DNA of 64,000 nt from Bifidobacterium sp. B4142 (GTDB taxonomy: Bacteria; Actinomycetota; Actinomycetes; Actinomycetales; Bifidobacteriaceae): positions 62,001 to 126,000 of the forward strand of contig NZ_JAFNMJ010000003.1 of NCBI RefSeq assembly GCF_026537325.1, written 5' to 3'. Each line of letters starts with the position of its first letter. Positions within the stretch are counted from its first letter, which is position 1. The translations under genes and the position numbers were made by a program. The notes below the pieces were generated by a model. That model searched no databases. It was not told the DNA's origin and was given only the letters and a program-made list of their open reading frames with translations. Positions 1 through 64,000 of the stretch are shown here, piece by piece.

Positions 1-31
1 ACGGCAGCGCGGACCCCTTTTTATCATCCTG

Positions 32-1066
32 TCAGCGGATCTTGGCTGTGGATTCCCGGACCACCAGCCGGCAGGCGGCGGTCGTCCGGGTGGGGGGATG
101 ATTCTCATCGCTTCCCTGCAGACGGGTCAGCAGGGCATCCACCGCCTTGCGGGCCAGGTCGTCCTTGTCGGTGCTGATAGTGGTCAGCGAGGGTATGTAG
201 GACTCTCCCTCCTGAATGCCGTCGAATCCCACGACGGCCAGGTCCCTGGGGACCTCCACGCCGCATTCGTGCAGTCCACGAATCAGACCTAAGGCCAGAG
301 AGTCGGTCATACAGAAGATGCCGTCAAAGGGCTGGCCGGATGTGTCCGCCAGATGATGGCCCAGGTCGCGCGCCATTTCTCCGTCCCAGCGGTCCAGGGG
401 CAGGAAGTCTTTGGGACGGGCCTTGATTCCGGCGGCTTTCATAGCCTTCAGACAGCCGGCCACCCTGCGGCCGTGGACCGAGTGCTGTTGGACCGGATCG
501 GTGCTGGCCGTCATGTCGGCACCCACCACGCCTATTCGTCGGCATCCGCAGTCCAGCAGGTGCTGCACAGCCATGGCGGCTCCCTCGAACCCGGCCGTCA
601 TGACCGAATCGAAGACCGGCTCGGCTGAGGGGTCGTCCAGCAGCACCAGAGGCTTGCCATCGGCCAGCTCCTGCATCTCCTCATTGGTGATGCTGCCCGG
701 ACTGAAGATGGTGCCGTCGCAGAGCTGGCTGGTCACATGCCGGAGAATGGAGACCTCGTCCTGTTTGGAGTTGGAGGTCTGCTGAATGATGGCCTGCATA
801 CCGTGGGCGTTGATCTGCCGGGAGATGGCTGCACTCATCTGCGCGGGATAAGGCTTGTCCAGCTCGAAGATGGCCACGCCGATGATTCCGCTCTTGCCTG
901 AGCGCAGGCTCCTGGCCGACAGATTGGCTGAGTAGCGGAGCTTGTGGGCGGCAAGCAGGACCCTGCGCCTGGTGTCATCCGCTATGCGTTTATCGCCTCG
1001 AAGGGCATAGGAAGCAGTGGCCCGAGAGACCTGCGCCTCCTTGGCTACATCGCTCATCGTCACCAT
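32..1066 (-). CDS. LacI-family transcriptional regulator of the adjacent sugar ABC operon
   Basis: DNA-binding repressor of the LacI/GalR family, 344 aa. The N-terminus carries the helix-turn-helix (TMSDVAKEAQVSRATASYAL), followed by the hinge region and a periplasmic-binding-protein-like effector domain with the typical DGIF and AVVGFDG segments, so the family length is complete. I place the start at the ATG at 1066 because it has a GGAAAGG ribosome site and begins directly before the HTH; an open frame continues upstream to 1147 but lacks such a site. The gene is divergent from a sugar-uptake operon, and two LacI-type palindromes lie between them, so it very likely represses that operon and perhaps itself, with release by an imported sugar or its product. 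The effector cannot be read from the sequence. Confidence 0.93.
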   Translation of the reverse strand: MVTMSDVAKEAQVSRATASYALRGDKRIADDTRRRVLLAAHKLRYSANLSARSLRSGKSGIIGVAIFELDKPYPAQMSAAISRQINAHGMQAIIQQTSNSKQDEVSILRHVTSQLCDGTIFSPGSITNEEMQELADGKPLVLLDDPSAEPVFDSVMTAGFEGAAMAVQHLLDCGCRRIGVVGADMTASTDPVQQHSVHGRRVAGCLKAMKAAGIKARPKDFLPLDRWDGEMARDLGHHLADTSGQPFDGIFCMTDSLALGLIRGLHECGVEVPRDLAVVGFDGIQEGESYIPSLTTISTDKDDLARKAVDALLTRLQGSDENHPPTRTTAACRLVVRESTAKIR

Positions 1067-1129
1067 CTCGCACCTTTCCCGGGGTTCAGCCATTATCCTA
1101 GGCACGTGGGTGGCCTTATCAGAATATAG

Positions 1130-1143
1130 TTGACACGATTCAA
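1130..1143. promoter_or_regulatory. LacI-type operator O1
   Basis: TTGACACGATTCAA is an imperfect palindrome with the central CG and TTGA/TCAA ends typical of LacI-family operators (TTGAnnCGnnTCAA). It overlaps the likely -35 hexamer TTGACA of the sugar operon promoter, a position expected for repression. Confidence 0.7.
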
Positions 1144-1158
1144 TCAATGTGATATACC
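1130..1158 (+). promoter_or_regulatory. Probable sigma70 promoter of the sugar ABC operon
   Basis: TTGACA (1130-1135) and TATACC (1153-1158) are separated by 17 bp. The -35 is a perfect consensus and sits inside operator O1; the start of transcription would fall near 1165, just before operator O2. Confidence 0.55.
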
Positions 1159-1173
1159 ATGTTGTGACTGGAG

Positions 1174-1187
1174 TTGAATCGTGTCAA
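1174..1187. promoter_or_regulatory. LacI-type operator O2
   Basis: TTGAATCGTGTCAA is the exact reverse complement of O1 and lies 44 bp from it centre to centre, about four helical turns. Two operators on the same face of the helix, flanking the promoter, suggest cooperative or looped repression. Confidence 0.7.
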
Positions 1188-1251
1188 TCCCCGGGTCTCG
1201 ACGTTGAACAGCCCGGAGAGATGTTCAGAGGATTGATTGCAAGGAGGAGTC

Positions 1252-2502
1252 ATGAAGCTGAAGCGAGCATGGAGGGGCATAGCTGCGGCGCTGGGTGTCG
1301 GCATGTTGGTGTCGGCCATGGGTGCCTGCGGGGCTGGCGGCGCTGACGGGTCCAAGACTGCGCTGACCTTCCTGTCATGGAACAACGAACAGGTGATGAG
1401 GCCATACATCGACCAATTCGAGCAGCAGAACCCAGGGATCAAGGTGGACTTCAGCTATTCGCCGCCTACCCCTGAGTACATCCAGACCCTGCAGACCCGA
1501 CTGGTCGGTAACCAGGCCCCGGATGTGTTCATCATCACCTCCGAGAATAAGGCTGACCTGATCAAGAACGGCTACGTGCGCGACCTGACCAACGAGCCCT
1601 TCATGCACAACATCTCTCAGGCCAACAAGGACTTCGTCAGCCATCAGGGCAAGGTCTACGGCATGTCCGTGTCCTCCTGGGCCTCAGGAATCGTCTACAA
1701 CAAGGACCTTCTGGCCAAGGCGGGCGCCAAGGAGGTCCCAGAGACCTGGGATGGCTTCCTGCAGCTGTGCAAGAAGCTCAAGGCCGCTGGGGTCACGCCC
1801 TTCCTGGAGACCATCGCCGATGGCCCCAGCAGGATTCCCGATGCCTTCATGGGCTCGCAGTTCGACAGGGACAAGGTTGATGTGACCAGCCTGATCGACC
1901 GCCGCCCTCAAAAGCCCGGCGGCGACCAACGTGAGGCGGTTGCGGCCTGGATGAAGCTCTACGACCAGGGCCTGGTCACCCGTGACACGGTCGGCATCAG
2001 CGGCGACGATATGAAGACCCAGTTCATCAACGGCCAGGTGGCCATGATCTGCACCGGCCCCTGGGACCTGCCATCCATAGGCCAGGCTGGGCTCAAGTAT
2101 GGCATGGCCCCCATGCCGCTTATGGAGAGGAACACGGTCAACTACGCACAGGGGTCGCCATCGCCCGCCTACGCCATATACTCCCGCCTCAAGGGCGACA
2201 AGCTCAAGGCTGCCCAGAAGTTCCTGACCTTCATGGACAGCCACTGGGCCTTGCAGCGTTCGGCCGACAACGGGGATGCCATCACGGTCCAGGGGTTCAA
2301 GGCCAAGGTCAAGCCCGAGTATGAGCAGGTCTACCGGACCAACGTGCAGCCGGGCCACTACTTCCTGCTCATGAACTTCTATGCCAAGCCGGACGTGCTG
2401 ACCACCGTCCGCCAGTCCGAGACCCAGCAGCTGGTCCAGGGGTCCATCAATCTGGATCAGTGGGCCAAGGCTATCGACGACAAGATGGCCTCGGTCAAGT
2501 AG
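1252..2502 (+). CDS. Sugar ABC transporter substrate-binding lipoprotein
   Basis: Extracellular solute-binding protein of the carbohydrate family 1 type, 416 aa. The N-terminus has a basic start, a hydrophobic segment and a lipobox-like MGAC, giving a lipidated cysteine at about residue 26; a Gly/Ala linker and the mature domain beginning with LTFLSWNNEQVMRPYI follow. The segments FEQQNPGIKVDFSY and QAPDVFIITSENKADL are typical of the family. The start at 1252 follows AAGGAGG with a short spacer; an upstream in-frame TTG (1237) lies inside that site. It is the first gene of an operon with two permeases and a GH43 enzyme, so the ligand is probably a short oligosaccharide containing xylose, arabinose or galactose; the exact sugar is not known. 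Confidence 0.93.
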   Translation: MKLKRAWRGIAAALGVGMLVSAMGACGAGGADGSKTALTFLSWNNEQVMRPYIDQFEQQNPGIKVDFSYSPPTPEYIQTLQTRLVGNQAPDVFIITSENKADLIKNGYVRDLTNEPFMHNISQANKDFVSHQGKVYGMSVSSWASGIVYNKDLLAKAGAKEVPETWDGFLQLCKKLKAAGVTPFLETIADGPSRIPDAFMGSQFDRDKVDVTSLIDRRPQKPGGDQREAVAAWMKLYDQGLVTRDTVGISGDDMKTQFINGQVAMICTGPWDLPSIGQAGLKYGMAPMPLMERNTVNYAQGSPSPAYAIYSRLKGDKLKAAQKFLTFMDSHWALQRSADNGDAITVQGFKAKVKPEYEQVYRTNVQPGHYFLLMNFYAKPDVLTTVRQSETQQLVQGSINLDQWAKAIDDKMASVK

Positions 2503-2516
2503 GAAGGGGCTGGACC

Positions 2517-3446
2517 ATGGCTTCACAATCTGCGGCGGAGCGTGCCAACGCCCATCGACGGCGCACGCTCGGCCTGCGGCAGGATCTGACCTCTTTCTGG
2601 TTCCTCCTGCCTATTTTGGCCGTCTTCGTCGTTCTCTTCGCCGTGCCGCTGGCGCAGACCATCATCTACTCGATGACCGACTTCAACGGCTACAGCCTGA
2701 ACATGCACTATGTGGGCTGGAAGAACTACCACAGCGTGTTCACCGACGCCTCGACCATGCAGGGACTTGTGTTCACCATCCTGTACGCCGTGGCCCAGAC
2801 GGTCCTGGTGACCATCTTCGCCATCCCTTTGGCTGTTACGCTTAACCGGAAGTTTTGGGGCCGCAACTTCGCCCGTTCCCTGTTCTTCTTCTTCAGCGTG
2901 CCATCGCTGGCCATCATGGGCATGGTCTGGAAGTACATCTTCTCGCCCATGAAGTCAGGCGTCTTCAACACCGTCCTGGGTGTCTTCGGCCTTGGGCCGG
3001 TACCCTGGCTGTCCAATTCGACCCTGGCCCGGTGCTGCGTCATCTTCATCGCAGTCTGGGCGCAGATAGGCTGGCACGCCACGCTCTACCTGGCCTTCCT
3101 GCAATCCATTCCCGAAGACCTCTATGAGCAGGCCACGGTGGACGGGGCCAGCAGCCGCCAGCAGTTCGTCCACATCACCCTGCCCCAGCTAATCCCGGGC
3201 ATCGTCACCTCCAGCTTCCTGCTTATGTCAGGCGGCCTCAAGGTCTACGACCTGCCCTACACCATGACCAAGGGCGGCCCCGGGTACTCCACCTATACGG
3301 TTACCCAGTCCATCATTCAACAGGGTATCGGCCAGTCCCAGTATGGGCTGGGCTCGGCTCTAGCAGTCCTGTTCACCGTGGCCACGGCCCTTGTGGTCTT
3401 CGCTCAGATGGGCGCCGCCAGTCTGATTTCCAGGAGGTTCCAATGA
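2517..3446 (+). CDS. Sugar ABC transporter permease (MalF-type)
   Basis: Inner-membrane subunit of a carbohydrate ABC importer (CUT1), 309 aa. About six membrane segments are visible. Near residue 210 lies the EAA loop that docks the ATPase (EQATVDGASSRQQFVHITLP), which is well conserved. The start at 2517 lies 14 bp after the lipoprotein stop and is preceded by GGAAGGGG. It ends by overlapping the next permease by 4 bp (ATGA), so translation is coupled. No ATPase gene is in the operon; as in other Actinobacteria the pair is expected to use a shared MsiK-type ATPase encoded elsewhere. Confidence 0.93.
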   Translation: MASQSAAERANAHRRRTLGLRQDLTSFWFLLPILAVFVVLFAVPLAQTIIYSMTDFNGYSLNMHYVGWKNYHSVFTDASTMQGLVFTILYAVAQTVLVTIFAIPLAVTLNRKFWGRNFARSLFFFFSVPSLAIMGMVWKYIFSPMKSGVFNTVLGVFGLGPVPWLSNSTLARCCVIFIAVWAQIGWHATLYLAFLQSIPEDLYEQATVDGASSRQQFVHITLPQLIPGIVTSSFLLMSGGLKVYDLPYTMTKGGPGYSTYTVTQSIIQQGIGQSQYGLGSALAVLFTVATALVVFAQMGAASLISRRFQ

Positions 3447-4300
3447 GTAGCAGCAAGAGCCCGACCCTGACCCTGAGCCAGCGGGAACGGCAGCGTTCGG
3501 CGGTCAGGAGCCTGGTGGTGCTGATCATCGCCCTGATCTGCGCCGTGCCCCTCTGGTACATCCTGATCAACACTTTCAAGACCGTCCCCGACATGGCCAC
3601 CAATCCCCTGGGCCTGCCCAAGCAGTGGACGCTGCGCAACTACACGCGGGCCTTCGCCACGGTGCCCATTGTCCGAAGCCTGGTCAACACCCTGATTGTC
3701 ACCTTCTTCGGCGTTCTCCTCCAGGTGCTGATCGGAGCTTTGGCCGCCTATGGGATGATCCTGCGCAAGTCGATTTTCACCTCGGTCATCGGTGTGATTC
3801 TCATGATCGCCTTCGTCATTCCGACCCAGTCCACCCTGATTCCCCTCTACCGGATGGAGTCCAGCGTGGGGCTGGTCAACACGCTCCTGGGCCTGATCGT
3901 CATGTACCTGGGCGGGGCGGTCTTCTGCTACTTCCTGATTGTGGGCTACATGCAGTCCCTGCCCTTCGAGGTCATTGAGGCCGCCAGGATCGACGGGGCC
4001 GGGCCCCTAAGGATCTTCTGGAGCATTGTGCTGCCCCTGATCAGGCCCATCCTGACCACAGTGGTGGTCTTTCAGACCATGTCGACCTGGAATGACTTCA
4101 TGACGGCCAACGTCTTCATCAGCAGCTCCAACCTGCGCACCATCGTCCTGCAGGTCTACAACGCAGTCGGCCAGTTCAGCACTGACTGGCCCAGCTTCAT
4201 GACCATTACGGTCCTGGCCCTGATTCCGGTCTTCGTTTTCTTCATCTTCTGCCAGAAGTGGATCGTCTCCGGGCTGGTTGCCGGAGCGGTCAAGGGGTAA
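3443..4300 (+). CDS. Sugar ABC transporter permease (MalG-type)
   Basis: Second permease of the importer, 285 aa, with six hydrophobic segments. The EAA loop near residue 180 (EAARIDGAGPLRIFWSIVLP) matches the MalG/LacG group. It overlaps the previous permease by 4 bp, and the GH43 gene follows after a short gap. Length and topology are complete. It should form a heterodimer with the upstream permease and receive the sugar from the lipoprotein. Confidence 0.93.
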   Translation: MSSSKSPTLTLSQRERQRSAVRSLVVLIIALICAVPLWYILINTFKTVPDMATNPLGLPKQWTLRNYTRAFATVPIVRSLVNTLIVTFFGVLLQVLIGALAAYGMILRKSIFTSVIGVILMIAFVIPTQSTLIPLYRMESSVGLVNTLLGLIVMYLGGAVFCYFLIVGYMQSLPFEVIEAARIDGAGPLRIFWSIVLPLIRPILTTVVVFQTMSTWNDFMTANVFISSSNLRTIVLQVYNAVGQFSTDWPSFMTITVLALIPVFVFFIFCQKWIVSGLVAGAVKG

Positions 4301-4326
4301 GGCGACCAATCGGAAGGTCGTAGTCT

Positions 4327-5302
4327 ATGGAGGCGGTTGGGGGTTCCGGCCGTTCCGCTCGTAAGGAATCGGAGTCACAGTCCATGGAGGAATTCGCAAA
4401 CGCACATCCAGGATCGAAGAGAATGGGATTGGCAAGCAACCCGCTGCATCGCTACTGCGCGGACCCGGATCTGGTCATGATCGGGGACCGTTGGTACCTG
4501 TACTGCACCGAGGATGGTCTGCCTGAATGGACCTCGCATGCCTTCTATGTTTATGAATCCGTGGACCTGTGCCATTGGACCCGCAGAAAGATTCTGGACC
4601 TGGACCAGGTCCCCTGGTGGCATGGGGGACAGGGTGCCTGGGCTCCCTGCCTGCTGATGCGTCAGGGAACCTGCATCCTGTATTTTGTGGCCGACGGACA
4701 GATCGGCCAAGCAGTCGCACCTGGTCCAACCGGTCCCTTCCGGGCGGCCCAGGAGCCATTCATCGCCCGGGGGGACTACGACTGCCTGCCCATCGATCCC
4801 TCGGTCTTTGTGGATGACGACGATGTGCCCTATCTGCTATGGGGCAATGGCCGTGCCTACATGGCACGGCTGAGTCCGGACGGCCGGCGCCTGGAGGACG
4901 GCTCGGTGCACTCCGCCGTGCCTGACAACTTCCGCGAGGCCATCACTGTCTGCCGACGGGGAGACATCTACTACGCCTCCTGGTCGGAGAATGACACCAG
5001 GGATCCGAGCTACCGGATCCGCTGGTCCAGCGCGCCATCGCTGGACGGGCCATGGACCGCACCCCAGATCCTGATCGAGGCTGATTATGCCAAGGGGATT
5101 CTGGCCACGGGTCACCACTGCATCACCCGTGTGCCGGGCCGGGATGACTGGATCGTGGCCTACCACAGGTTCGCCAGGGACGGCCGGGGTGACGGCTGCC
5201 ATCGCGAAATCATCTTTGACTCCTTGGATTTCGCCGATGACAGCGCCCTGGTCCAGATCCGCCCGCAAGTGGGATCCTACTGGTACCCAGCCCGGAATCC
5301 GG

Positions 5303-5313
<11 letters not shown>
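4327..5313 (+). CDS. Intracellular glycoside hydrolase family 43 enzyme
   Basis: GH43-like five-bladed beta-propeller glycosidase, up to 328 aa. The three expected acidic residues are visible: the general base Asp in YCADPDLV (about residue 46), the pKa-tuning Asp in LPIDPSVFVDDD (about 157) and the acid Glu in FREAITV (about 204); the WAP motif (GAWAPCLL) and TGHHC are also present. There is no signal peptide, so it acts in the cytoplasm on an imported oligosaccharide, as expected for the last gene of the ABC operon. GH43 enzymes remove arabinose, xylose or galactose; I cannot choose between these. The start is uncertain: ATG 4327 (GGAAGG 10 bp before) or ATG 4384. The 3' end overlaps the convergent gnd by 11 bp, with no terminator visible. 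Confidence 0.85.
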
Positions 5314-6181
<868 letters not shown>

Positions 6182-6275
6182 AGTGTTAGTTCCTCTCCCT
6201 TGACTCTTAACTGCAACAGTGTGAAGTTGACCGCGATAGTTGGTTATCGGCCGCGGTCGGGCCGATTCGCGGGTG

Positions 6276-6953
6276 CTACTGGCGGGCTGCCTGCCGGGCG
6301 CGCTCAGCTTGAACCTGGGCGGTGTGCGCCTTGACGTCGCACTGGAGCCCCAGAGTGTCGATGACCTCTTCGGCCTCGATCTCAGGAGACATGCGCAGCC
6401 CCACGTCGATGGTCAGATGGATCTCGTCAGGTCCCAGGGGCTCCAGGTCATCGAACTGGGAGCGTAGCATCTGCGGCTTCATGAAATGGCCCTTCCGCTT
6501 GGAGAGCCGTTCCATGATGGAGTCGTAGTCCCCGCTCAGGTGGATGAAGACCACGCCCGGCATCCGCAGCCGGTCACGGTAGATTCGCTTCAAGGCGGAG
6601 CAGGTAACGGTCCCGGGCGTCCCCCGGCGTACGTGGTCCTCAATCCAATCATGGATGCTGTCCAGCCAGGGCCAGCGGTCCTGATCGGTCAGGGGGATGC
6701 CGCGGGCCATCTTGTCGATGTTTGCCTGGGGGTGGAAGTCGTCGGCCTCTGCCATGTCCCAGCCCAGCTTGCGTCCAAGGTGCTCGTTCATGGTGGTCTT
6801 GCCGCAGCCTGAAACGCCCATGATGACCAGGATTGGTGTGCGGCCGTGGAAATAGTCAGATGGAACCGTGTTGTCGACCGCCGAGGGGACCTTGGGCTCC
6901 GGGTGGCTTTCTGCGCTCAGCGCGTCGGAATTCTTCAATGATGTATCTACCAT
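6276..6953 (-). CDS. gntK: Gluconokinase
   Basis: Phosphorylates D-gluconate to 6-phosphogluconate with ATP; cytoplasmic, 225 aa. The P-loop is GVSGCGKTTMNEHL and the lid/substrate region includes CSALKRIYRDRLR and GHFMKPQMLRSQFDDLEP, all characteristic of the GntK family. About 45 extra residues before the P-loop are polar and low in complexity; most GntK proteins begin shortly before the P-loop, so this tail is unusual. I chose ATG 6953, which has AGAAAGG six bases upstream, over the TTG at 6959. It lies between gntP and gnd on the same strand, probably one operon. Confidence 0.93.
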   Translation of the reverse strand: MVDTSLKNSDALSAESHPEPKVPSAVDNTVPSDYFHGRTPILVIMGVSGCGKTTMNEHLGRKLGWDMAEADDFHPQANIDKMARGIPLTDQDRWPWLDSIHDWIEDHVRRGTPGTVTCSALKRIYRDRLRMPGVVFIHLSGDYDSIMERLSKRKGHFMKPQMLRSQFDDLEPLGPDEIHLTIDVGLRMSPEIEAEEVIDTLGLQCDVKAHTAQVQAERARQAARQ

Positions 6954-6989
6954 GTGCAACCTTTCTGAAAAGTGATGTGACGATGATGC

Positions 6990-8435
6990 TCAGGAGGCGA
7001 TGGGCACAAACAGGCTGGCGACCATGACCAGAACCAGGACCACGACCGACAGCAGACATTCCAGAACCGACCAGGTCTTCAGGGTCTCGCCAACGCTCAG
7101 GCCGAAGTACTCCTTGATCAGCCAGAAGCCTGCGTCGTTGAGGTGGGAGAGGAATATGGACCCGGCGCCGATGGCGATCACCAGGAGGGTGGTGGCCATC
7201 GGGGTGGCATGCATCATGGTCATGGCGTTGCTGAGGATGCCCGCCGTGGTCAGGATGGAGACGGTGGCTGAACCGGTGGCGACACGGACGAAGACCGCGA
7301 TGAGCCAGCCCAACAGGAAGATGGAGATGCTTGAGGTCTCCACGAAGTTGCCGATGATCTTGCCGATGCCCGTGGCAACCAGGACGCCCTTGAAGCCGCC
7401 TCCTGCCCCGACGATCAGGAGAATGCCGGCCACTGCGGGCAGGGAGGCGCCCAGGGAATCGTTGACGGTCTTCCAGGATATTCCGGAGGCGGCCTTGAGC
7501 ACCAGCATGGAAACGACCAGGGCGATGGCCAGGGCCATGACGGGGTTGCCGATGAAGTTGATGGTCTGGGCGAATCCGTCTGTGCGGTCCTTGAAACCGG
7601 GCAAGGCGATTTCGAAGATTGAGGTGAGGAGCATGAGGACGGCGGGAAGAAGGATGCAGCAGAGGGAAATGCCGAATGAGGGAAGCTTGGTCTCCTCCTT
7701 GCCGGCCTCATCGCTTTTGGCTACAAAGTCCGCAGGTGCCTGGACCGGAACCCACCGGGCGGCCACCCTGGAGAAGAGGGGGCCGACCAGGACCAGGGTG
7801 ATCAGGGCGAAGGGGATGCCGAACATCATGGTCAGCCCTACATTGCCGGTTTCCTTGAACTGGCTCAGGGCGGCCAGCGGGCCGGGGTGGGGGGGTACGC
7901 AGGCATGCATGATCGACAGGCCCGCCAGGGTGGGGATCGCAACGCGCATCAAGGGCAGCTTGGTGCGTTGGGCCACCAGGATGATGACCGGCACCAGGAT
8001 GACCAGGCCTACCTCGAAGAACATGGGAAGGCCGATCAGGGCTCCTATCAGGGCCATGATCCAGGGTATGGAGGCTGCGGAGGATTTGGATACCAGGGTG
8101 TTGACCACCTGGTCGGTGGCGCCGGTATCCATGAGCACCTTGCCTATCATGGCTCCCAGGCCTATCAGGATGCCTACTGACCCCATGGTGTTGCCGAACT
8201 CGCCGGTGAAGCTGGTCAAGGTCGGCATGGGGCCATAGCCTGATCCGATGCCTACCACCAGTCCGGCCGCCAGGAGGGATACGAAGGGGTGGAGTTTGAC
8301 GACGGTCACCAGGAATATGAGCACCGCCAGGCTGAGGATCAGACTGACGCCCAGCTGCGTGGTGTTGAGCTTGGCGGTCCCGCCAGCGGCGATCAGGACC
8401 TGCTCGGCGGCTGCCAGGTGCAATATGGTTTGCAT
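6990..8435 (-). CDS. gntP: Gluconate:H+ symporter, GntP family
   Basis: Integral membrane gluconate permease of 481 aa with 12 or more hydrophobic segments. GntP-family features include the conserved segment LPMMRVAIPTLAG-like (PLMRVAIPTLAGLSIMHACV), the motif PPHPGPLAAL and the closing HLNDAGFWLIKEYFGLS. It starts the gluconate block gntP-gntK-gnd and is divergent from the FadR-type regulator, with an inverted repeat between them. The start at 8435 is preceded by AGAGG. In this family relatives also carry idonate or fructuronate, but the gntK/gnd context supports gluconate. Confidence 0.92.
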   Translation of the reverse strand: MQTILHLAAAEQVLIAAGGTAKLNTTQLGVSLILSLAVLIFLVTVVKLHPFVSLLAAGLVVGIGSGYGPMPTLTSFTGEFGNTMGSVGILIGLGAMIGKVLMDTGATDQVVNTLVSKSSAASIPWIMALIGALIGLPMFFEVGLVILVPVIILVAQRTKLPLMRVAIPTLAGLSIMHACVPPHPGPLAALSQFKETGNVGLTMMFGIPFALITLVLVGPLFSRVAARWVPVQAPADFVAKSDEAGKEETKLPSFGISLCCILLPAVLMLLTSIFEIALPGFKDRTDGFAQTINFIGNPVMALAIALVVSMLVLKAASGISWKTVNDSLGASLPAVAGILLIVGAGGGFKGVLVATGIGKIIGNFVETSSISIFLLGWLIAVFVRVATGSATVSILTTAGILSNAMTMMHATPMATTLLVIAIGAGSIFLSHLNDAGFWLIKEYFGLSVGETLKTWSVLECLLSVVVLVLVMVASLFVPIAS

Positions 8436-8500
8436 TGCTGCCTCTTCTCTGAGGAATCGGACGAATCCGGTCTCCCGGGTTCATTTTTTTATTTTGCATG

Positions 8501-8528
8501 ACATAATATCGACCAAATGACATTATGT
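8501..8528. promoter_or_regulatory. Inverted repeat between gntP and its regulator
   Basis: ACATAAT (8501-8507) and ATTATGT (8522-8528) form a 7-bp inverted repeat separated by 14 bp, inside a locally AT-rich stretch of the divergent intergenic region. The position fits an operator for the neighbouring FadR-type regulator. Assignment is inferred from position only. Confidence 0.45.
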
Positions 8529-8657
8529 ATGTTTTAACTGCTATAAGTGTACACGCCCTGTGGACGGCAGCGACGCTGCCGCTCCTTCATTATGGCAGGA
8601 CCCATCCGTATTTCAGTACGGGACACCTCGCCGGGAATGATTGGTAGAGTGAATTTC

Positions 8658-9362
8658 ATGGGAACCGAACCGTCGTTGCATGACAGGCTGCTCGATCAAT
8701 GGGGCATGGGCATCATCACTGGCCATATAGCCCAAGGAGAGCGTCTGCCCGCCCCGGCCCTAGGTCGGGAGCTCCCCTCCCGAACGGTTACCAGAGAGGT
8801 GACCCGTGTCCTCGAATCCATGGGGCTGGTCACGGTAAAACGTAAGGTGGGAGCCGCCGTCAACCCCGCCAGGGTCTGGAACATCTACGACCCCATGGTC
8901 ATCGAATGGAGACTGCGCGGACCGGATCGGGAAAGCACGCTCCACGAGCTCTCGGAGCTGCGGGGAAGCGTGGAGCCCACGGCGGCACGGCTCGCGGCAT
9001 CCAGGGCCAAGCCGGAACAATGGGCCGCCCTTACTCAAGCCGCCATCGACATGGTGGCCCACGCCAACCGGGCGAATGAGTCCGACTACCTCCAGGCTGA
9101 CGAATGTTTTCATAGGACACTCCTGGAATCATCAGGAAACGCCATGTTTGCTGCCCTCGGTGACGTGGTGGCCGCTGTCCTGGCGGGCCGCACCCGCCAT
9201 GAACTCATGCCCCGGCGGGCCAATGAACAGGCGCTGAGGCTCCATGGCGACGTGGCGGCTCTGATCCGCCAGGGTGACGGCGATGGTGCCCGCAGGGCCA
9301 TGGAGCGCATCGTTGACGAATCCGACCAGGCCATTCATGCCATGACGAGTTCGCAGGGGTAA
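8658..9362 (+). CDS. GntR-family (FadR subfamily) regulator of the gluconate genes
   Basis: Transcription regulator, about 234 aa. An N-terminal winged helix-turn-helix (SLHDRLLDQWGMGIITGHIA then LPSRTVTREVTRVLESMGLV) precedes an all-helical FCD ligand domain with the metal/ligand residues expected in ELRGSVEPTAARLAA, ADECFHRTLLESSGN and LHGDVAALIRQGD. It is divergent from gntP, so gluconate or 6-phosphogluconate is a likely effector. The start is not secure: ATG 8658 is just before the HTH and has only a weak GAG-like site; in-frame ATGs also exist at 8592 and 8637. Confidence 0.88.
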   Translation: MGTEPSLHDRLLDQWGMGIITGHIAQGERLPAPALGRELPSRTVTREVTRVLESMGLVTVKRKVGAAVNPARVWNIYDPMVIEWRLRGPDRESTLHELSELRGSVEPTAARLAASRAKPEQWAALTQAAIDMVAHANRANESDYLQADECFHRTLLESSGNAMFAALGDVVAAVLAGRTRHELMPRRANEQALRLHGDVAALIRQGDGDGARRAMERIVDESDQAIHAMTSSQG

Positions 9363-9601
9363 GTCGTCACTGGCAAAAGGTTGGCATCGTCGTCGGGCTG
9401 TGGCTATCGCGACAGAGTGTGCAAGCCATCCCCGCCTCTGTTCGGCACGCCGTATGCTGACTGATTCCACGTCTGCGAAGCAAGCCAGGAATTCGCTTGG
9501 TTGCATATTTTTCAAAGAGGCAGGCCTTTTTCTGATCGGGAACAACAAGAAAGAAGGCAGCCTGCCAAGGGGGATATTACTGGCGGAGCTGCCTTCCGGC
9601 C

Positions 9602-9621
9602 GGGAAGCTGGGGAGCTTCCC
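9602..9621. terminator. Perfect hairpin between the regulator and the RCC1 gene
   Basis: GGGAAGCT-GGGG-AGCTTCCC is an 8-bp perfect stem with a 4-base loop, placed 34 bp after the end of the convergent RCC1 gene. There is no T-run on either side, so it may act as a weak or Rho-assisted terminator or only as an mRNA end structure. The rest of 9363-9654 shows no gene that I can support. Confidence 0.4.
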
Positions 9622-9654
9622 CTGCTATGGCCACTTACTCGAGCGAAATCCTGA

Positions 9655-12600
9655 TCAACTCATGCCTTCCTGCATTCGGTGCTTGCGTTGGGCGGCGATG
9701 GCTGCCAATGTCATAAGACCGATCAGCAGGAGGAGGATTATCCCCCTTCCGCCGGCATTCGGCAGTATCCATGAATGCATGAAGATGTAGATATTGCTCG
9801 TGTCCGGGGTCTGCGGCTCCCCGGCCAGCGTCCATTCGATGGTGGTGGAAACCTGGCCGAATCTATGGCTGGGGGTGATAGCCTGCCAGGTCCCGTCCGG
9901 TTGCCCACTGACAATCGTTCCGTCGGCATCGCCGAAGGAAAGGCGGGTGGGAATGCCCATGGGCGGGATGGCAATGCGGGTGGCCAGCACCAGATCGGTG
10001 TTGTCGGAGCCGGTCCCGTTCTGCCCGGTGCTGTTTCGGCCGAAGCCATAGGCCGTTCCGTCGGTGCCGATGGCCAGGCTGTGGTTGTCGCCGGCGCTGA
10101 TGCTTCCAGCCTTGAGTCCCTGGCTCTTGTCCTTGGGATCCCTGGCCTTGGCAGGCTGCTCGGGGGAGCGTACATCACCGAGTTGGCCGTGGGTGTCGTC
10201 CCCCCAACCGTAGACCACCTGGTCGGTGCCGATGGCCAGGCTGTGGTTGTCTCCGGCCGCCACCTGCTGATAGGCGAAGCTGTCGGATGCACCCCGGGGG
10301 AGGGCGACTTGAACGGGTATGGGCTCGTCGTCCCCGACGGGTCTGACCTGGCCGTTGCTGTTCGACCCCCAGGCCCAGGCCCTCCCATCCTGGTCCAGGG
10401 CCACGGAGTGGGATGACCCGGCGCTGATCCGGATGTACACGGGGCTTTCGCTCATGCCTGATGGTACTGCCAGCGGTTTGGGCACCTTGCTTTCGCTGCT
10501 TCCGTCGCCAAGGCCGAGTCTCCCATTGGCATTGGACCCCCAGGCGTATATCTTCCGGTCGGTGCCGATGGCCAGGCTGTGCTCGCTTCCCGCACTGATC
10601 TGGATGTAGGAGAAGCCGGATGCGGCTTCGCCGGGCTTGGCTACCCGGATCGGAATCGGTGAACTGCCGGTCTTGCCATCACCTAGCCCGCCTGTGATGG
10701 ATCCCCAGGCATAGATGTTCCCGTCGCTGCCCAGAGCCAGGATATGCCTTCTGCCTACGGCCACCTGAGTGAACCTGAAGCCTGGGGCTGCATCTGCCGG
10801 AAGGACCACCTTGACAGGGATCGTGGAGGTGCTGGTGGTGCCGTCGCCCAGGCCTGTGGCGTTGGTGCCCCAGGCGTAGGCCATCCCATCGGATCCCAAG
10901 CCGATGCTCATCGTGGTGCCTGCGGCGGCCTGCAGCCAGGTGAACCCGGGTCTGGCCCCTTTCGGAGCGGCAACAGCAATGGGTTGGTTCCGATTGGTCC
11001 GCGTGCCGTCCCCAAGTTGGCCGGAGCTATTGTCTCCCCAGCTGTAGGCTTTTCCGTTGCTGCCGATCGCGAGTGAGTATCCTGACCCGGCGCTGACCTG
11101 TGACAGACGCATGTTGCCGGCTGGCGGTGGGGTGAGGGTCACGGTCTCGCCGCCGGTATCGATGCCGCGCGTGGGGGTGAGGGTCCACTTGGTGTTTGCA
11201 GGGCTCCACCTGGCTTTCAGGTTGTGGCCCTGCTGAATGGGTTGGGTGAAGTCATAGGCGGCATTCCCGTCGAACCAGCCGTCGAATTGTTGACCTGGTT
11301 TGGCGGGATTGGCAGGTCGGGTGACGGTGGTGTCCTCGTCCGCGGTCTGCGATGGTGGTGTGGGCGAGCCTCCGTCGCTGTCGTAGGTGATGGTGTAGCG
11401 CTCAGGGGTATAGGTGAAGTCGAGGACAGCATCTGGTTGGGGAAGACCGTTCTGGTTCCAGTGGATGACGAGAGGTATCGTGCCGGGTCGATGCCGTCTG
11501 GGTGGCGCGATGACGGTCCAGGCGCCGTCCGGCTGTCGGGAGGGATCGGCTCCTGGCATCCCGCCGAAATCGATGGAGGCGACCTGCAGGTCGGGGTAGT
11601 CGATGGCGACGGGTTTGGCTCTGCTGGTGGTGGTGTTGTCGCCGAGTTGGCCCTGGGTGTTGTTGCCCCATGCGTGCAGGGTTCCATGGCTGTCGATGGC
11701 GAGAGTGTGTCCGGTGCCGCCGGCGGTGCGGACCCAGGTGGCGTCGGAGGCAGGTGCGTCGATGGCGACGGGTTTGGCTCTGCTGGTGGTGGTGTTGTCG
11801 CCGAGTTGGCCCTGGGTGTTGTCGCCCCATGCGTGCAGGGTTCCATGGCTGTCGATGGCGAAGGATGCATGGCCGCCGGCGGAGATGGCGGTGATGGTTG
11901 CGGGCAGACCGGGTTTGACGGGTCGGCCGGTCTCGGTGCCGCTGCCTGCGCCGAGTTGGCCCTGCTGATCGGAGCCGAACGTGTACGGAATGTCGTCGCC
12001 AGTGTCGGCGTCGGAGCCGATGGCGAAGGTGTGGTCGGTGCCGGCGGTGACATGCAGCCATGTGAAGGCGGGGGATGTGCCGGTCGGGGCCTGGACCTGG
12101 GTCGGGGTACCGGCGGAGCCGCCCGTGTTTCCGTCGCCGAGCTGGCCGTAGTTGTTGTCGCCCCAAGCGTACATGCGGCCGTTGTTGGCGATGGCGAGGG
12201 TGTGGCGGCCGCCGGCCTGGATCTGTGTGTAGACCAGCCATGAGGGGGTGGCGGGAGGCATGGCCCGCATGGTCGGGGTACCGGTGGAGCCGCCCGTGTT
12301 TCCGTCGCCGAGCTGGCCTTGGGTGTTGTCCCCCCAGGTCCATGCCCTGCCCTGGGTGTCAAGGGCGGTCATATGGCCGTCGCCGGCGCTGATCTGGGTG
12401 AACTTGGTGTCCCCGGTATCGGCCTGCCGTGGTGTCGGGTCGTCACCGCTGGTGGTGCCATGGCCGAGTTGGCCGTGGTCGTTGTCGCCCCAGGTCCAGA
12501 TGCGTCCCTGGGTGTCGAGTGCGGCGGAGTATTTGTCGCCTGCGGTGGCTTGGGTGAATCGGGTGTCATCGGGGGTGGGAACGCTGGTGGGGGCGGAGCG

Positions 12601-15600
12601 TCTGGCCCGGTCGGGATTGCCGAGTTGGCCGTGGTCGTTGTCCCCCCAGGCATACAGACGGCCGTCGCTGGATACGGCCAGCGAATGGGTGCCGTCGGCG
12701 CTGATGCCGGCCAGGCGGGTGTTGGTCGCGTAGTCGGGCGGGGTCAGGGTCAGACTGGTGCCTCCGGATGTGCGACCTGAGGCAGGAGAGCGGGTCCAGG
12801 GGCCTGGTCGGCTCCATCTGGCAGTGATGGTTGTATCGCTGGTGACGGGCTGGGTGAAGTCAAAGGCAACGTTGCCCTGGAACCAGCCGTCGAACCTGTA
12901 TCCGGCGCGGCCCGGGTCGGCTGCGGGCCGGACGGCCTGTCCCCAGTCGTCTACGTCATGGCTGGTGACCGGGTCGCCGTTGGCTGGGTCGAATCGGACC
13001 CGGTGGCTGACTGTGAGATACGTGTAAGTCAGGGCAGCCGTGCCGGAATCCAGGTTCCGTCGTGACCAGGAGACTTTGACATCCACCGGGCCCGGAGTGT
13101 GCGCCGGCGGGCGCGCCTTCCAGGAGCCGTCAGGGTTTCTGACTGGCACGATCATCGATGGCTTTCCGTCGAAGGTGACGGAGGACACGGTCAAGGGCCA
13201 TGGGAACCATACGCTCGCCGGTCTCGGATTGGCCGCCGCTGCCCCGTTGCTGGTGTTGACGCTGTTGATGCCGAGCTGTCCCCAGTCGTTGCGGCCAAAA
13301 CTGTAGACGTTGCCGTCCGACCCGATGATCAGCATGTGCCAGTGGTTGCTGCCGATGGTGAGGCTGAAGTAGGTCAAGTCGCTCGGCGCTCCGTCCGGCT
13401 TGGGTATGCGCGTGGGTGTGGCTACGCCTGAGTCGCTGCCGTTGGTGGTGGTGGTGCCAAGCTGGCCGTATTGGTTGCTTCCCCATGCCCAGGCGCCCGT
13501 GTCAGTAATGGCGGTGGAAAAGTCCCAACTTGCATTAATGTCTATGGCGCCGGTCAGGCCCGGAACCCGTCCTGGGCGGGTGCGTTCTCCGCTGCGTCCC
13601 AGCTCATTGTGCTTATTGCCTCCCCATGTATAGATGTTGCCGTCGGTGGCTATGCCCATGGATACGTATGCACCGGCGCTGATCGCGGTGAACTTCAGAT
13701 CTGTGGCGACTGGGCCTGGTTTGCCGGCGGGGTAGGCATCGCTGGAATCGCGCCCCAATATACCATAGTAGTCGCTAAGGGTGTTGGTTTTTTCATAGCG
13801 GCCCCAGGTCCAGGCGGTGCCGTCGGCGGCCAGGGCCATGGAATCCCGGTCGCCGGCGCTGATCGCGGTGAAGGTGGTTCCCTCGGGCATGGCCACTTTC
13901 GTAGGGGTGATGTCGTTCATGGAACCGTCGTAGGGCGGACGGCCGAGCTGGCCATCCATGTTTTGTCCCCAGGTCCAGACGTTGCCGTCCCGGTCCAGGG
14001 CCATGGAATGGATGTTGCCGGCGCTGATGGCGATGAACTGAACATTTGCAGGGGTGGAGGCAAGGCCCGGCGTGGGATAGCAGTTACCCACTCCCACGGA
14101 TCCGCGCCCCAGACGTCCGGCTTCGTTGTTTCCCCAGGTCCAGATTTTTCCGTCCCGGTCCAGGGCCATGGAATACCAGCCACCATTGGAGACATGGGTG
14201 AACTTCACTCCATCGGGCACCTTGACCATCACCGGGGTGGTTTGACGCGCCGAGGTGCCTCCCATTCTGCCGGTGCCCAGTTGGCCGCAATCGTTTCTTC
14301 CCCATGCATAGGCGTTCCCGTCGCTGCCCAATGCCAGGGAATGAAACTGTCCCGAGGACACCTGGGAGAAGGCGATGCGGTTTGGAGGGTCGATGCGCAC
14401 ATTGTTGCCACCGGTCCGGGGACCCGACGTGGGGTGGATTGACCACTGGTTATTGCCGAATGTCCACCTGGCGGTCAGTGTGGTGGCCCCCTTGATGGGT
14501 CTGCTGAAGTCATAGGCGAGATTTCCCTGGAACCAGCCGTCAAATGTCCAACCCGCCTCGCTCGGGTCGTCTGGGCGTTGGATGGTGTCGCCTACGGCGA
14601 CTTGCTGGTTGGGGATTGGGTCGCCGTGCTCCGACTTGAAAGTGACGGCGGCCGCGACACCGGTGTAGGTGAATCTCTGGCTAGTGTCGTCGGGTTGGCT
14701 TGCACCTGTGGCGTCAGCGGACTGGATGGTGAGGGTGACGGTGCCCAGATGGTGCCGGGGGGAGGTAACGTGCCATCCGTCGGCGCGTTTGGTGATGTCG
14801 CCAATGTTGTGGCTGTCGCCGAAAAGAACGGAAGTTATCCGCCCGTCGGTTGACCGCCAGACCATGTCTGGCTTCGGATTGGCTGCCGCTGATCCGCTCG
14901 TTGCGCTGTTGGTCGTGTTGGTGCCGAGTTGGCCGTAGTCGTTGCGACCCATGCTGTAGGTGTTCCCGTCCGACCCGATGACAAGCGTGTGGAAGCTGGT
15001 GTTTCCTGTATTGAGGCTGGTGTAGGTGAAGGAGGCGGGAGTTTCGTCAGGGGTTGTCATGCGGGTGGGTATGGTCGTGTCTGTATTGGTGCCGAGTTGG
15101 CCGTAGTCGTTGCTTCCCCATGCCCAGGCACCGGTGTTGGTGATGGCGGTGGAGTAGTTCCGGCCGGCGTTGATGTCTGTGGCGCCGGTCATGCCGGGAA
15201 CCTGTCCTGGTCGGGTCGTGTCGCCGGAGCGTCCCAGTTGTTTTGAACGGTTGCCTCCCCAAGTGAATATGGTGTTGTCGGTGCCGACAGCCATGGAATG
15301 GTTGTATCCAGCGCTGATTGCGGTGAACTTCCGGTCGGTATCGACCTGGCCGGGCCTGTTGGCGGGGGCGGCATCGGTTGGCGTGCGGCCCAGTACGCCG
15401 TAAAAGTCATCTTTTGTGCCGCCGTTGTCCCCCCAGGTCCAGGCGGTGCCGTCGGCGGTCAGGGCCATGGAATGGTAAACGCCTGCGCTGATTGCCGTGA
15501 AATGGGTTCCATCTGGCGCGGTCACCTTCGCCGGCGTGTTGTCGCTTGCCGTGCTGCCATATGGAGGACGGCCGAGCTGACCATTGTAATTGATGCCCCA

Positions 15601-16664
15601 GGTCCAGATGTTGCCCTTGGTGTCCAGGGCTAAGGAATGCAGGTTCCCGGCGCTGATAGCTTTGAAGGTTGTGTCTGATGGGATGTCAGCCAGGCCCGGT
15701 GTGGAGTAGGAGCTGTTGACAGAGCCGCGGCCCAGTCGTCCGCCATCGTTGAATCCCCAGGTCCAGATCCTGCCGTCGCGGTCCAGGGCCATAGAATACC
15801 AGCCGCCTGCGGACACTTGGGTGAATTTGACGCCCGCGGGCATGGATACCGGCACCGGAGTCGTTCTACTCGTCGTGGTCGTCCCGTCGCCCAGTTGTCC
15901 GCAGTCGTTTCTACCCCATGCGTAGGCGTTCCCGTCGCTGCCCAATGCCAGGGAATGGTACTGGGCAGCGGACACCTGAGCGAGTCGGACCGGGTCCTTT
16001 GGCGAATTCACCGTTACGTCTGTGCCGCCCTGCCAGGGGCCGCTCGTGGGGTTGGTCGCCCATTGCCCCCATCTGGCCTTCAGATTCGTATCCTGAGTGA
16101 CGGGCCTGGAGAAATCGTAGGGGACATCGCCCTGGAACCAGCCGTCGAATGTCCAGCCCGGGCGGGATGGATCGTCGTGTGGCCAGGAAGCGGTTTCGCC
16201 GTCGGCTACGATCTGTTGGGCGGGCATGCCCGTGGTGCCCTCATCTGATGTGAACTGCACCGTATGGGTACCGTTGTTTCTTGGTGACGGGTCTGGAGAC
16301 TGCTGTGTGGTGGTCAGAGAATTCAGCGTCGCCAGGGGTGAAGGATGGTTCCCTGATTCCGGTTGAGGGTTCGTGGGCTGGATCAGTGGTGTCGATTGGG
16401 CGGTTTGCGGGGATGGATGCTCGGAGGGTGTTGCTATGGAAGAGGGTGAAGGATGGTTATCTAGTTCGGGAACTGACGGCCTTGGGGCCGGGGCTTCTCT
16501 CTCACCCCCCCCCCCCCCCTGATTTCAGACTCTGCCAGTGCATTGGTGTCTGATTGCTCAGCACCGGCAGCATGCGCATCTGCCATGAGCCCCAGGCCCA
16601 TGGCAGCGAGCACGGCGAAGACGCAGATAATAGGGCGTGAGACGCGCCTAGAAGCAACACGCAT
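9655..16664 (-). CDS. Giant RCC1-repeat cell-surface protein, interrupted by a poly-G frameshift (phase-OFF as written)
   Basis: Cell-surface protein of about 2336 aa when the frame is intact. The secretion signal begins at ATG 16664 (GGGAAGG upstream); the body is open from 16524 to the stop at 9655 in another frame. They are separated by 15 G (16505-16519). The body shows four repeated units, beginning near residues 1, 540, 1083 and 1620 counted from codon 16260. Each has an InlB/Flg_new-type repeat ending FDGWF...YDF...ARW, a short TIG-like strand (TSGPxxGGT), and seven to eight RCC1 repeats (SLALGSDGNAYAWGRNDCGQLG and variants) that should form a seven-bladed propeller. The C-terminus has LPNAG, a hydrophobic segment and RKHR, i.e. 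a variant sortase signal. Between signal and body lies a Pro/Ser/Thr linker. Ligand unknown; adhesion is inferred. Confidence 0.85.
11600..11861 (-). repeat. Recent tandem duplication of one RCC1 repeat
   Basis: The 103 bases at 11600-11702 recur at 11759-11861 with one visible mismatch, a period of 159 bp or 53 codons, i.e. one RCC1 blade. Neighbouring blades share shorter near-identical stretches, for example from 12101 and 12272 (period 171 bp). Such similarity at the DNA level suggests recent duplication or gene conversion inside the gene. Confidence 0.75.
16461..16664 (-). CDS. Signal peptide and truncated product made when the poly-G tract has 15 G
   Basis: As the sequence stands, translation from ATG 16664 reads through the G-run in the wrong frame and stops at 16461 after 67 aa. 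The first 35 residues are a clear Sec signal peptide: basic MRVASRRVSR, a hydrophobic core IICVFAVLAAMGLGL and an Ala-rich cleavage region ending AHAAGA before EQSDTN. GGGAAGG lies eight bases before the ATG. It is the 5' end of the RCC1 gene, not an independent gene: in the other frame a linker rich in Pro, Ser and Thr continues without a stop into the body. Confidence 0.8.
   Translation of the reverse strand: MRVASRRVSRPIICVFAVLAAMGLGLMADAHAAGAEQSDTNALAESEIRGGGGVREKPRPQGRQFPN
16505..16519 (-). repeat. Homopolymer G15 (C15 on + strand), putative phase-variation switch
   Basis: Fifteen consecutive G on the coding strand lie between the signal peptide and the RCC1 body. By translation: 15 G gives a stop at 16461; 14 or 17 G gives an immediate TGA right after the run (16504-16502); 16 or 13 G restores the full frame. 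No comparable run is found elsewhere in the window. Runs of this length are known to slip during replication and are also prone to sequencing error. Confidence 0.85.
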
Positions 16665-17020
16665 GAAAGATGCCTTCCCAACATGCTGCCCTCAGAATTT
16701 CTTGGAACCTGATTTCTTCAACCCCATGAATAATCAGAAGAGGGCAGTTCTATACACTGCTTAGCACTATAACACCTTGTTCCTGTCTTGAGGGGATACT
16801 CGGCGAAAGGGGATTCCTGTCTTCGCGGGCCGGGAGAAGACTCCCGAGCTGAAGCGCGGGGAGGCGAGTGTGACGGAAAGCCATCAGGGGAACGGTTTTG
16901 AGGCCGTCCCACGACCTGGATCGGGTGGGCTTGCCAGTCACGTTATCCTATGCGGCGCGACTTTCGCACCGCGTTGCTGACGCTTTGCGGTCGGCCGAAT
17001 CATAGCTGGTGTTCGGGATC
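16665..17020. other. Intergenic region upstream of the RCC1 gene
   Basis: 356 bp between the RCC1 signal peptide and the end of pgl, both on the minus strand. Minus-strand -10-like hexamers TATAGT (16769-16774) and TATAGA (near 16752) could serve the RCC1 gene, but neither has a convincing -35. No gene, repeat or clear terminator is visible. Confidence 0.4.
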
Positions 17021-17812
17021 TTAGCCAAGCTGGCTTGCGGCGTCCTCGTCAAGCAGCCATAAGGTCTGTTCGGTACCCCTGGCGAATGAGGAGGGGACGT
17101 GGGGGTTGTCCTCATCCCTCAGTGCCTTCTTCACGGCTTGGGCCTTTTCTTGGGTGGAAGTGAAGAGCCAGACTTTGGGGGTACGGCGGATGAACGGGGT
17201 GGTCATGGTCACCCGCAGCGGTGGGAGCTTGGGCGAATGGCTGACGCCTGCCACCAGCGTGGTTTCGTCGCTGATCAGCGCCTCGGGGCGGTCAGGGAAG
17301 AGCGATGCGTAGTGGCCGTCTGGCCCTACGCCGAAAACGGCCAGGTCCATATGGCCATGGGGGCCGATCCCCCGAATGATTTCATCCTGGTAGGCCCGTG
17401 CCGCCTGGGCCAGTGCTTCTGTGTCGTCGGCCTCGCTCGCCCTTGCGATCTGGTCGGGGGTACGAATATCAGCCGGCATTTCATGAACATGGTCCGCAGG
17501 TAGATCACCCTTGTCGATGAGCCTGCCGAACCAGGCGTCCCGGGCTTGCTTGGCATTGCGTTCAGGGTCTTCCGGGCTCACGAATCTCTCGTCGCTCCAC
17601 CACAGATGAACCCGCTTCCAGTCGATGCTCGCTGCAAGATCACTGGTCCCCATCAGTGCGTAGATTTCCGCCGCGTCCGTTCCACCGGTCAAAGCCAGGT
17701 CCGCCCGCTCCTGACGTGCCAGGATGTCCCCTAATTCGATCAGCATTCGCGCGGCTGTGGCCTTGTTGAGCAGGCTGGTGCTGGCATAACGGATGATTGT
17801 ACGCTCGGTCAT
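17021..17812 (-). CDS. pgl: 6-phosphogluconolactonase
   Basis: Hydrolyses 6-phosphogluconolactone to 6-phosphogluconate, the step between Zwf and Gnd; cytoplasmic, 263 aa. Family segments are LALTGGTDAAEIYALM, VHLWWSDERFVSPEDPERN and the active-site stretch MDLAVFGVGPDGHYASLFPD. Start at 17812 with AAGGAG upstream. It follows opcA by 78 bp and is the third gene of the zwf-opcA-pgl run on the minus strand. Length is normal for the family. Confidence 0.95.
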   Translation of the reverse strand: MTERTIIRYASTSLLNKATAARMLIELGDILARQERADLALTGGTDAAEIYALMGTSDLAASIDWKRVHLWWSDERFVSPEDPERNAKQARDAWFGRLIDKGDLPADHVHEMPADIRTPDQIARASEADDTEALAQAARAYQDEIIRGIGPHGHMDLAVFGVGPDGHYASLFPDRPEALISDETTLVAGVSHSPKLPPLRVTMTTPFIRRTPKVWLFTSTQEKAQAVKKALRDEDNPHVPSSFARGTEQTLWLLDEDAASQLG

Positions 17813-17890
17813 GGCGTCTCCTTCATGGCAGTGATGTCTATCATACTTGCGCGCTTGCGCCTCCAGTGGCTCCCGGCGCCGAACCAGCCG

Positions 17891-18907
17891 TCATCTGGTG
17901 CACCGTTCATGCACCATGGGCCAGCCCCTGCTGATGACATCCCGATAGACCTCATCAGGATCCAGACGTCCCATTTCCTCGCTCATGCAGTCAACGGCGG
18001 TTCGCAAAGGCATGGAGATGGTCTGGCTGGCCTGGCCGGGCTGGTTGATTCTGGCCTGGTCGGCCTTGTGACGTTCCATGCTCATGGTTCCGTCGCTGCG
18101 TTTGAAGAAGACCCCGGTGATGGCCTGGGCCTGTGGATCACGCTCAATCGTGACCGGCACCCCAAGCTTCAGAGCCAGCCAGGAAGCCAGGAGCTCCAAG
18201 GGCAGGAAGTGCGTCTGGCCGGTCACCCGCACTGAGGTTACGGGCAGATGCGGCGGTTGATCCATCATGGAAGCGAGCAAGGCTCGCCAGATCGTGGTTC
18301 TTGTCCAGGAGAGGTCCACGTCAGCAGTACCCGAATGCTTGAGGAGGGAGGCGAAGGCGGTCTGTGGGTCGTCGGCTTCCATGGCATCGGTGATGCGGCT
18401 GGTGGCCATGGCCCCGATCGGGTCCTTGGATGGGTCCTGGGGTGGATTGGCGGGCCACCAGACCACCAGGGGGGCGTCCGGGACCAACAGCGGGATGACC
18501 AAGGCATCGGAATGGCTCAGGAGGGCCAGGACCGGCCTGAGCACTATTATCTCGCCGGCTCCCGCATCTGATCCGAAACGGATCTCGGCATCCAACGTGC
18601 GGTCACCGTCATGGTTGGTGTTCTTGTAGGAGACGCAATCTTCTGAGGACTGTGCCGCAGCGGTCCGCTGGTCCGCCTCTTGCTCGGCCTGATGGTCTTC
18701 GGCATTGGTCACTATGGCGATGACCCGGCAGGGGTGTTCACGACTTGCGGCGTTTACGGTCTCCAGGGCCGTCTCCAGATGGGCCTGCTCGGTGACGATG
18801 ACCAGGGTCAGCACTCTTCCCTGGGCGGCCTCTCCACGTTCAACGTGGAGCTCGTCAATCTCCTGGGCGATGGCGGAAGTAGTGGTGTTGTTCAGTCTGA
18901 CGATCAT
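17891..18907 (-). CDS. opcA: Glucose-6-phosphate dehydrogenase assembly protein OpcA
   Basis: OpcA-type partner of glucose-6-phosphate dehydrogenase, 338 aa; in Actinobacteria and cyanobacteria OpcA is needed for full Zwf activity or redox control. Recognised from the N-terminal LVIVTEQ, the central VIPLLVPDAPLVVWWPANPP and SLLKHSGTADVDLSWTRTT, and its position. The start codon overlaps the zwf stop by 4 bp, so the two are translationally coupled, and GGAGG lies just before the ATG. Pgl follows on the same strand. Confidence 0.93.
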   Translation of the reverse strand: MIVRLNNTTTSAIAQEIDELHVERGEAAQGRVLTLVIVTEQAHLETALETVNAASREHPCRVIAIVTNAEDHQAEQEADQRTAAAQSSEDCVSYKNTNHDGDRTLDAEIRFGSDAGAGEIIVLRPVLALLSHSDALVIPLLVPDAPLVVWWPANPPQDPSKDPIGAMATSRITDAMEADDPQTAFASLLKHSGTADVDLSWTRTTIWRALLASMMDQPPHLPVTSVRVTGQTHFLPLELLASWLALKLGVPVTIERDPQAQAITGVFFKRSDGTMSMERHKADQARINQPGQASQTISMPLRTAVDCMSEEMGRLDPDEVYRDVISRGWPMVHERCTR

Positions 18908-20496
18908 GGCATCCTCCAGTGGTATCCGTCGCGGGCCAGCATCAGATCAGCCTCCCGCGGACCCCAGGTGCCGGCGCAGTAGGGCTGGGGCTGGCCCTGT
19001 CCGGCCCAGAACTCCTCGATGGGGTCCAGGATCTTCCAGGAGAGATTGACTTCCTCGGTGGTGGGGAAGAGGGGAGGGTCGCCCAGGAGCACGTCCAGGA
19101 TCAGCCGTTCATAGGCCTCCGGGGAGGCCTCGGTGAATGAACGCCCGTAGGAGAAGTCCATGTTGACGTCGCGCACCTCCATGGCCGAGCCGGGAGTCTT
19201 GGCCCCGAAACGCAGGGTCACGCCCTCGTCGGGCTGTACGCGGATGACCACCGCGTTGGCGCCCAGTTCCCGGGTGGCTGTGGCCTCGAAGGGCAGATGA
19301 GGTGCACGCTTGAAGACGATGGCGATCTCGCTGACCCGCTTGCCCAGGCGCTTGCCTGTGCGCAGGTAGAAGGGGACGCCAGCCCAGCGGCGGGTATCCA
19401 CGTCCAGCCTGATGGCCGCATAGGTCTCGGTGGTAGAGGAGGGATCAATCCCGTCCTCATCCAGGTAGCCGACCACATGCTGGGAGCCCTGCCAGCCTGC
19501 CGTGTACTGGCCCCGGGCGGTGTGGGCCGCCAGATCCTTGGGAAGGCGGACAGCGGAAAGGATCTTGGTCTTTTCGGCTGTCAGATCTGATGCTGAGAAG
19601 GAGACCGGCTCTTCCATGGCCGTCAGGGCCATCAGCTGCAGGAGGTGGTTCTGGATGACATCCCGAGCCGCTCCGATTCCGTCGTAGTAGCCGGCCCTGC
19701 CGCCGATGCCCATGTCTTCGGCCATGGTGATTTGCACGTGGGAGACGTAGTTGGAGTTCCAGACTGGTTCGAACATCATGTTGGCAAAGCGCAGGGCCAG
19801 GATGTTCTGCACAGTCTCCTTGCCCAGATAGTGGTCGATGCGGAAGACCGAATCCGGCTCGAAGACTTGGGAGACCACCCGGTCAAGCTCCTTGGCCGAA
19901 GCCAGGTCGCGGCCGAAGGGCTTCTCAATGATGACCCGTCGCCAGGCCCCCTGGGTGGAGTGGGAGAGCCCGGACTCGGCCAGCTGGCGGGCCACTTGGG
20001 GAAAGGCCTTAGGCGGCACCGACATGTAGAAGGCATGGTTGCCACGGGTGCCCCGGACCCGGTCCAGCTCCGAGACGGTGGCCGACAGGCGACGGAAGGC
20101 CTCCGCATCGTCGAAGCTGCCCTTGACGAAGCGCATGCCCTGGCTCAGATGTCGCCAGGTGGACTCGTTGAAGGGGGTGCGGCAGTGGGCGCGGACGTTC
20201 TCCTCTGCAAAGGCCACGAACTGCGGGTCGCTCCAGTCGCGCCGCCCGAAGCCGATCAACCCGAAGCTGGCTGGCAGCAGTCCCCGGTTGGCCAGGTCAT
20301 AGACGGCCGGCAGAAGCTTTTTCTTGGCCAGATCGCCGGTGACGCCGAAGATGACCAATGAGCTTGGGCCCGCGATGCGCGGCATGCGCAGATCGCGGGG
20401 GTCCAGCAGGGGGTTGTGCCAGGGCGCCTGTCGGCCGCCGTCCTCGTCGGGAGGAGCGGGCTGGTCGGCGGAGCGCGCAAGTGGTGAAGTGTCCAT
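18904..20496 (-). CDS. zwf: Glucose-6-phosphate 1-dehydrogenase
   Basis: Converts glucose 6-phosphate to 6-phosphogluconolactone with NAD(P)+, 530 aa. Visible motifs are the Rossmann GVTGDLAKKKLLPAVYDL, the catalytic RIDHYLGKETVQN and EKPFGRDLASAKELD. The start at ATG 20496 follows GAGGAG; the open frame runs further upstream but has no site there. It leads the zwf-opcA-pgl operon. Bifidobacteria use the fructose-6-phosphate phosphoketolase shunt for energy, so this branch probably serves NADPH and pentose supply, which also supports peroxide resistance alongside the catalase in this window. The intergenic region to the divergent HD-domain gene holds a small palindrome. Confidence 0.96.
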   Translation of the reverse strand: MDTSPLARSADQPAPPDEDGGRQAPWHNPLLDPRDLRMPRIAGPSSLVIFGVTGDLAKKKLLPAVYDLANRGLLPASFGLIGFGRRDWSDPQFVAFAEENVRAHCRTPFNESTWRHLSQGMRFVKGSFDDAEAFRRLSATVSELDRVRGTRGNHAFYMSVPPKAFPQVARQLAESGLSHSTQGAWRRVIIEKPFGRDLASAKELDRVVSQVFEPDSVFRIDHYLGKETVQNILALRFANMMFEPVWNSNYVSHVQITMAEDMGIGGRAGYYDGIGAARDVIQNHLLQLMALTAMEEPVSFSASDLTAEKTKILSAVRLPKDLAAHTARGQYTAGWQGSQHVVGYLDEDGIDPSSTTETYAAIRLDVDTRRWAGVPFYLRTGKRLGKRVSEIAIVFKRAPHLPFEATATRELGANAVVIRVQPDEGVTLRFGAKTPGSAMEVRDVNMDFSYGRSFTEASPEAYERLILDVLLGDPPLFPTTEEVNLSWKILDPIEEFWAGQGQPQPYCAGTWGPREADLMLARDGYHWRMP

Positions 20497-20584
20497 AGTG
20501 CTCCTCGTGAAATACCGTGGCTCCCAGTGTACTGTCGGCAGTAGAAGGGCAGGGCGGATTATCCGCTGAAGAGTGCATAAGCGT

Positions 20585-20603
20585 CGCAAAGGTCACATTT
20601 GCG
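20585..20603. promoter_or_regulatory. Palindrome in the zwf / HD-protein divergent region
   Basis: CGCAAA (20585-20590) and TTTGCG (20598-20603) are perfect inverted arms around GGTCACA. The position between two divergent starts fits an operator, but no regulator is encoded next to it; the function is inferred. Confidence 0.35.
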
Positions 20604-20618
20604 GCAAGGATCCCTAGA

Positions 20619-21284
20619 ATGGTCGGTATGATTCCCAATGTTCCCATGGCCGAGGCCCTGCACCGCCAGTACGCACCCTCACAAGCCGCCTATGAACTGA
20701 TACACACCCACTGCCAGATCATCGCCGCCCTCGCGGTGCGGATGGCCGACCAGGTCAACGAACGCCTGCTGCGCGGTGATGATCCTGACGGGGTTTTGCC
20801 CGAGCGGCCGCTGGATCGTGACCTGGTCCGCACAGGTGCCCTGCTGCACGACATCGGCACCTACCGGATCCTCAAGGATGACGGCTCCCAGGGTCGGTCT
20901 CTGACCTTCCAGGGTCAGCGGTACATAGAACACGGGCTGGAGGGCTACCGCCTGCTGCTGGACGCTGGGGTGGATGAGTCGGTGGCTCAGTTTGCACGCA
21001 ACCACACTGGGGTGGGGCTGACCCGCCGCCAGGTGGAGGAGGAGCATCTGAACCTGCCGCCGGACGACTATCTGCCGGTCAACCCCGAGCAGGAGGTGGT
21101 CATGTATGCGGACAAGTTCCACAGCAAGCACCAGCCGCCTATCTTCGTCTCCGAGCCCACTGCCGCCAAGCGCACGGCCAAGTATGGTCCCGACAATCTG
21201 GCCCGCTGGAGGCAACTAGTAGCCCGGTATGGAGTGCCGGACCTGCAGCCCCTGGCTCAGCACTATGGCATGACCATCGTCTGA
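20619..21284 (+). CDS. HD-domain metal-dependent phosphohydrolase
   Basis: Protein of 221 aa with an HD fold: the HD pair in TGALLHDIGTY, a further His in YIEHGLEGYRLL, NHTGVGL and the distal Asp in VVMYADKFHSK give the usual metal-binding pattern. Relatives hydrolyse nucleotides or phosphate esters; the substrate is not known here. The start at ATG 20619 has AAGGA eight bases upstream; the longer open frame to 20517 lacks a site. It is divergent from zwf, and its last 22 bases overlap the end of the convergent ATP-grasp-like gene. Confidence 0.85.
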   Translation: MVGMIPNVPMAEALHRQYAPSQAAYELIHTHCQIIAALAVRMADQVNERLLRGDDPDGVLPERPLDRDLVRTGALLHDIGTYRILKDDGSQGRSLTFQGQRYIEHGLEGYRLLLDAGVDESVAQFARNHTGVGLTRRQVEEEHLNLPPDDYLPVNPEQEVVMYADKFHSKHQPPIFVSEPTAAKRTAKYGPDNLARWRQLVARYGVPDLQPLAQHYGMTIV

Positions 21285-22204
21285 TCCGGCCGGACCGGCC
21301 CCCAGGAACTGCGGAAGCGGCCGCCGAATTCACGCAGCATCCACGGGTCTGGTTGATAGGGGTCGACTGGATCGGTCCGGCAGGCTGCGACGGCTTTCAG
21401 GAAAGAGGCCATGCCCTGCGATCCATAAGCGTAAGGGGCTGCACACCAGACCGGGTTTCCTTCCAAAATGAGAGGCCGATCCGACCCGCGCAGGAAGGCC
21501 AGATCCACGCTGATCGGAGCAGGAGATCGACCCTTGGCTGCCTGAAGGGCACAGCCTTCGGCGATCGTTTGATGCCTGGGATCGAAAACGACGCCGTCAA
21601 AGACCGTGGTAATGACTCTGGAGTCCTCGCCTTCATGCAGGCAGTAACCGCTGGAGGCTGCAATCCGGTCCCTGTCGATGATGACCCGCCACTCCTCATG
21701 GATACTGGGCAAATGGGCCTGGATGCGAATCAGCGATCGTGCAGGGGCCGTCCGCAGATCGCTCTGCAGATCTTCAAGGGTTCGTCGGGCTGCAGGCAGG
21801 TCCGATACCCGGCCGGCGGCCAGCTGCGACCAGGGGCGCTTCCCCAGGCCCGATGGCAGTCGGCGCCAGGTCAGGATGATTCCAGCCGTCACAGTCAGAA
21901 TCCTGCGTCCGGTCAGGGATCGGTCCAGCCCATCCAGCCACATGGTCGGTGGGGCTGACAGGACCCATGAGGGACGGCCTTCGGATGCCAGCCAGGCGTT
22001 CTGGGCGATTAGCAGCCCTGGCGTGATCCATACGGCTTCCTTGACGCCGACCTCCCGAACGGGTCCGAATCCATGGTGATGATGCAGAATGACCCGCTGT
22101 TGCGGGTTTGGGCCCTTGCTGCACGAATCGATTTGTTCGGCCATGACCCTGGGTATCCACTCCTCATGGGTGATGACTGAGCAAGCCAGTGCAGTGCTGT
22201 CCAT
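21263..22204 (-). CDS. Uncharacterised protein, possible ATP-grasp fold
   Basis: 313 aa, not confidently recognised. The C-terminal half resembles ATP-grasp enzymes: VIIDRDRIAASSGYCL could be the binding strand, DLAFLRGSDRPLILEGNPVW resembles the metal-binding vEiNp motif, and a basic patch follows. The N-terminal half holds strand-rich, Trp-containing segments (PSWVLSAPPTMWLDGL). No signal peptide or membrane segment is seen. It follows the degenerate ABC ATPase by 22 bp on the same strand and is probably co-transcribed with that ABC pair. The start is uncertain because no good ribosome site precedes ATG 22204. Confidence 0.55.
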   Translation of the reverse strand: MDSTALACSVITHEEWIPRVMAEQIDSCSKGPNPQQRVILHHHHGFGPVREVGVKEAVWITPGLLIAQNAWLASEGRPSWVLSAPPTMWLDGLDRSLTGRRILTVTAGIILTWRRLPSGLGKRPWSQLAAGRVSDLPAARRTLEDLQSDLRTAPARSLIRIQAHLPSIHEEWRVIIDRDRIAASSGYCLHEGEDSRVITTVFDGVVFDPRHQTIAEGCALQAAKGRSPAPISVDLAFLRGSDRPLILEGNPVWCAAPYAYGSQGMASFLKAVAACRTDPVDPYQPDPWMLREFGGRFRSSWGPVRPDQTMVMP

Positions 22205-22226
22205 CCCCGGCCCGGAAGGTTGGAGT

Positions 22227-23237
22227 TCAATCGACGATGAATCGGTCGTCGTAGGTGCCCTCGTCTACGGTGTCCGAACCGCCTGAGGTCAGGATGATCA
22301 CAGTGCAGTCATGACGGCGGGAGACCCGCTTCAGCGTGGCCAGCAGGGTGTCCCAGTCGCCCGGTTCCAGCCCCTCGGTGGGTTCGTCGGCGACGAGCAC
22401 GTCGCACTCGCAGCACAGGGCACGGGCCACGGATGCCAGACGGAAGTCCAAGTGGCCCAGATCAGCGGTCAGCCTGTCCTGCAGACGCTCCGGGAAACCC
22501 ACCTCATCCAGCAGATGACGGGCCAGATTGTCCTTGGGGCCCAGGAAGGTGCGCCCGCTGGCATCCATGGTGTAGACAAGATTCTGCACAGCGGTCAGGT
22601 CGCGTCTCAGGGCATCGGTACCAAAGATGGCTCCAATCTGGTGGCCGCGGTAGTCGGAGGCCAGCAACTGGCGCAGGTCCGTGCCCCGGAAGAGCACACT
22701 GCCCTGGGTGGGGGCGCGCAGGCCGGTTATCAGGGCCATCAGAGCGGCCCTTCCGGACGGCGAGGTGGTCTCCACCGAGTAGATGCGGCGACGCTGGAAT
22801 TCCAGATCGACATCGTCCAGGATCTGTTCGGGGCGACCCTGGACCTTGCGCGTGTAATCCACGTGCTTCAGGGAGAGCACCGGATAGCCGCCAGGAACCA
22901 GCACCCGCTGGTCATCGGTTTCCAGCAGCGGGCCCTCCTCCTTACCGTCGTCGGGATCCTCGGCATTGTCCTGCTCGATGACCACCTTGAAAGCGGCCAT
23001 CGACACGTCCTCTTCAGAGGAAGCATCCTCCTCGGACTTCTTGTTCGTCTGAGTAGCTGCTTCTTCGCCGGATCCGTGCAGGAGTTCGGCGTTGGCATTC
23101 TCGCCGGTTTTTTGCTCAGCGTCTGCCGTTGCTCGAACCGCTTGTTTCTGATCAGTTTCTGCCTGGTCGGCGGCCTTGGCCGCAGCCTTTTCCTGGGACT
23201 CTTCGTCTGACCGCTGGTCCGATGTCTTTTCGCTCAT
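22227..23237 (-). CDS. ABC-type ATPase subunit with degenerate nucleotide-binding motifs
   Basis: 336 aa. The first 115 residues are an Ala/Glu/Asp-rich polar extension, predicted disordered or coiled. The remainder aligns with LolD/MacB-type ATPases: VLSLKHVDYTRK at the start, a D-loop-containing CDVLVADEPTEGLEPGDWD and a switch-like VIILTSGG. However, the Walker A position reads TSPSGRAALM instead of GPSGSGKST, lacking the Lys; the signature reads ADLGHLDFRL instead of LSGGQ; and the switch His is not seen. It probably cannot hydrolyse ATP normally. Its start overlaps the stop of the FtsX-like permease upstream by 4 bp. A Walker B Asp-Glu is retained, so a structural or regulatory role is possible. 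Confidence 0.8.
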   Translation of the reverse strand: MSEKTSDQRSDEESQEKAAAKAADQAETDQKQAVRATADAEQKTGENANAELLHGSGEEAATQTNKKSEEDASSEEDVSMAAFKVVIEQDNAEDPDDGKEEGPLLETDDQRVLVPGGYPVLSLKHVDYTRKVQGRPEQILDDVDLEFQRRRIYSVETTSPSGRAALMALITGLRAPTQGSVLFRGTDLRQLLASDYRGHQIGAIFGTDALRRDLTAVQNLVYTMDASGRTFLGPKDNLARHLLDEVGFPERLQDRLTADLGHLDFRLASVARALCCECDVLVADEPTEGLEPGDWDTLLATLKRVSRRHDCTVIILTSGGSDTVDEGTYDDRFIVD

Positions 23238-24469
23238 GCCTCGTCCTCCAGGTCGTTGGTGTATAGCTGGGCGGTTCTGAAGGCCGCCACCCTGGCGGCT
23301 GCTGCCAGTGCGAGGACCAGGCAGACGGCCAGGCCAATCAGGATCAGCTTCCAGATCAGACCAGCATCAGGCATGCTGGCCAGGCTCCCCAGCCGGAAGA
23401 GCGACCGGCCCAGCGGCCGACTGATTGCGGCGCCCAAAGCCAGGCCCAGGGCCAGTCCGGGAAGGGTGAGCAAGAGGGTCTCCAAGGCGAACTGCCAGCC
23501 CAGCCGGGCCTTGTGAACCCCGATGGTGATGGCCATGCCGATTTCGTTGACTCGACCGCGCAGCATGAGGATTAGGCAGCCCAGCAGAATCAGCCCGCCC
23601 AGCAGGCAGGCCAGGATGATGGCGGTTCGCGCTTGGTCGGCGGCCTGGTGGACCGGCTCCATCCGCCGCTGGTAGGCCTTCAGGCTGGGGGAGTCGATGT
23701 CGTACTGCGAGGTCTTGAGCCCGTCCTTGCGCAGCTCCTTGATAAACTTCTGGTAGGTGCTCGGCGAATCCAGAACGAAGGCAACGAGCAGTTCGTGACC
23801 AGGGTCACCGGGCTTGCTGGCCGAATCCAGCCCCAGCATGGCAAAGGTGGGATAGGCCGTGTAGATGGCTCGGTTGGCTGCCTGGTCGGCGGCTTTGCGG
23901 TAGTGATAGATGCCCGAGACGGTCAGCTTGACCTGCTGACCCTGCTGGCGGGGATCCTTGATGGTCAGGGTGTCGCCCATCTTGAGCTTGTTGGCCTGTG
24001 CCATCTGCTTGGAGATCAGCACAGTCTGGGTGCCTGAGGCATTCTGTGAGGCGTAGTCCAGCCCCTTGCCCTGGTCCAGCACAAAGGGGCCGTGAGGAAG
24101 GGTGGGCTCGGCTGCCTTGTCAGAGACACCCACCAGGGAGTAGGCGCCTGACTGAGGCAGCCCCTCCGGACTGATATTCGCGGTCTCATGGAAGTAAGCC
24201 TTGTACTGCATGCCATCCATCTGCAGGCGCTGGGCATACTTGGAATACTCGTTCCAGCCCAGGGGGGAGGCCTTGGTTCCCTTGCGCGGGCTGATGACGG
24301 CGTCCACCTGTTGGGATTCGTAGCCTGTAGTACGTGCCCTGGTGTCAGCTTGAAGTACGGTGGCCGCCGTCGTGGCCAGAGCCGTCACGACCAGGCAGGC
24401 CAGAACCACGACCAGGCTCCGCGCCGCATGCCGCCTGATGGTGAACCAGGCGTTCTTGAGAACGAACAT
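23234..24469 (-). CDS. FtsX/MacB-like ABC permease
   Basis: 411 aa membrane protein. One N-terminal membrane helix (SLVVVLACLVVTALATTAA), a long extracytoplasmic domain of about 220 residues, then three C-terminal helices (AIILACLLGGLILLGCLILM and two following), the usual order of the FtsX/MacB/LolE family. Starts at ATG 24469 with AGGAAGGG. Its stop overlaps the degenerate ATPase gene by 4 bp, so the pair is a unit. Such systems often export peptides or lipoproteins or sense envelope stress; the substrate here is unknown. Confidence 0.88.
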   Translation of the reverse strand: MFVLKNAWFTIRRHAARSLVVVLACLVVTALATTAATVLQADTRARTTGYESQQVDAVISPRKGTKASPLGWNEYSKYAQRLQMDGMQYKAYFHETANISPEGLPQSGAYSLVGVSDKAAEPTLPHGPFVLDQGKGLDYASQNASGTQTVLISKQMAQANKLKMGDTLTIKDPRQQGQQVKLTVSGIYHYRKAADQAANRAIYTAYPTFAMLGLDSASKPGDPGHELLVAFVLDSPSTYQKFIKELRKDGLKTSQYDIDSPSLKAYQRRMEPVHQAADQARTAIILACLLGGLILLGCLILMLRGRVNEIGMAITIGVHKARLGWQFALETLLLTLPGLALGLALGAAISRPLGRSLFRLGSLASMPDAGLIWKLILIGLAVCLVLALAAAARVAAFRTAQLYTNDLEDEA

Positions 24470-24606
24470 GACACCCTTCCTGATAGCGTTCCAGGGGTGA
24501 CCGGGCGGCCCACAATGGCGGGCCTTAAGTCCGGTCGCCGTCCTCCAGTCTAGCCAAGGACGCTCCCAAGCTAGCGGTGCGAACTTGGAGCTTGCTGAAT
24601 GTCTTG

Positions 24607-26043
24607 CTAGGCCTCTGGTCGCTCGGCATGGGAGAAGTTGCGCACCTTCAGGGAGACGGCCAGAGCAGCCAGAATCAGCACCAGGGTAAAGATCAATCCG
24701 CAGTGGGTGCCCCTGGTGAAGGCCTGGGCTTTATCAGCTCCGGCTGCCTGCCCTTCGCCCATGGCCAGCAGGGAGGTGGTGATGGCCGTGGCCACGGCTC
24801 CCACAATCTGCTGCATGGTGTTGATGATGGTGCTTCCGTCGCCGGACTGTGGGCCGTTCAGAGAGTTGAGCGCGTAGGTCTGTGCCGGTGACATGGCCAG
24901 GGGGCAGCCGATCATCAAAATGATGTGGGCTGCTACCACCAGGGCCACAGGGGTGTGCGGGCTGGTGAACAGGAGGATGATCGTCCCTACCAGTGCGATG
25001 AGGAATCCGCAACGGACGGGCATGCGGGCTCCGAAGCCGTCATAGAGCCGGCCGGCGAAGGCTGAGACCAAGGCGTTGATGGCGCCCCCGGGCAGCATGA
25101 GGATGCCGGTCATGGCCACGGGCAGGAGCAGCCCCCGCTGCAGGAACTGGGGCAGCAGATACATGGAGGAGAGGATGACTGCGAAGTCCAGCATGACCAG
25201 GGTGGCACCGTAGCGGAAGGCCGGAATGGAGAAGATGCGCAGGTTGAGCACCGGGTGTTCCAGGCCCAGCTGGCGACGAATATAGAGGACCAGGGCTACT
25301 AGGGCCACAACCAGGATGATCAGGGTGACGGGGGAAAGCCATCCGTACCGGCTGGCCAGGCTGACTCCTCCCACCAGTCCGCCGAAGCCGACAATTGACT
25401 CCAGAATAGAGGCCAGGTCGGGTCGCTGGTGAGTGATGGTCCCTACATTCTTTAGGAAGCAGACAGCGAAGATAAGGGCCACAACCAGGAATGGGGTGAA
25501 GAACCAGAAGATCCAGTGCCAGGTCAGCTTGCCCAGGATGATTCCGGTCAGGGTCGGGCCGATGGCGGGAGCGAACATGATGACCAGGGCGCACATGCCC
25601 ATGACCGTGCCCAGACGGGCAGGTGGGAAGATCAGCATGGCCACGGTGAACATGAGCGGCAGGATCAGGCCGGTGCCGATACCCTGGATCAGCCGTCCCG
25701 TCAGAAGGACGGGGAAGGTGGGGGCCATGGCCGAGACCACCGAGCCGGCCAGGAAGGCGACCAGGCCGAAGATCACGGTCTGCCTGGTGGTGAACCACTT
25801 GGAGATCAGACTGGAAAAGGGCAGGACGATGCCGATGACCAGCATGTATCCCGTGACCAGCCACTGGACGGTGGCGGCAGGGATTTGGAAGCTCTCCATC
25901 AGGTTGGGCAGGGCGATATTGAGCGAGGTTTCACTCAGCATGCCCACGAAGGCCCCGATCATCAGCGCGGCGATGGCCAGCCAGGGGTGGGGGACGGCCG
26001 GGCGTGACCGGTGAACAGAGGCAGAGGTGGACGTGTTTTGCAC
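24607..26043 (-). CDS. MFS multidrug exporter, DHA2 (EmrB/QacA) family
   Basis: Drug:H+ antiporter type, 478 aa with about 14 hydrophobic segments. Motif A-like SSLISKWFTTRQTVIFGLV and motif C-like GRLIQGIGTGLILPLMF are typical of the DHA2 group. I place the start at GTG 26043, which has AAGGAG nine bases upstream; an ATG at 26115 gives an N-terminus with no signal and no site. It lies 160 bp from the divergent SNF2 gene. No regulator gene is adjacent. Substrate unknown. Confidence 0.9.
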   Translation of the reverse strand: MQNTSTSASVHRSRPAVPHPWLAIAALMIGAFVGMLSETSLNIALPNLMESFQIPAATVQWLVTGYMLVIGIVLPFSSLISKWFTTRQTVIFGLVAFLAGSVVSAMAPTFPVLLTGRLIQGIGTGLILPLMFTVAMLIFPPARLGTVMGMCALVIMFAPAIGPTLTGIILGKLTWHWIFWFFTPFLVVALIFAVCFLKNVGTITHQRPDLASILESIVGFGGLVGGVSLASRYGWLSPVTLIILVVALVALVLYIRRQLGLEHPVLNLRIFSIPAFRYGATLVMLDFAVILSSMYLLPQFLQRGLLLPVAMTGILMLPGGAINALVSAFAGRLYDGFGARMPVRCGFLIALVGTIILLFTSPHTPVALVVAAHIILMIGCPLAMSPAQTYALNSLNGPQSGDGSTIINTMQQIVGAVATAITTSLLAMGEGQAAGADKAQAFTRGTHCGLIFTLVLILAALAVSLKVRNFSHAERPEA

Positions 26044-26203
26044 GATAATGATCTCCTTCTTCAGACAAACAGGACGCCATCTTAGGGAGGCTGCCATTTT
26101 TTCGTAAGTCGGCATGTCTACTCGCTTCGCCGAAGGCGTGCCGCATCGGGACGGAAAAGGTTATGCTCGGGAATGGTCGTCAGAAGCCATAAGGAGGGTG
26201 CGT

Positions 26204-29200
26204 GTGGATTGGCATGCAGCGGTCTACGGGTCAAGAGCCGCTGGCTCAGGAGGTCATGGCTTCTATGATCCAGGCGATGAAGAGGGACGGACCTTCGGCG
26301 ACCCTGACACCATCTCCGACGCCGCTCTGCGTCGATTGGGCGGCAAGGCCTACTTCCGTGCCCATCAACTGCTGGATGACCGCCGCTTTACTGACCTGCG
26401 CCTGCGGCACCTGGGGGCTTTGACCGTTCTCAAGGGGCGTGTGCCCGCCACTTATCAACCGGATGGCGACTGCATGGTTCAGGCTCGGCTGGACGAGCAG
26501 GCCCATCGGGTCATCGACTCCTCCTGCACCTGCCGGGCCTTTGGACGCCAAGGTCCTGCATGCAAGCATGTAGTCGCCCTGATCATGGCCTACAACGAGT
26601 CCAGCCAGGTCTTTGCAGGTTCGGACGACTGGGCCGGCGACCAGGGTCGATCCCGGTCCGCCCGGTCGACCTCAGGACCTCTGGCAGCCTACATGCACCG
26701 GCAGGAGGGTCGGCGACGGCAGGCCTTTCGCGACCGCCAGCTGAGCCTGCTCAAACAGGAGAACGGGCCGGTCGGCGGCCGTCACCTGCCCATCGGTTCG
26801 GTCGGGCTGATCCCCGACCTGACCAGCGAGCGCGGAGGCTGGCTGGTCCGTCTGCATATCATCCTGTCCTCCCACGGGGTCGCCTACCTGGTCAAGGATC
26901 TGCCGGCCTTGTTGCGTGCCGTGGACCAGGGCGAATTCTTGTCTTATGGGCGGCGGCTGGCCTTCATTCATTCTCGTGACACTTTTGATGACCGGGCCCA
27001 GGCTCTGCTGACCATTCTGGAAAGAGCCGGCGCCATCCGCCGCAGCCTGGCCGAACAGCAGGGGGGCATGCGCCGCCGTCTTACACGCGCAGGATTGGCT
27101 GGGATCCGGCTCAGCGACGACGAGGTGGCGCAGGTTCTCGACCTGTTTGTGGACTCTGGGCTCACCCTGGACTACACGCCTCCCGAGGATTCCTTCCTGC
27201 AGACCATGCCTGCCCCAGTGGTCGACGGGGACCCGGACACTGGCATCGCAGTCAGCAAGGAGGCGGACGGTTACCGTATAACCCATGCCTTGGGCGTGGA
27301 GCGCTTCATCGTAGGCCAGGCTTTTTCCTTCGTCATCGTGCGTCCCTCGCAGCTCGGCTCCGGACTGGATCCGGGGCCGGTCATCCACCGTTGCAGTGCA
27401 CGTTTCATGCGTCATCGGGACCTGTTGGAGACCCTCTGCCGCCCTGGCGAGGATCGGGATCTGCACTTGGATGCCGATGATCTGGACCTGTTCGTCCGGA
27501 CCGTGCTGCCCGACCTGGATCAGGGCGCCCAGGAGGGATCCGGGCTCTCCGCCAGCCTGCCCGAGGAGCTGGATGCCCGACGGCGTCCGCCCTGCAGGAT
27601 CGAGCTTTACCTGGACCGGGACCGGCAGGGGGTCAGTTGTGATCTCAAGGCCCGGTATGGGGATCGTCTTCTGTCTGTCGCCGCTGATCCCGGCTCCGAG
27701 GATGAAACCGGCAGGGATCGGGAGAACGAGTCTCTGGCCCGGCAGACGGTCCGCCGTTATTTCCCTCTCATGGAGGAGGGGCTGGCACGCATCCCCGAGG
27801 AGAACGAGGAAGCCATCCACACCCTGCTGACCAGGGGCCTGCCTGTGCTCAAAGGGCTGGGGCGGGTCTTCTCCACGCCGGCCTTTGACGGGCTCAGTGT
27901 CGTCTCTCATCCGCAGATCCGTGTTGGTGTGCGGGTGCGTTCCGGGTTGGTCGAGATCTCGCCCATCGCTGACGAAGTACGGCCCGAGGAGGCCGCCGCC
28001 ATCCTGGCCGACCACCGTCGTCGGCGGCGCTTCCATCGTCTGCGCAACGGGGCTTTCGTCGAGTTGGCTGATCTGAACACAGAGGCTGTGGACACCCTGG
28101 CCGAAGACCTGGGCATCAATCCAGCCGATCTGGCCAAGGGGCCGGTCCGGGTGCCTGAATTCCAGCTCGGCTACCTGGATGCGCTGGTGCCCGAGCAGGA
28201 CCGCGATTCAAGCTTCCGTGATTACCTGAAGGAACACCAGCCCGATCCCCATGGGTTCAGGGTCCCCGACGGTCTGCGCGGGCGGCTCAGACCCTATCAG
28301 GCGGAGGGGCTGCGTTGGCTATGTACGTTGAGCGACCGCGGATTCGGGGGTATCCTGGCCGACGAGATGGGTCTGGGCAAGACCATACAGATGCTGGCTT
28401 ACCTGCTCTCCCGTCAGGATCAGGCCAAGGATCGGGGACCCTCGCTGATCGTATGCCCGGCCTCATTGGTCTACAACTGGGAGGCCGAGTGCCGCCGCTT
28501 CACTCCTGGTCTGCGGGTGGGGGTCCTGGCTGGGGGGCGCAGCCAGCGTCAGGCTTTGCTGGATCAGGCGAGGTCCTACGACCTGTTGATCACCTCGTAC
28601 GATCTGCTCAGGCGGGACTTGGACCGGTACCGCGGTCTGCCCTGGTATGCCCTGGTCTTGGATGAGGCCCAATACATCAAGAACCATGCCACCAAGGCCG
28701 CCCGGGCTGTACGCGCTCTGGACAGCCTGCACCGGTTCGCCCTGACTGGCACGCCCATCGAGAACCGGCTGTCCGAGCTTTGGAGCATCTTCGACTTCCT
28801 GATGCCTGGGATGCTGGGCCCTTACTCCCGTTTCCGGGACCGCTTCGAGATGCCCATACTCAGCGGCGACCAGGATGCCCAGTCCCGGCTCCAGGCCCTG
28901 GTGGGACCCTTCATTTTACGCCGACTCAAGTCACAGGTGCTGACTGATCTGCCCGAAAAGATCGAAAACGTGATCAGCGTGCCCTTGCAGGGTCGTCAGC
29001 GCAAGCTCTATGCCGCCCTGGAACAGGAGCTGAGGGCTGCCCTCAACAAGGAAAAGGATCAGGAGTACGAGGTTGGCAAAATTCAGGTCTTGGCTCAGCT
29101 GACTAGGCTGCGGGAGGTGTGCTGTGATCCGCGTCTGGTCTACCAGGATCAAGGCCGGGACCGGCGCGGCGATTCGGCCAAGCTGGATGCTATCGAGGAT

Positions 29201-29695
29201 CTGGTGGTCTCTTGCCAGGATGCCGGACGTAAGATGCTGATCTTCTCCCAGTTCACCTCCTACCTTGACCTGATAGCCCAGCGGCTCCATCGGCTGGACG
29301 TGTCCTACGATCTGATCACCGGCGCCACATCAAAGAAGCGTCGGCTGGAGCTGGTGGAACAGTTCAATAGGGATGCTACGCCGGTTTTCCTGATCTCCCT
29401 GAAAGCCGGCAACACCGGGCTCAACCTGACTGGAGCCTGTGTGGTGGTCCATGCGGACCCCTGGTGGAACGCCGCCGCCCAGGAGCAGGCCAACGACCGC
29501 GCCCACCGGATCGGCCAGACCCAGGATGTCAACGTCTACCAGATCGTAGCCAAAGGCACCATCGAGGAACGCATCCTCAATCTGCAGCACAGCAAGAGCG
29601 ACCTAGCCTCGCGTTTTGTCGATTCGGCCGCCTCCACTGGCGCCGCCGGTGTGGCCAGGCTGAACAGAAAGGACCTCCTGGCCCTGCTGGGTTGA
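26204..29695 (+). CDS. SWIM zinc-finger / SNF2 DNA-dependent ATPase
   Basis: 1163 aa SNF2-family helicase-like protein. The N-terminus has a SWIM zinc finger (SCTCRAFGRQGPACKHVVAL, a CxC...CxH pattern), then a long SNF2-associated region of about 500 residues and the motor. Motor motifs: I ADEMGLGKTIQML, II LDEAQYIKNHATKAARAV, III ALTGTPIENRLSELW, V LKAGNTGLNLTGACVV, VI ANDRAHRIGQTQDVNVYQIV. The start at GTG 26204 follows AAGGAGG with a six-base spacer. It is a common bacterial family thought to remodel nucleoprotein; its exact role is unknown. Divergent from the exporter; no methylase or nuclease partner is adjacent that would suggest a defence system. Confidence 0.93.
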   Translation: MDWHAAVYGSRAAGSGGHGFYDPGDEEGRTFGDPDTISDAALRRLGGKAYFRAHQLLDDRRFTDLRLRHLGALTVLKGRVPATYQPDGDCMVQARLDEQAHRVIDSSCTCRAFGRQGPACKHVVALIMAYNESSQVFAGSDDWAGDQGRSRSARSTSGPLAAYMHRQEGRRRQAFRDRQLSLLKQENGPVGGRHLPIGSVGLIPDLTSERGGWLVRLHIILSSHGVAYLVKDLPALLRAVDQGEFLSYGRRLAFIHSRDTFDDRAQALLTILERAGAIRRSLAEQQGGMRRRLTRAGLAGIRLSDDEVAQVLDLFVDSGLTLDYTPPEDSFLQTMPAPVVDGDPDTGIAVSKEADGYRITHALGVERFIVGQAFSFVIVRPSQLGSGLDPGPVIHRCSARFMRHRDLLETLCRPGEDRDLHLDADDLDLFVRTVLPDLDQGAQEGSGLSASLPEELDARRRPPCRIELYLDRDRQGVSCDLKARYGDRLLSVAADPGSEDETGRDRENESLARQTVRRYFPLMEEGLARIPEENEEAIHTLLTRGLPVLKGLGRVFSTPAFDGLSVVSHPQIRVGVRVRSGLVEISPIADEVRPEEAAAILADHRRRRRFHRLRNGAFVELADLNTEAVDTLAEDLGINPADLAKGPVRVPEFQLGYLDALVPEQDRDSSFRDYLKEHQPDPHGFRVPDGLRGRLRPYQAEGLRWLCTLSDRGFGGILADEMGLGKTIQMLAYLLSRQDQAKDRGPSLIVCPASLVYNWEAECRRFTPGLRVGVLAGGRSQRQALLDQARSYDLLITSYDLLRRDLDRYRGLPWYALVLDEAQYIKNHATKAARAVRALDSLHRFALTGTPIENRLSELWSIFDFLMPGMLGPYSRFRDRFEMPILSGDQDAQSRLQALVGPFILRRLKSQVLTDLPEKIENVISVPLQGRQRKLYAALEQELRAALNKEKDQEYEVGKIQVLAQLTRLREVCCDPRLVYQDQGRDRRGDSAKLDAIEDLVVSCQDAGRKMLIFSQFTSYLDLIAQRLHRLDVSYDLITGATSKKRRLELVEQFNRDATPVFLISLKAGNTGLNLTGACVVVHADPWWNAAAQEQANDRAHRIGQTQDVNVYQIVAKGTIEERILNLQHSKSDLASRFVDSAASTGAAGVARLNRKDLLALLG

Positions 29696-29948
29696 TCGCG
29701 TCTGGATATGAATCTGCTTGAATCTGCTAGTCAGTGGTCTTGAATGTAGCGGCATCGTCGATGGCGAGGCCTTTGGGCCACGGTTCCGGTTATTCTTGAT
29801 GCGGTAGTCGAATCGAAAGACTACATGCATGAGCAGGTTGACGGTTGCTTCTTCGGCGGTTTCCAGGTTTGGCAGCAGTCGATTATTCGGGTTATGGGAG
29901 CCTGGCCGTCTTCAGCTCCTTTGATGACAGGAAGCTGGGGGGAAGAGC

Positions 29949-30719
29949 GTGATCAGCGGTGTGCAGATGTTCTGCTCAGAGTTCATGGGCACAGCCTTTA
30001 TGATGGCCATCGCGGTCATGGTCGCCGCCAGCAGGTCGCTCCCCAAGACAGGGGCCTATCGAGCCGACTGGATCAACGCGTCGCTGGGCTGGGGCCTCGC
30101 TGTCTATGTGGGCGTATATGTGGGGTGGAGAACAGGCGGCCATCTCAATCCGGCCGTGACCCTGGCCAGGGTGGTCGGCCACTGGATTGATCCACAAGCG
30201 ACCTTGAACGGCCTGGCCATGGGCAAGGGCGGCATTCCCGTAACCGTGGCCAATGTGGCCATCTTCATCTCCGCCCAGTTTCTGGGGGCTTTCTTTGGCA
30301 CCTGCCTGGGCTACCTGGGTACTCGCAAGCATTTCGAACTTCCGACCGATACAGATACCAAACTCATGGTTTTCTGCACCAAGCCTGCTATACGTTCAAA
30401 TTTCTGGAATCTGACATCGGAGGCCATCGGCACGGCCATCCTCGTTACCTGGGTTTTCCTGAATGGGGGGACGCCTACCCAGGTCGGGCCCTTGGGCGTG
30501 GCTCTGGTCATCACGGTTCTGGTCATGGCCCTGGGCGGGGTTTCGGGCGCGGCCATGAATCCTGCACGTGACTTTTCCGCTCGATTGGCTTACTGTCTTC
30601 TGCCCATGTCCGGCGAGAAGGATGCGGATTGGAGCTACGCCTGGATACCCTTTGTCGGTCCGATCATCGGAGCCTGCATAGGTGTGCTGGCGCCTGTCTG
30701 GATGGGGCTTCTGCCTTGA
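29949..30719 (+). CDS. glpF: Aquaglyceroporin (MIP family)
   Basis: Channel for glycerol or water, 256 aa with six membrane segments and both half-helix motifs: HLNPAVTLARVVGH and GAAMNPARDFSARL. The Asp after the second NPAR is typical of glycerol facilitators. The start at GTG 29949 follows GGGGGGAAGA; an in-frame ATG also occurs at 29967. No glycerol kinase gene is next to it. The 253 bp upstream (29696-29948) hold only a short direct repeat (GAATCTGCT twice near 29715) and no gene I can support. Confidence 0.92.
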   Translation: MISGVQMFCSEFMGTAFMMAIAVMVAASRSLPKTGAYRADWINASLGWGLAVYVGVYVGWRTGGHLNPAVTLARVVGHWIDPQATLNGLAMGKGGIPVTVANVAIFISAQFLGAFFGTCLGYLGTRKHFELPTDTDTKLMVFCTKPAIRSNFWNLTSEAIGTAILVTWVFLNGGTPTQVGPLGVALVITVLVMALGGVSGAAMNPARDFSARLAYCLLPMSGEKDADWSYAWIPFVGPIIGACIGVLAPVWMGLLP

Positions 30720-30730
30720 TCGTCGGCATG

Positions 30731-30770
30731 GAAAAGCCCTCGGTTCTGTCAGGAGGACAGGACCGAGGGC
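30731..30770. terminator. Strong bidirectional hairpin terminator
   Basis: A 15-bp stem (30736-30750 with 30756-30770, one G-U pair) and a 5-base loop lie between convergent glpF and the 138-aa gene. On the minus strand the stem is followed by TTTT, so it is a good Rho-independent terminator for the minus-strand gene; it can also stop glpF transcription. Confidence 0.85.
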
Positions 30771-30793
30771 CGAGTGAGTCGGTCAGCTCAAGG

Positions 30794-31210
30794 TCAGTAG
30801 CTGGTTGAGGTGGGTTCCTGGAAGCGGACCGTCAGCCCGCGGCCATGGTGAAGGAACATCTCGGCACCATGGCGGTCGACGTCGCGGTGAGTGAAGAGCA
30901 TGCGGATGGCGAAGGCCGTCTGGACATCATCAGGCAGGTCCAGGAAAGCCTTATGGGCATCCCATCCATCGGCGGCGACAGCCTTGTTGGGTACATAGGC
31001 ATATCCGTAGCCGTCCTCGTCCACGTAGCCCAGGAATGGCAGATCCCATGCCTGGTGATAGCTCAGCTGATTCTTGTAATCCTCGACCTTCTTGAGGGCC
31101 TCGTCGCTGATGCCGTACTTGCGGGCGACATCGTTGGCCTTGGCGGTCTTCGCGGCGGCATCTTTTTCGAACATGGAAGTATCAACAACAATGACTGTAT
31201 CGTCTGCCAT
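30794..31210 (-). CDS. Small conserved-looking hypothetical protein
   Basis: 138 aa, function not recognised. ATG 31210 has AGAAAGG at the right distance and begins MADDTVIVVDTSMFEKDAAA; the reading frame continues upstream without a site. It is soluble, acidic and helix-rich in the first half, then Tyr/Asp-rich (GYVDEDGYGYAYVP), with a C-terminal basic segment. No signal peptide. It stands alone as a monocistron with its own strong terminator, which suggests high expression. Confidence 0.75.
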   Translation of the reverse strand: MADDTVIVVDTSMFEKDAAAKTAKANDVARKYGISDEALKKVEDYKNQLSYHQAWDLPFLGYVDEDGYGYAYVPNKAVAADGWDAHKAFLDLPDDVQTAFAIRMLFTHRDVDRHGAEMFLHHGRGLTVRFQEPTSTSY

Positions 31211-31446
31211 GACTGACCTTTCTGTCTGACGGCCTGCACGTGTGACAATCGACATCATGACCATGCAGGGCCATGACCGTTCAGGTGACCATCCATCGTC
31301 GACGGTCACCTCTGGATGCAAGATTCCTTCCACTTGCAAGAATACCAAATTTCGCCTGCAGATAGGTGCAGGGAACCGTGAGGTTCGCCATGGGTGCCTG
31401 TCACTAACGAAAAATAGGTCCAGCTGTGCTCGTATGCGGGGAACTA

Positions 31447-34400
31447 TCAGCCCAAGTCAGCATCCTGATCCCTGCGATGCCGAAACAGGCACATCAGTGC
31501 CAGGCCGAGGACGGCAGCGCCGACAGTCAGCGCTGCAGGCAAGATTATGTCTGAGCCTGAGGCGGCCAGGGTTTGGGAACCTGCAGATGACTTTGCTTGG
31601 TCATCAGAAGATTGGCTATTGCTGGCTTGATCCGGCTTGCTGGGTGCATGATCGGACTCGCCTGGTTTGTTCGGTTCCACCGGCGGATTCGGCTTGTCAT
31701 GCTCGCCAGAGTTGCCAGGGTCGTTGGGCTTATCTGGCTTATCCGGCGTGGCCGGCTGTGCCTGGTAGCGGTTGGTGAAGATGGCCTTGGTCATCTCCTG
31801 ACCCTTGTCGTCAGTCCACTTTGCAGTAGCAGTCCGGTGCAACTGACCTGCATTGGTTTTCAGCGTGATGGTCAGTATCGCGTTGCCTTTGTCATAGGTC
31901 AGACCAGGTATGTTGCCGATTGCCTGGCTCACACGGTATTGGTAGGTGCCGTCGCTGGGGAAGGCTTCCATCTTGACAGGCACTTGGAGTTCCTTATGTT
32001 CGGCCGTTGCGTCAATCTGCTCAGGCAGGGCCGCAGCCGGCGCTTCATCCATGGGCTCGACATTTAGGGTGAAGGAATCACTGTCGAGCCAGTCTCGGCC
32101 TTGAAGCTGTACTTGGATGTCAGCTTCCACTTGATCGGCGCTCATCAGCCCCTTCAGGCCGCAGTTGTTGAAGTCCTGGGACTGGCTAGCGGCGCCCATC
32201 TCTGCAGCCTGCTCGAAATCGTCCAGCTCGATGACGGCTGCTTTCAAGATCCCACCTTCCGCAAGATCACGGGCGGAAGAGTTCTCGCTCTGGGTAGCTC
32301 TGTCAGCTTGCGGAGTGGTGGTGTTTAGATGGCTCCAGTCAGTGCCATCAGCCGGATCAAACCTGAGATGGAATTGTCCGGCAGGTATATTGGTCAGGTT
32401 GTATCTGCCCTGTGCATTGGTTTTCGTGCTCAGATCATCATAGGGGGCTACAACCGATCTGACAGGATTATTCTGGTTGTCAAGCAAGGTCACCCTGACG
32501 CCGCTTAGCAAGGGGTCATCGGCGGTGCGGATCCCATCGCCATTGAAGTCGTACCAGACTATGCCGCTGACAGAACGCTGAGCCACTACGGCCTGGGTGG
32601 ACATTTGATTCTGTGCGTTGCCCCAGCGGTTCCGGTAAAGATTGCCGGGGGAGTTTGTTCCGGGGTTTATGTGGAAGGTGATGTCGCAACGGAATTGTCC
32701 AGGTTGTCCATCGACCATGAAAGCCCAGGCGGTCACAACTGGGGGCAAGCTCACTTTGCCTGTAGTTTGGTCCAATTCAGCCTTGGACCAGTCTTGGAAT
32801 GTACTGGGTGTTATGGAAGCGGTGTCGTTCACCTGCCATTGAGCATCTGTCGTGTAGTATATGTGGATGTTTTTCAGATCGACCCCTAGGGGCTTCACGC
32901 TCATATCGGTGAGAGTTGAACTACCTTGGAAGTCGGGTTTGCTGGGATTGCCGCTCGCATGAGGGTAGGGCATGATGTCGACGGCATAGTGATACACCTT
33001 GCTACTGCCGGCAGTATTGCTCAGCATGTTGGTGAAGCCGATAGGGTCACCGGTCTCGTTGATGGCTTGCTGGGGCGAGGTGGACAGGCTGGTTGCATTA
33101 TTGCGCACAGCGCGAATGGTCGAGGTGCTGACAGTGCTCATGAAAGAGCTGGGGTTTGACATGTTATGCTTTGATTGGACTTCGGCACGGGTCTTCAGAT
33201 TCTCGTAGGGGCTGACGACGTCTTTGCCTGGGTCGGTCTGGTCTCCGATGGAGGCTGAGAAATAGATGACGTGGTTGCTGCCATCTACAGGTATGTCGGG
33301 CAGTGTCCAGCTTAGCTTGGTCTCACCGGAGTTTTCAGTGGTGCTCACCGAGGGTTCACAGACTGTTCCACCCTCAATATGTCCCATTTCAGGTGTGCCT
33401 TCGGTATAGGTGCCTCCCAGTCTGGCGCTGCCGGGGACGTAGTGAAGTTTGGCCGGCAGCACGTCGGTGACGTAAAGATCGGTTTTGGCAACCTTGTTGG
33501 CCTGGGAGGCCGAAGTGCCGGTGTTGATGGTCAGCCGCCAGTCGACATACCGCTGATCACGGTCTATGTCGAAGGATCCTTTTGGGTCGGAATTTGCGCC
33601 TCGCTGTGCCACAGTATTGGAGATGGTGCTGGCTTCGCCGGCTACATAGAGGCTGTCGCCGTGTTCGTTGCCGCCGGTGTCGCCGCCTAGGTAACCTTTG
33701 GCTTGATCATAGTGAGCCTTTGTATAGCCTCCGGTGGATGTTGCGAAGACAGGAGAGAGGTTTTGGGACAGATTGTATGGATTCTGCTTTTCTGCCCAAT
33801 CCTCCCAGTCCTGGTCGCTGGAGTTTTCGGGGTCTAAACCGGATAGGTTTGCTAGTTGGCTACGTGTGAAAGCGTGTGAAACTGATGTCAGCTGGGCCAC
33901 CGAGCCTTCTTTAGCGTCGGCGCGCACGTTGGCAACAAATCCGCCAAAGCCGTACCGAGGGTTCTTGTTCTTGTTGTTGTCGTCGTAAACGAAGCTGCTA
34001 GAGGCAGCGGTGCGGGCACCCAGCAGTATGCCCACAATGGTGCCGTGCTTTCTCGCCTCATCTGGGGTTTTGTAGAAGTTCAAATCCTTCATGTCGGCAT
34101 CGGCTTGCTCCTGGTCGTTGTTCCAGGTTCCACCGTCGCGTTTGGTTGCGTACAAGACCATGGTCAGATTCTGGTAAGAATTGCCGAATGTGTTGTCCTG
34201 GCCATTCTGCCAGACGCCGTTGCCCTGCCAAGGCAGTCCCAATTCATTGTGGTAATGATCGTGGTCTTCGGGGACAGGGTCTATAAAGTTAGAGGGATCC
34301 TGTCCAGGGTTCGGTTCAGGGGGTTTTTGGTTGGGGCTCGGCAATTCGAGGACGTTTGGATCGATCTTGACCAGGGACATGGCCAGCAGCGGCAGATCGG

Positions 34401-36303
34401 CCTTGCTGGTTTTGGCGTTGAAACCAGCCATGATCCGTACTCGGGTTCCTGCCACTGCTGAGTCGGTCCCCTGCTTGTTGTCGGGTGCATCCCACCAACC
34501 GCAGTCTACGCCGTTGTCAAAGTAGTTGGGTGCAGACATGCAAGAGTATTGAATGATGTTGCTGATGCCTGGCTTCCAGGTGCCGGAGGCCTGTGTGAAG
34601 ATGACATTGTGCCACTCGTCATCGGATTGGACGGCCTGGTTCGATACATCCTTGGGGTCAGAAACCGTAGGCAGTTGCTGTCCAGAAATCGAAGTTGCCC
34701 TCAGTCGACCGTCATTGACTTGGCTCTGCAGGCTGAGGCCGGACTGGTCATAGTAATTGGCCACGTCCTTGCCTTGGACGGTGGAAGGGTTGAAGACGTA
34801 TAGGTAGCCGGTGGAGATCTCGGCCACTTCCACCTGTGAGCAGTCGGTTGAGGCTAAGATTGTCGTGCATCTATCTGAGGCATAGGTATGTCCAAATTTG
34901 GGGAATGGGTCGTTTGTCCGGTAGTCATCTACACTGAAATCCAGCACGATACCCTGATCGCTGCGGTGTTCTGCTACCGTGTATTTACCGTTGCCTTGGA
35001 CGCGGTCTTTCCCGGCCTGGCCACCCGTAGAGCGGGCGTAGTCGTAGTTGTTGAAAGCGGGGCTCCAGCCCTGACTGATGGTGTTGCGTCCGCTGTTGTT
35101 GAAGTCGCCGTCAATGGTGCCGATGTCCCAGAAGTAAGGCTGAAGGTCCTCGATCTTGGGAAAGGCCTTTCCACCGCTGGTCTGCCAGAGGTTACTCAAA
35201 GAGATGGAGAAGGTTATGGGGCCGGTGGGCACTTCCAGACCTCTGAGGCCCTTGGATCGATCAGGCCAGCGCATGTCAACTGCCCAGTTGAATTTGCTGA
35301 TGATCCCTTTGCTTTTGCCCAGCTCATGATTGATGTAGTTATGGGCAGCTGGGGTGTCGAAGTCAAAGGTTTGATTACCGGAGCCCTCGTTGGTTCCGCC
35401 GGTGATTCTCAGGTTGAGGTTGGGCTTGGCTGACACGGTCACCGGATCTGATGCAGCAGAAGCCGGTTCGGTCCTGGTCGTGGCATCGTGGGCACACCAG
35501 GCCTGGACCTCGGGGGCGAAACTGCTGCCATTGGCCATGTTCCGAACCTGGAGGACCAGGGAGACGCTTGAGGTGCCTGGGATGACGTTAGCTGAGTTCG
35601 ATGTAGCGGTGAGGAGCCTGTAAGCGGTAAGTACCTGAGTGGTTTGACCGTTGACGCTTTTTTGCTCTAGCTTGGGCTCATAGCCGGGCGTATTGTCTAT
35701 CCATGGCATGGAGTCCTGATCAAAAGTGATCAGTTTCTTAGGTTGATTCAGCGTGAATTGAAAGCCTATCCGAGCCTGTCGGTAAGACGTATCGTTCAGG
35801 GAGTTCACAGAGAAGGTAAAGTCATATATCGCTGTATCGAAAGAGCGCACGATGTCATTGTCCGCATCGCGGTCATCACCGGGGGCATTGTCATTGTCAA
35901 AAGGTGCGGTGCCGGTGCTGCGGGAGGTCTGTTTTATTGAGGTGACTCTGGCATTGTCGGTATCCAACATGTCATTGAGGGTTGATTTGGCACTCGTTGT
36001 GTTGCTTGGTTGTATGGATGCAATCTGGTTGGGAGAGGTGGATCGGGCTGTGTCGGATTTAGTTATGTCTGATTGGGGTGCCGAAGTTTGAATGGTTGCC
36101 GTAGCTTGGACTCGATTGCTCTTGTCTGATGTCTTTCTGTTGTCTCCAGCCTGTTGCTTACGCGTTGTTGCCGATAGCGGTGTGGAGGCGGTGGTCTGGG
36201 CTTCAGCGGTCTGCCCACTGCCGGCTATAGCAATGGCGGGTATTAGCATGGCCATAGCTATCAGGCCGGCCAGGACTCTTCCGCTCAAATTACCCTTTGC
36301 CAC
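31447..36303 (-). CDS. Giant sortase-anchored surface protein with SdrD B-like domain
   Basis: 1618 aa secreted protein. GTG 36303 has AAGGAG just before it and starts a signal peptide (GRVLAGLIAMAMLIPAIAIA, cleavage near AEAQTT). A low-complexity Ser/Thr region of about 100 residues is followed by a long Gly/Asn/Asp-rich beta-type adhesive region, isopeptide-like DUF11-style segments (DLYVTDVLPAKLHYVPGSAR), an SdrD B-like module near residue 1270 (GIVWYDFNGDGIRTADDPLL ... GRYNLTNIPAGQFHL), and a Pro/Lys/Asp-rich wall-spanning tail. The C-terminus has LAASG before a hydrophobic helix and RHRR, a variant of the class E sortase motif LAxTG. Probable adhesin; no sortase or pilin partners are in the window. 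Confidence 0.85.
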   Translation of the reverse strand: MAKGNLSGRVLAGLIAMAMLIPAIAIAGSGQTAEAQTTASTPLSATTRKQQAGDNRKTSDKSNRVQATATIQTSAPQSDITKSDTARSTSPNQIASIQPSNTTSAKSTLNDMLDTDNARVTSIKQTSRSTGTAPFDNDNAPGDDRDADNDIVRSFDTAIYDFTFSVNSLNDTSYRQARIGFQFTLNQPKKLITFDQDSMPWIDNTPGYEPKLEQKSVNGQTTQVLTAYRLLTATSNSANVIPGTSSVSLVLQVRNMANGSSFAPEVQAWCAHDATTRTEPASAASDPVTVSAKPNLNLRITGGTNEGSGNQTFDFDTPAAHNYINHELGKSKGIISKFNWAVDMRWPDRSKGLRGLEVPTGPITFSISLSNLWQTSGGKAFPKIEDLQPYFWDIGTIDGDFNNSGRNTISQGWSPAFNNYDYARSTGGQAGKDRVQGNGKYTVAEHRSDQGIVLDFSVDDYRTNDPFPKFGHTYASDRCTTILASTDCSQVEVAEISTGYLYVFNPSTVQGKDVANYYDQSGLSLQSQVNDGRLRATSISGQQLPTVSDPKDVSNQAVQSDDEWHNVIFTQASGTWKPGISNIIQYSCMSAPNYFDNGVDCGWWDAPDNKQGTDSAVAGTRVRIMAGFNAKTSKADLPLLAMSLVKIDPNVLELPSPNQKPPEPNPGQDPSNFIDPVPEDHDHYHNELGLPWQGNGVWQNGQDNTFGNSYQNLTMVLYATKRDGGTWNNDQEQADADMKDLNFYKTPDEARKHGTIVGILLGARTAASSSFVYDDNNKNKNPRYGFGGFVANVRADAKEGSVAQLTSVSHAFTRSQLANLSGLDPENSSDQDWEDWAEKQNPYNLSQNLSPVFATSTGGYTKAHYDQAKGYLGGDTGGNEHGDSLYVAGEASTISNTVAQRGANSDPKGSFDIDRDQRYVDWRLTINTGTSASQANKVAKTDLYVTDVLPAKLHYVPGSARLGGTYTEGTPEMGHIEGGTVCEPSVSTTENSGETKLSWTLPDIPVDGSNHVIYFSASIGDQTDPGKDVVSPYENLKTRAEVQSKHNMSNPSSFMSTVSTSTIRAVRNNATSLSTSPQQAINETGDPIGFTNMLSNTAGSSKVYHYAVDIMPYPHASGNPSKPDFQGSSTLTDMSVKPLGVDLKNIHIYYTTDAQWQVNDTASITPSTFQDWSKAELDQTTGKVSLPPVVTAWAFMVDGQPGQFRCDITFHINPGTNSPGNLYRNRWGNAQNQMSTQAVVAQRSVSGIVWYDFNGDGIRTADDPLLSGVRVTLLDNQNNPVRSVVAPYDDLSTKTNAQGRYNLTNIPAGQFHLRFDPADGTDWSHLNTTTPQADRATQSENSSARDLAEGGILKAAVIELDDFEQAAEMGAASQSQDFNNCGLKGLMSADQVEADIQVQLQGRDWLDSDSFTLNVEPMDEAPAAALPEQIDATAEHKELQVPVKMEAFPSDGTYQYRVSQAIGNIPGLTYDKGNAILTITLKTNAGQLHRTATAKWTDDKGQEMTKAIFTNRYQAQPATPDKPDKPNDPGNSGEHDKPNPPVEPNKPGESDHAPSKPDQASNSQSSDDQAKSSAGSQTLAASGSDIILPAALTVGAAVLGLALMCLFRHRRDQDADLG

Positions 36304-36402
36304 GTTTCTCCTTTTGAGCGCCGACGATCGCCTGGGGCATGGGGCCAGGCATCCCCCTGAGGTCATCCGGCCAACTATCCACGATGTTTTTCGAGTCAAC
36401 CG

Positions 36403-36408
36403 ATTATA
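36403..36408 (-). promoter_or_regulatory. Consensus -10 box for the giant surface gene
   Basis: TATAAT on the minus strand, about 95 bp before the GTG start at 36303. A -35 candidate (TTGTAT, 15 bp upstream) is weak. Transcription would begin near 36396, leaving a leader of about 90 bases. Confidence 0.5.
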
Positions 36409-36507
36409 GTGATATGGAACAGTATACAAAATCATTGGCTAGGATTCCGCTATTGCTGTGCGCCTCCGGAGAAAAGGGTCAACGGTGAACAGAGTGGGGA
36501 GGCCCGC

Positions 36508-37758
36508 ATGAGCGAACGGGATCATCGTGAGCCACCGGCGGCCGATTTTCAGGGTCACGGAATGCGCGAGCGGTCGGCTGTCTACGGGTTCTTCATCATC
36601 ATGGGCATCGGCACTTCGGCATGGATTTCTCGACTGCCAACAGTCAAGGCCGGCCTCGGTCTGCAGCCTTCGGGTCTGGCTCTGATGACTATCCTGGGCG
36701 GATGTGGCGCTCTGGTTGGCATACTGGTCTCAGGGGTTCTGACCGATCGACTGGGCGTGCGCCGGGCCATGCTGTTGGCAGCCTCTACCTGGTGCCTGGG
36801 CATGTTAATCGCGGCCCTGGCCGTCACCCTGCGCTCAGCGCCTGGGGTGGTTTTGGGCCTGCTTTTCAATTCGGCTGGGATCAGCCTTTGGGGAACGGTC
36901 AACACCGTCGAGGCCGGCGCAGTGGAGCGATTCTCCTCTCGATCCATAATGCCGCGCTTCCATGCCTCATATAGCCTGGGCATGTTTCTTGCCTTGGGAC
37001 TAGGCTCGTTCCTGTCTCATCTGGGCGTGGCCATCGGCACTCACCTGGCGGTCAATGCGCTGATCAGCCTGGCTTTGGTAGTCTCCTGCGTCCTGCTCTG
37101 CCCGGCTCAGCCTCTAGGGGATTATAAGGGCAGCGCTGACGAAGGATGCTCGGATCAGCAGGCGGGTTCAGGGCAATCATCCGCTTTCGGCAAGCAGCTG
37201 GCGGCCTGGGGCGATGCCCTGGTTCTCATGCTCGCTCTGATCAACGTAGCCTTGGAGGCCAGCGAGGGCGCCGTCAACGACTGGAGCGGGATCGGCCTGG
37301 TCGATGCCTTTGGCGTCCCCGAGTCTCAAGCCGGTCTCGCTCCCACGATCTTCGCTGCAGCCATGATCATCTCAAGGTTGCTGGGTACGCATCTGATCGA
37401 GCGACTGGGGAACATGCGTTCGCTGGCCCTGACCCTGCTGGTCTCGGCTCTGGGCATCCTGGTCTACGCTCTTTCGCCCTCTTTCGTGCTCAGCCTTGTG
37501 GGCACTGGAATCTGGGGTGTCGGAGCTGCTCTGGGCGTACCTATTGTCACTACCTTGGCAACCAGGGATCCAGCCGTGGCACCCCAGCGTGCCTCGGTCA
37601 TCTCCACTGCTTACTACGGGGTCTCATGGATCATTCCTCCGGCTATTGGATTTCTGGCAGACCATACTGGTGTCAGGCCGGCGCTGCTGCCTTTGGCGCT
37701 CTTGCTGGCGGTGGTTACCCTCTTGGTGCCTTCGGTGGCCAGGCTCACTCGGCAATGA
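36508..37758 (+). CDS. MFS transporter
   Basis: 416 aa with 12 hydrophobic segments; the type in which the first helix contains SAWISRLPTVKAGLGL resembles the YfcJ/inner-membrane YbjJ-like MFS group. The start at ATG 36508 follows GGGGAGG; a longer frame back to 36409 lacks a site. It is divergent from the giant surface gene. Loop 2 carries GVLTDRLGVRRAML (motif A). Substrate is unknown: relatives export sugars or drugs. Confidence 0.85.
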   Translation: MSERDHREPPAADFQGHGMRERSAVYGFFIIMGIGTSAWISRLPTVKAGLGLQPSGLALMTILGGCGALVGILVSGVLTDRLGVRRAMLLAASTWCLGMLIAALAVTLRSAPGVVLGLLFNSAGISLWGTVNTVEAGAVERFSSRSIMPRFHASYSLGMFLALGLGSFLSHLGVAIGTHLAVNALISLALVVSCVLLCPAQPLGDYKGSADEGCSDQQAGSGQSSAFGKQLAAWGDALVLMLALINVALEASEGAVNDWSGIGLVDAFGVPESQAGLAPTIFAAAMIISRLLGTHLIERLGNMRSLALTLLVSALGILVYALSPSFVLSLVGTGIWGVGAALGVPIVTTLATRDPAVAPQRASVISTAYYGVSWIIPPAIGFLADHTGVRPALLPLALLLAVVTLLVPSVARLTRQ

Positions 37759-37915
37759 TGCTCTTCGGTTGGCAAAGCTCCGCCGACCGGCTGTCGGACG
37801 AAGTACAGTCTCTGGGCAGACAATCGGATTCAAACGGCTGTTCCCAAATATTGCCGTAAACATCAGTGAATTGTATGGCTGCAGCATTCAGTTGGCGCCG
37901 GCCCTGAGGATCGCC

Positions 37916-38281
37916 TTAGGTCAGATGGATGCCTTTCCCAGCCAAGTTCTCCAAGCACTCCTGCAGATAGGTTGCATCGTGCTCGGGGTAGATGGGGTCC
38001 GTCAACGGCACGGCAGTTAAATCCTTGTATGGCGGGCAATGCTTGCCACGGTAAAGCGGATCATACCAGTCAGGATCAGGGTGGTAGCCGCGCTCGCGCA
38101 TCGTTGCCATGACCAGCAGGTGAAATTGAAAGAGCTTGTAAGGGCAGTGGCGGAAGACGTAGTCAACGGTGGCATGCCGCCGACCCCAGCCCAGGCCTCG
38201 CAGCGCGGTTATCTCGCGGTGCTGGCCCAGCAGCTGATGTCTGGGAAGCAACGGAATCAGATCCTGATGCCACAGTCGCAT
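37916..38281 (-). CDS. Pyrimidine-dimer DNA glycosylase-like protein (TIGR02328 type)
   Basis: 121 aa small cytoplasmic protein that matches the TIGR02328/DenV-like family: MRLWHQDLIPLLPRHQLLG at the start, GWGRRHATVDYVF, LFQFHLLVMATMRERGY and YRGKHCPPY. Some relatives are annotated as pyrimidine-dimer glycosylases, but function in this short group is not proved. I chose ATG 38281, which begins the conserved core and has GAGGGG six bases before it; the frame is open to 38341. It lies downstream of the SDR gene on the same strand, 111 bp away. Confidence 0.75.
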   Translation of the reverse strand: MRLWHQDLIPLLPRHQLLGQHREITALRGLGWGRRHATVDYVFRHCPYKLFQFHLLVMATMRERGYHPDPDWYDPLYRGKHCPPYKDLTAVPLTDPIYPEHDATYLQECLENLAGKGIHLT

Positions 38282-38392
38282 AACGATCCCCTCATTGGGG
38301 TCATAGGTGAACCCCTCCTTCAGCCTAGCTGCTTGCATCACTGTGAAGCGGACAGGTAGAGGGGGGGTCCGGGAATTCGTTACTGGGATTGC

Positions 38393-39133
38393 TTACTGGG
38401 CGATGAATCCACCGTCCACAACGAATTCGGCACCTAGGGCGAACTTGGATTCGTCACTGGCCAGGTAGACGCAGATCTCGCCGATGTCCTGCGGCTCGCC
38501 GATATGGCCCAGAGGCGTCAGCTTGCTCATTCTGTCCTCAAGGCTCTGGCTGATCAGCGGGGTCTTGATGAATCCGGGATGGACCGAGTTGATGCGGACC
38601 CCGTAGCCGTTGTTGGCGGAATCCAGCGCGGCAGACTTGGTCAGTAGCCTGGTGCCGCCCTTGCTGGCGTTGTATGCGCCGGCTCGGCTCAGACCTACGA
38701 ATCCTTCGATGGAGGAGATATTGATGATGGATCCGCCTCGGCCCTTCATGACCCGCATGCCATGTTTGGTGCCCAGGAAGGTCCCGTTCAGGTTGATGGC
38801 AATGACTTTCTTCCAATCCTCGTAAGTCTCCTCGTCCATGGTGGCGCCGCTGCCGCCTATGCCGGCATTGTTGACCACAGTGGTAAGCTGGCCCAGCTCC
38901 TTTTCGACGGCGTCGATGGCGGAAACCCACTGGTCCTCGTCCGTTACGTCCAAGGTGTGGAAGACGACCTGTTCGGGATGCTTCTGCGTGAAGCTGCGGG
39001 AGGCATCGCTCTCCTTGATGTCTGTAAGGGCCACCTTGGCTCCTTCGCGGACGTAGCATTCGGCGATGCCCATGCCTATGCCGCCCGTTCCTCCAGTGAT
39101 GATGGCTACCTTGCCTCGTAGACGATCAGTCAT
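38393..39133 (-). CDS. Short-chain dehydrogenase/reductase
   Basis: Classical SDR of 246 aa. Cofactor motif GGTGGIGMGIAECY near residue 14, NNAGIG at about 90, catalytic Ser in IINISSIEGF, and YNASKGG with catalytic Tyr and Lys. The start at ATG 39133 follows AAAGGAG. The Asp in LTDIKESD after the second strand favours NAD(H). Relatives are 3-oxoacyl-ACP or sugar alcohol dehydrogenases; the substrate is not set by the neighbours. Confidence 0.9.
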   Translation of the reverse strand: MTDRLRGKVAIITGGTGGIGMGIAECYVREGAKVALTDIKESDASRSFTQKHPEQVVFHTLDVTDEDQWVSAIDAVEKELGQLTTVVNNAGIGGSGATMDEETYEDWKKVIAINLNGTFLGTKHGMRVMKGRGGSIINISSIEGFVGLSRAGAYNASKGGTRLLTKSAALDSANNGYGVRINSVHPGFIKTPLISQSLEDRMSKLTPLGHIGEPQDIGEICVYLASDESKFALGAEFVVDGGFIAQ

Positions 39134-39483
39134 ATCCACTCCTTTATAGAGATGTGCCGTCATATCCCATTTTATCTGATGGCCTGCCCATACTGATGGT
39201 TGCTGCATGAGCCCTTCCGGATAATACGTCTCCTAAGGCCGGTATGTAGGTTTGTGTTATTGCTTCGTCAAGCCTGCGGGCTGTATCTAAATCAGATATT
39301 TCGACTTCAAAAGCGATGCTATATGGCGTAAATCAGAATTATGCCAACTGTATTGTTCACGGATTGGTTAAGGAGAATGGCCGATATGTTTTTGGTTAAT
39401 AACCTATTCGCACTCATTGGGCTTTGTAGCTTTGTACCCTATCTTTGGAAAAGCAGCAATACAGCAATTACTGTAAAATGATT
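39134..39483. other. AT-rich intergenic region
   Basis: 350 bp between the SDR and the convergent-side MFS gene, markedly richer in A and T than the flanking core genes. Apart from the small open frame at 39386-39481 it shows no gene, terminator or repeat I can support. Confidence 0.4.
39386..39481 (+). CDS. Candidate small membrane peptide or transporter remnant
   Basis: 31-codon open frame with AAGGAG ten bases before its ATG. The peptide (MFLVNNLFALIGLCSFVPYL then a polar, basic tail) reads as one hydrophobic helix. It ends two bases from the stop of the minus-strand MFS gene. It may be the surviving 5' end of a permease, the beginning of CNT nucleoside transporters being similar in style, or a true small membrane protein, or chance. 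Confidence 0.3.
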   Translation: MFLVNNLFALIGLCSFVPYLWKSSNTAITVK

Positions 39484-40791
39484 TCAGGTATACAGGCTGC
39501 CTTTCCTACGGCCATTGATTAGTGGAAGAGAGCCAGTTGCCAGAGCTGCTACCATGATCAGCGCGCTCAAGGTGAACAGTACGGCATATCCATGTGGTCG
39601 GTCAATAATTATTCCCCAGAGGATCGCTGCAACGGCTGAGGCGGCGGAACCGGCCATCTGTATGCGGGCATAAATTTCCGTATAATCCAAGGTGCCGAAG
39701 ACCGAACGCACCAATAGAGGTGTTTCGACCGTCGTGCAGGCATATACGAATCCAAATCCGAAAGAACCGAGCAGCAGCAGGACGCCATGGGTGGGGAAAG
39801 CCCACATCAAAAAGATGCCTATCAGTCCGCTGCTGATCCCCACCCCTAAGCCGAGGACTACATTCCGGTCGTTGCTGAATCCAAGTACGATCTTGCCAAT
39901 TGCTTGTCCAATCATGCAGGAGGAGGCAATCAGACCTGCCATGGCTGCTATGGAGGGAATGGATGTCGCATAGGAGGGCAGGAATTGGTAGACAGTCTGA
40001 TTCATGGTGATCAGTGCGCAGAATATCTCAAAAGACCAGAAAGCCGGGGTACGCAGGGCCTGATGTGCTGTTATGCCCTTGCTCGTGGGTTTTGTTGCAG
40101 ACTCATTTTCTTCCTTGTTTGTCGCTTTATCCGTCTGTGCGTTGACTGGGGACCAATCAGTCCCATATGGTTGCAGACCTAGGTCTGATGGGTGTGAGCG
40201 AACGACGAATAAGGTAAATGGAAGAGTGACGGCCAGGATAATAATTCCAAATGTCAAGTATCCACGTCTCCATCCGTCGGGTGCAGATTGAATGATCGAA
40301 TTGCCTAATTGGTTGAAGATAGCACCGCCTATACCTGTGAAGGCCATACACAAACCTATATTGAATCCGATGCGCTTGCAGAACCATGCGTTGATCAAGG
40401 TGGGTACGGCTAGGTAAAGTATGGCCGGCATGCCCACGCCCATGATGAATCCACAGACGTAGAACTGCCATACAGCTGTGGTACGGGACATCGCCAGACA
40501 GCCTAAGCCCACCAAAAGGATGCTTGCGCTTAGCACAGCGCGCAGGTCAAATTTGCTCATCAGCCGTCCCGCTACAGGCAAGAAGAACACCATGGTGATG
40601 CTAAACAGGCTAAAGTAACCGGTGAACACAGCTTTGGGCACGTGGAAATACTGGCTGACAGGTGTGAAATATATTCCTGCACAACTGCAAATTAGCGAAA
40701 CTGGTACAGCGTTGAGTATAATGCCGCTCAAAACGATCAAGTAGGGGTAAACGGTCTGCATCCGGGCAGATGATGGTGATGGTCGAGGCAT
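39484..40791 (-). CDS. MFS transporter, oxalate/formate-antiporter (OFA)-like
   Basis: 435 aa with 12 hydrophobic segments. Motif-A-type LPVAGRLMSKFDLRAVLS, GFIMGVGMPAILYLAVPTLI and SCMIGQAIGKIVLGFSNDR are typical of the OFA/monocarboxylate MFS group. The start at 40791 follows AGAAAGG. It is read away from the AraC-family gene on the same strand and is the last gene of an AT-richer carbohydrate locus. The substrate could be an organic acid or sugar product made by that locus; this is inference. Confidence 0.85.
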   Translation of the reverse strand: MPRPSPSSARMQTVYPYLIVLSGIILNAVPVSLICSCAGIYFTPVSQYFHVPKAVFTGYFSLFSITMVFFLPVAGRLMSKFDLRAVLSASILLVGLGCLAMSRTTAVWQFYVCGFIMGVGMPAILYLAVPTLINAWFCKRIGFNIGLCMAFTGIGGAIFNQLGNSIIQSAPDGWRRGYLTFGIIILAVTLPFTLFVVRSHPSDLGLQPYGTDWSPVNAQTDKATNKEENESATKPTSKGITAHQALRTPAFWSFEIFCALITMNQTVYQFLPSYATSIPSIAAMAGLIASSCMIGQAIGKIVLGFSNDRNVVLGLGVGISSGLIGIFLMWAFPTHGVLLLLGSFGFGFVYACTTVETPLLVRSVFGTLDYTEIYARIQMAGSAASAVAAILWGIIIDRPHGYAVLFTLSALIMVAALATGSLPLINGRRKGSLYT

Positions 40792-40928
40792 GACTGCTGA
40801 CCTTTCTTTTGCAGAGAAGAGCGGAACAAATTACAAGGGATGATACCAGTATGTTGTTGCGGAATCTGCGATGAGGATGCCGATATGGGCACGAATTACC
40901 CTAATAGGATTTTAAAAGTTGCGAGCAC

Positions 40929-41780
40929 TCAGCAATTACCGTTTAGGCGGCGGTATTGTATAGGAGTCATACCTACTTGATGTTTGAAAGTGTTGCACAG
41001 GATTGGTATCGAGGAGAATCCGCACTGTTTGCGGATTTCGTCCAGGGAAAGGTCGTTGTTGACAAGTAGGAACTTGGCCACATCAATACGTGAAGCAGTG
41101 ATATATGCGTGAGGTGTCAGTCCTGTTTGTTTTTTGAAGATACGGATGAAGTGGTATTCGCTCATATATGCCCGTTTGGCCAGTGAGCTCACCGTTAGCA
41201 ACTGACTGAGATTAGCGGCGATGTATGCTATCGAGTCATCAACGGCATGTGAGCGCTTTGCTGTGACTCCGGGCTTGTTCTCTACAGCAAATTCCGTAAG
41301 CAGATCTGTAATATGACGAGCCATTTCCGGTTCGGAGTATCCACTATGATCCGTGGCCATATCGTGGATCTCACGCAGCTGAGTCCGCGCATATGAAGGG
41401 TTGCGAAGGGTAATTACGTTTCCAAGTTTAGCTGTGATCAAATCATAATACGGTCTTGCCGTTATTCCGTCGAAGTGCATCCACAATACGTCCGTTTCAG
41501 TGTCAGTCCCATAACGATGACGGGAATAGCAGTCAACGAGAACGAATTGATCAGCCACAGCCTGTAAATGACCTGCAGGCAGATCCAAATCCATGGATCC
41601 TGAGAGCACTAGCATGACTAGAAAACTGTCAAAGGACCGGCGATCAAGACGATAGCCAGGCTGGTAGCTGAACAGGCCAGATCTTAACAGGTAAAGAAAT
41701 GTACACCGGGCTGTGGCTGAAGGAATTCGCATGACGAAGTCCGACTTAGCCAAGTCGATGAAGTGCTCGGCGGGTTTCAT
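40929..41780 (-). CDS. AraC-family transcriptional activator
   Basis: 283 aa. The N-terminal cupin ligand-binding half (PGYRLDRRSFDSFLVMLVLSG) and C-terminal double HTH (LSSLAKRAYMSEYHFIRIFK and IDVAKFLLVN then LSLDEIRKQCGFSSI) are complete, ending with the signature FKHQVGMTPIQYRR. It lies between two MFS genes of the same locus, so it most likely turns that locus on in response to a sugar. The start at 41780 has AGAGGAA upstream. Confidence 0.92.
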   Translation of the reverse strand: MKPAEHFIDLAKSDFVMRIPSATARCTFLYLLRSGLFSYQPGYRLDRRSFDSFLVMLVLSGSMDLDLPAGHLQAVADQFVLVDCYSRHRYGTDTETDVLWMHFDGITARPYYDLITAKLGNVITLRNPSYARTQLREIHDMATDHSGYSEPEMARHITDLLTEFAVENKPGVTAKRSHAVDDSIAYIAANLSQLLTVSSLAKRAYMSEYHFIRIFKKQTGLTPHAYITASRIDVAKFLLVNNDLSLDEIRKQCGFSSIPILCNTFKHQVGMTPIQYRRLNGNC

Positions 41781-41913
41781 GATTACTGTTCCTCTTTGTC
41801 CGTATTCGTTAACGAGATGCTATGAGTTCAGCCGTTAGGCAGGTAAGGATGATAGCAGGAACCGTGTGGCATGGCCCCTGCCATCATCAAAATGCCCGTG
41901 TAGGGTCCTAGTT

Positions 41914-43353
41914 TCAGTTCTCGCTCATGTCTTCTAGCGCTACGCCGCTGGTTTCAGGCAGAGCCTTGGTGACCAGAAGGAAACCTACTACGCCGAAAAG
42001 GGCGAAGATAACATAGGACCAGCCCAAGCCAATCCCGTCACGCATGGAGGGGAAGACCCAGTTGCAGGCGGCTGAAGCAATCCAGCAGAAGAAAGTCGCC
42101 ACTGACACTCCTATGGCGCGAATGGAGTTTGGCAGCACTTCGGAGATGACGACCCACATGCCAGGTGCCCAGGTCGCGGAATAGCAGAACCAGAATAGAT
42201 TAGCTACGATCAGCAAGAACCAGGCCCAGCCTGTGGTCACATTCACTTCACCGTTGACCACCTTGCCGGTGAAGAATCCTACGGCCATAAGCGCCAGACC
42301 AATGGTCATGGTCACGGAGCCAATAGTCAACAGCTTGCGCCGACCGATCTTGTCGATGCAGGCCATCCCGATCATGGTTGCAATCAGAGCGAAGATCGTG
42401 CGAACGAATGACATATGCAATGCGCTTTGCTCGGAGAATCCGACCATCTGCCACATGGATGAATCATAGAACATGATAACGTTTGTTCCTTGGAGCTGCT
42501 GCAGCATGGCTACTCCGATTGCTACCCACATAACCTTGCGCAATCCAAAGCAATCGCCCCTCAGATCAGACAAGCGCGCCGGACGTTCGAGCATGGTTCC
42601 ACGTATTTCCTGAACCTTGTCGTCGGGATCGGGCTCGCCTGTGATTTCGGAGAGGATAGTCCTGGCCTTCTTGTTCTCCCCTTTCATCACCAGATATCTC
42701 GGGGACTCCGGAAGCATCAGTGCCACAATGAGCATAAGTATGCCTGGCAGAGCCATAGTCATCAGCATCCATCGCCAAGCCGCCAGACCCAGCCACCAGG
42801 TCTTTTCAGCACCGCCTGCGCCCATCGCATAGAGGTCATTGAGACCTAAAGCTGCTATTTGTCCAAGGACGATGGCGAATTGTTGCATGGAACCTAGCAT
42901 GCCGCGCAGATTCTGAGGAGCGATTTCCGAGATGTATGAAGGCCCGATGACGGAGGTGAAGCCAACCCCGATTCCTCCTAGGAATCTGAATATGAAGAAC
43001 ACCCAAACGTTGCTTGTCAGGCCCGATACCAGGGCGCAGGCCACGAAAAGTATGGATGCGCCGATAAGAACCTTGGTGCGACCATAGCGATCGGCGAGTT
43101 TCCCAGCAAACCAAGCTCCTACAGCGCAGCCGACAAGCGCCGATGAAACTGTGAATCCGGACATGAAGCCTGTGACGCCGAATCCGGAATCTGGACTGGT
43201 CAGTGCTTTGACGGCGCTGTTGATGACGGATGTGTCGTAACCGAACATGAATCCGCCGACGGCAGCGGCTGCACAAACGATAATGAGTTTGATCCTATTG
43301 CCGTTGGATAAGCCTTTTGCCGACGGTATACCGGTTTTAGTTGGATGAGACAT
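41914..43353 (-). CDS. Sugar porter-family MFS transporter
   Basis: 479 aa, 12 membrane segments. Sugar-porter signatures are GFMFGYDTSVINSAV near the first helix, GKLADRYGRTKVLIG, PESPRYLVMKGE after helix 6, GRRKLLTIG, and the terminal LPETSGVAL. Such proteins take up hexoses, pentoses or glycosides by H+ symport. It is upstream of AraC and downstream of the epimerase/DUF5107 pair on the same strand, which suggests that it feeds them. Confidence 0.92.
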   Translation of the reverse strand: MSHPTKTGIPSAKGLSNGNRIKLIIVCAAAAVGGFMFGYDTSVINSAVKALTSPDSGFGVTGFMSGFTVSSALVGCAVGAWFAGKLADRYGRTKVLIGASILFVACALVSGLTSNVWVFFIFRFLGGIGVGFTSVIGPSYISEIAPQNLRGMLGSMQQFAIVLGQIAALGLNDLYAMGAGGAEKTWWLGLAAWRWMLMTMALPGILMLIVALMLPESPRYLVMKGENKKARTILSEITGEPDPDDKVQEIRGTMLERPARLSDLRGDCFGLRKVMWVAIGVAMLQQLQGTNVIMFYDSSMWQMVGFSEQSALHMSFVRTIFALIATMIGMACIDKIGRRKLLTIGSVTMTIGLALMAVGFFTGKVVNGEVNVTTGWAWFLLIVANLFWFCYSATWAPGMWVVISEVLPNSIRAIGVSVATFFCWIASAACNWVFPSMRDGIGLGWSYVIFALFGVVGFLLVTKALPETSGVALEDMSEN

Positions 43354-43395
43354 GTGAGAAACTTCTTTCTGTGTCGTTGACGGATCGCGGTTGTT

Positions 43396-44454
43396 TCAGG
43401 CGATGATGCTCGTTCGGTAGCAGATCCTGGCGGTAAAAATGTCGCCTGCTCTCAAGATGGGTTTTATGGGGTCGTCGCTGTTGATGGCGTTGGGTACATA
43501 TTCGCACTCAAGCGCTATCCCCTCTCTAGGCCCATAGCAGTGGCCATCCCTAGCTCGGGTGTTGCCCAGATGGTCACCGGTGTACATCTGGATTGCGGGT
43601 AGATCGGAAAAGATGTCAAGCCGAATACGGGTCTTCGCGCTGGCTAGTGTGGCCATATGGCCGAACTCCCAGGGGTTTTTGTTGATCGGGTAGGCATGGT
43701 TGTAGCCGTGCCCAAGTCTGATCTGATCGAAAGTCGGATCGCGCCGCTCACCAATGCTGCAGGGTTTCCTGAAATCCATCGGAGTATCGGCCACGGCCTG
43801 TCGAGAGCCTGATGGTATGGCATCCTCACTGAGCATGGGGCAGAACGTATCTGCATTTATCTGCAGTGTGTGATCCAGAATATTGCCAGATCCATTGCCA
43901 TCCAGATTGAAGTAGGCATGATTGGTGAGATTGCATATGGTATCTGCATTCGTGGCGCCTTCGAAGGTTATTTCGAGTCCGTCATCCTGAAGTCTGTAGC
44001 ATACCGTGATCGACACGGCTCCTGGGAAGCCTTGATCGCCGTCTGGGGTATCCATCCTCAAGGTGACATGCCGGCCGTCATACGAATCAGTCGTCCACAG
44101 CCGGTGCTCGTAACCGTCAGGGCCGCTGTGGTTGTTATTCTTGCCGTCGTTCGCTTCTAATTGGTATGTATGTCCATTCAGCTGAAACTGAGCATTGGAT
44201 ATCCTGTTGGCATTGCGTCCGATGATGGCGCCCAGACAACAGGTGTCAGCGCAATAGCTCGCTAAATCCGGGCATCCCAAGACTATTTGCCTAAGATCTC
44301 CTGCACTGTCCGGGGTGAGGAAAGAGACAAGCCTCGCTCCGAAATCGGTGATTGTTGCCGATCGTCCCTGTTCATTCTGGAGCTTGAACAGGTGCGCGAC
44401 TCTGTCATCGTCTAATCTGCCATATTCGCTGACAGACATGTCCGTTGCCTTCAT
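43396..44454 (-). CDS. galM: Aldose 1-epimerase (galactose mutarotase-like)
   Basis: 352 aa; interconverts alpha and beta anomers of aldoses. Conserved features: ATITDFGARLVSF, GAIIGRNANRISNAQF, the catalytic His in NLTNHAYFNLDG, and the catalytic Glu region REGIALECEYVPNAINS. The start (ATG 44454) overlaps the end of the DUF5107 gene by 4 bp, so the two are translationally coupled, evidence that the DUF5107 protein acts on a sugar. Symbol given by family similarity; substrate may be other than galactose. Confidence 0.85.
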   Translation of the reverse strand: MKATDMSVSEYGRLDDDRVAHLFKLQNEQGRSATITDFGARLVSFLTPDSAGDLRQIVLGCPDLASYCADTCCLGAIIGRNANRISNAQFQLNGHTYQLEANDGKNNNHSGPDGYEHRLWTTDSYDGRHVTLRMDTPDGDQGFPGAVSITVCYRLQDDGLEITFEGATNADTICNLTNHAYFNLDGNGSGNILDHTLQINADTFCPMLSEDAIPSGSRQAVADTPMDFRKPCSIGERRDPTFDQIRLGHGYNHAYPINKNPWEFGHMATLASAKTRIRLDIFSDLPAIQMYTGDHLGNTRARDGHCYGPREGIALECEYVPNAINSDDPIKPILRAGDIFTARICYRTSIIA

Positions 44455-47400
44455 GCTGTCGCCTTGGCTGCAGCGGAACTGTTCATCAATATATGCCGAT
44501 GGGAGAGTTCGTCGCTAAATAGGTTGACCTGGATGTGGCTGGGATCTTCGGACATAGCCTTGGCAAGCAGATCCGACGCCTTTTGCGTTTTGCCCAATCC
44601 GATGTTGGCTAAAGCCGTGACATACAAGCAATGAATGTGGTTCATTCTTGTATAATCTTTGTCATAAATTACGAAGTCTGGAAGGGATACTGCGAAGTAT
44701 TCTATAGCTGCTTGATCGTGAAGGTGCTGTTCGCCGAAGTCCAGCAGGCGGTAAAACCTGGCATTGGCAGGTCCGTGTTCACCCAATGCATCATGAGCTA
44801 GGCCCTGGTACAGGATCATTTCTGCAGGCTGATCGTTATAGAACATTGCCCCCTTGACTTCGTCCGGCCCGATGGTCGCTTGACGGAATTGAGCCTTTGC
44901 CGCATCATCATGACCCATGTTTGCTTCGATCAGGCCTAAGAGATAATGCAGATCGTTGTCTTTCTGTCCTTCGAGCTTGCCCTCGCCCAGATTTTCTGGA
45001 TAGGACTGGGCCTGGGTCAGTAGATCTTTAGCTGTTTGCCAATCTTGGGCGTTCATTGCGTCCTTTGCCATGAGCGTCAGGCTAATGCGGTATTGGGCAG
45101 TGATCTTCCCTTCTCCACCTTCCCAAGGATGGAAATGCCGTTTGCCCATCAGTTCATAGGCTTCGCGATAGTTGCCGGTCATGTTTAGCACTGTCAGATA
45201 CTCGATGTACAAGTCATCGCGTTCCTGAACGGCGTTGAGATTGCGGCGGTATTCGACCAGACGCTGGCTGTAGGTCCATCCAAGCATCCGGCGGAGTTGA
45301 TCCAGCTCCAAGAAAATGCTGGAATCTGATGGATCAAGGCTGAAGGCCTTTTCCATATGCTCTAGGGCACTGGCTTCGTCATGTCGCTTGTTGTAGTATG
45401 CCAGGGATAAATTGCGGTGGACAGTGGGGAAGTTCGGATCGTTCTGAGCACTGGTCTGCCATAGCTCAATTGCCTTGCCTGATTGAAGCTTGTCGTAATA
45501 AAGGCATCCCAAATAGTATGGTGCCTTAGCGTTGGCGCCCATCTTCATCGCAGTCTGAAGGACCGGAACATCGTCCAAGGTGTTGGGGAAGCAGCAGTAG
45601 CTGTCGTCTTCTTCGCCTTTCAGGACAGCTTCCTTGGCTTGGTCAGGATGATTCATGGCTGCCAGGTAATAGCCTTTGTAGTAGTCCAGCATAGGATCTT
45701 GGCCTTTGGCTTGGTTCAGCATGGCCAAGGCTTCATCATAAGCTCCGAATGACGCGTATTCGCGAGCTGCCTTGATGTGGTTCTTCGTGAATCCCCGGGT
45801 AAGGTCCAAATCGTGTTTGTTGCCTGTGGTCAGGTAGTGTTCGTAGCGTGAGACGAAGTCGAATGCGTCCAGGGCAAGGTTCTTCTCCATCTGACTGGCG
45901 GCCTCATCTGTTCGGCCCAATTTACGCAACAAGTAGGTTTTGAGCCCTCTAGCCCTGATATTCTCGGAGTTCTTCACCAGGCTTCTATTGACGAAGTCCA
46001 AGGATCGAGACCAGTCGCCGCGGCGTGCGCTGATTGCTGCGAGATAGAAGAAGCCCATTTCTTGTTGGGAATCATCCCAGGTCGACTTGTAAAAGGCATC
46101 ATATGCCTGATCTTCTAGTCCCAGATACCAATTGGCCAAGCCGAGATTGAAGTATGGTTCTGAATCATAGGGGTTGGGGTTACGGCTGGTTATGCGGTCG
46201 ATGGCTTTTTGGAAATGATCTTTTGCTTTTTCGAATACGCCACGTCGTAGCAAAAGCAGGCCATATGCATTGTTGATCCTGGCATCGCCGGGATCACGTT
46301 GCAGTCCTTCCAGATAGTAGGGATCAGGACGATATGTGGCATGGCGGTATTGTTCGAGATGAGTGCCGATTAGGAATAGCTCTTCATTGGTGGCGACATC
46401 GCTCGGTTTGGGTGCGGCTTTTGCGGGGCTGGGCAGTTTGTCGATAGTATCCGGTTCCGGAGTGTAAGAGACGAGTTCCTTACCGGTGTCTTGGTCAGTG
46501 ACCGATACGGTCATGTCTGTGGGAGCCGCCCCATGAGTGTCGAACTCTTCAGTGAGGATATTGACAGGGCTTAGTCGAGTGCTTTGTTCGAGTAGCGTCT
46601 CTCCTTTATGATTTGTGACCTTGACCAGACCATGGTCCACAATGTACGTGGCGTACACGGTTACCCGGCCCTGCCCATCCGACAAGCCGCTGCCGTCGAC
46701 GCCTTCGGTCTCCCCAGGGGCTTTCGCGGGATCAACGGGGCCAAACTCCATGTTCACAGCGGCGTCTAATGTAGCGTTTTTTACCAGACCGCAGGCCTTA
46801 TACGGCATGAAATACTGGGTGAAGCGTTTGGTTTCGAAAGGTTTGAGCCAGCTGAAATCCGGTTGGTTGTCAGTGAATACACCGGTCATGAGTTCGGCAT
46901 AGGGGCCATTGTCATCGGTCAGGTTCCGATCCCAGGCATGTCCAAAATCACCGCTACCCCAGACCCACTGCTTCTTGCCGGGACTGATGTGGTGGTCGGC
47001 ATAATGCAGGATGCCAGCTTGAGCTGCGTAATCGTATCCACCAACGAAGTCGTACTTGCTTCCGGCAGCCATGTATGAGGTGGGAACGGGGACGTTCTTG
47101 TACCTGCCGATGTCCACGCCTTCCGAGTAGTCGTGTTTGTAATAAGTGCCTGTGGCAATAGGGTACCTGCTCACGTCGCGTTTGCCATGATCCATCACCG
47201 CTGTCACATCCGGAGGCATGACCGTCTTGGTATGGGCGTTGACAGATACGGCTGGGTTAGCCCACCAAAGGAAAGTTTGGGGAAGGCTTGTGCCATTGTA
47301 GAGATCTCCCGTGATGGCTATGTATGCCTTACCTGGATAGAGGGCAATTGTAGTGACGACCTCGGTGCCGTACATCTGGTCGACATCATGGCATTGGACT

Positions 47401-47840
47401 CCCTTGCCGCCATTGGCGAGGTCGACAAGACGGTAATCGACTGGGCTGAAAGTAGTGGGGCGATGGTGCTGAGGCCAGTTAAATTCGATGCCTCCCGAGA
47501 TCCACGGTCCTGTAAGGCCGACCAGTGCAGGCTTTATGACATCGTTTCGGTAGACGAAATCGTACCCGTTGGTCTTATCCTGGGCATATTGGATTCTGCC
47601 CCCTAGCTCGGGGAGCACCGTTACCTTTATATATTCATTCTCAATGATGACAGCTTTGTATGACTTGTCTTCCTTGGCATCTTTGATGGAAGTGATGACC
47701 GGGTATGGATAGACCTTGCCCGAGGATCCCTGATAGACGCGTTTTTCAATAAATTGAGGATTCTTATCCGGTTTGCCGACTCCGTAGGTGGGAATGACCA
47801 AGGTGGTGTCAGAAATTTTGACGTGTTCGGTTGAAGACAT
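44451..47840 (-). CDS. DUF5107-domain protein with TPR repeats
   Basis: 1129 aa cytoplasmic protein with no signal peptide. The first 430 residues match the DUF5107 type: AVIIENEYIKVTVLPELGGR, then GPWISGGIEFNWPQHHRPTT and AGILHYADHHISPGKKQWVWG, with many His, Trp and acidic residues that could form a sugar-binding mutarotase-like beta-sandwich. The rest is a long array of tetratricopeptide repeats (for example NAYGLLLLRRGVFEKAKDHF, YYNKRHDEASALEHMEKAFS). Start at 47840 after AAAGGAG. Translational coupling with an aldose epimerase and the nearby sugar porter suggest a carbohydrate-active role; activity is unknown to me. Confidence 0.8.
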   Translation of the reverse strand: MSSTEHVKISDTTLVIPTYGVGKPDKNPQFIEKRVYQGSSGKVYPYPVITSIKDAKEDKSYKAVIIENEYIKVTVLPELGGRIQYAQDKTNGYDFVYRNDVIKPALVGLTGPWISGGIEFNWPQHHRPTTFSPVDYRLVDLANGGKGVQCHDVDQMYGTEVVTTIALYPGKAYIAITGDLYNGTSLPQTFLWWANPAVSVNAHTKTVMPPDVTAVMDHGKRDVSRYPIATGTYYKHDYSEGVDIGRYKNVPVPTSYMAAGSKYDFVGGYDYAAQAGILHYADHHISPGKKQWVWGSGDFGHAWDRNLTDDNGPYAELMTGVFTDNQPDFSWLKPFETKRFTQYFMPYKACGLVKNATLDAAVNMEFGPVDPAKAPGETEGVDGSGLSDGQGRVTVYATYIVDHGLVKVTNHKGETLLEQSTRLSPVNILTEEFDTHGAAPTDMTVSVTDQDTGKELVSYTPEPDTIDKLPSPAKAAPKPSDVATNEELFLIGTHLEQYRHATYRPDPYYLEGLQRDPGDARINNAYGLLLLRRGVFEKAKDHFQKAIDRITSRNPNPYDSEPYFNLGLANWYLGLEDQAYDAFYKSTWDDSQQEMGFFYLAAISARRGDWSRSLDFVNRSLVKNSENIRARGLKTYLLRKLGRTDEAASQMEKNLALDAFDFVSRYEHYLTTGNKHDLDLTRGFTKNHIKAAREYASFGAYDEALAMLNQAKGQDPMLDYYKGYYLAAMNHPDQAKEAVLKGEEDDSYCCFPNTLDDVPVLQTAMKMGANAKAPYYLGCLYYDKLQSGKAIELWQTSAQNDPNFPTVHRNLSLAYYNKRHDEASALEHMEKAFSLDPSDSSIFLELDQLRRMLGWTYSQRLVEYRRNLNAVQERDDLYIEYLTVLNMTGNYREAYELMGKRHFHPWEGGEGKITAQYRISLTLMAKDAMNAQDWQTAKDLLTQAQSYPENLGEGKLEGQKDNDLHYLLGLIEANMGHDDAAKAQFRQATIGPDEVKGAMFYNDQPAEMILYQGLAHDALGEHGPANARFYRLLDFGEQHLHDQAAIEYFAVSLPDFVIYDKDYTRMNHIHCLYVTALANIGLGKTQKASDLLAKAMSEDPSHIQVNLFSDELSHRHILMNSSAAAKATA

Positions 47841-48148
47841 TACCTGCTCCTTTGTCTTTTTAAGGCTATGTCTGGGAGAGTCGAGCGGCCCGAAGCAGCT
47901 CCGATGCTGTCTCCTTACGTCTCACACTAAGGCTGGATATTTGGGTTGTGACCAGTAAAATTGTCCTTTTATTTCGGATTCTTGCTCTTAGCAGGAGGAT
48001 TTGTAGCCTCGTGCCAGTTCGGTCTGTCGGTTTTGAAATCACAAATTCTGATGGGTAAGTCACAGGCGGTCCATTTTTGACTTGCACCTCCAGCGACTCG
48101 AAGTTGTACCATCAGGCCAATTAAGGATCAAGGAAAGGTGGGACGGTT
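47841..48148. other. Divergent intergenic region
   Basis: 308 bp between the DUF5107 gene and the SDR gene on the other strand. It must hold promoters for both. It is AT-richer than the flanking genes, but no clear AraC-type direct repeat or strong -35/-10 pair could be picked out by eye. Confidence 0.35.
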
Positions 48149-48895
48149 ATGACTGTTGCAGATAAGACAGTGCTGATCACAGGAGCTTCATCAGGCATCG
48201 GGGAGGCCACGGCGAGGCTCTTGGCGCAGCGAGGGGCCAAGTTGGTGCTGGGCGCTCGCCGCAAGGATCGGCTGGATAAAATCGTCGACGACATCGTTCA
48301 GGCGGGTGGCCAGGCTGCCTCTATGGCTCTGGATGTGACAGATCGGCGGGCCAATGAGGACTTCGTGGCTTTCGCCAAGAAGCAGTTCGGTGGAGTGGAC
48401 GTGGTATTCCTCAACGCCGGGCTCATGCCCAACTCGCCCCTGTCGGCCCGGCATGTGGACGAGTGGGATCGGACTATTGACGTCAACCTCAAAGGTGCTT
48501 TGTACGGCATCGCAGCGGCCTTGCCGGAGTTTACCGGGCAGCGTCATGGACAGTTCATCGCCACCTCTTCGGTGGCGGGCCTCAAAGCCTATCCCGGTGG
48601 AGCAGTCTACGGAGCGACTAAGTGGGGTCTGCGTGATCTGATGGAGGTGCTCAGGATGGAGTCCGCCCAGGAAGGGACTCATATTCGTACCTCTACCATT
48701 TACCCGGCGGCCATTCGAACCGAGTTGCTGGATACCATCACAGATAAGCAGACTCTGGCTGATATGAACAAGACCTACGACAGCTACCAGATTGATCCCG
48801 AACGGGTGGCCCAGGTGGTGGCCTTTGCCATCGATCAGCCTGAGGATACCAATGTGTCGGAATTCACCGTAGGCCCTACCATCCAGCCTTGGTGA
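48149..48895 (+). CDS. Short-chain dehydrogenase, YdfG-like
   Basis: 248 aa NAD(P)-dependent oxidoreductase. Motifs: GASSGIGEATARLLAQ, the basic GARRKDRL after the second strand (favours NADP), NAGLM, Ser in FIATSSVAGLK, and Tyr/Lys in VYGATKWGLRDLM. This matches the YdfG-type 3-hydroxy acid/serine dehydrogenase group. ATG 48149 has GGAAAGG upstream. It converges with the nicotinamidase gene, 18 bp between stops. Confidence 0.9.
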   Translation: MTVADKTVLITGASSGIGEATARLLAQRGAKLVLGARRKDRLDKIVDDIVQAGGQAASMALDVTDRRANEDFVAFAKKQFGGVDVVFLNAGLMPNSPLSARHVDEWDRTIDVNLKGALYGIAAALPEFTGQRHGQFIATSSVAGLKAYPGGAVYGATKWGLRDLMEVLRMESAQEGTHIRTSTIYPAAIRTELLDTITDKQTLADMNKTYDSYQIDPERVAQVVAFAIDQPEDTNVSEFTVGPTIQPW

Positions 48896-48913
48896 ATTCC
48901 TCTGCCAATGCCT

Positions 48914-49534
48914 TTAGTCGCCGCTGGAGGAAAGCAGACGGATGCCTGATTGTGCCATGGCCTTCCGGGCTTTGATGCCCTGATCCTCGCTGACCGGGAC
49001 AGTCAGATCCTCGAAGACCGTGACCTGGTAGCCCAGTTTTGCGGCGTCAAGGGCTGTATCCTTGACGCAGTGAGATTCGGCGATGCCTACTACATCCACT
49101 TGGTCGACGCCAGCTTGTGCCAGGGCATCGGCCAGGGTGACTCCAGATGATTTGGCCGCAGCGAACTCCTCCCTGCTCTGGATGCGATCGGTGTTGTCTT
49201 CGATGCCTTCGAATCCTGAGTAGGCGGCTGAATACTGGCCCTTTTTGAAGTGGTGGGCGATACCCAGCTCACGAATTCTGGGATGAAGCTCCGCGCCGGG
49301 CGAGCCCGCTACGCCGTGTCTAGGCCAGGTGTCTACAAAATCCGGGTAATCGGACCAATGAGATCCGGGTTCGATGTGCCAATCCTGGGTGGTGGCCATG
49401 TAGACGTAGTCCCCGGCATGGCCGTGGACATAGTCGGCGATTTTGCCAGCTGTGGCATTGCCTCCCTCGACTCCCAGCTCACCTCCTTCGCAGAAGGTCG
49501 GTTGAACATCCACGACAATCAAAGCCTTGGACAT
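48914..49534 (-). CDS. pncA: Nicotinamidase (pyrazinamidase-like)
   Basis: Deamidates nicotinamide to nicotinate for NAD salvage, 206 aa. Isochorismatase fold with the catalytic triad Asp in VVDVQPTF, Lys in HFKKGQYSAAYSGFEG and Cys in GIAESHCVKDTA, and the metal ligands Asp/His/His in TQDWHIEPGSHWSDYP. The start at ATG 49534 is preceded by AAGGGAG; the frame is open further upstream without a site. It is a single gene converging on the SDR gene. Confidence 0.92.
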   Translation of the reverse strand: MSKALIVVDVQPTFCEGGELGVEGGNATAGKIADYVHGHAGDYVYMATTQDWHIEPGSHWSDYPDFVDTWPRHGVAGSPGAELHPRIRELGIAHHFKKGQYSAAYSGFEGIEDNTDRIQSREEFAAAKSSGVTLADALAQAGVDQVDVVGIAESHCVKDTALDAAKLGYQVTVFEDLTVPVSEDQGIKARKAMAQSGIRLLSSSGD

Positions 49535-49849
49535 GGTGATCACTCCCTTGGTCGAAGTTGGCGGTGTGCAGAAATCATTCTGGTTGAAGCTCGACAATCA
49601 TTCCTCTTCTGCGCCAATCTAATTCTCGCAGACGGGCTGGTCCTTCGATTCCTGTGGCTGTGCACATCGGCGAGGCGGGCAGCAAGGTGGATTGAAGGCG
49701 CCCACTTGGGGTGGTTCCATACGGCCTTTAGCGTGTCTGCTTGGTATCCTGAGTGCCAGGATTGTGCGAGGTTATGACAGGTGCCTTTATTGTGGCCCGT
49801 CTCTTCTTTGTAAGGCTGGGCCCGCATCGTCCTAAGGGAGGGAGCGGCA
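49535..49849. other. Divergent intergenic region
   Basis: 315 bp between pncA (minus) and the acetyltransferase (plus). No small gene, repeat or hairpin is supported; the promoters for both genes must lie here but neither is clear. Confidence 0.35.
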
Positions 49850-50620
49850 ATGCGGATCAATGAGTTCGGGCAGCCTATTGGTGATGCGGTCTCATTTGCG
49901 GGGGCCATGATGCCGGAGTCCGTCGAGTTGATAGGCAGGACCGTTCTGGCGGTGCCCTTGAGCGCAGACCAAAGCGATGCCTTCTATGAACGGATTTTTG
50001 GCCCGGATTGCGACGAATCCATCATGACCTATAGCAGGCAGGACCTTTATCCTGATAGAGCTGCATTCGATGCAGGGATCGAATCCATGATGGCAAGCCG
50101 TGATCCTCTCTTTTTTGCGATACTTCGCAAGCCGCCGGCACCTGATCCTGGCGCCGGTCGATTTGCAGGTGGGGAGTACCCGGGCTTACGAAGTTTGACG
50201 AAACCTGATGACTCGTCGGATCTGTTGGGGATGTATGCCTTGATGCGGATTCGGGCGGACATGGGAAGTGTGGAAATGGGCCATGTCATTTATACCAAGG
50301 AGCTGCAGAGAAGCAGACAGGCAACCGAAGCCCAGTATCTGATGGCTCAGCATGTCTTCGAGGACTTGGGCTATCGCAGGTACGAGTGGAAGTGCGACAG
50401 CCTCAATGAGCCCTCACGAGCTGCGGCGCTGAGGCTGGGATTCAAGCCTGAAGGCCGGTTCAGGAATGACATGGTCTACAAGGGCCGGACTCGGGATACG
50501 GATTGGTTTTCCATGACGGATAGTGAATGGCCGGCAGTGAAAGAGCGGTTGGAGAACTGGTTGGATGATGCCAATTTCGATCAGCATGGCAAGCAGAAGC
50601 GCCGTCTGCAAGATTGTTGA
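49850..50620 (+). CDS. GNAT-family N-acetyltransferase (RimJ/RimL-like)
   Basis: 256 aa, AAGGGAGGGAG upstream of ATG 49850. It resembles the RimL/YjdJ-type group that acetylates protein N-termini: VEMGHVIYTKELQRSRQATE is the acetyl-CoA binding region, and RRYEWKCDSLNEPSRAAALR followed by LGFKPEGRFRNDM is the conserved C-terminal signature. An extra segment (residues 90-120) rich in Pro and Gly interrupts the fold between strands. Substrate unknown. The small gap to the UvrA remnant (2 bp between stops) leaves no room for a terminator. Confidence 0.88.
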   Translation: MRINEFGQPIGDAVSFAGAMMPESVELIGRTVLAVPLSADQSDAFYERIFGPDCDESIMTYSRQDLYPDRAAFDAGIESMMASRDPLFFAILRKPPAPDPGAGRFAGGEYPGLRSLTKPDDSSDLLGMYALMRIRADMGSVEMGHVIYTKELQRSRQATEAQYLMAQHVFEDLGYRRYEWKCDSLNEPSRAAALRLGFKPEGRFRNDMVYKGRTRDTDWFSMTDSEWPAVKERLENWLDDANFDQHGKQKRRLQDC

Positions 50621-50621
50621 A

Positions 50622-51121
50622 CTAGTGCTGCTTTAATACAGCCGCTTGTGATTGCGCCGCGGCATCCTTGATGAGGCCGAAATAGGTATTCATGGCTCGG
50701 GCAGTAGGAGTTTTATTGCGGCGCATCAATGCAAGCGGAGCTCCTTCGAACAACATCTTTCCGCCCGCACTTCCGGCTCTTGGGCCCATATCGATCACCC
50801 AGTCAGTCTGACCGATGAAGCGTAGGTTATGTTCTATGGCAATGATAGTAAGGCCTGTGTTGACGATGAGTTTACGCAAGAGGGCAATCTGTTGCAGGAT
50901 GTTGGATTCGTGAAGGCCACTGGTAGGCTCATCCAAAATAAAGGTATTGTGAATTTCTTCCTTGTGCAGCTCGCCCTTGGGAAGTGTATCCAGAGCCTGC
51001 CCGACGGATAGGTAGGCCAGTCCGCGACATTCTTCAAGACTTTCGTGGTTCGGCCTAGCGCCTCATGATATTGGTGCATAGCTTCGATGGCAGTCAGCTT
51101 AAGTGTCTTAAGCGACGCTGA
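50622..51121 (-). pseudogene. Decayed UvrA-like ABC ATPase, C-terminal remnant
   Basis: Only the last ~150 codons of a UvrA paralogue remain. The terminal part is clear: Walker B region FILDEPTSGLHESNI, IIAIEHNLRFI and DMGPRAGSAGG. Upstream, GRTTKVL in one frame and EECRGLAYLSVGQALDTL in the next can be joined by adding a single base near 51035, so one nucleotide has been lost. The ABC signature (SGGE) expected between DTL and the DEPTSG strand has also been deleted. More than 600 residues are missing upstream, where a tRNA gene now lies. It is a non-functional leftover of a UvrA-like protein (such paralogues can protect against DNA-acting drugs), and marks a deletion or insertion scar next to tRNA-Ser. 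Confidence 0.8.
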
Positions 51122-51170
51122 GGCCGCGGAATCCGGCAGTCAGAGCTACAAGATCGATATTCTGGATACT

Positions 51171-51198
51171 AAAAAAGTCTTGGGCTGTTTTTCAAGAC
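51171..51198 (-). terminator. Rho-independent terminator of tRNA-Ser
   Basis: On the minus strand GTCTTG pairs with CAAGAC around a 10-base loop, and six T follow directly. It starts four bases after the tRNA 3' end. Confidence 0.8.
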
Positions 51199-51202
51199 CT
51201 AT

Positions 51203-51290
51203 TGGCGGAGGATACGAGATTCGAACTCGTGAGGGCGTGAACCCAACACGCTTTCCAAGCGTGCGCCATAGACCACTAGGCGAATCCTCC
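51203..51290 (-). tRNA. tRNA-Ser (anticodon GGA), CCA encoded
   Basis: Minus-strand gene of 88 nt. The acceptor arms GGAGGAT (51290-51284) and ATCCTCC pair, the anticodon loop reads CTTGGAAAG with GGA at the centre, the long variable arm of serine tRNAs follows, and GTTCGAATC is the T loop. A discriminator G and CCA are encoded. A short terminator follows. The gene sits beside a truncated UvrA pseudogene; no integrase or direct repeat of its 3' end is visible. Confidence 0.95.
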
Positions 51291-51292
51291 AA

Positions 51293-51328
51293 GTGCCGTT
51301 GAGAGCCATATGACTTCCGTAACGGCAC
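51293..51328. repeat. Inverted repeat immediately before the tRNA-Ser gene
   Basis: GTGCCGTT (51293-51300) and AACGGCAC (51321-51328) are perfect 8-bp arms around a 20-base loop, lying just 5' of the mature tRNA, within its leader. It may aid processing or simply be chance. Confidence 0.4.
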
Positions 51329-51420
51329 AACTGAAAACTATAGCATGGACGGCCGATATGGCTGCTCCCGGCGTGTGGAGACATAGGAGTCTGATCGTCC
51401 TGTGCTCCGGTGAATGATGC

Positions 51421-52095
51421 TCACAGTAGATACGGCAGCAGCAGGCCGGTAATCCGGCGCCCGAGCCGTTGATACCCTTCCTGGCTGTAATGCAGGCCGT
51501 CAGGCATGAAGCGTTCATGCCCCTTGATGAAAGGGCTGATGCCGCTCTGCACAAACAGGTCAATGACCGGGATGCAGTAGCTGGCGCATATCTCCTTCAT
51601 CCTCTGTACATAGTCCTCCTGCATAAGGTTGCAGGCGTTGCGCTGACGGGTGTTGGGGTAGTTCTTGGTCGGGTGGACGAAGTTGTTCTGCGTGGCCGTG
51701 ATGACGACCAGGTTTTGCGTGGGATACATCTTCAGCAGACCAGTCAGCATGACGTTCAAGGCGCCGGAGAATGTATGGCTGTCCGTACTGTTTTCCTCAC
51801 CCAGCGGTATATCGTGTTGGAAGTCGTTGACTCCACCGAAGATCACGACATCGTCTGCCTCGGTATCCATCTGCTCGAACCGTTCGATGAAGGAATCGTC
51901 CCTGTCTTCGCAGACGGCGATGCGCGACCCGCAGATACCGTAGTTCCGCACCTCCTTGAAAGGTATGAGCCGCTGGAGGGTCTGGGTCCAGGAGATGCTT
52001 TGACCTCCTGAATCCAGACCGTTGTCGCCCCAGGTCGTCGAATCTCCGAAGCAGTTGATGATCTTGTCTTTGAAGTAATCCTCAGACAGCATCAT
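51421..52095 (-). CDS. SGNH/GDSL-family hydrolase
   Basis: About 224 aa serine esterase or deacetylase of the SGNH type with no signal peptide. Block I nucleophile FGDSTTWGDNG, block III FGGVNDFQ and block V His in MPDGLHYSQEGY are all present; the Gly block II is less clear. It is the last gene after the sugar porter on the same strand (12 or 39 bp between stop and start), so it may remove acyl groups from an imported sugar or glycoside. ATG 52095 and ATG 52122 are both possible starts, and neither has a strong ribosome site. Confidence 0.85.
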   Translation of the reverse strand: MMLSEDYFKDKIINCFGDSTTWGDNGLDSGGQSISWTQTLQRLIPFKEVRNYGICGSRIAVCEDRDDSFIERFEQMDTEADDVVIFGGVNDFQHDIPLGEENSTDSHTFSGALNVMLTGLLKMYPTQNLVVITATQNNFVHPTKNYPNTRQRNACNLMQEDYVQRMKEICASYCIPVIDLFVQSGISPFIKGHERFMPDGLHYSQEGYQRLGRRITGLLLPYLL

Positions 52096-52134
52096 GTCTT
52101 GTCTTATTCCCTTTCTTCCCATGTCTGATGGGGT

Positions 52135-53520
52135 TTACTTCTGGAATTCGGCCTGGATTTCCTCCAGGGTCTTGCCGTTGGTCTCGGGCAGGACGTTCCT
52201 GGCGAACCATGCCATGACAAGGCAGAAGATTGCGAAGATGATGAATGTCCATGTGGCTCCGATGCCGTTGAGCATGATCGGGAAGCCCTGCCCAACGAAG
52301 AAGGAGGCCAGGAACATGGTCAGGGAGCAGAGGGACTGTGCACGGCCGCGAATGCGGGTCGGGAACACCTCGGACATGATGACCCAGGCCCCGCCGCCCC
52401 AGGAGAGCTCGTAGAATGCGGTATGGGCGAGGATTCCTATTACGATCAGGATGTTCATGAGCGTGTTGAACTTGCCGATGGAGAAGAGGAGTGCCAGGGC
52501 CAAGAGGGCGCCGGCCATGGCCACTGCGCCCCAGGTCAGCAGCTTCTTGCGGCCCAGCTTGTCAATGTAGACCATGAAGATGGCCACGAAGATGATCTTG
52601 ACCACGCCGATGCCGATGGTCTCGATCAGGGATGCATTGGCGCCGATGCCGGTCTTCTGGAAGATGATGGGAGCGTAATACCCGACTGCGATGGTGCCGG
52701 TAAGCTGCTGGAAGGCGGCTGCCAAGAGGGCGATGAGCAGGGCGAAGCGGATGCCCGGCTTGAAGAGCTCGCTGATGAGGCCCTTTTGCTCGGTCTGGAC
52801 CGTCTTGCTGATCAGACCGACCTCGTCCTTGGCGGACCTGGCGCCGTTCATGCGGGTCAGAACCTTCATGGCCGTGTCGGTGCGGCCTTTTTCGATCAGG
52901 TAGCGCGGGCTCTCGGGAATGAGAGGCGTCAGGATGAAAAAGATGATGGCGGGAATCATGCCCGAGCCAAACATGAACCGCCAGCCCCAGGCGATGTTCC
53001 AGTCAGGCGGGTTCAGATTGGCTATGGTGGCGTTGACTATGTAGACCACGGTCATGCCGATGGCGAAGGCCAGCTGGTTGGCGCTGACCAGGGTCCCGCG
53101 GATTCTGGCTGGCGCGACCTCGGAAATATAGAGCGGGACGATGGTCGAGGCCATGCCGATGGCTATGCCGGACAGGATGCGACCGATGATCAGTATCGTC
53201 ACCGTGGGCGAGAGGGCCATGGTCAGGCTGGAGAGTGTGAAGAGGAGGCCTGCAACGATCATGACGGGTTTACGTCCTGCATGGTCGCTCATCCAGCCGG
53301 CGACCAGGCACCCGGCCATGGCTCCCAGAGCCAGCACAGCCGACACAAATCCCACCTGGGCCTGGGACAGTTTGAAATGTACAGAGAAAAAGCTGATGGC
53401 ACCGGATATGACGCCTTGGTCGTATCCGAAAAGCGAACCGCCGATGGCTGCTATCAGTACGACGAATATGACATATTTGGATCCACTGGTTTCTTCTTGT
53501 TCTGGGTATCCTGTGCTCAC
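52135..53520 (-). CDS. Sugar porter-family MFS transporter
   Basis: 461 aa H+-coupled sugar importer. Signatures: GGSLFGYDQGVISGAISFF, GWMSDHAGRKPVMIV, IPESPRYLIEKGR, DKLGRKKLLTWG, VFPTRIRGRAQS and LPETNGKTLEEI near the end. The start at GTG 53520 has AAGGAG five bases upstream; an ATG at 53541 is also in frame. It lies between katA and the SGNH hydrolase, all read leftward; the 128-bp gap to katA probably holds its own promoter. Confidence 0.92.
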   Translation of the reverse strand: MSTGYPEQEETSGSKYVIFVVLIAAIGGSLFGYDQGVISGAISFFSVHFKLSQAQVGFVSAVLALGAMAGCLVAGWMSDHAGRKPVMIVAGLLFTLSSLTMALSPTVTILIIGRILSGIAIGMASTIVPLYISEVAPARIRGTLVSANQLAFAIGMTVVYIVNATIANLNPPDWNIAWGWRFMFGSGMIPAIIFFILTPLIPESPRYLIEKGRTDTAMKVLTRMNGARSAKDEVGLISKTVQTEQKGLISELFKPGIRFALLIALLAAAFQQLTGTIAVGYYAPIIFQKTGIGANASLIETIGIGVVKIIFVAIFMVYIDKLGRKKLLTWGAVAMAGALLALALLFSIGKFNTLMNILIVIGILAHTAFYELSWGGGAWVIMSEVFPTRIRGRAQSLCSLTMFLASFFVGQGFPIMLNGIGATWTFIIFAIFCLVMAWFARNVLPETNGKTLEEIQAEFQK

Positions 53521-53648
53521 GCTGACTCCTTCATCAGGCATTGGCTCTCATACACAGAATGTGATATATCTGACACTTTTGAATCTCAGTAGTTGTTGCC
53601 AGACTTTGCGCTGATAAAGGAGTCGGGATGAGCCGGGATTGGTGGAAT

Positions 53649-55091
53649 CTACTCGATCTGGTCCAAGGACAGGCCAAGGGCTTCGGCCACACGCCGGCCG
53701 TAGTCGGGGTCGGCCTGGTAGAACTGCTTGGTCTCTAGAACCCGGATTTCCTGGTCATCGACGGAGCCCAGGGTGTTCTTGATGGTCTGGATCAGGCGGT
53801 CCTTCTCTTCCGGGCTCATCAGCCTGTAGAGACGGCCGGCGGCGGAATAGTAGTCCGTGTCGTAGGGGCGGGAGTATTCGGTCTGTCCCTGGACGGCATC
53901 GCCATGCATACGGGCATCGTGGTCCTCCACAGGGCCGCCCTTGCTGTTGGGCTCATAGTTGACTGAACCGTCCTGGCCCTGGGCCATGAAGCCGTCGCGC
54001 TCGTAGTTATGGACCTGGTTGACGGGTCGGTTGACGGGTAGCTGTTCGTAGTTGGCGCCCAGACGGTAACGCTCGGCATCCTTGTATCCGAACAGGCGGC
54101 CCTGCAGCAGCTTGTCGGGCGATGGCTCGATGCCGGGAACGAAGTTGGCGGGGGAGAAGGCCGCCTCCTCCACATCATCAAAGTAGTTGGTCGGGTTGGT
54201 GTCCAGCACGAACTCACCTATTTCAATGCGCGGATAGTCCTTCTTGGAGACCACCTTGGTCACGTCGAAGATATCGTCCTTATAGTCCAGGCCCTCCTGA
54301 TAGGGAAGGATCTGCACGCAGACCTTCCACTTGGGGTAGTCGCCCTGGTCGATGGCATCGTAGAGGTCATGCAGGAGGAAGTCTGTGTCCTCAGAGGCGA
54401 TCTTGGCTGCGGTCTCATCGGTCATGTTCTTCACGCCCTGCTCGCTCAGGAAGTGGTACTTGACCCAGAACTGCTCGCCTTTCGTGTTGACCCACTTGAA
54501 AGTGTGGCTCCCGTAGCCGTTCATGTTCCGGTAGCTGGCCGGGTTGCCCCTGTCTCCCATCAGATAGGTGACCTGGTGGACGGACTCAGGGGAGTGGGAC
54601 CAGAAGTCCCACTGCATCTCCTGACTGCGCAGGTGGGTGGCCGGATCGCGCTTCTGCGAGTGGATGAAGTCGGGGAACTTCAGGGGATCATTGACGAAGA
54701 AGACCGGAGTGTTGTTGCCTACTATGTCGTAATTGCCTTCCTGGGTGTAGAAGCGCAGAGCGAAGCCGCGCACGTCCCTCAAGGTGTCGGGGTAGCCCGA
54801 TTCGCCGGCCACTTGGGAGAAGCGCAGGAGGATGGGCGTGGTCTTGCCAGCTCCATTGAATAGGTCTGCCTTGGTGTAAGCGCTCATGTCCTTGGTCAGG
54901 GTAAAGGTTCCCTTGGCTCCGGCCCCCTTGGCGTGGACCACGCGCTCCGGTATGCGTTCGCGGTTGAAGTGGGCGAGCTTTTCAAGAAGCTGGTAGTCCT
55001 GCATGAGGATGGGTCCGCGGGTGCCCGCCGTCTGGCTATGGTTGTTGTCTGCCCAGGGCTGCCCTTCGCTGGTGGTGAGTTTGTCGTTCAT
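53649..55091 (-). CDS. katA: Monofunctional haem catalase
   Basis: Breaks down hydrogen peroxide, 480 aa, small-subunit (clade 3) type. The catalytic His is in [12 protein letters not shown] (about residue 53), the distal Asn in [13 protein letters not shown] (about 126), and the haem-ligand Tyr in [23 protein letters not shown] lies near the end. The start is ATG 55091 with GGAG upstream. Haem catalase is unusual for bifidobacteria and marks the B. asteroides lineage; host haem uptake or synthesis genes are not in this window. It is next to mntH and a DtxR-family regulator, so the genes may share peroxide or metal control, which is inferred. Confidence 0.96.
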
Positions 55092-55493
55092 GGTTTTATC
55101 TCCGTTCTGTCTGTATTTTCCACTCGAAGATGTTGGGGGTGTGGAGCGTGCTTCATCCCCTTGGACTCCGTAATGGCTGATGGCCGGAATCGTTGTTTTT
55201 CGATGGATACCGCTTTCAGATTAGGTGAGATTCGACCGGGTTTGTGGAATTTTCACACTAACCACTCTTGCGAGCCGGGACATGACAGTCTCTCAGCCGC
55301 CTGGCGTGTCACAAGAGGGGCGGAGAGGATGACGGATAGGCCTGGCTGAGCGTGGCTGCCATGCGGGTATGGGGAACAATGGCCTTTCATCAGGATTTGT
55401 CGGGAAATGGCCGCCATGGGGAACGGGGGGAAAACCATAGGGTCTTTCGTAGGACACGTTGGGCCTGCCGGATATGCCCGGACTGCCTGGCCC
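55092..55493. other. Region between katA and mntH
   Basis: 402 bp between mntH stop (minus) and katA start (minus). It has the katA leader, the palindrome at 55243-55257 and, next to the mntH stop, a GC-rich hairpin (55461-55493, GGGCC/GGCCC with an inner CCGG/CCGG) without a T-run that could weakly terminate mntH. No gene is supported. Confidence 0.4.
55243..55257. promoter_or_regulatory. Palindrome upstream of katA
   Basis: TGTGGAATTTTCACA is a 15-bp near-perfect palindrome (one mismatch) about 150 bp before the katA start. Its AT centre and size fit a site for a FUR/PerR- or DtxR-type regulator, but no consensus is matched closely. Confidence 0.35.
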
Positions 55494-56936
55494 TCAGAGC
55501 ATCTGCATGAGTTCGCCCACGTCCTGGATGACCAGCTGGAGGTTGAGCCCGGTCAGGACAGCCACCACAATCCAGGCCAGGAAGGCCATCCACCGAGGGT
55601 TGGCGTACTTGCCCATGATCTTCGTGGAGGAGGTGAACCAGACCAGGGGAATCATGGATATGGGCAGGGCCACGCACAGGAAGACCTGGGAGTAGACCAG
55701 CAGGCTATCCAGGGCGGACTCTCTGCCGCCAAAGGCGATGGTGCAAATCAGCACGGGGATGATGGAGACTACGCGGGTGACTAGCCTGCGCAGCCAGAGA
55801 GGGATTCTCATGCGGACGAAGCCCTCCATGACGATCTGCCCGGTCAGGGTGCCGGTGATTGTCGAGTTCTGGCCTGAGGCCAACAGGGCTACAGCGAAGA
55901 GGGTGGAGAGCAGTCCGGATGCCACCGGCCCGGCGATGGCCTTGTCGCCAAGAGCGTTGTAGAGCGCGGTGAAAGTGTCCAGCCCCTCGCCGTGTCCGAA
56001 GAACATGGCCGCACCCAGCACCAGCAGCAGGCAGTTGACCACGAAAGCGGCGGACAGCTGGATGTTGGAATCCCAGGTGGCGAAGCGGACCGCGTTGGCA
56101 ACCTGACGGTCGTCGCTACGGTCGAAGTCGCGGGTCTGGACGATGGATGAGTGCAGGTAAAGGTTGTGGGGCATGACTGTGGCGCCCACAATGCCCAGGG
56201 CCATGGTCAGCTGGCCATTGCCCAGAATGGCCTTGTCGGGAATGAAGCCGCGGAAGACCGCCGGCAGGTCCGGCCTGGCTAGGAAGACCTCGTAAAGGAA
56301 TACCGCCATGATGACCAGAATCAGGGTGGCTACGATGGCTTCGATGCGCCGGAAGCCGATCTTGGTCAGCAACAGGAGGATGAGCACATCCAGGACAGTC
56401 AGCGTCACACCTAGGATTAGCGGAATGCCAAAGAGCAGCTTCAGAGCGATGGCCCCGCCGATGACCTCGGCGATGTCAGTGGCCATCACTGCCAGTTCCG
56501 TGCAGATCCAGAGGACGAAGCTGAGCCGGCGGCTGGTGTGCAGGCGGGTGGCCTGGGCCAGGTCCAGGCCCGTCACGATTCCCAGTTTGGCCGACATGTA
56601 CTGGAGCATCATGGCGATCAGGCTGGAGATGAGAATGACGCTCATGAGCAGGTAGCCGTACTGTGCACCGCCGCCGATGGAGGTGATCCAGTTGCCGGGG
56701 TCCATGTAGCCCACGGCCACCAGGGCGCCGGGGCCGGAGAAGGCCGCCAGGTTCTTCCAAAAGGAGGTGGATGAGCTGGGCACGGAGACCGTGGCGTTGA
56801 TCTCCTCCAGGGATCGCCCATTGGCCGTCTCGATGATGGGGTGGGATTGGCGCTGCCGACTGGACGGCGGAGTCCTGACTTCGGATCCGGCTGGACTGGC
56901 GGACCCTGAGGAGGGTCTGGTCTGAGTGTTCGGCAT
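55494..56936 (-). CDS. mntH: Nramp-family Mn2+/Fe2+ transporter
   Basis: 480 aa membrane protein, 11 hydrophobic segments. The metal-binding DPGN motif is in [15 protein letters not shown] (first helix) and the MPH motif in [15 protein letters not shown] (helix 6), so transport should be active. A polar N-terminal extension of about 55 residues, rich in Ser and Pro, precedes the first helix and is longer than in most Nramp proteins. ATG 56936 has AAGGAAGG upstream. It is divergent from the DtxR-family regulator, with an inverted repeat in its leader region, so metal-dependent repression is likely. Confidence 0.95.
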
Positions 56937-56978
56937 GACACCTTCCTTGATTCTGGTTGCTCAAAGGTCTGAAAGAAA

Positions 56979-56996
56979 ACTTCGACCCTTCGAAGT
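56979..56996. promoter_or_regulatory. Inverted repeat upstream of mntH, candidate MntR operator
   Basis: ACTTCGA-CCCT-TCGAAGT is a perfect 7-bp inverted repeat with a four-base centre, 43 bp before the mntH start, where an operator of the adjacent DtxR-family regulator would be expected. Confidence 0.55.
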
Positions 56997-57003
56997 CTAA
57001 TGG

Positions 57004-57049
57004 TGTCACATGAAAATTGCGAGACCTTGACGAGGACATATCTGTGACA
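57004..57049. promoter_or_regulatory. Spaced inverted repeat between mntH and mntR
   Basis: TGTCACA (57004-57010) and TGTGACA (57043-57049) are perfect reverse complements 32 bp apart, in the divergent region. They could mark half-sites or be chance. Confidence 0.3.
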
Positions 57050-57111
57050 TTGTCTACATGCCAGATTCTGCTGATGCTTGACTAAAAATTGGGGGAGGGG
57101 CTAAGGAATTG

Positions 57112-57122
57112 TGCTATAGACT
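57112..57122 (+). promoter_or_regulatory. Promoter of the DtxR-family gene, apparently giving a leaderless mRNA
   Basis: TG-C-TATAGA (57112-57120) is an extended -10, and TAGACT (57117-57122) also fits the Actinobacterial TANNNT. Either would start transcription at or within a few bases of the ATG at 57129, and no ribosome site is present, so the mRNA is probably leaderless. Confidence 0.55.
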
Positions 57123-57128
57123 GTGCAC

Positions 57129-57857
57129 ATGGACGTCATTCAGCTTTCCACCAATGTCCAAGACTATCTCAAAGTCATTTGGGATCTGGAGGAGTGGGAC
57201 GATGGCCCAGTCCACCCGACGGATATCGCTGAACGGACCGGCATGAAGCAATCGACCATTTCCGGTGCCCTCTTACGCATGGTTAATGCCGGTTTGGTAG
57301 AACATAAGCCTTATGGACGGGTTGGTCTCACTTCGGCAGGTAGGCGCTCGGCCGTTACCATGGTCCGTCGCCACCGCCTTCTGGAGACGTTTCTGGAGGA
57401 AGTCCTGGGCTATAGCTGGGATGAAGTGCATGAGGAGGCTGACGCCCTTGAGCATGCCGTCTCTGAGAAGATGGTTGACAGGATTGATCGCTATCTGGGC
57501 CATCCAGCCCAGGATCCGCACGGGGATGCCATACCGACCGAATCTGGCAGCATGCCCGATGTCCCTCTAACGAAGTCTTTGTCTCAGGTGGAAGAGGGGC
57601 AAACCGTGCGCGTATGGCGAGTAAGCGATCAGGATCCAGCATTGCTCAGGTACCTGAGCAGGCACGGGGTAGGCCCAGGCACCTTGCTGCAATTAGTTTC
57701 GCCTGGGGACGCATCAAAGGGTGCGCAAGTCCGCGTTCAGAAGATATCGGCTGGGCGGAGTATTCCCAATAGGGATGAGGATGTATCGAAGGGGATTGCT
57801 GAACCGTTGGGATTAGATGATGCGCAGGCTTCAAAAATCAAGGTAGTAATTCAATAG
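57129..57857 (+). CDS. DtxR/MntR-family metal-dependent regulator
   Basis: 242 aa. The winged helix (HPTDIAERTGMKQSTISGALLRM), the metal/dimer domain (MVRRHRLLETFLEEVLGYSWDEVHEEADALEHAVSEK, with the His and Glu/Asp ligands) and a C-terminal SH3-like FeoA domain (EGQTVRVWRVSDQDPALLRYL) give the complete three-domain IdeR/DtxR plan. It is divergent from mntH, so I expect it to sense Mn2+ (or Fe2+) and repress mntH. In this position the iron regulator IdeR cannot be excluded. The start at ATG 57129 (GTG 57123 in frame) has no ribosome site and lies just after a promoter. Confidence 0.9.
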   Translation: MDVIQLSTNVQDYLKVIWDLEEWDDGPVHPTDIAERTGMKQSTISGALLRMVNAGLVEHKPYGRVGLTSAGRRSAVTMVRRHRLLETFLEEVLGYSWDEVHEEADALEHAVSEKMVDRIDRYLGHPAQDPHGDAIPTESGSMPDVPLTKSLSQVEEGQTVRVWRVSDQDPALLRYLSRHGVGPGTLLQLVSPGDASKGAQVRVQKISAGRSIPNRDEDVSKGIAEPLGLDDAQASKIKVVIQ

Positions 57858-58288
57858 TTTTATATATGGTAGATGTCCTGGCAGTAGTGACGGTTGCGCT
57901 GTCCATCAGGGAACATGCCCATCATCGATAGCTATGATTTCATGGATTATTTCACCCTGCATCGCTTTGCTGTTGGGAGTCATAGTGCTCCCCGAATCTG
58001 CGGGAAGATCCAGCTATATTCCCCAAAATGTCCAGACTCTGCCTGGCAGCAGATGAATGGACTTCTCGCTTATCATCTTCAAGTAAGGCTTGTGGACCAA
58101 TACAAACGCCTTTTCTTGGGCTGAGGTGACCGCTCGGTAGGCCTTGGGGCTTTCAGTGACACTGGAAAGTCTGGTATGTTTCGAACCGCTTCTGTGGTCA
58201 TTGGACGAACTCGGCTTTACCTCCTAAGCTAGTACCAGTGTGGTTGGTGGGCACATTGTTGCATGACGATTGAAGGGGAGCCGTAACG
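57858..58288. other. Intergenic region before the lysozyme gene
   Basis: 431 bp between the DtxR-family gene and the GH25 gene, both on the plus strand. A weak hairpin-like stretch lies at 58150-58169 (CTTTC/GAAAG with inner arms). An open frame at 57894-58124 exists but lacks a good start and coding character. Nothing else is supported. Confidence 0.35.
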
Positions 58289-60724
58289 GTGCTTTGGTCT
58301 GTGATTAAAAATATTCTGGTTATTGCTGCCACTGCTGCCATGGCGGGCCCTATGGGATTTCAGCCTGGTGCTCTTGTATCCACGGCTGCTGAATGGAGTA
58401 CACAGTCAGCAGCGCAGGAAAAGGTGGCTGAGGAAGAGCATGCGAACCCCTCGACCATCGGCGATCAAGGCCAGTCGCAGAGCGCGTCTATGCCGGACAA
58501 CCCCAATCAACCACTGCCAGAGAAAATCAGCAACGCCATACCTAAGGATTCGACCGTAGTTGCGAATGATCTGGCTTTGACACCAGACCAGCAGCTTAAG
58601 CAATTGGACTCAGGCAAGAAAGTTACCGATCCGAAAATCGTCGGGACATCAACCCGTCAGGCAGATCCTTTGGCTAAGACCAATGGAGAATCATTCATCC
58701 CTGTTCATGTGGATAAAGTCAGGAAAGCCATAAAAGATTCCAAGACGGATTCCGATCAACAGACCAAGGGCAACCAAGGTGAGGAGGCAAGACCGGCAAC
58801 AGCTGATTCCTCCGTACGGTCGCGTACTTCCTTTGCCTCCTTGCAGAATAATGAATACGGTGCTCACTGGGGCTCGTATCAAGGTTCACAGGCATTTTTT
58901 GAGGCTGATGGGACTCTCTTCGCGGAACAGGCCAAGGGGGTCATCGATGTTTCTGCGTGGCAGAATACTATAAATTGGGAGGCTGTAAAGAACTCCGGAG
59001 TCGACGGCGCCATCATTCGCCTAGGCTATGGTTGGGGCAACGGCCTGGATAAACAGGCCAAGAGAAACATCAGCGAATGCAAGCGTTTGGGAATACCTTT
59101 CGGGGTCTATATCTACTCGTATGCCTATGATGCCAATACGGCCGCTGCCGAGGGCGACAATGCGGTCGACCTGTTGAGGCAGGCAGGAGTCAGTCCTTAT
59201 GACCTCAGTTATCCCGTTCATTATGACTTGGAAAATTGGACTTGGGCAGGTCACAGTCATCCCACCAATCCTGGAACGTATGATCAAATAGTCAATTCCT
59301 GGTGGGGCAAGTTGTCATCTGCCGGATACAACAGGCTTTCCTTGTACTCATACACCAACTATCTTTATTCTGCCTTGAATTCCGATAACCTCCATTCCAA
59401 GACGCATTGGGTGGCTAGCTATGGTCCGCGTACTGGTTTTCATTTCAGAACTGCTGATAAGGGTTGGCAATACAGCAATAGCGGTTCAATCAGCGGCATC
59501 AATGGGCACGTGGATTTGAACGCCTTTAGCAACACACGCAGTCAGCCTGACTTCAATGGAACCGACCCCAATTCATTCGCTTCCAAAGTAACGGACGTGC
59601 CTGAAGGGCGTTACTATATCGCCAGCCTGTTTGACAATCGTTATGTCGACGTAACAGGAGCCAGTCCTGACAATGGCGTGCCTCTGGATATCTGGCCCTA
59701 CAACGGGCAGGACAACCAGAAATTCTATATCAAGCCAGCCGGTGGCGGTAATTACACCATTGCGACCAGCTATGGCAAAGTGGTGGATGCGTCAGGACCT
59801 TCGGCTGATAACGGGACGCCATTGATTCAGTTTTCGGCAAATGGCGGTCGCAACCAGCAGTGGAGCCTGTATCGGGGCATCGATGGTTCGTACTACATCG
59901 CTTCTGTATATGCCGGAGGTCGGAGCAAGGTTTGGGACATCACTGCCTCAAATGATGCCCCGGGATCCAGGCTGGAATTATGGGCGGCCAATCAAGGCGA
60001 GAATCAAAGATTCAAGCTGGTCAGCGTTAATGGAAGCGGCAACGGCAACTCTTCAGCATCAGGTCAGTTGGTGAGCGCTGATGGTGGAAAGTACTGGTAT
60101 GAGAACGGAGAAAAAGCCCGTTCCAAGGAAATATATGATTCTTCTGCCGGACTCTGGTACTGGGCAGGTGACGACGGTCAGCTGGCCAAGGGCTGGAAGA
60201 CGCTGCCTGATGGGCGAAGGGTGTATTACGATCCCCGCACTTTGGGAATGGCCTATGGCGAAAGGCTCATTGATGGGGCGTGGTATTACTTTGCCTATGA
60301 CGGCAATATGGTCAGAAGCCGGGATTTTTACCTCACTTCAAACGGCGGAAAATATGTAAGATACGCCGCCGATGGAAAAATGGTCAAGGGCGAAAGCAGC
60401 AAGGCCGGCAAATGGTATTTCTTCGACCCCGTTACCGGCGCTATGGCTAAGGGGTGGAAGCATGTGTCCTCCAACGGCGGCAAGTGGGTCTACTACGATC
60501 CGTCCAACGGCCAGATGCTCCATGGAGAGGCCTATATCAATGAAAATTGGTACTACTTCAACGATTGGAGCGGCGCCACCACTTATGGATGGAAGCACTT
60601 GGCATCCAACGGCGGCAAGTGGGTATATTACGATCCGGTTATGGGGTGGATGCTAAAGGGCTGGCAGCGGGTCGAAGGCTCCATGCGCCACTTCAATGAG
60701 ACGACTGGGGCGGTGCTCAATTGA
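58289..60724 (+). CDS. Secreted GH25 muramidase with ricin-type lectin and cell-wall-binding repeats
   Basis: 811 aa. GTG 58289 follows AGGGGAG and begins a signal peptide. A Gln/Ser/Lys-rich region to about residue 210 precedes the GH25 domain (about 213-415): GVIDVSAWQNTINWEAVKNS starts it, and the catalytic Asp-x-Glu is in YPVHYDLENWTWAG. A ricin-B-like lectin domain follows (about 430-590, YIASLFDNRYVDVTGASPDN and NQQWSLYR), then four to five aromatic cell-wall-binding repeats (WYYF, GWKHVSSNGGKWVYYDP) up to the end. It should hydrolyse peptidoglycan at the cell surface or in the gut. No immunity or phage genes adjoin, so it is not prophage-derived on this evidence. GtrB- and GtrII-type glycosyltransferase genes follow. 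Confidence 0.92.
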   Translation: MLWSVIKNILVIAATAAMAGPMGFQPGALVSTAAEWSTQSAAQEKVAEEEHANPSTIGDQGQSQSASMPDNPNQPLPEKISNAIPKDSTVVANDLALTPDQQLKQLDSGKKVTDPKIVGTSTRQADPLAKTNGESFIPVHVDKVRKAIKDSKTDSDQQTKGNQGEEARPATADSSVRSRTSFASLQNNEYGAHWGSYQGSQAFFEADGTLFAEQAKGVIDVSAWQNTINWEAVKNSGVDGAIIRLGYGWGNGLDKQAKRNISECKRLGIPFGVYIYSYAYDANTAAAEGDNAVDLLRQAGVSPYDLSYPVHYDLENWTWAGHSHPTNPGTYDQIVNSWWGKLSSAGYNRLSLYSYTNYLYSALNSDNLHSKTHWVASYGPRTGFHFRTADKGWQYSNSGSISGINGHVDLNAFSNTRSQPDFNGTDPNSFASKVTDVPEGRYYIASLFDNRYVDVTGASPDNGVPLDIWPYNGQDNQKFYIKPAGGGNYTIATSYGKVVDASGPSADNGTPLIQFSANGGRNQQWSLYRGIDGSYYIASVYAGGRSKVWDITASNDAPGSRLELWAANQGENQRFKLVSVNGSGNGNSSASGQLVSADGGKYWYENGEKARSKEIYDSSAGLWYWAGDDGQLAKGWKTLPDGRRVYYDPRTLGMAYGERLIDGAWYYFAYDGNMVRSRDFYLTSNGGKYVRYAADGKMVKGESSKAGKWYFFDPVTGAMAKGWKHVSSNGGKWVYYDPSNGQMLHGEAYINENWYYFNDWSGATTYGWKHLASNGGKWVYYDPVMGWMLKGWQRVEGSMRHFNETTGAVLN

Positions 60725-60780
60725 TTGATAGTTTGTCTTTCTAGCAAGCCTTCGCTGGTATCCTGCAAACTTGGTTGAGC

Positions 60781-61824
60781 ATGGGTTTAAAGTTAGAAAC
60801 CATGAACACTGCTGGGCAATTGAAATCGGACCTGCCTAAAAGCCAGACAGCCGAATCTGATCAGGGTTGCGGTAGGGGCGCTCCGCAACTCGCCTTGGTG
60901 ATTCCTTGCTACAACGAGCAGGATGTTCTGCCTATCACTTTGCCCGTCCTGAATACCAAGCTCTCAGACTTGGAAAAGCGTGGGTTCATCACAGAGAACA
61001 GCTACATTCTTCTTGTGGACGACGGATCTCAGGATTCCACATGGCCAATTGTCGAGTCGAGTCATTCCCAGTACCCTACGAGAGTGCATGGCCTTAAGTT
61101 TTCTCATAATAGGGGACACCAGAACGCCCTGTATGCAGGGCTTATGGAGGCTCTGAGTCGTGGATGCGACGCGGCCATTTCAATGGATGCGGATTTGCAG
61201 GATGATCCCGATGCCATTGATGCAATGGTGAAGGAGTATGCCAAAGGAAACGACATCGTCTACGGTGTCAGGGACAACAGGGATACCGACACTGTTTTCA
61301 AGCGCTCGACAGCGGATCTGTTTTATAAGATGATGTCATGGCTGGGAACTGACACAATACCGAACCATGCTGATTACCGGCTTATGAGCCGTACAACCTT
61401 GAAGGCTCTTTCTCACTACACTGAAGTCAATTTGTTTTTGCGAGGCATCGTTCCTTCTCTTGGTTTCCCCCACAGCAAGGTGTACTACAAGCGCGGTTCA
61501 AGAGCAGCAGGCGAGTCCAAGTATCCTTTGAAAAAGATGATGTCATTTGCAGTGGAAGGCATTACTTCTTTTTCGATCACCCCGCTCAGAGCCATCACCG
61601 GCATCGGTCTCATTTCGGTTGCGGTAGGCATAGTGATCCTTATTTATGTGCTGGTCTCCTTCTTCTGTGGTCGTGCAGTGGCCGGCTGGGGGTCCGTGAT
61701 GTGTTCAATATGGATCCTTGGAGGGCTGATTCTGTCAGGCATTGGCGTGGTGGGTGAGTATGTTGGCCGAATCTATTTGGAAGTGAAGCATCGACCCCGC
61801 TATATCGTCGAAGAACGCATCTGA
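60781..61824 (+). CDS. GtrB/DPM1-type family 2 glycosyltransferase
   Basis: 347 aa; transfers a sugar to polyprenyl phosphate at the inner face of the membrane. GT2 signatures are ALVIPCYNEQDVLPITLPVL, the metal-binding DAD in AISMDADLQDDPDAID, LSHYTEVNLFLRGIVPSLGF and YKRGSRAAGESKYPLKKM. Two C-terminal helices (AITGIGLISVAVGIVILIYV and the next) match GtrB. It is upstream of a GtrII-like protein; with a GtrA flippase (not in the window) such proteins form a three-part surface glucosylation system. The start is uncertain: ATG 60781 or 60802; neither has a strong site. Confidence 0.88.
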   Translation: MGLKLETMNTAGQLKSDLPKSQTAESDQGCGRGAPQLALVIPCYNEQDVLPITLPVLNTKLSDLEKRGFITENSYILLVDDGSQDSTWPIVESSHSQYPTRVHGLKFSHNRGHQNALYAGLMEALSRGCDAAISMDADLQDDPDAIDAMVKEYAKGNDIVYGVRDNRDTDTVFKRSTADLFYKMMSWLGTDTIPNHADYRLMSRTTLKALSHYTEVNLFLRGIVPSLGFPHSKVYYKRGSRAAGESKYPLKKMMSFAVEGITSFSITPLRAITGIGLISVAVGIVILIYVLVSFFCGRAVAGWGSVMCSIWILGGLILSGIGVVGEYVGRIYLEVKHRPRYIVEERI

Positions 61825-61890
61825 TATGTACGTCAAACCGCATTTCAACCGGGAAAGTCTCGACAAGATAATTCAAAAGAGGTATTCAAC

Positions 61891-63528
61891 TTGAAATCTG
61901 CCCTCTCTCGGCATGCGCCGATGCCTATCGAATCGCTGAAGCGTCACGCCGGCATTGCTCTATTGGCCTTCATCCTTAACGTTGTTGCCTTTGCTCCCCT
62001 AATTGCCCGTCGACATTACTCGGTGGATTCCTATCATCTGATTGATGACCAGAATGCTCTTTGGTATTTGCAGAATGGCCGATACACATGGTGGCGTTTG
62101 ACGCTGATGGCGGACAGCCTCGGTCTGAACCTGGTTTTGCGGCAGCGATTGTTCATGGCAATCTGCATTGTCGGATTCTCCATCTCTTTGGTTATTCTCA
62201 CGGCCTCTTTTGCCAGGCTGGGCGGAATCTCATCCTTTGCTGGGCAGTGCTGTCTGTGTCTGACCTTGTCGGTGGTATGGATCAACGTATTCGTACTTGA
62301 ATTCCTCTTGTTCCCCGAAAGCGCTGTGTCTGCAGCCGTCGGTTCCATATTCGTCAGCTTGGCCGTCAGCCTCATCCTTGGCAGACGGAATGCTTGGCTG
62401 TCGGCTGCATCGCTGATTTGTCTTTTGATTGCCTTGGGGTGCTACCAAAGCTTGGTAGGCGTGTATTTGGCGCTCGCCTTGCTGGGAGGCTGCCTGACTT
62501 CTTTGAGGGAAGGACACGAGCCATTTACACGGGTGATGCTTCGTTGGGCCAAGGTGCTGGGCATGGCTGCCTTCGGCTCTGTTTTTAATGTCATCTGCGT
62601 AAGATATTTGATACATATTAAGTACATAGCCGATCCCGGCCGTGGAGCCAGGCTTTCTTTGCCGACTATCGTCTTTAACTGCAAACAGGTGTTGAGATAC
62701 CAGCTGTCTCTGCTCAATAATGCCGATGGACTCATGCCCAGATTCAGCGTTACCCTGATACTGCTCTTTCTGATTGCTCTGCTGGTGCTGTCCTTCCGTA
62801 CCAGGCACAATCTGCCATATGGACAATTGGCTTGCGCCGCCCTGGTCGCCTATTTGGCAGTCTTTGCTCCTCACTATATCGAGAAGAATATCCTCTTGAC
62901 CCCGCGCAGCAATATGGCTTTTTGGGCTTGGATTGCGTCAATGACCACGGTTTTTGCGGTTTCCCTGCTCGTATCCCGTCATCAGCCGCTCATGGTCAGG
63001 ACCTCGACCGAGTCCATGCCGGAACCAGAGCGAAAGGCCGAAGTCACGATTGAGGGGACCGAGGCCTTCTCGGGCTCTGGCAACGGTGCTCGGCATGCTG
63101 CAAGGCTTATCGCCGTCTCTGGCGTCTTCCTGCTCTTTTCAAGCCTATGCATGGCGGATATAGCTTATGATGCCTATGTCAGTAATACCCAGGACCAGGC
63201 CTATGCCTTGAGCGTGGCGCAGAAGATCAAAGAGCATGAGGCTTCCACCGGGCAACGTGTAACAGCTATCGCCATAGTTCCTGATGCAAGGGTGCATGTC
63301 AAATACGACAGTGTGCGTTATCAGAGGTACGAACTGAACCGGCGCATCATGAATACCCCCTATTCAAATTATCAGATGATCAATTATCTGAGCCATTCGA
63401 ACCTCAGCAGAATCGAGATGCCTCGGTCGGATTATCGCCGATACTTTGCTGGTCGGGACTGGAACCAGATTGATTTGGATCAGCAGCTGGTATTCTCTGG
63501 CGACAAGGCCTATCTGGCCTTGTACTAG
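61891..63528 (+). CDS. GtrII-family membrane glucosyltransferase
   Basis: 545 aa with about 11 membrane segments and two extracytoplasmic regions. The N-terminus (LAFILNVVAFAPLIARRHYS then DSYHLIDDQNALWYLQNGRY, a conserved Asp/Arg-containing loop after helix 1) and the C-terminal tail outside the membrane match the GtrII group. It would move sugar from the polyprenyl carrier, made by the upstream GtrB-like enzyme, onto a surface polymer. TTG 61891 is a plausible start (AGAGG eight bases upstream); ATG 61921 is next. Its end overlaps a convergent GT2 gene by 125 bp. Confidence 0.8.
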   Translation: MKSALSRHAPMPIESLKRHAGIALLAFILNVVAFAPLIARRHYSVDSYHLIDDQNALWYLQNGRYTWWRLTLMADSLGLNLVLRQRLFMAICIVGFSISLVILTASFARLGGISSFAGQCCLCLTLSVVWINVFVLEFLLFPESAVSAAVGSIFVSLAVSLILGRRNAWLSAASLICLLIALGCYQSLVGVYLALALLGGCLTSLREGHEPFTRVMLRWAKVLGMAAFGSVFNVICVRYLIHIKYIADPGRGARLSLPTIVFNCKQVLRYQLSLLNNADGLMPRFSVTLILLFLIALLVLSFRTRHNLPYGQLACAALVAYLAVFAPHYIEKNILLTPRSNMAFWAWIASMTTVFAVSLLVSRHQPLMVRTSTESMPEPERKAEVTIEGTEAFSGSGNGARHAARLIAVSGVFLLFSSLCMADIAYDAYVSNTQDQAYALSVAQKIKEHEASTGQRVTAIAIVPDARVHVKYDSVRYQRYELNRRIMNTPYSNYQMINYLSHSNLSRIEMPRSDYRRYFAGRDWNQIDLDQQLVFSGDKAYLALY

Positions 63529-64000
63529 CGGCTTGCTGTCTGTTCAGATACGTGAACTGGTTTCGAGCCAGGATGATGCGTTTGCGCTCCTCGGCTGCCA
63601 TGATGTCCAGGATGATGCCGGCCACGATGAGCAGCAGGCCCGCAATGACGAGCATTACGGATCCGATAAGCGTGGGGAAGCGTAGAACCACGCCGGTTTT
63701 CCAATAGTCGATCATGACGCTCAGAGTCAACAGCAGCCCAACCATGGATATCAACAGTCCGGAAATGCCGAAGAATGGCAAAGGCCTGTACTCGCGTATC
63801 ATGCGAAAGATGGTTGACATGACTTTGATCCCGTCACCGAAGGTATCCAGTTTGCTCACCGATCCATTTGGGCGGTCGCGGTACTGGATGGGGATTTCGC
63901 AGATGCGCAGGTTGTTGTCCAGGCTGTGAATGGTCATTTCGGTTTCTACCTCGAAGCCCGAGGAGGTTACGGGGCAGGTTTTAGCAAAGGCAAAGGATAC
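63404..64000 (-). CDS. Partial family 2 glycosyltransferase (C-terminal part), extends beyond the window
   Basis: The frame is open from the window end, reading VTSSGFEVETEMTIHSLD, EIPIQYRDRPNGSVSKLD and two C-terminal helices (LPFFGISGLLISMVGLLLTL and VMLVIAGLLLIVAGIIL), which is the end of a polyprenyl-phosphate glycosyltransferase like the plus-strand one at 60.8 kb. The tail after IMAAEERKRIILAR is basic and polar and runs 125 bp into the 3' end of the GtrII gene on the other strand. The start codon lies outside the window. It probably belongs to another glycosyltransferase cluster to the right. Confidence 0.85.
   Translation of the reverse strand, partial: VSFAFAKTCPVTSSGFEVETEMTIHSLDNNLRICEIPIQYRDRPNGSVSKLDTFGDGIKVMSTIFRMIREYRPLPFFGISGLLISMVGLLLTLSVMIDYWKTGVVLRFPTLIGSVMLVIAGLLLIVAGIILDIMAAEERKRIILARNQFTYLNRQQAASTRPDRPCRQRIPAADPNQSGSSPDQQSIGDNPTEASRFC

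Follow-up and report, generated by a model that had tools for sequence, protein, structure and literature searches.

The locus described here raises a simple question. A signal-peptide ORF and a 2201-residue RCC1-repeat body lie in different reading frames, with a run of G residues between them, and it has to be asked whether the two form a single gene whose export is turned ON and OFF by the length of that run. In the window, by which we mean the whole stretch of DNA analyzed (64 kb), the minus strand carries exactly 15 consecutive G at 16505-16519, and there is no other G or C run of at least 9. The run begins 145 nt from the start of the ATG 16664 codon (minus strand), and a 15-G run was obtained in none of 100 dinucleotide shuffles.

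Layout of the window gene

The minus strand encodes MRVASRRVSRPIICVFAVLAAMGLGLMADAHA from ATG 16664, by eye a clear signal peptide. With the 15 G of the assembly, the frame from this ATG ends at TAG 16463-16461. Past the run, the third frame meets an immediate TGA at 16502-16504, and the body frame is open over the linker and on to 9655. From these frame positions, signal peptide, Pro/Ser/Thr linker and body would be joined at 13 or 16 G, and because of the third frame, 14 or 17 G would lead to the TGA directly past the run. Either wrong frame closes within 44 nt of the run, and both frames other than the body frame contain stops between the run and GTG 16260. The original prediction had described exactly 15 G between the signal peptide at ATG 16664 and a body of about 2200 residues in another frame. 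It had further given an end at 16461 for 15 G, an immediate TGA for 14 or 17 G and a frame from 16664 to 9655 for 13 or 16 G, and had called the linker open in the correct frame only. All of this was reproduced, with a body of 2201 residues (16260-9655). The features are collected in Table 1.

Table 1. Position and strand of the features of the window gene, with the evidence available for each.
Feature	Position	Strand	Evidence
Presumed Shine-Dalgarno-like motif GGGAAGG, 8 nt 5' of the ATG	16673..16679	-	by eye
Upstream ORF at 15 G: signal peptide, run, short out-of-frame tail, TAG 16463-16461	16461..16664	-	
Signal peptide, likely cut after ADAHA (site assumed from the AxA rule)	16569..16664	-	orthologous starts in L039, L040
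15-G run, candidate slippage switch; 13 or 16 G would be in frame	16505..16519	-	13 G in G011, 14 G in L039
TGA adjoining the run, stop of one OFF frame	16502..16504	-	
TAGATAA; its TAG closes the 15-G OFF frame; resembles the family stop element	16457..16463	-	
Pro/Ser/Thr linker, fully open in the body frame only	16261..16504	-	dN/dS 0.41 vs G011
Body ORF, 2201 aa, RCC1 repeats and Flg_new	9655..16260	-	Pfam
C-terminal signal, presumably of the sortase type: LPNAGG, hydrophobic stretch, basic tail	9658..9765	-	

Pfam identified 26 RCC1 stretches and 4 Flg_new stretches in the body. Its C-terminus has LPNAGG where LPxTG would stand, followed by a hydrophobic stretch and RKHR; LPxAG is frequent within the RCC1 family. 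By eye, no Sec signal of its own was seen at the body start GTG 16260, which reads VQFTSDEGTTGMPAQQ. The in-frame product of about 2335 residues is probably a secreted RCC1-propeller surface protein that is anchored by sortase. Two sortase matches were found in the window genome (G000; 2,224,927 bases, 19 contigs), on contigs C15 and C16, and the window lies on C11. The neighbors (10 ORFs scanned) gave sugar-phosphate, gluconate-permease, regulator and ABC-transport family matches. A scan of 16400-17100 returned a single weak promoter-like site and no terminator-like site. The best named matches came from an uncultured Bifidobacterium and from B. indicum, which we take to be bee-associated. 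These named relatives, together with the literature, suggest a bee-gut setting for the window host.

Orthologues and the single-gene reading

The G011 orthologue, which shares 96.9% identity with the window gene across 859 nt around the run, has 13 G, and its frame is unbroken from the signal peptide through the linker and into the body. Its body has a 1-nt deletion near residue 537 (L092, C1), so that beyond its ON-phase run this copy may carry a genuine break, or else a sequencing or assembly error. The orthologue of the uncultured Bifidobacterium (L039) has 14 G and is OFF, and 13 or 16 G would restore its frame. Among these close relatives, run lengths are 15, 13 and 14, and the ON phase is common to all. 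The orthologues of B. indicum DSM 20214 (L040) and of a near relative, G015, (55-57% identity) are run-less and consist of a single unbroken frame. The same gene lacking a homopolymer in relatives had been named in advance as an argument against a switch. Such genes do exist in these two genomes, but they are in frame, which fits a fixed-ON version of the gene.

We also compared the substitutions between G000 and G011. The signal peptide had a dN/dS of 0.08 (5 changes). The linker (15 changes) gave 0.41 when read in the body frame, compared with 2.0 and 0.77 when read in the two shifted ones, and for the first 530 body codons the value was 0.26 (few changes). The pattern, though drawn from few changes, argues for coding in the joined frame. 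As read from the sequences, signal peptide, linker and body are one gene, on four agreeing lines of evidence. The single real gene of the original prediction is thus upheld by the 13-G read-through orthologue, by the two run-less orthologues with one frame, and by substitutions that fit the joined frame.

The split frames could also be those of a decaying pseudogene or of two unrelated genes that happen to be neighbors, and the G011 copy has a second frame break. Both versions are most improbable. Against them stand the unbroken orthologues, the lack of a signal peptide at GTG 16260, 2201 stop-free codons and the low dN/dS of signal peptide and body (few changes).

In order to relate run length to its surroundings, we used 34 pairs whose flanks shared at least 90% identity across 780 nt or more. 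In the 6 pairs that were closest, with a flank identity of 95% or higher, the run differed in length in 4 and in state in 3, and the flanks had one gap opening altogether. The other 28 pairs, at 90-95% flank identity, differed in length in 8 cases and in state in 6, and had 60 flank gap openings. Run length outpaces its surroundings only among the closest pairs.

Run-bearing RCC1 genes and their OFF-frame stops

The original prediction concerned a single gene, and the window gene turned out to be one among many such genes in the genus. P0001 matched 20 of the 27 genomes of its genus (E 1e-30). Our census covered fetched stretches, 1.12 Mb from 20 genomes of the genus, with one genome per species. 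It contained 155 RCC1 ORFs, and the layout of signal peptide, G10-17 run and body was present in 88 RCC1 genes from 17 genomes, a ratio that is not an unbiased frequency because the stretches were picked by RCC1 matches or run patterns, motif included. Signal peptides were called by hydrophobicity; row G002:C1:804178 was counted despite a doubtful signal-peptide assignment. Up to 14 run-bearing RCC1 genes per genome were present in the fetched stretches. The window genome has three genes with the layout, none of them in frame (13, 15 and 15 G), and nine RCC1 ORF pieces were seen in it. In G019, a run of at least 8 G occurs at the same place in 12 of 22 RCC1 ORF pieces. In the RCC1 genes inspected in G002, the run lies directly 3' of the hydrophobic core and before the likely cleavage site, i.e. 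inside the signal peptide.

Most run-bearing genes were out of frame (68 of 88). The remaining 20 are somewhat below the one third expected for random phase (p 0.04, uncorrected for relatedness). The commonest state was 12 G out of frame (48 of 88 genes), and 11 G was found in frame 12 times. Whereas only 19 of 85 genes with a run were in frame, this was the case for 51 of 58 genes without one (Fisher p 2e-15, uncorrected for relatedness). This test was done without 12 stretch-edge ORFs, including 3 run-bearing ones that remain within the 88. Among the run-less ORFs without signal peptide (7), G003:C3:103855 has a 12-G run (locus L067) that was missed by the filter. Another of these 7, G011:C1:331395, corresponds to the part of the broken G011 orthologue that follows the break. 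Five run-less paralogues (G007, G020) retain a remnant of the post-run sequence, and all five are in frame. They are candidates for switches frozen ON.

G or C runs of at least 9 are present in all 27 genomes of the genus, with a median of 30 in the 20 genomes with RCC1 matches and of 9 in the 7 without (p 0.0002, uncorrected for relatedness). In the window genome, 29 of 32 such runs are without the signal-peptide/body layout, and several of these cluster at C1:52923-64784 and C8:30068-52770. G002 (1.9 Mb) has 80 such runs, for example within C1:684000-818500. Outside the window, the region C16:15060-19913 of the window genome has a sortase match followed by 15 consecutive C (17802-17816), about 120 nt 5' of a 658-residue ORF with a signal-like start; this is possibly a second kind of switch, ahead of a surface gene. 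The same genome has 85 G at a contig end (C18:43396-43480), probably a read or assembly artefact, which advises caution for run lengths.

The run of the window gene could itself be an assembly error. Its true length would then be 13 or 16 G, and the gene would be ON and stable in this strain. Homopolymer lengths are indeed error-prone, as annotated and measured lengths differed in the main text of Penno 2022 (PMC9187656), and the 85-G contig end belongs to the very same assembly. However, G10-17 runs recur in 17 genomes with 68 of 88 genes out of frame, run-less paralogues are in frame in 51 of 58 cases, and an error would alter only the called state of this strain and leave the run itself in place. 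We therefore regard an assembly error as quite improbable, with the reservation that the OFF call for the window gene is uncertain because assembled lengths of such runs are unreliable.

In 85 of the 88 run-bearing genes, both OFF frames were stopped within 60 nt past the run, with the later stop at a median of 24 nt. As a control, the same was seen at 12% of 4398 random positions in the bodies (median 189 nt). In run-less paralogues, 4-9 of 51 were stopped in both frames, depending on which of six places, 5-30 residues past the hydrophobic core, was taken. The 60-nt limit also held for both OFF frames in 17 of 19 genes with a flank of neither common type. Stops in both wrong frames suggest selection on the quality of the OFF state.

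TCGTCAGACCCCTCGCGTAGCTRA, a 24-nt element that hardly varies and ends in TAGCTRA, stands right behind the run in 64 genes from 11 genomes. In these genes the element occurs in 5 variants, compared with 54 for the 60 nt before the run, although only its positions 11-24 are free evidence because the first 10 nt after the run were used to choose the 64. At its one freely varying position, the OFF-frame stop is either TAA or TGA and the ON-frame residue changes, e.g. from Lys to Glu. Variation there alters the amino acid and leaves a stop in place. The uniformity of the element could also come from gene conversion. Allowing for one mismatch, we located the run with TCGTCAGACC behind it in 12 genomes out of 189 from the bacterial family, to which Gardnerella also belongs. 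All 12 are in this genus; in the G014 match, the mismatch falls inside the run.

In the window gene, a candidate relic of the element was aligned about 23-50 nt past the run, with a score reached by 16 of 2000 shuffles and 7 of 669 body pieces. For G018, the score was reached by 2 of 2000 shuffles and 3 of 669 body pieces. A descent of the window TAGATAA from the common stop element is only suggestive on these alignments. A hairpin of the run with downstream C residues was considered as a slippage aid and dropped, since its single-strand fold did not clearly outscore shuffles (z -1.30 for a common-type locus and 0.03 for the window).

Slippage at long G runs can also occur during transcription or during translation. 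Either process, acting on the 15 G as transcriptional slippage or as ribosomal frameshifting, would yield a low, constant level of product and not a heritable switch, and it could coexist with one. Constant expression of this kind is very improbable as the explanation of the locus: run length varies among close relatives, some of which are in frame in the DNA, and genes lacking a run are in frame. Expression by slippage would be limited, though not excluded, by the stops that close the two OFF frames.

The proposed switch and known systems

It is very likely, judging from sequence comparison, that the window run is a slippage switch. For the whole explanation, in which replication slippage at the G-run switches a sortase-anchored RCC1 surface protein ON and OFF, we estimate a probability of roughly 0.87. 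DNA replication would slip at the G-run, which would thereby become longer or shorter. With 13 or 16 G, signal peptide and body would form one product that is exported (ON). With any other length, translation would end within 44 nt past the run, and the body would not be made or, for want of an export signal of its own, would not be exported (OFF); the assembled 15 G would represent the OFF state. ON cells would display the RCC1 protein, and OFF cells would contain a short peptide and, through polarity as in B. breve, little body RNA. We infer that slippage occurs within populations and that the protein is displayed on the surface. Adhesion, or variation towards phages or host, may be proposed as the benefit, as guesses from architecture and copy number.

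Many members of the RCC1 family carry a run of their own, so that many surface combinations could exist in one population. G002, G004, G019 and G021 would each possess a combinatorial system of at least 10 RCC1 proteins with a G-run apiece, tight OFF states and probable RNA silencing, a proposal to which we give even odds. The tight OFF state and probable silencing of the long body RNA are suggested because nearly all runs precede stops in two frames. If the proposal is true, one clone could give rise to a thousand or more surface combinations through slippage, comparable to the contingency-locus repertoires of pathogens, yet in a beneficial insect symbiont. Switching would also offer a reason for the high number of RCC1 proteins, and slippage switching would be extended from a few bifidobacterial pilus loci to a large surface family in probable insect symbionts. 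As the bee gut is simple and tractable, selection for ON alleles by host, phages or niche could be tested there.

The mechanism of the G-tract switch is already known from B. breve pili, and so is the RCC1 surface family. The combination of a G-run switch with the RCC1 family, its scale and the two-frame stop element were not found in PMC main texts, a corpus that covers few subscription journals. What appears new relative to the PMC literature is an RCC1 repertoire made up of many genes, each with a probable switch of its own and with stops in either OFF frame. According to the main texts on bee bifidobacteria, RCC1 proteins likewise combine RCC1 with Flg_new and form a tandem multigene family (PMC4449606, PMC3447821), with 19 RCC1 copies in B. 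asteroides (Bottacini 2012, PMC3447821). They carry a C-terminal wall-anchoring signal (PMC4449606, PMC3447821), to which the LPNAGG end of the window protein may correspond. Unlike the present analysis, these main texts mention neither homopolymer nor frameshift (PMC4449606, PMC3447821), and that of PMC4449606 does not mention slippage. In Gardnerella, tracts are similarly tied to LPXTG surface proteins and one tract varies among colonies; there, however, about 70% of G/C tracts lie upstream of ORFs, and RCC1 is unmentioned in the text sections covered (PMC11287997).

The closest parallel is B. breve, which bears the same genus name. The original prediction had held that few examples were described in bifidobacteria, a view that has to be revised, as B. 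breve pilus genes have the same order (main text, PMC9187656). In bbr_0113 and bbr_1889, the Sec signal and the body of an LPXTG surface protein occupy two ORFs split by a 5' G-tract, and slippage joins the two (PMC9187656). The window gene has a similar layout, and slippage would join its two parts as well. The main text reports that replication slippage was measured in B. breve UCC2003 at two pilus loci with the G-tract between signal peptide and body, that a single-colony culture had 37% G11, 59% G12 and 3% G10 at one locus, that pilus-like structures were seen on strains brought into frame, and that mouse passage enriched the ON length (PMC9187656). On our side, natural in-frame alleles are the 13-G allele of G011 (up to its later 1-nt deletion) and 20 of the 88 family genes. 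Penno 2022 argued that an early stop uncouples translation from transcription and thereby silences the downstream RNA (main text, PMC9187656); by analogy, polarity may silence the body RNA at RCC1 genes. The B. breve gene heads a pilus operon that has a sortase of its own (PMC9187656), whereas the window RCC1 gene stands outside such a cluster. B. breve runs have 8-13 G (Table 1 of that paper) and there are one or two clusters per genome (PMC9187656), compared with up to 14 run-bearing RCC1 genes in the stretches fetched here. With its metabolic, regulatory and transport neighbors and with sortases elsewhere in the genome, the window gene would thus work like the B. breve switch, but not as a member of a pilus cluster.
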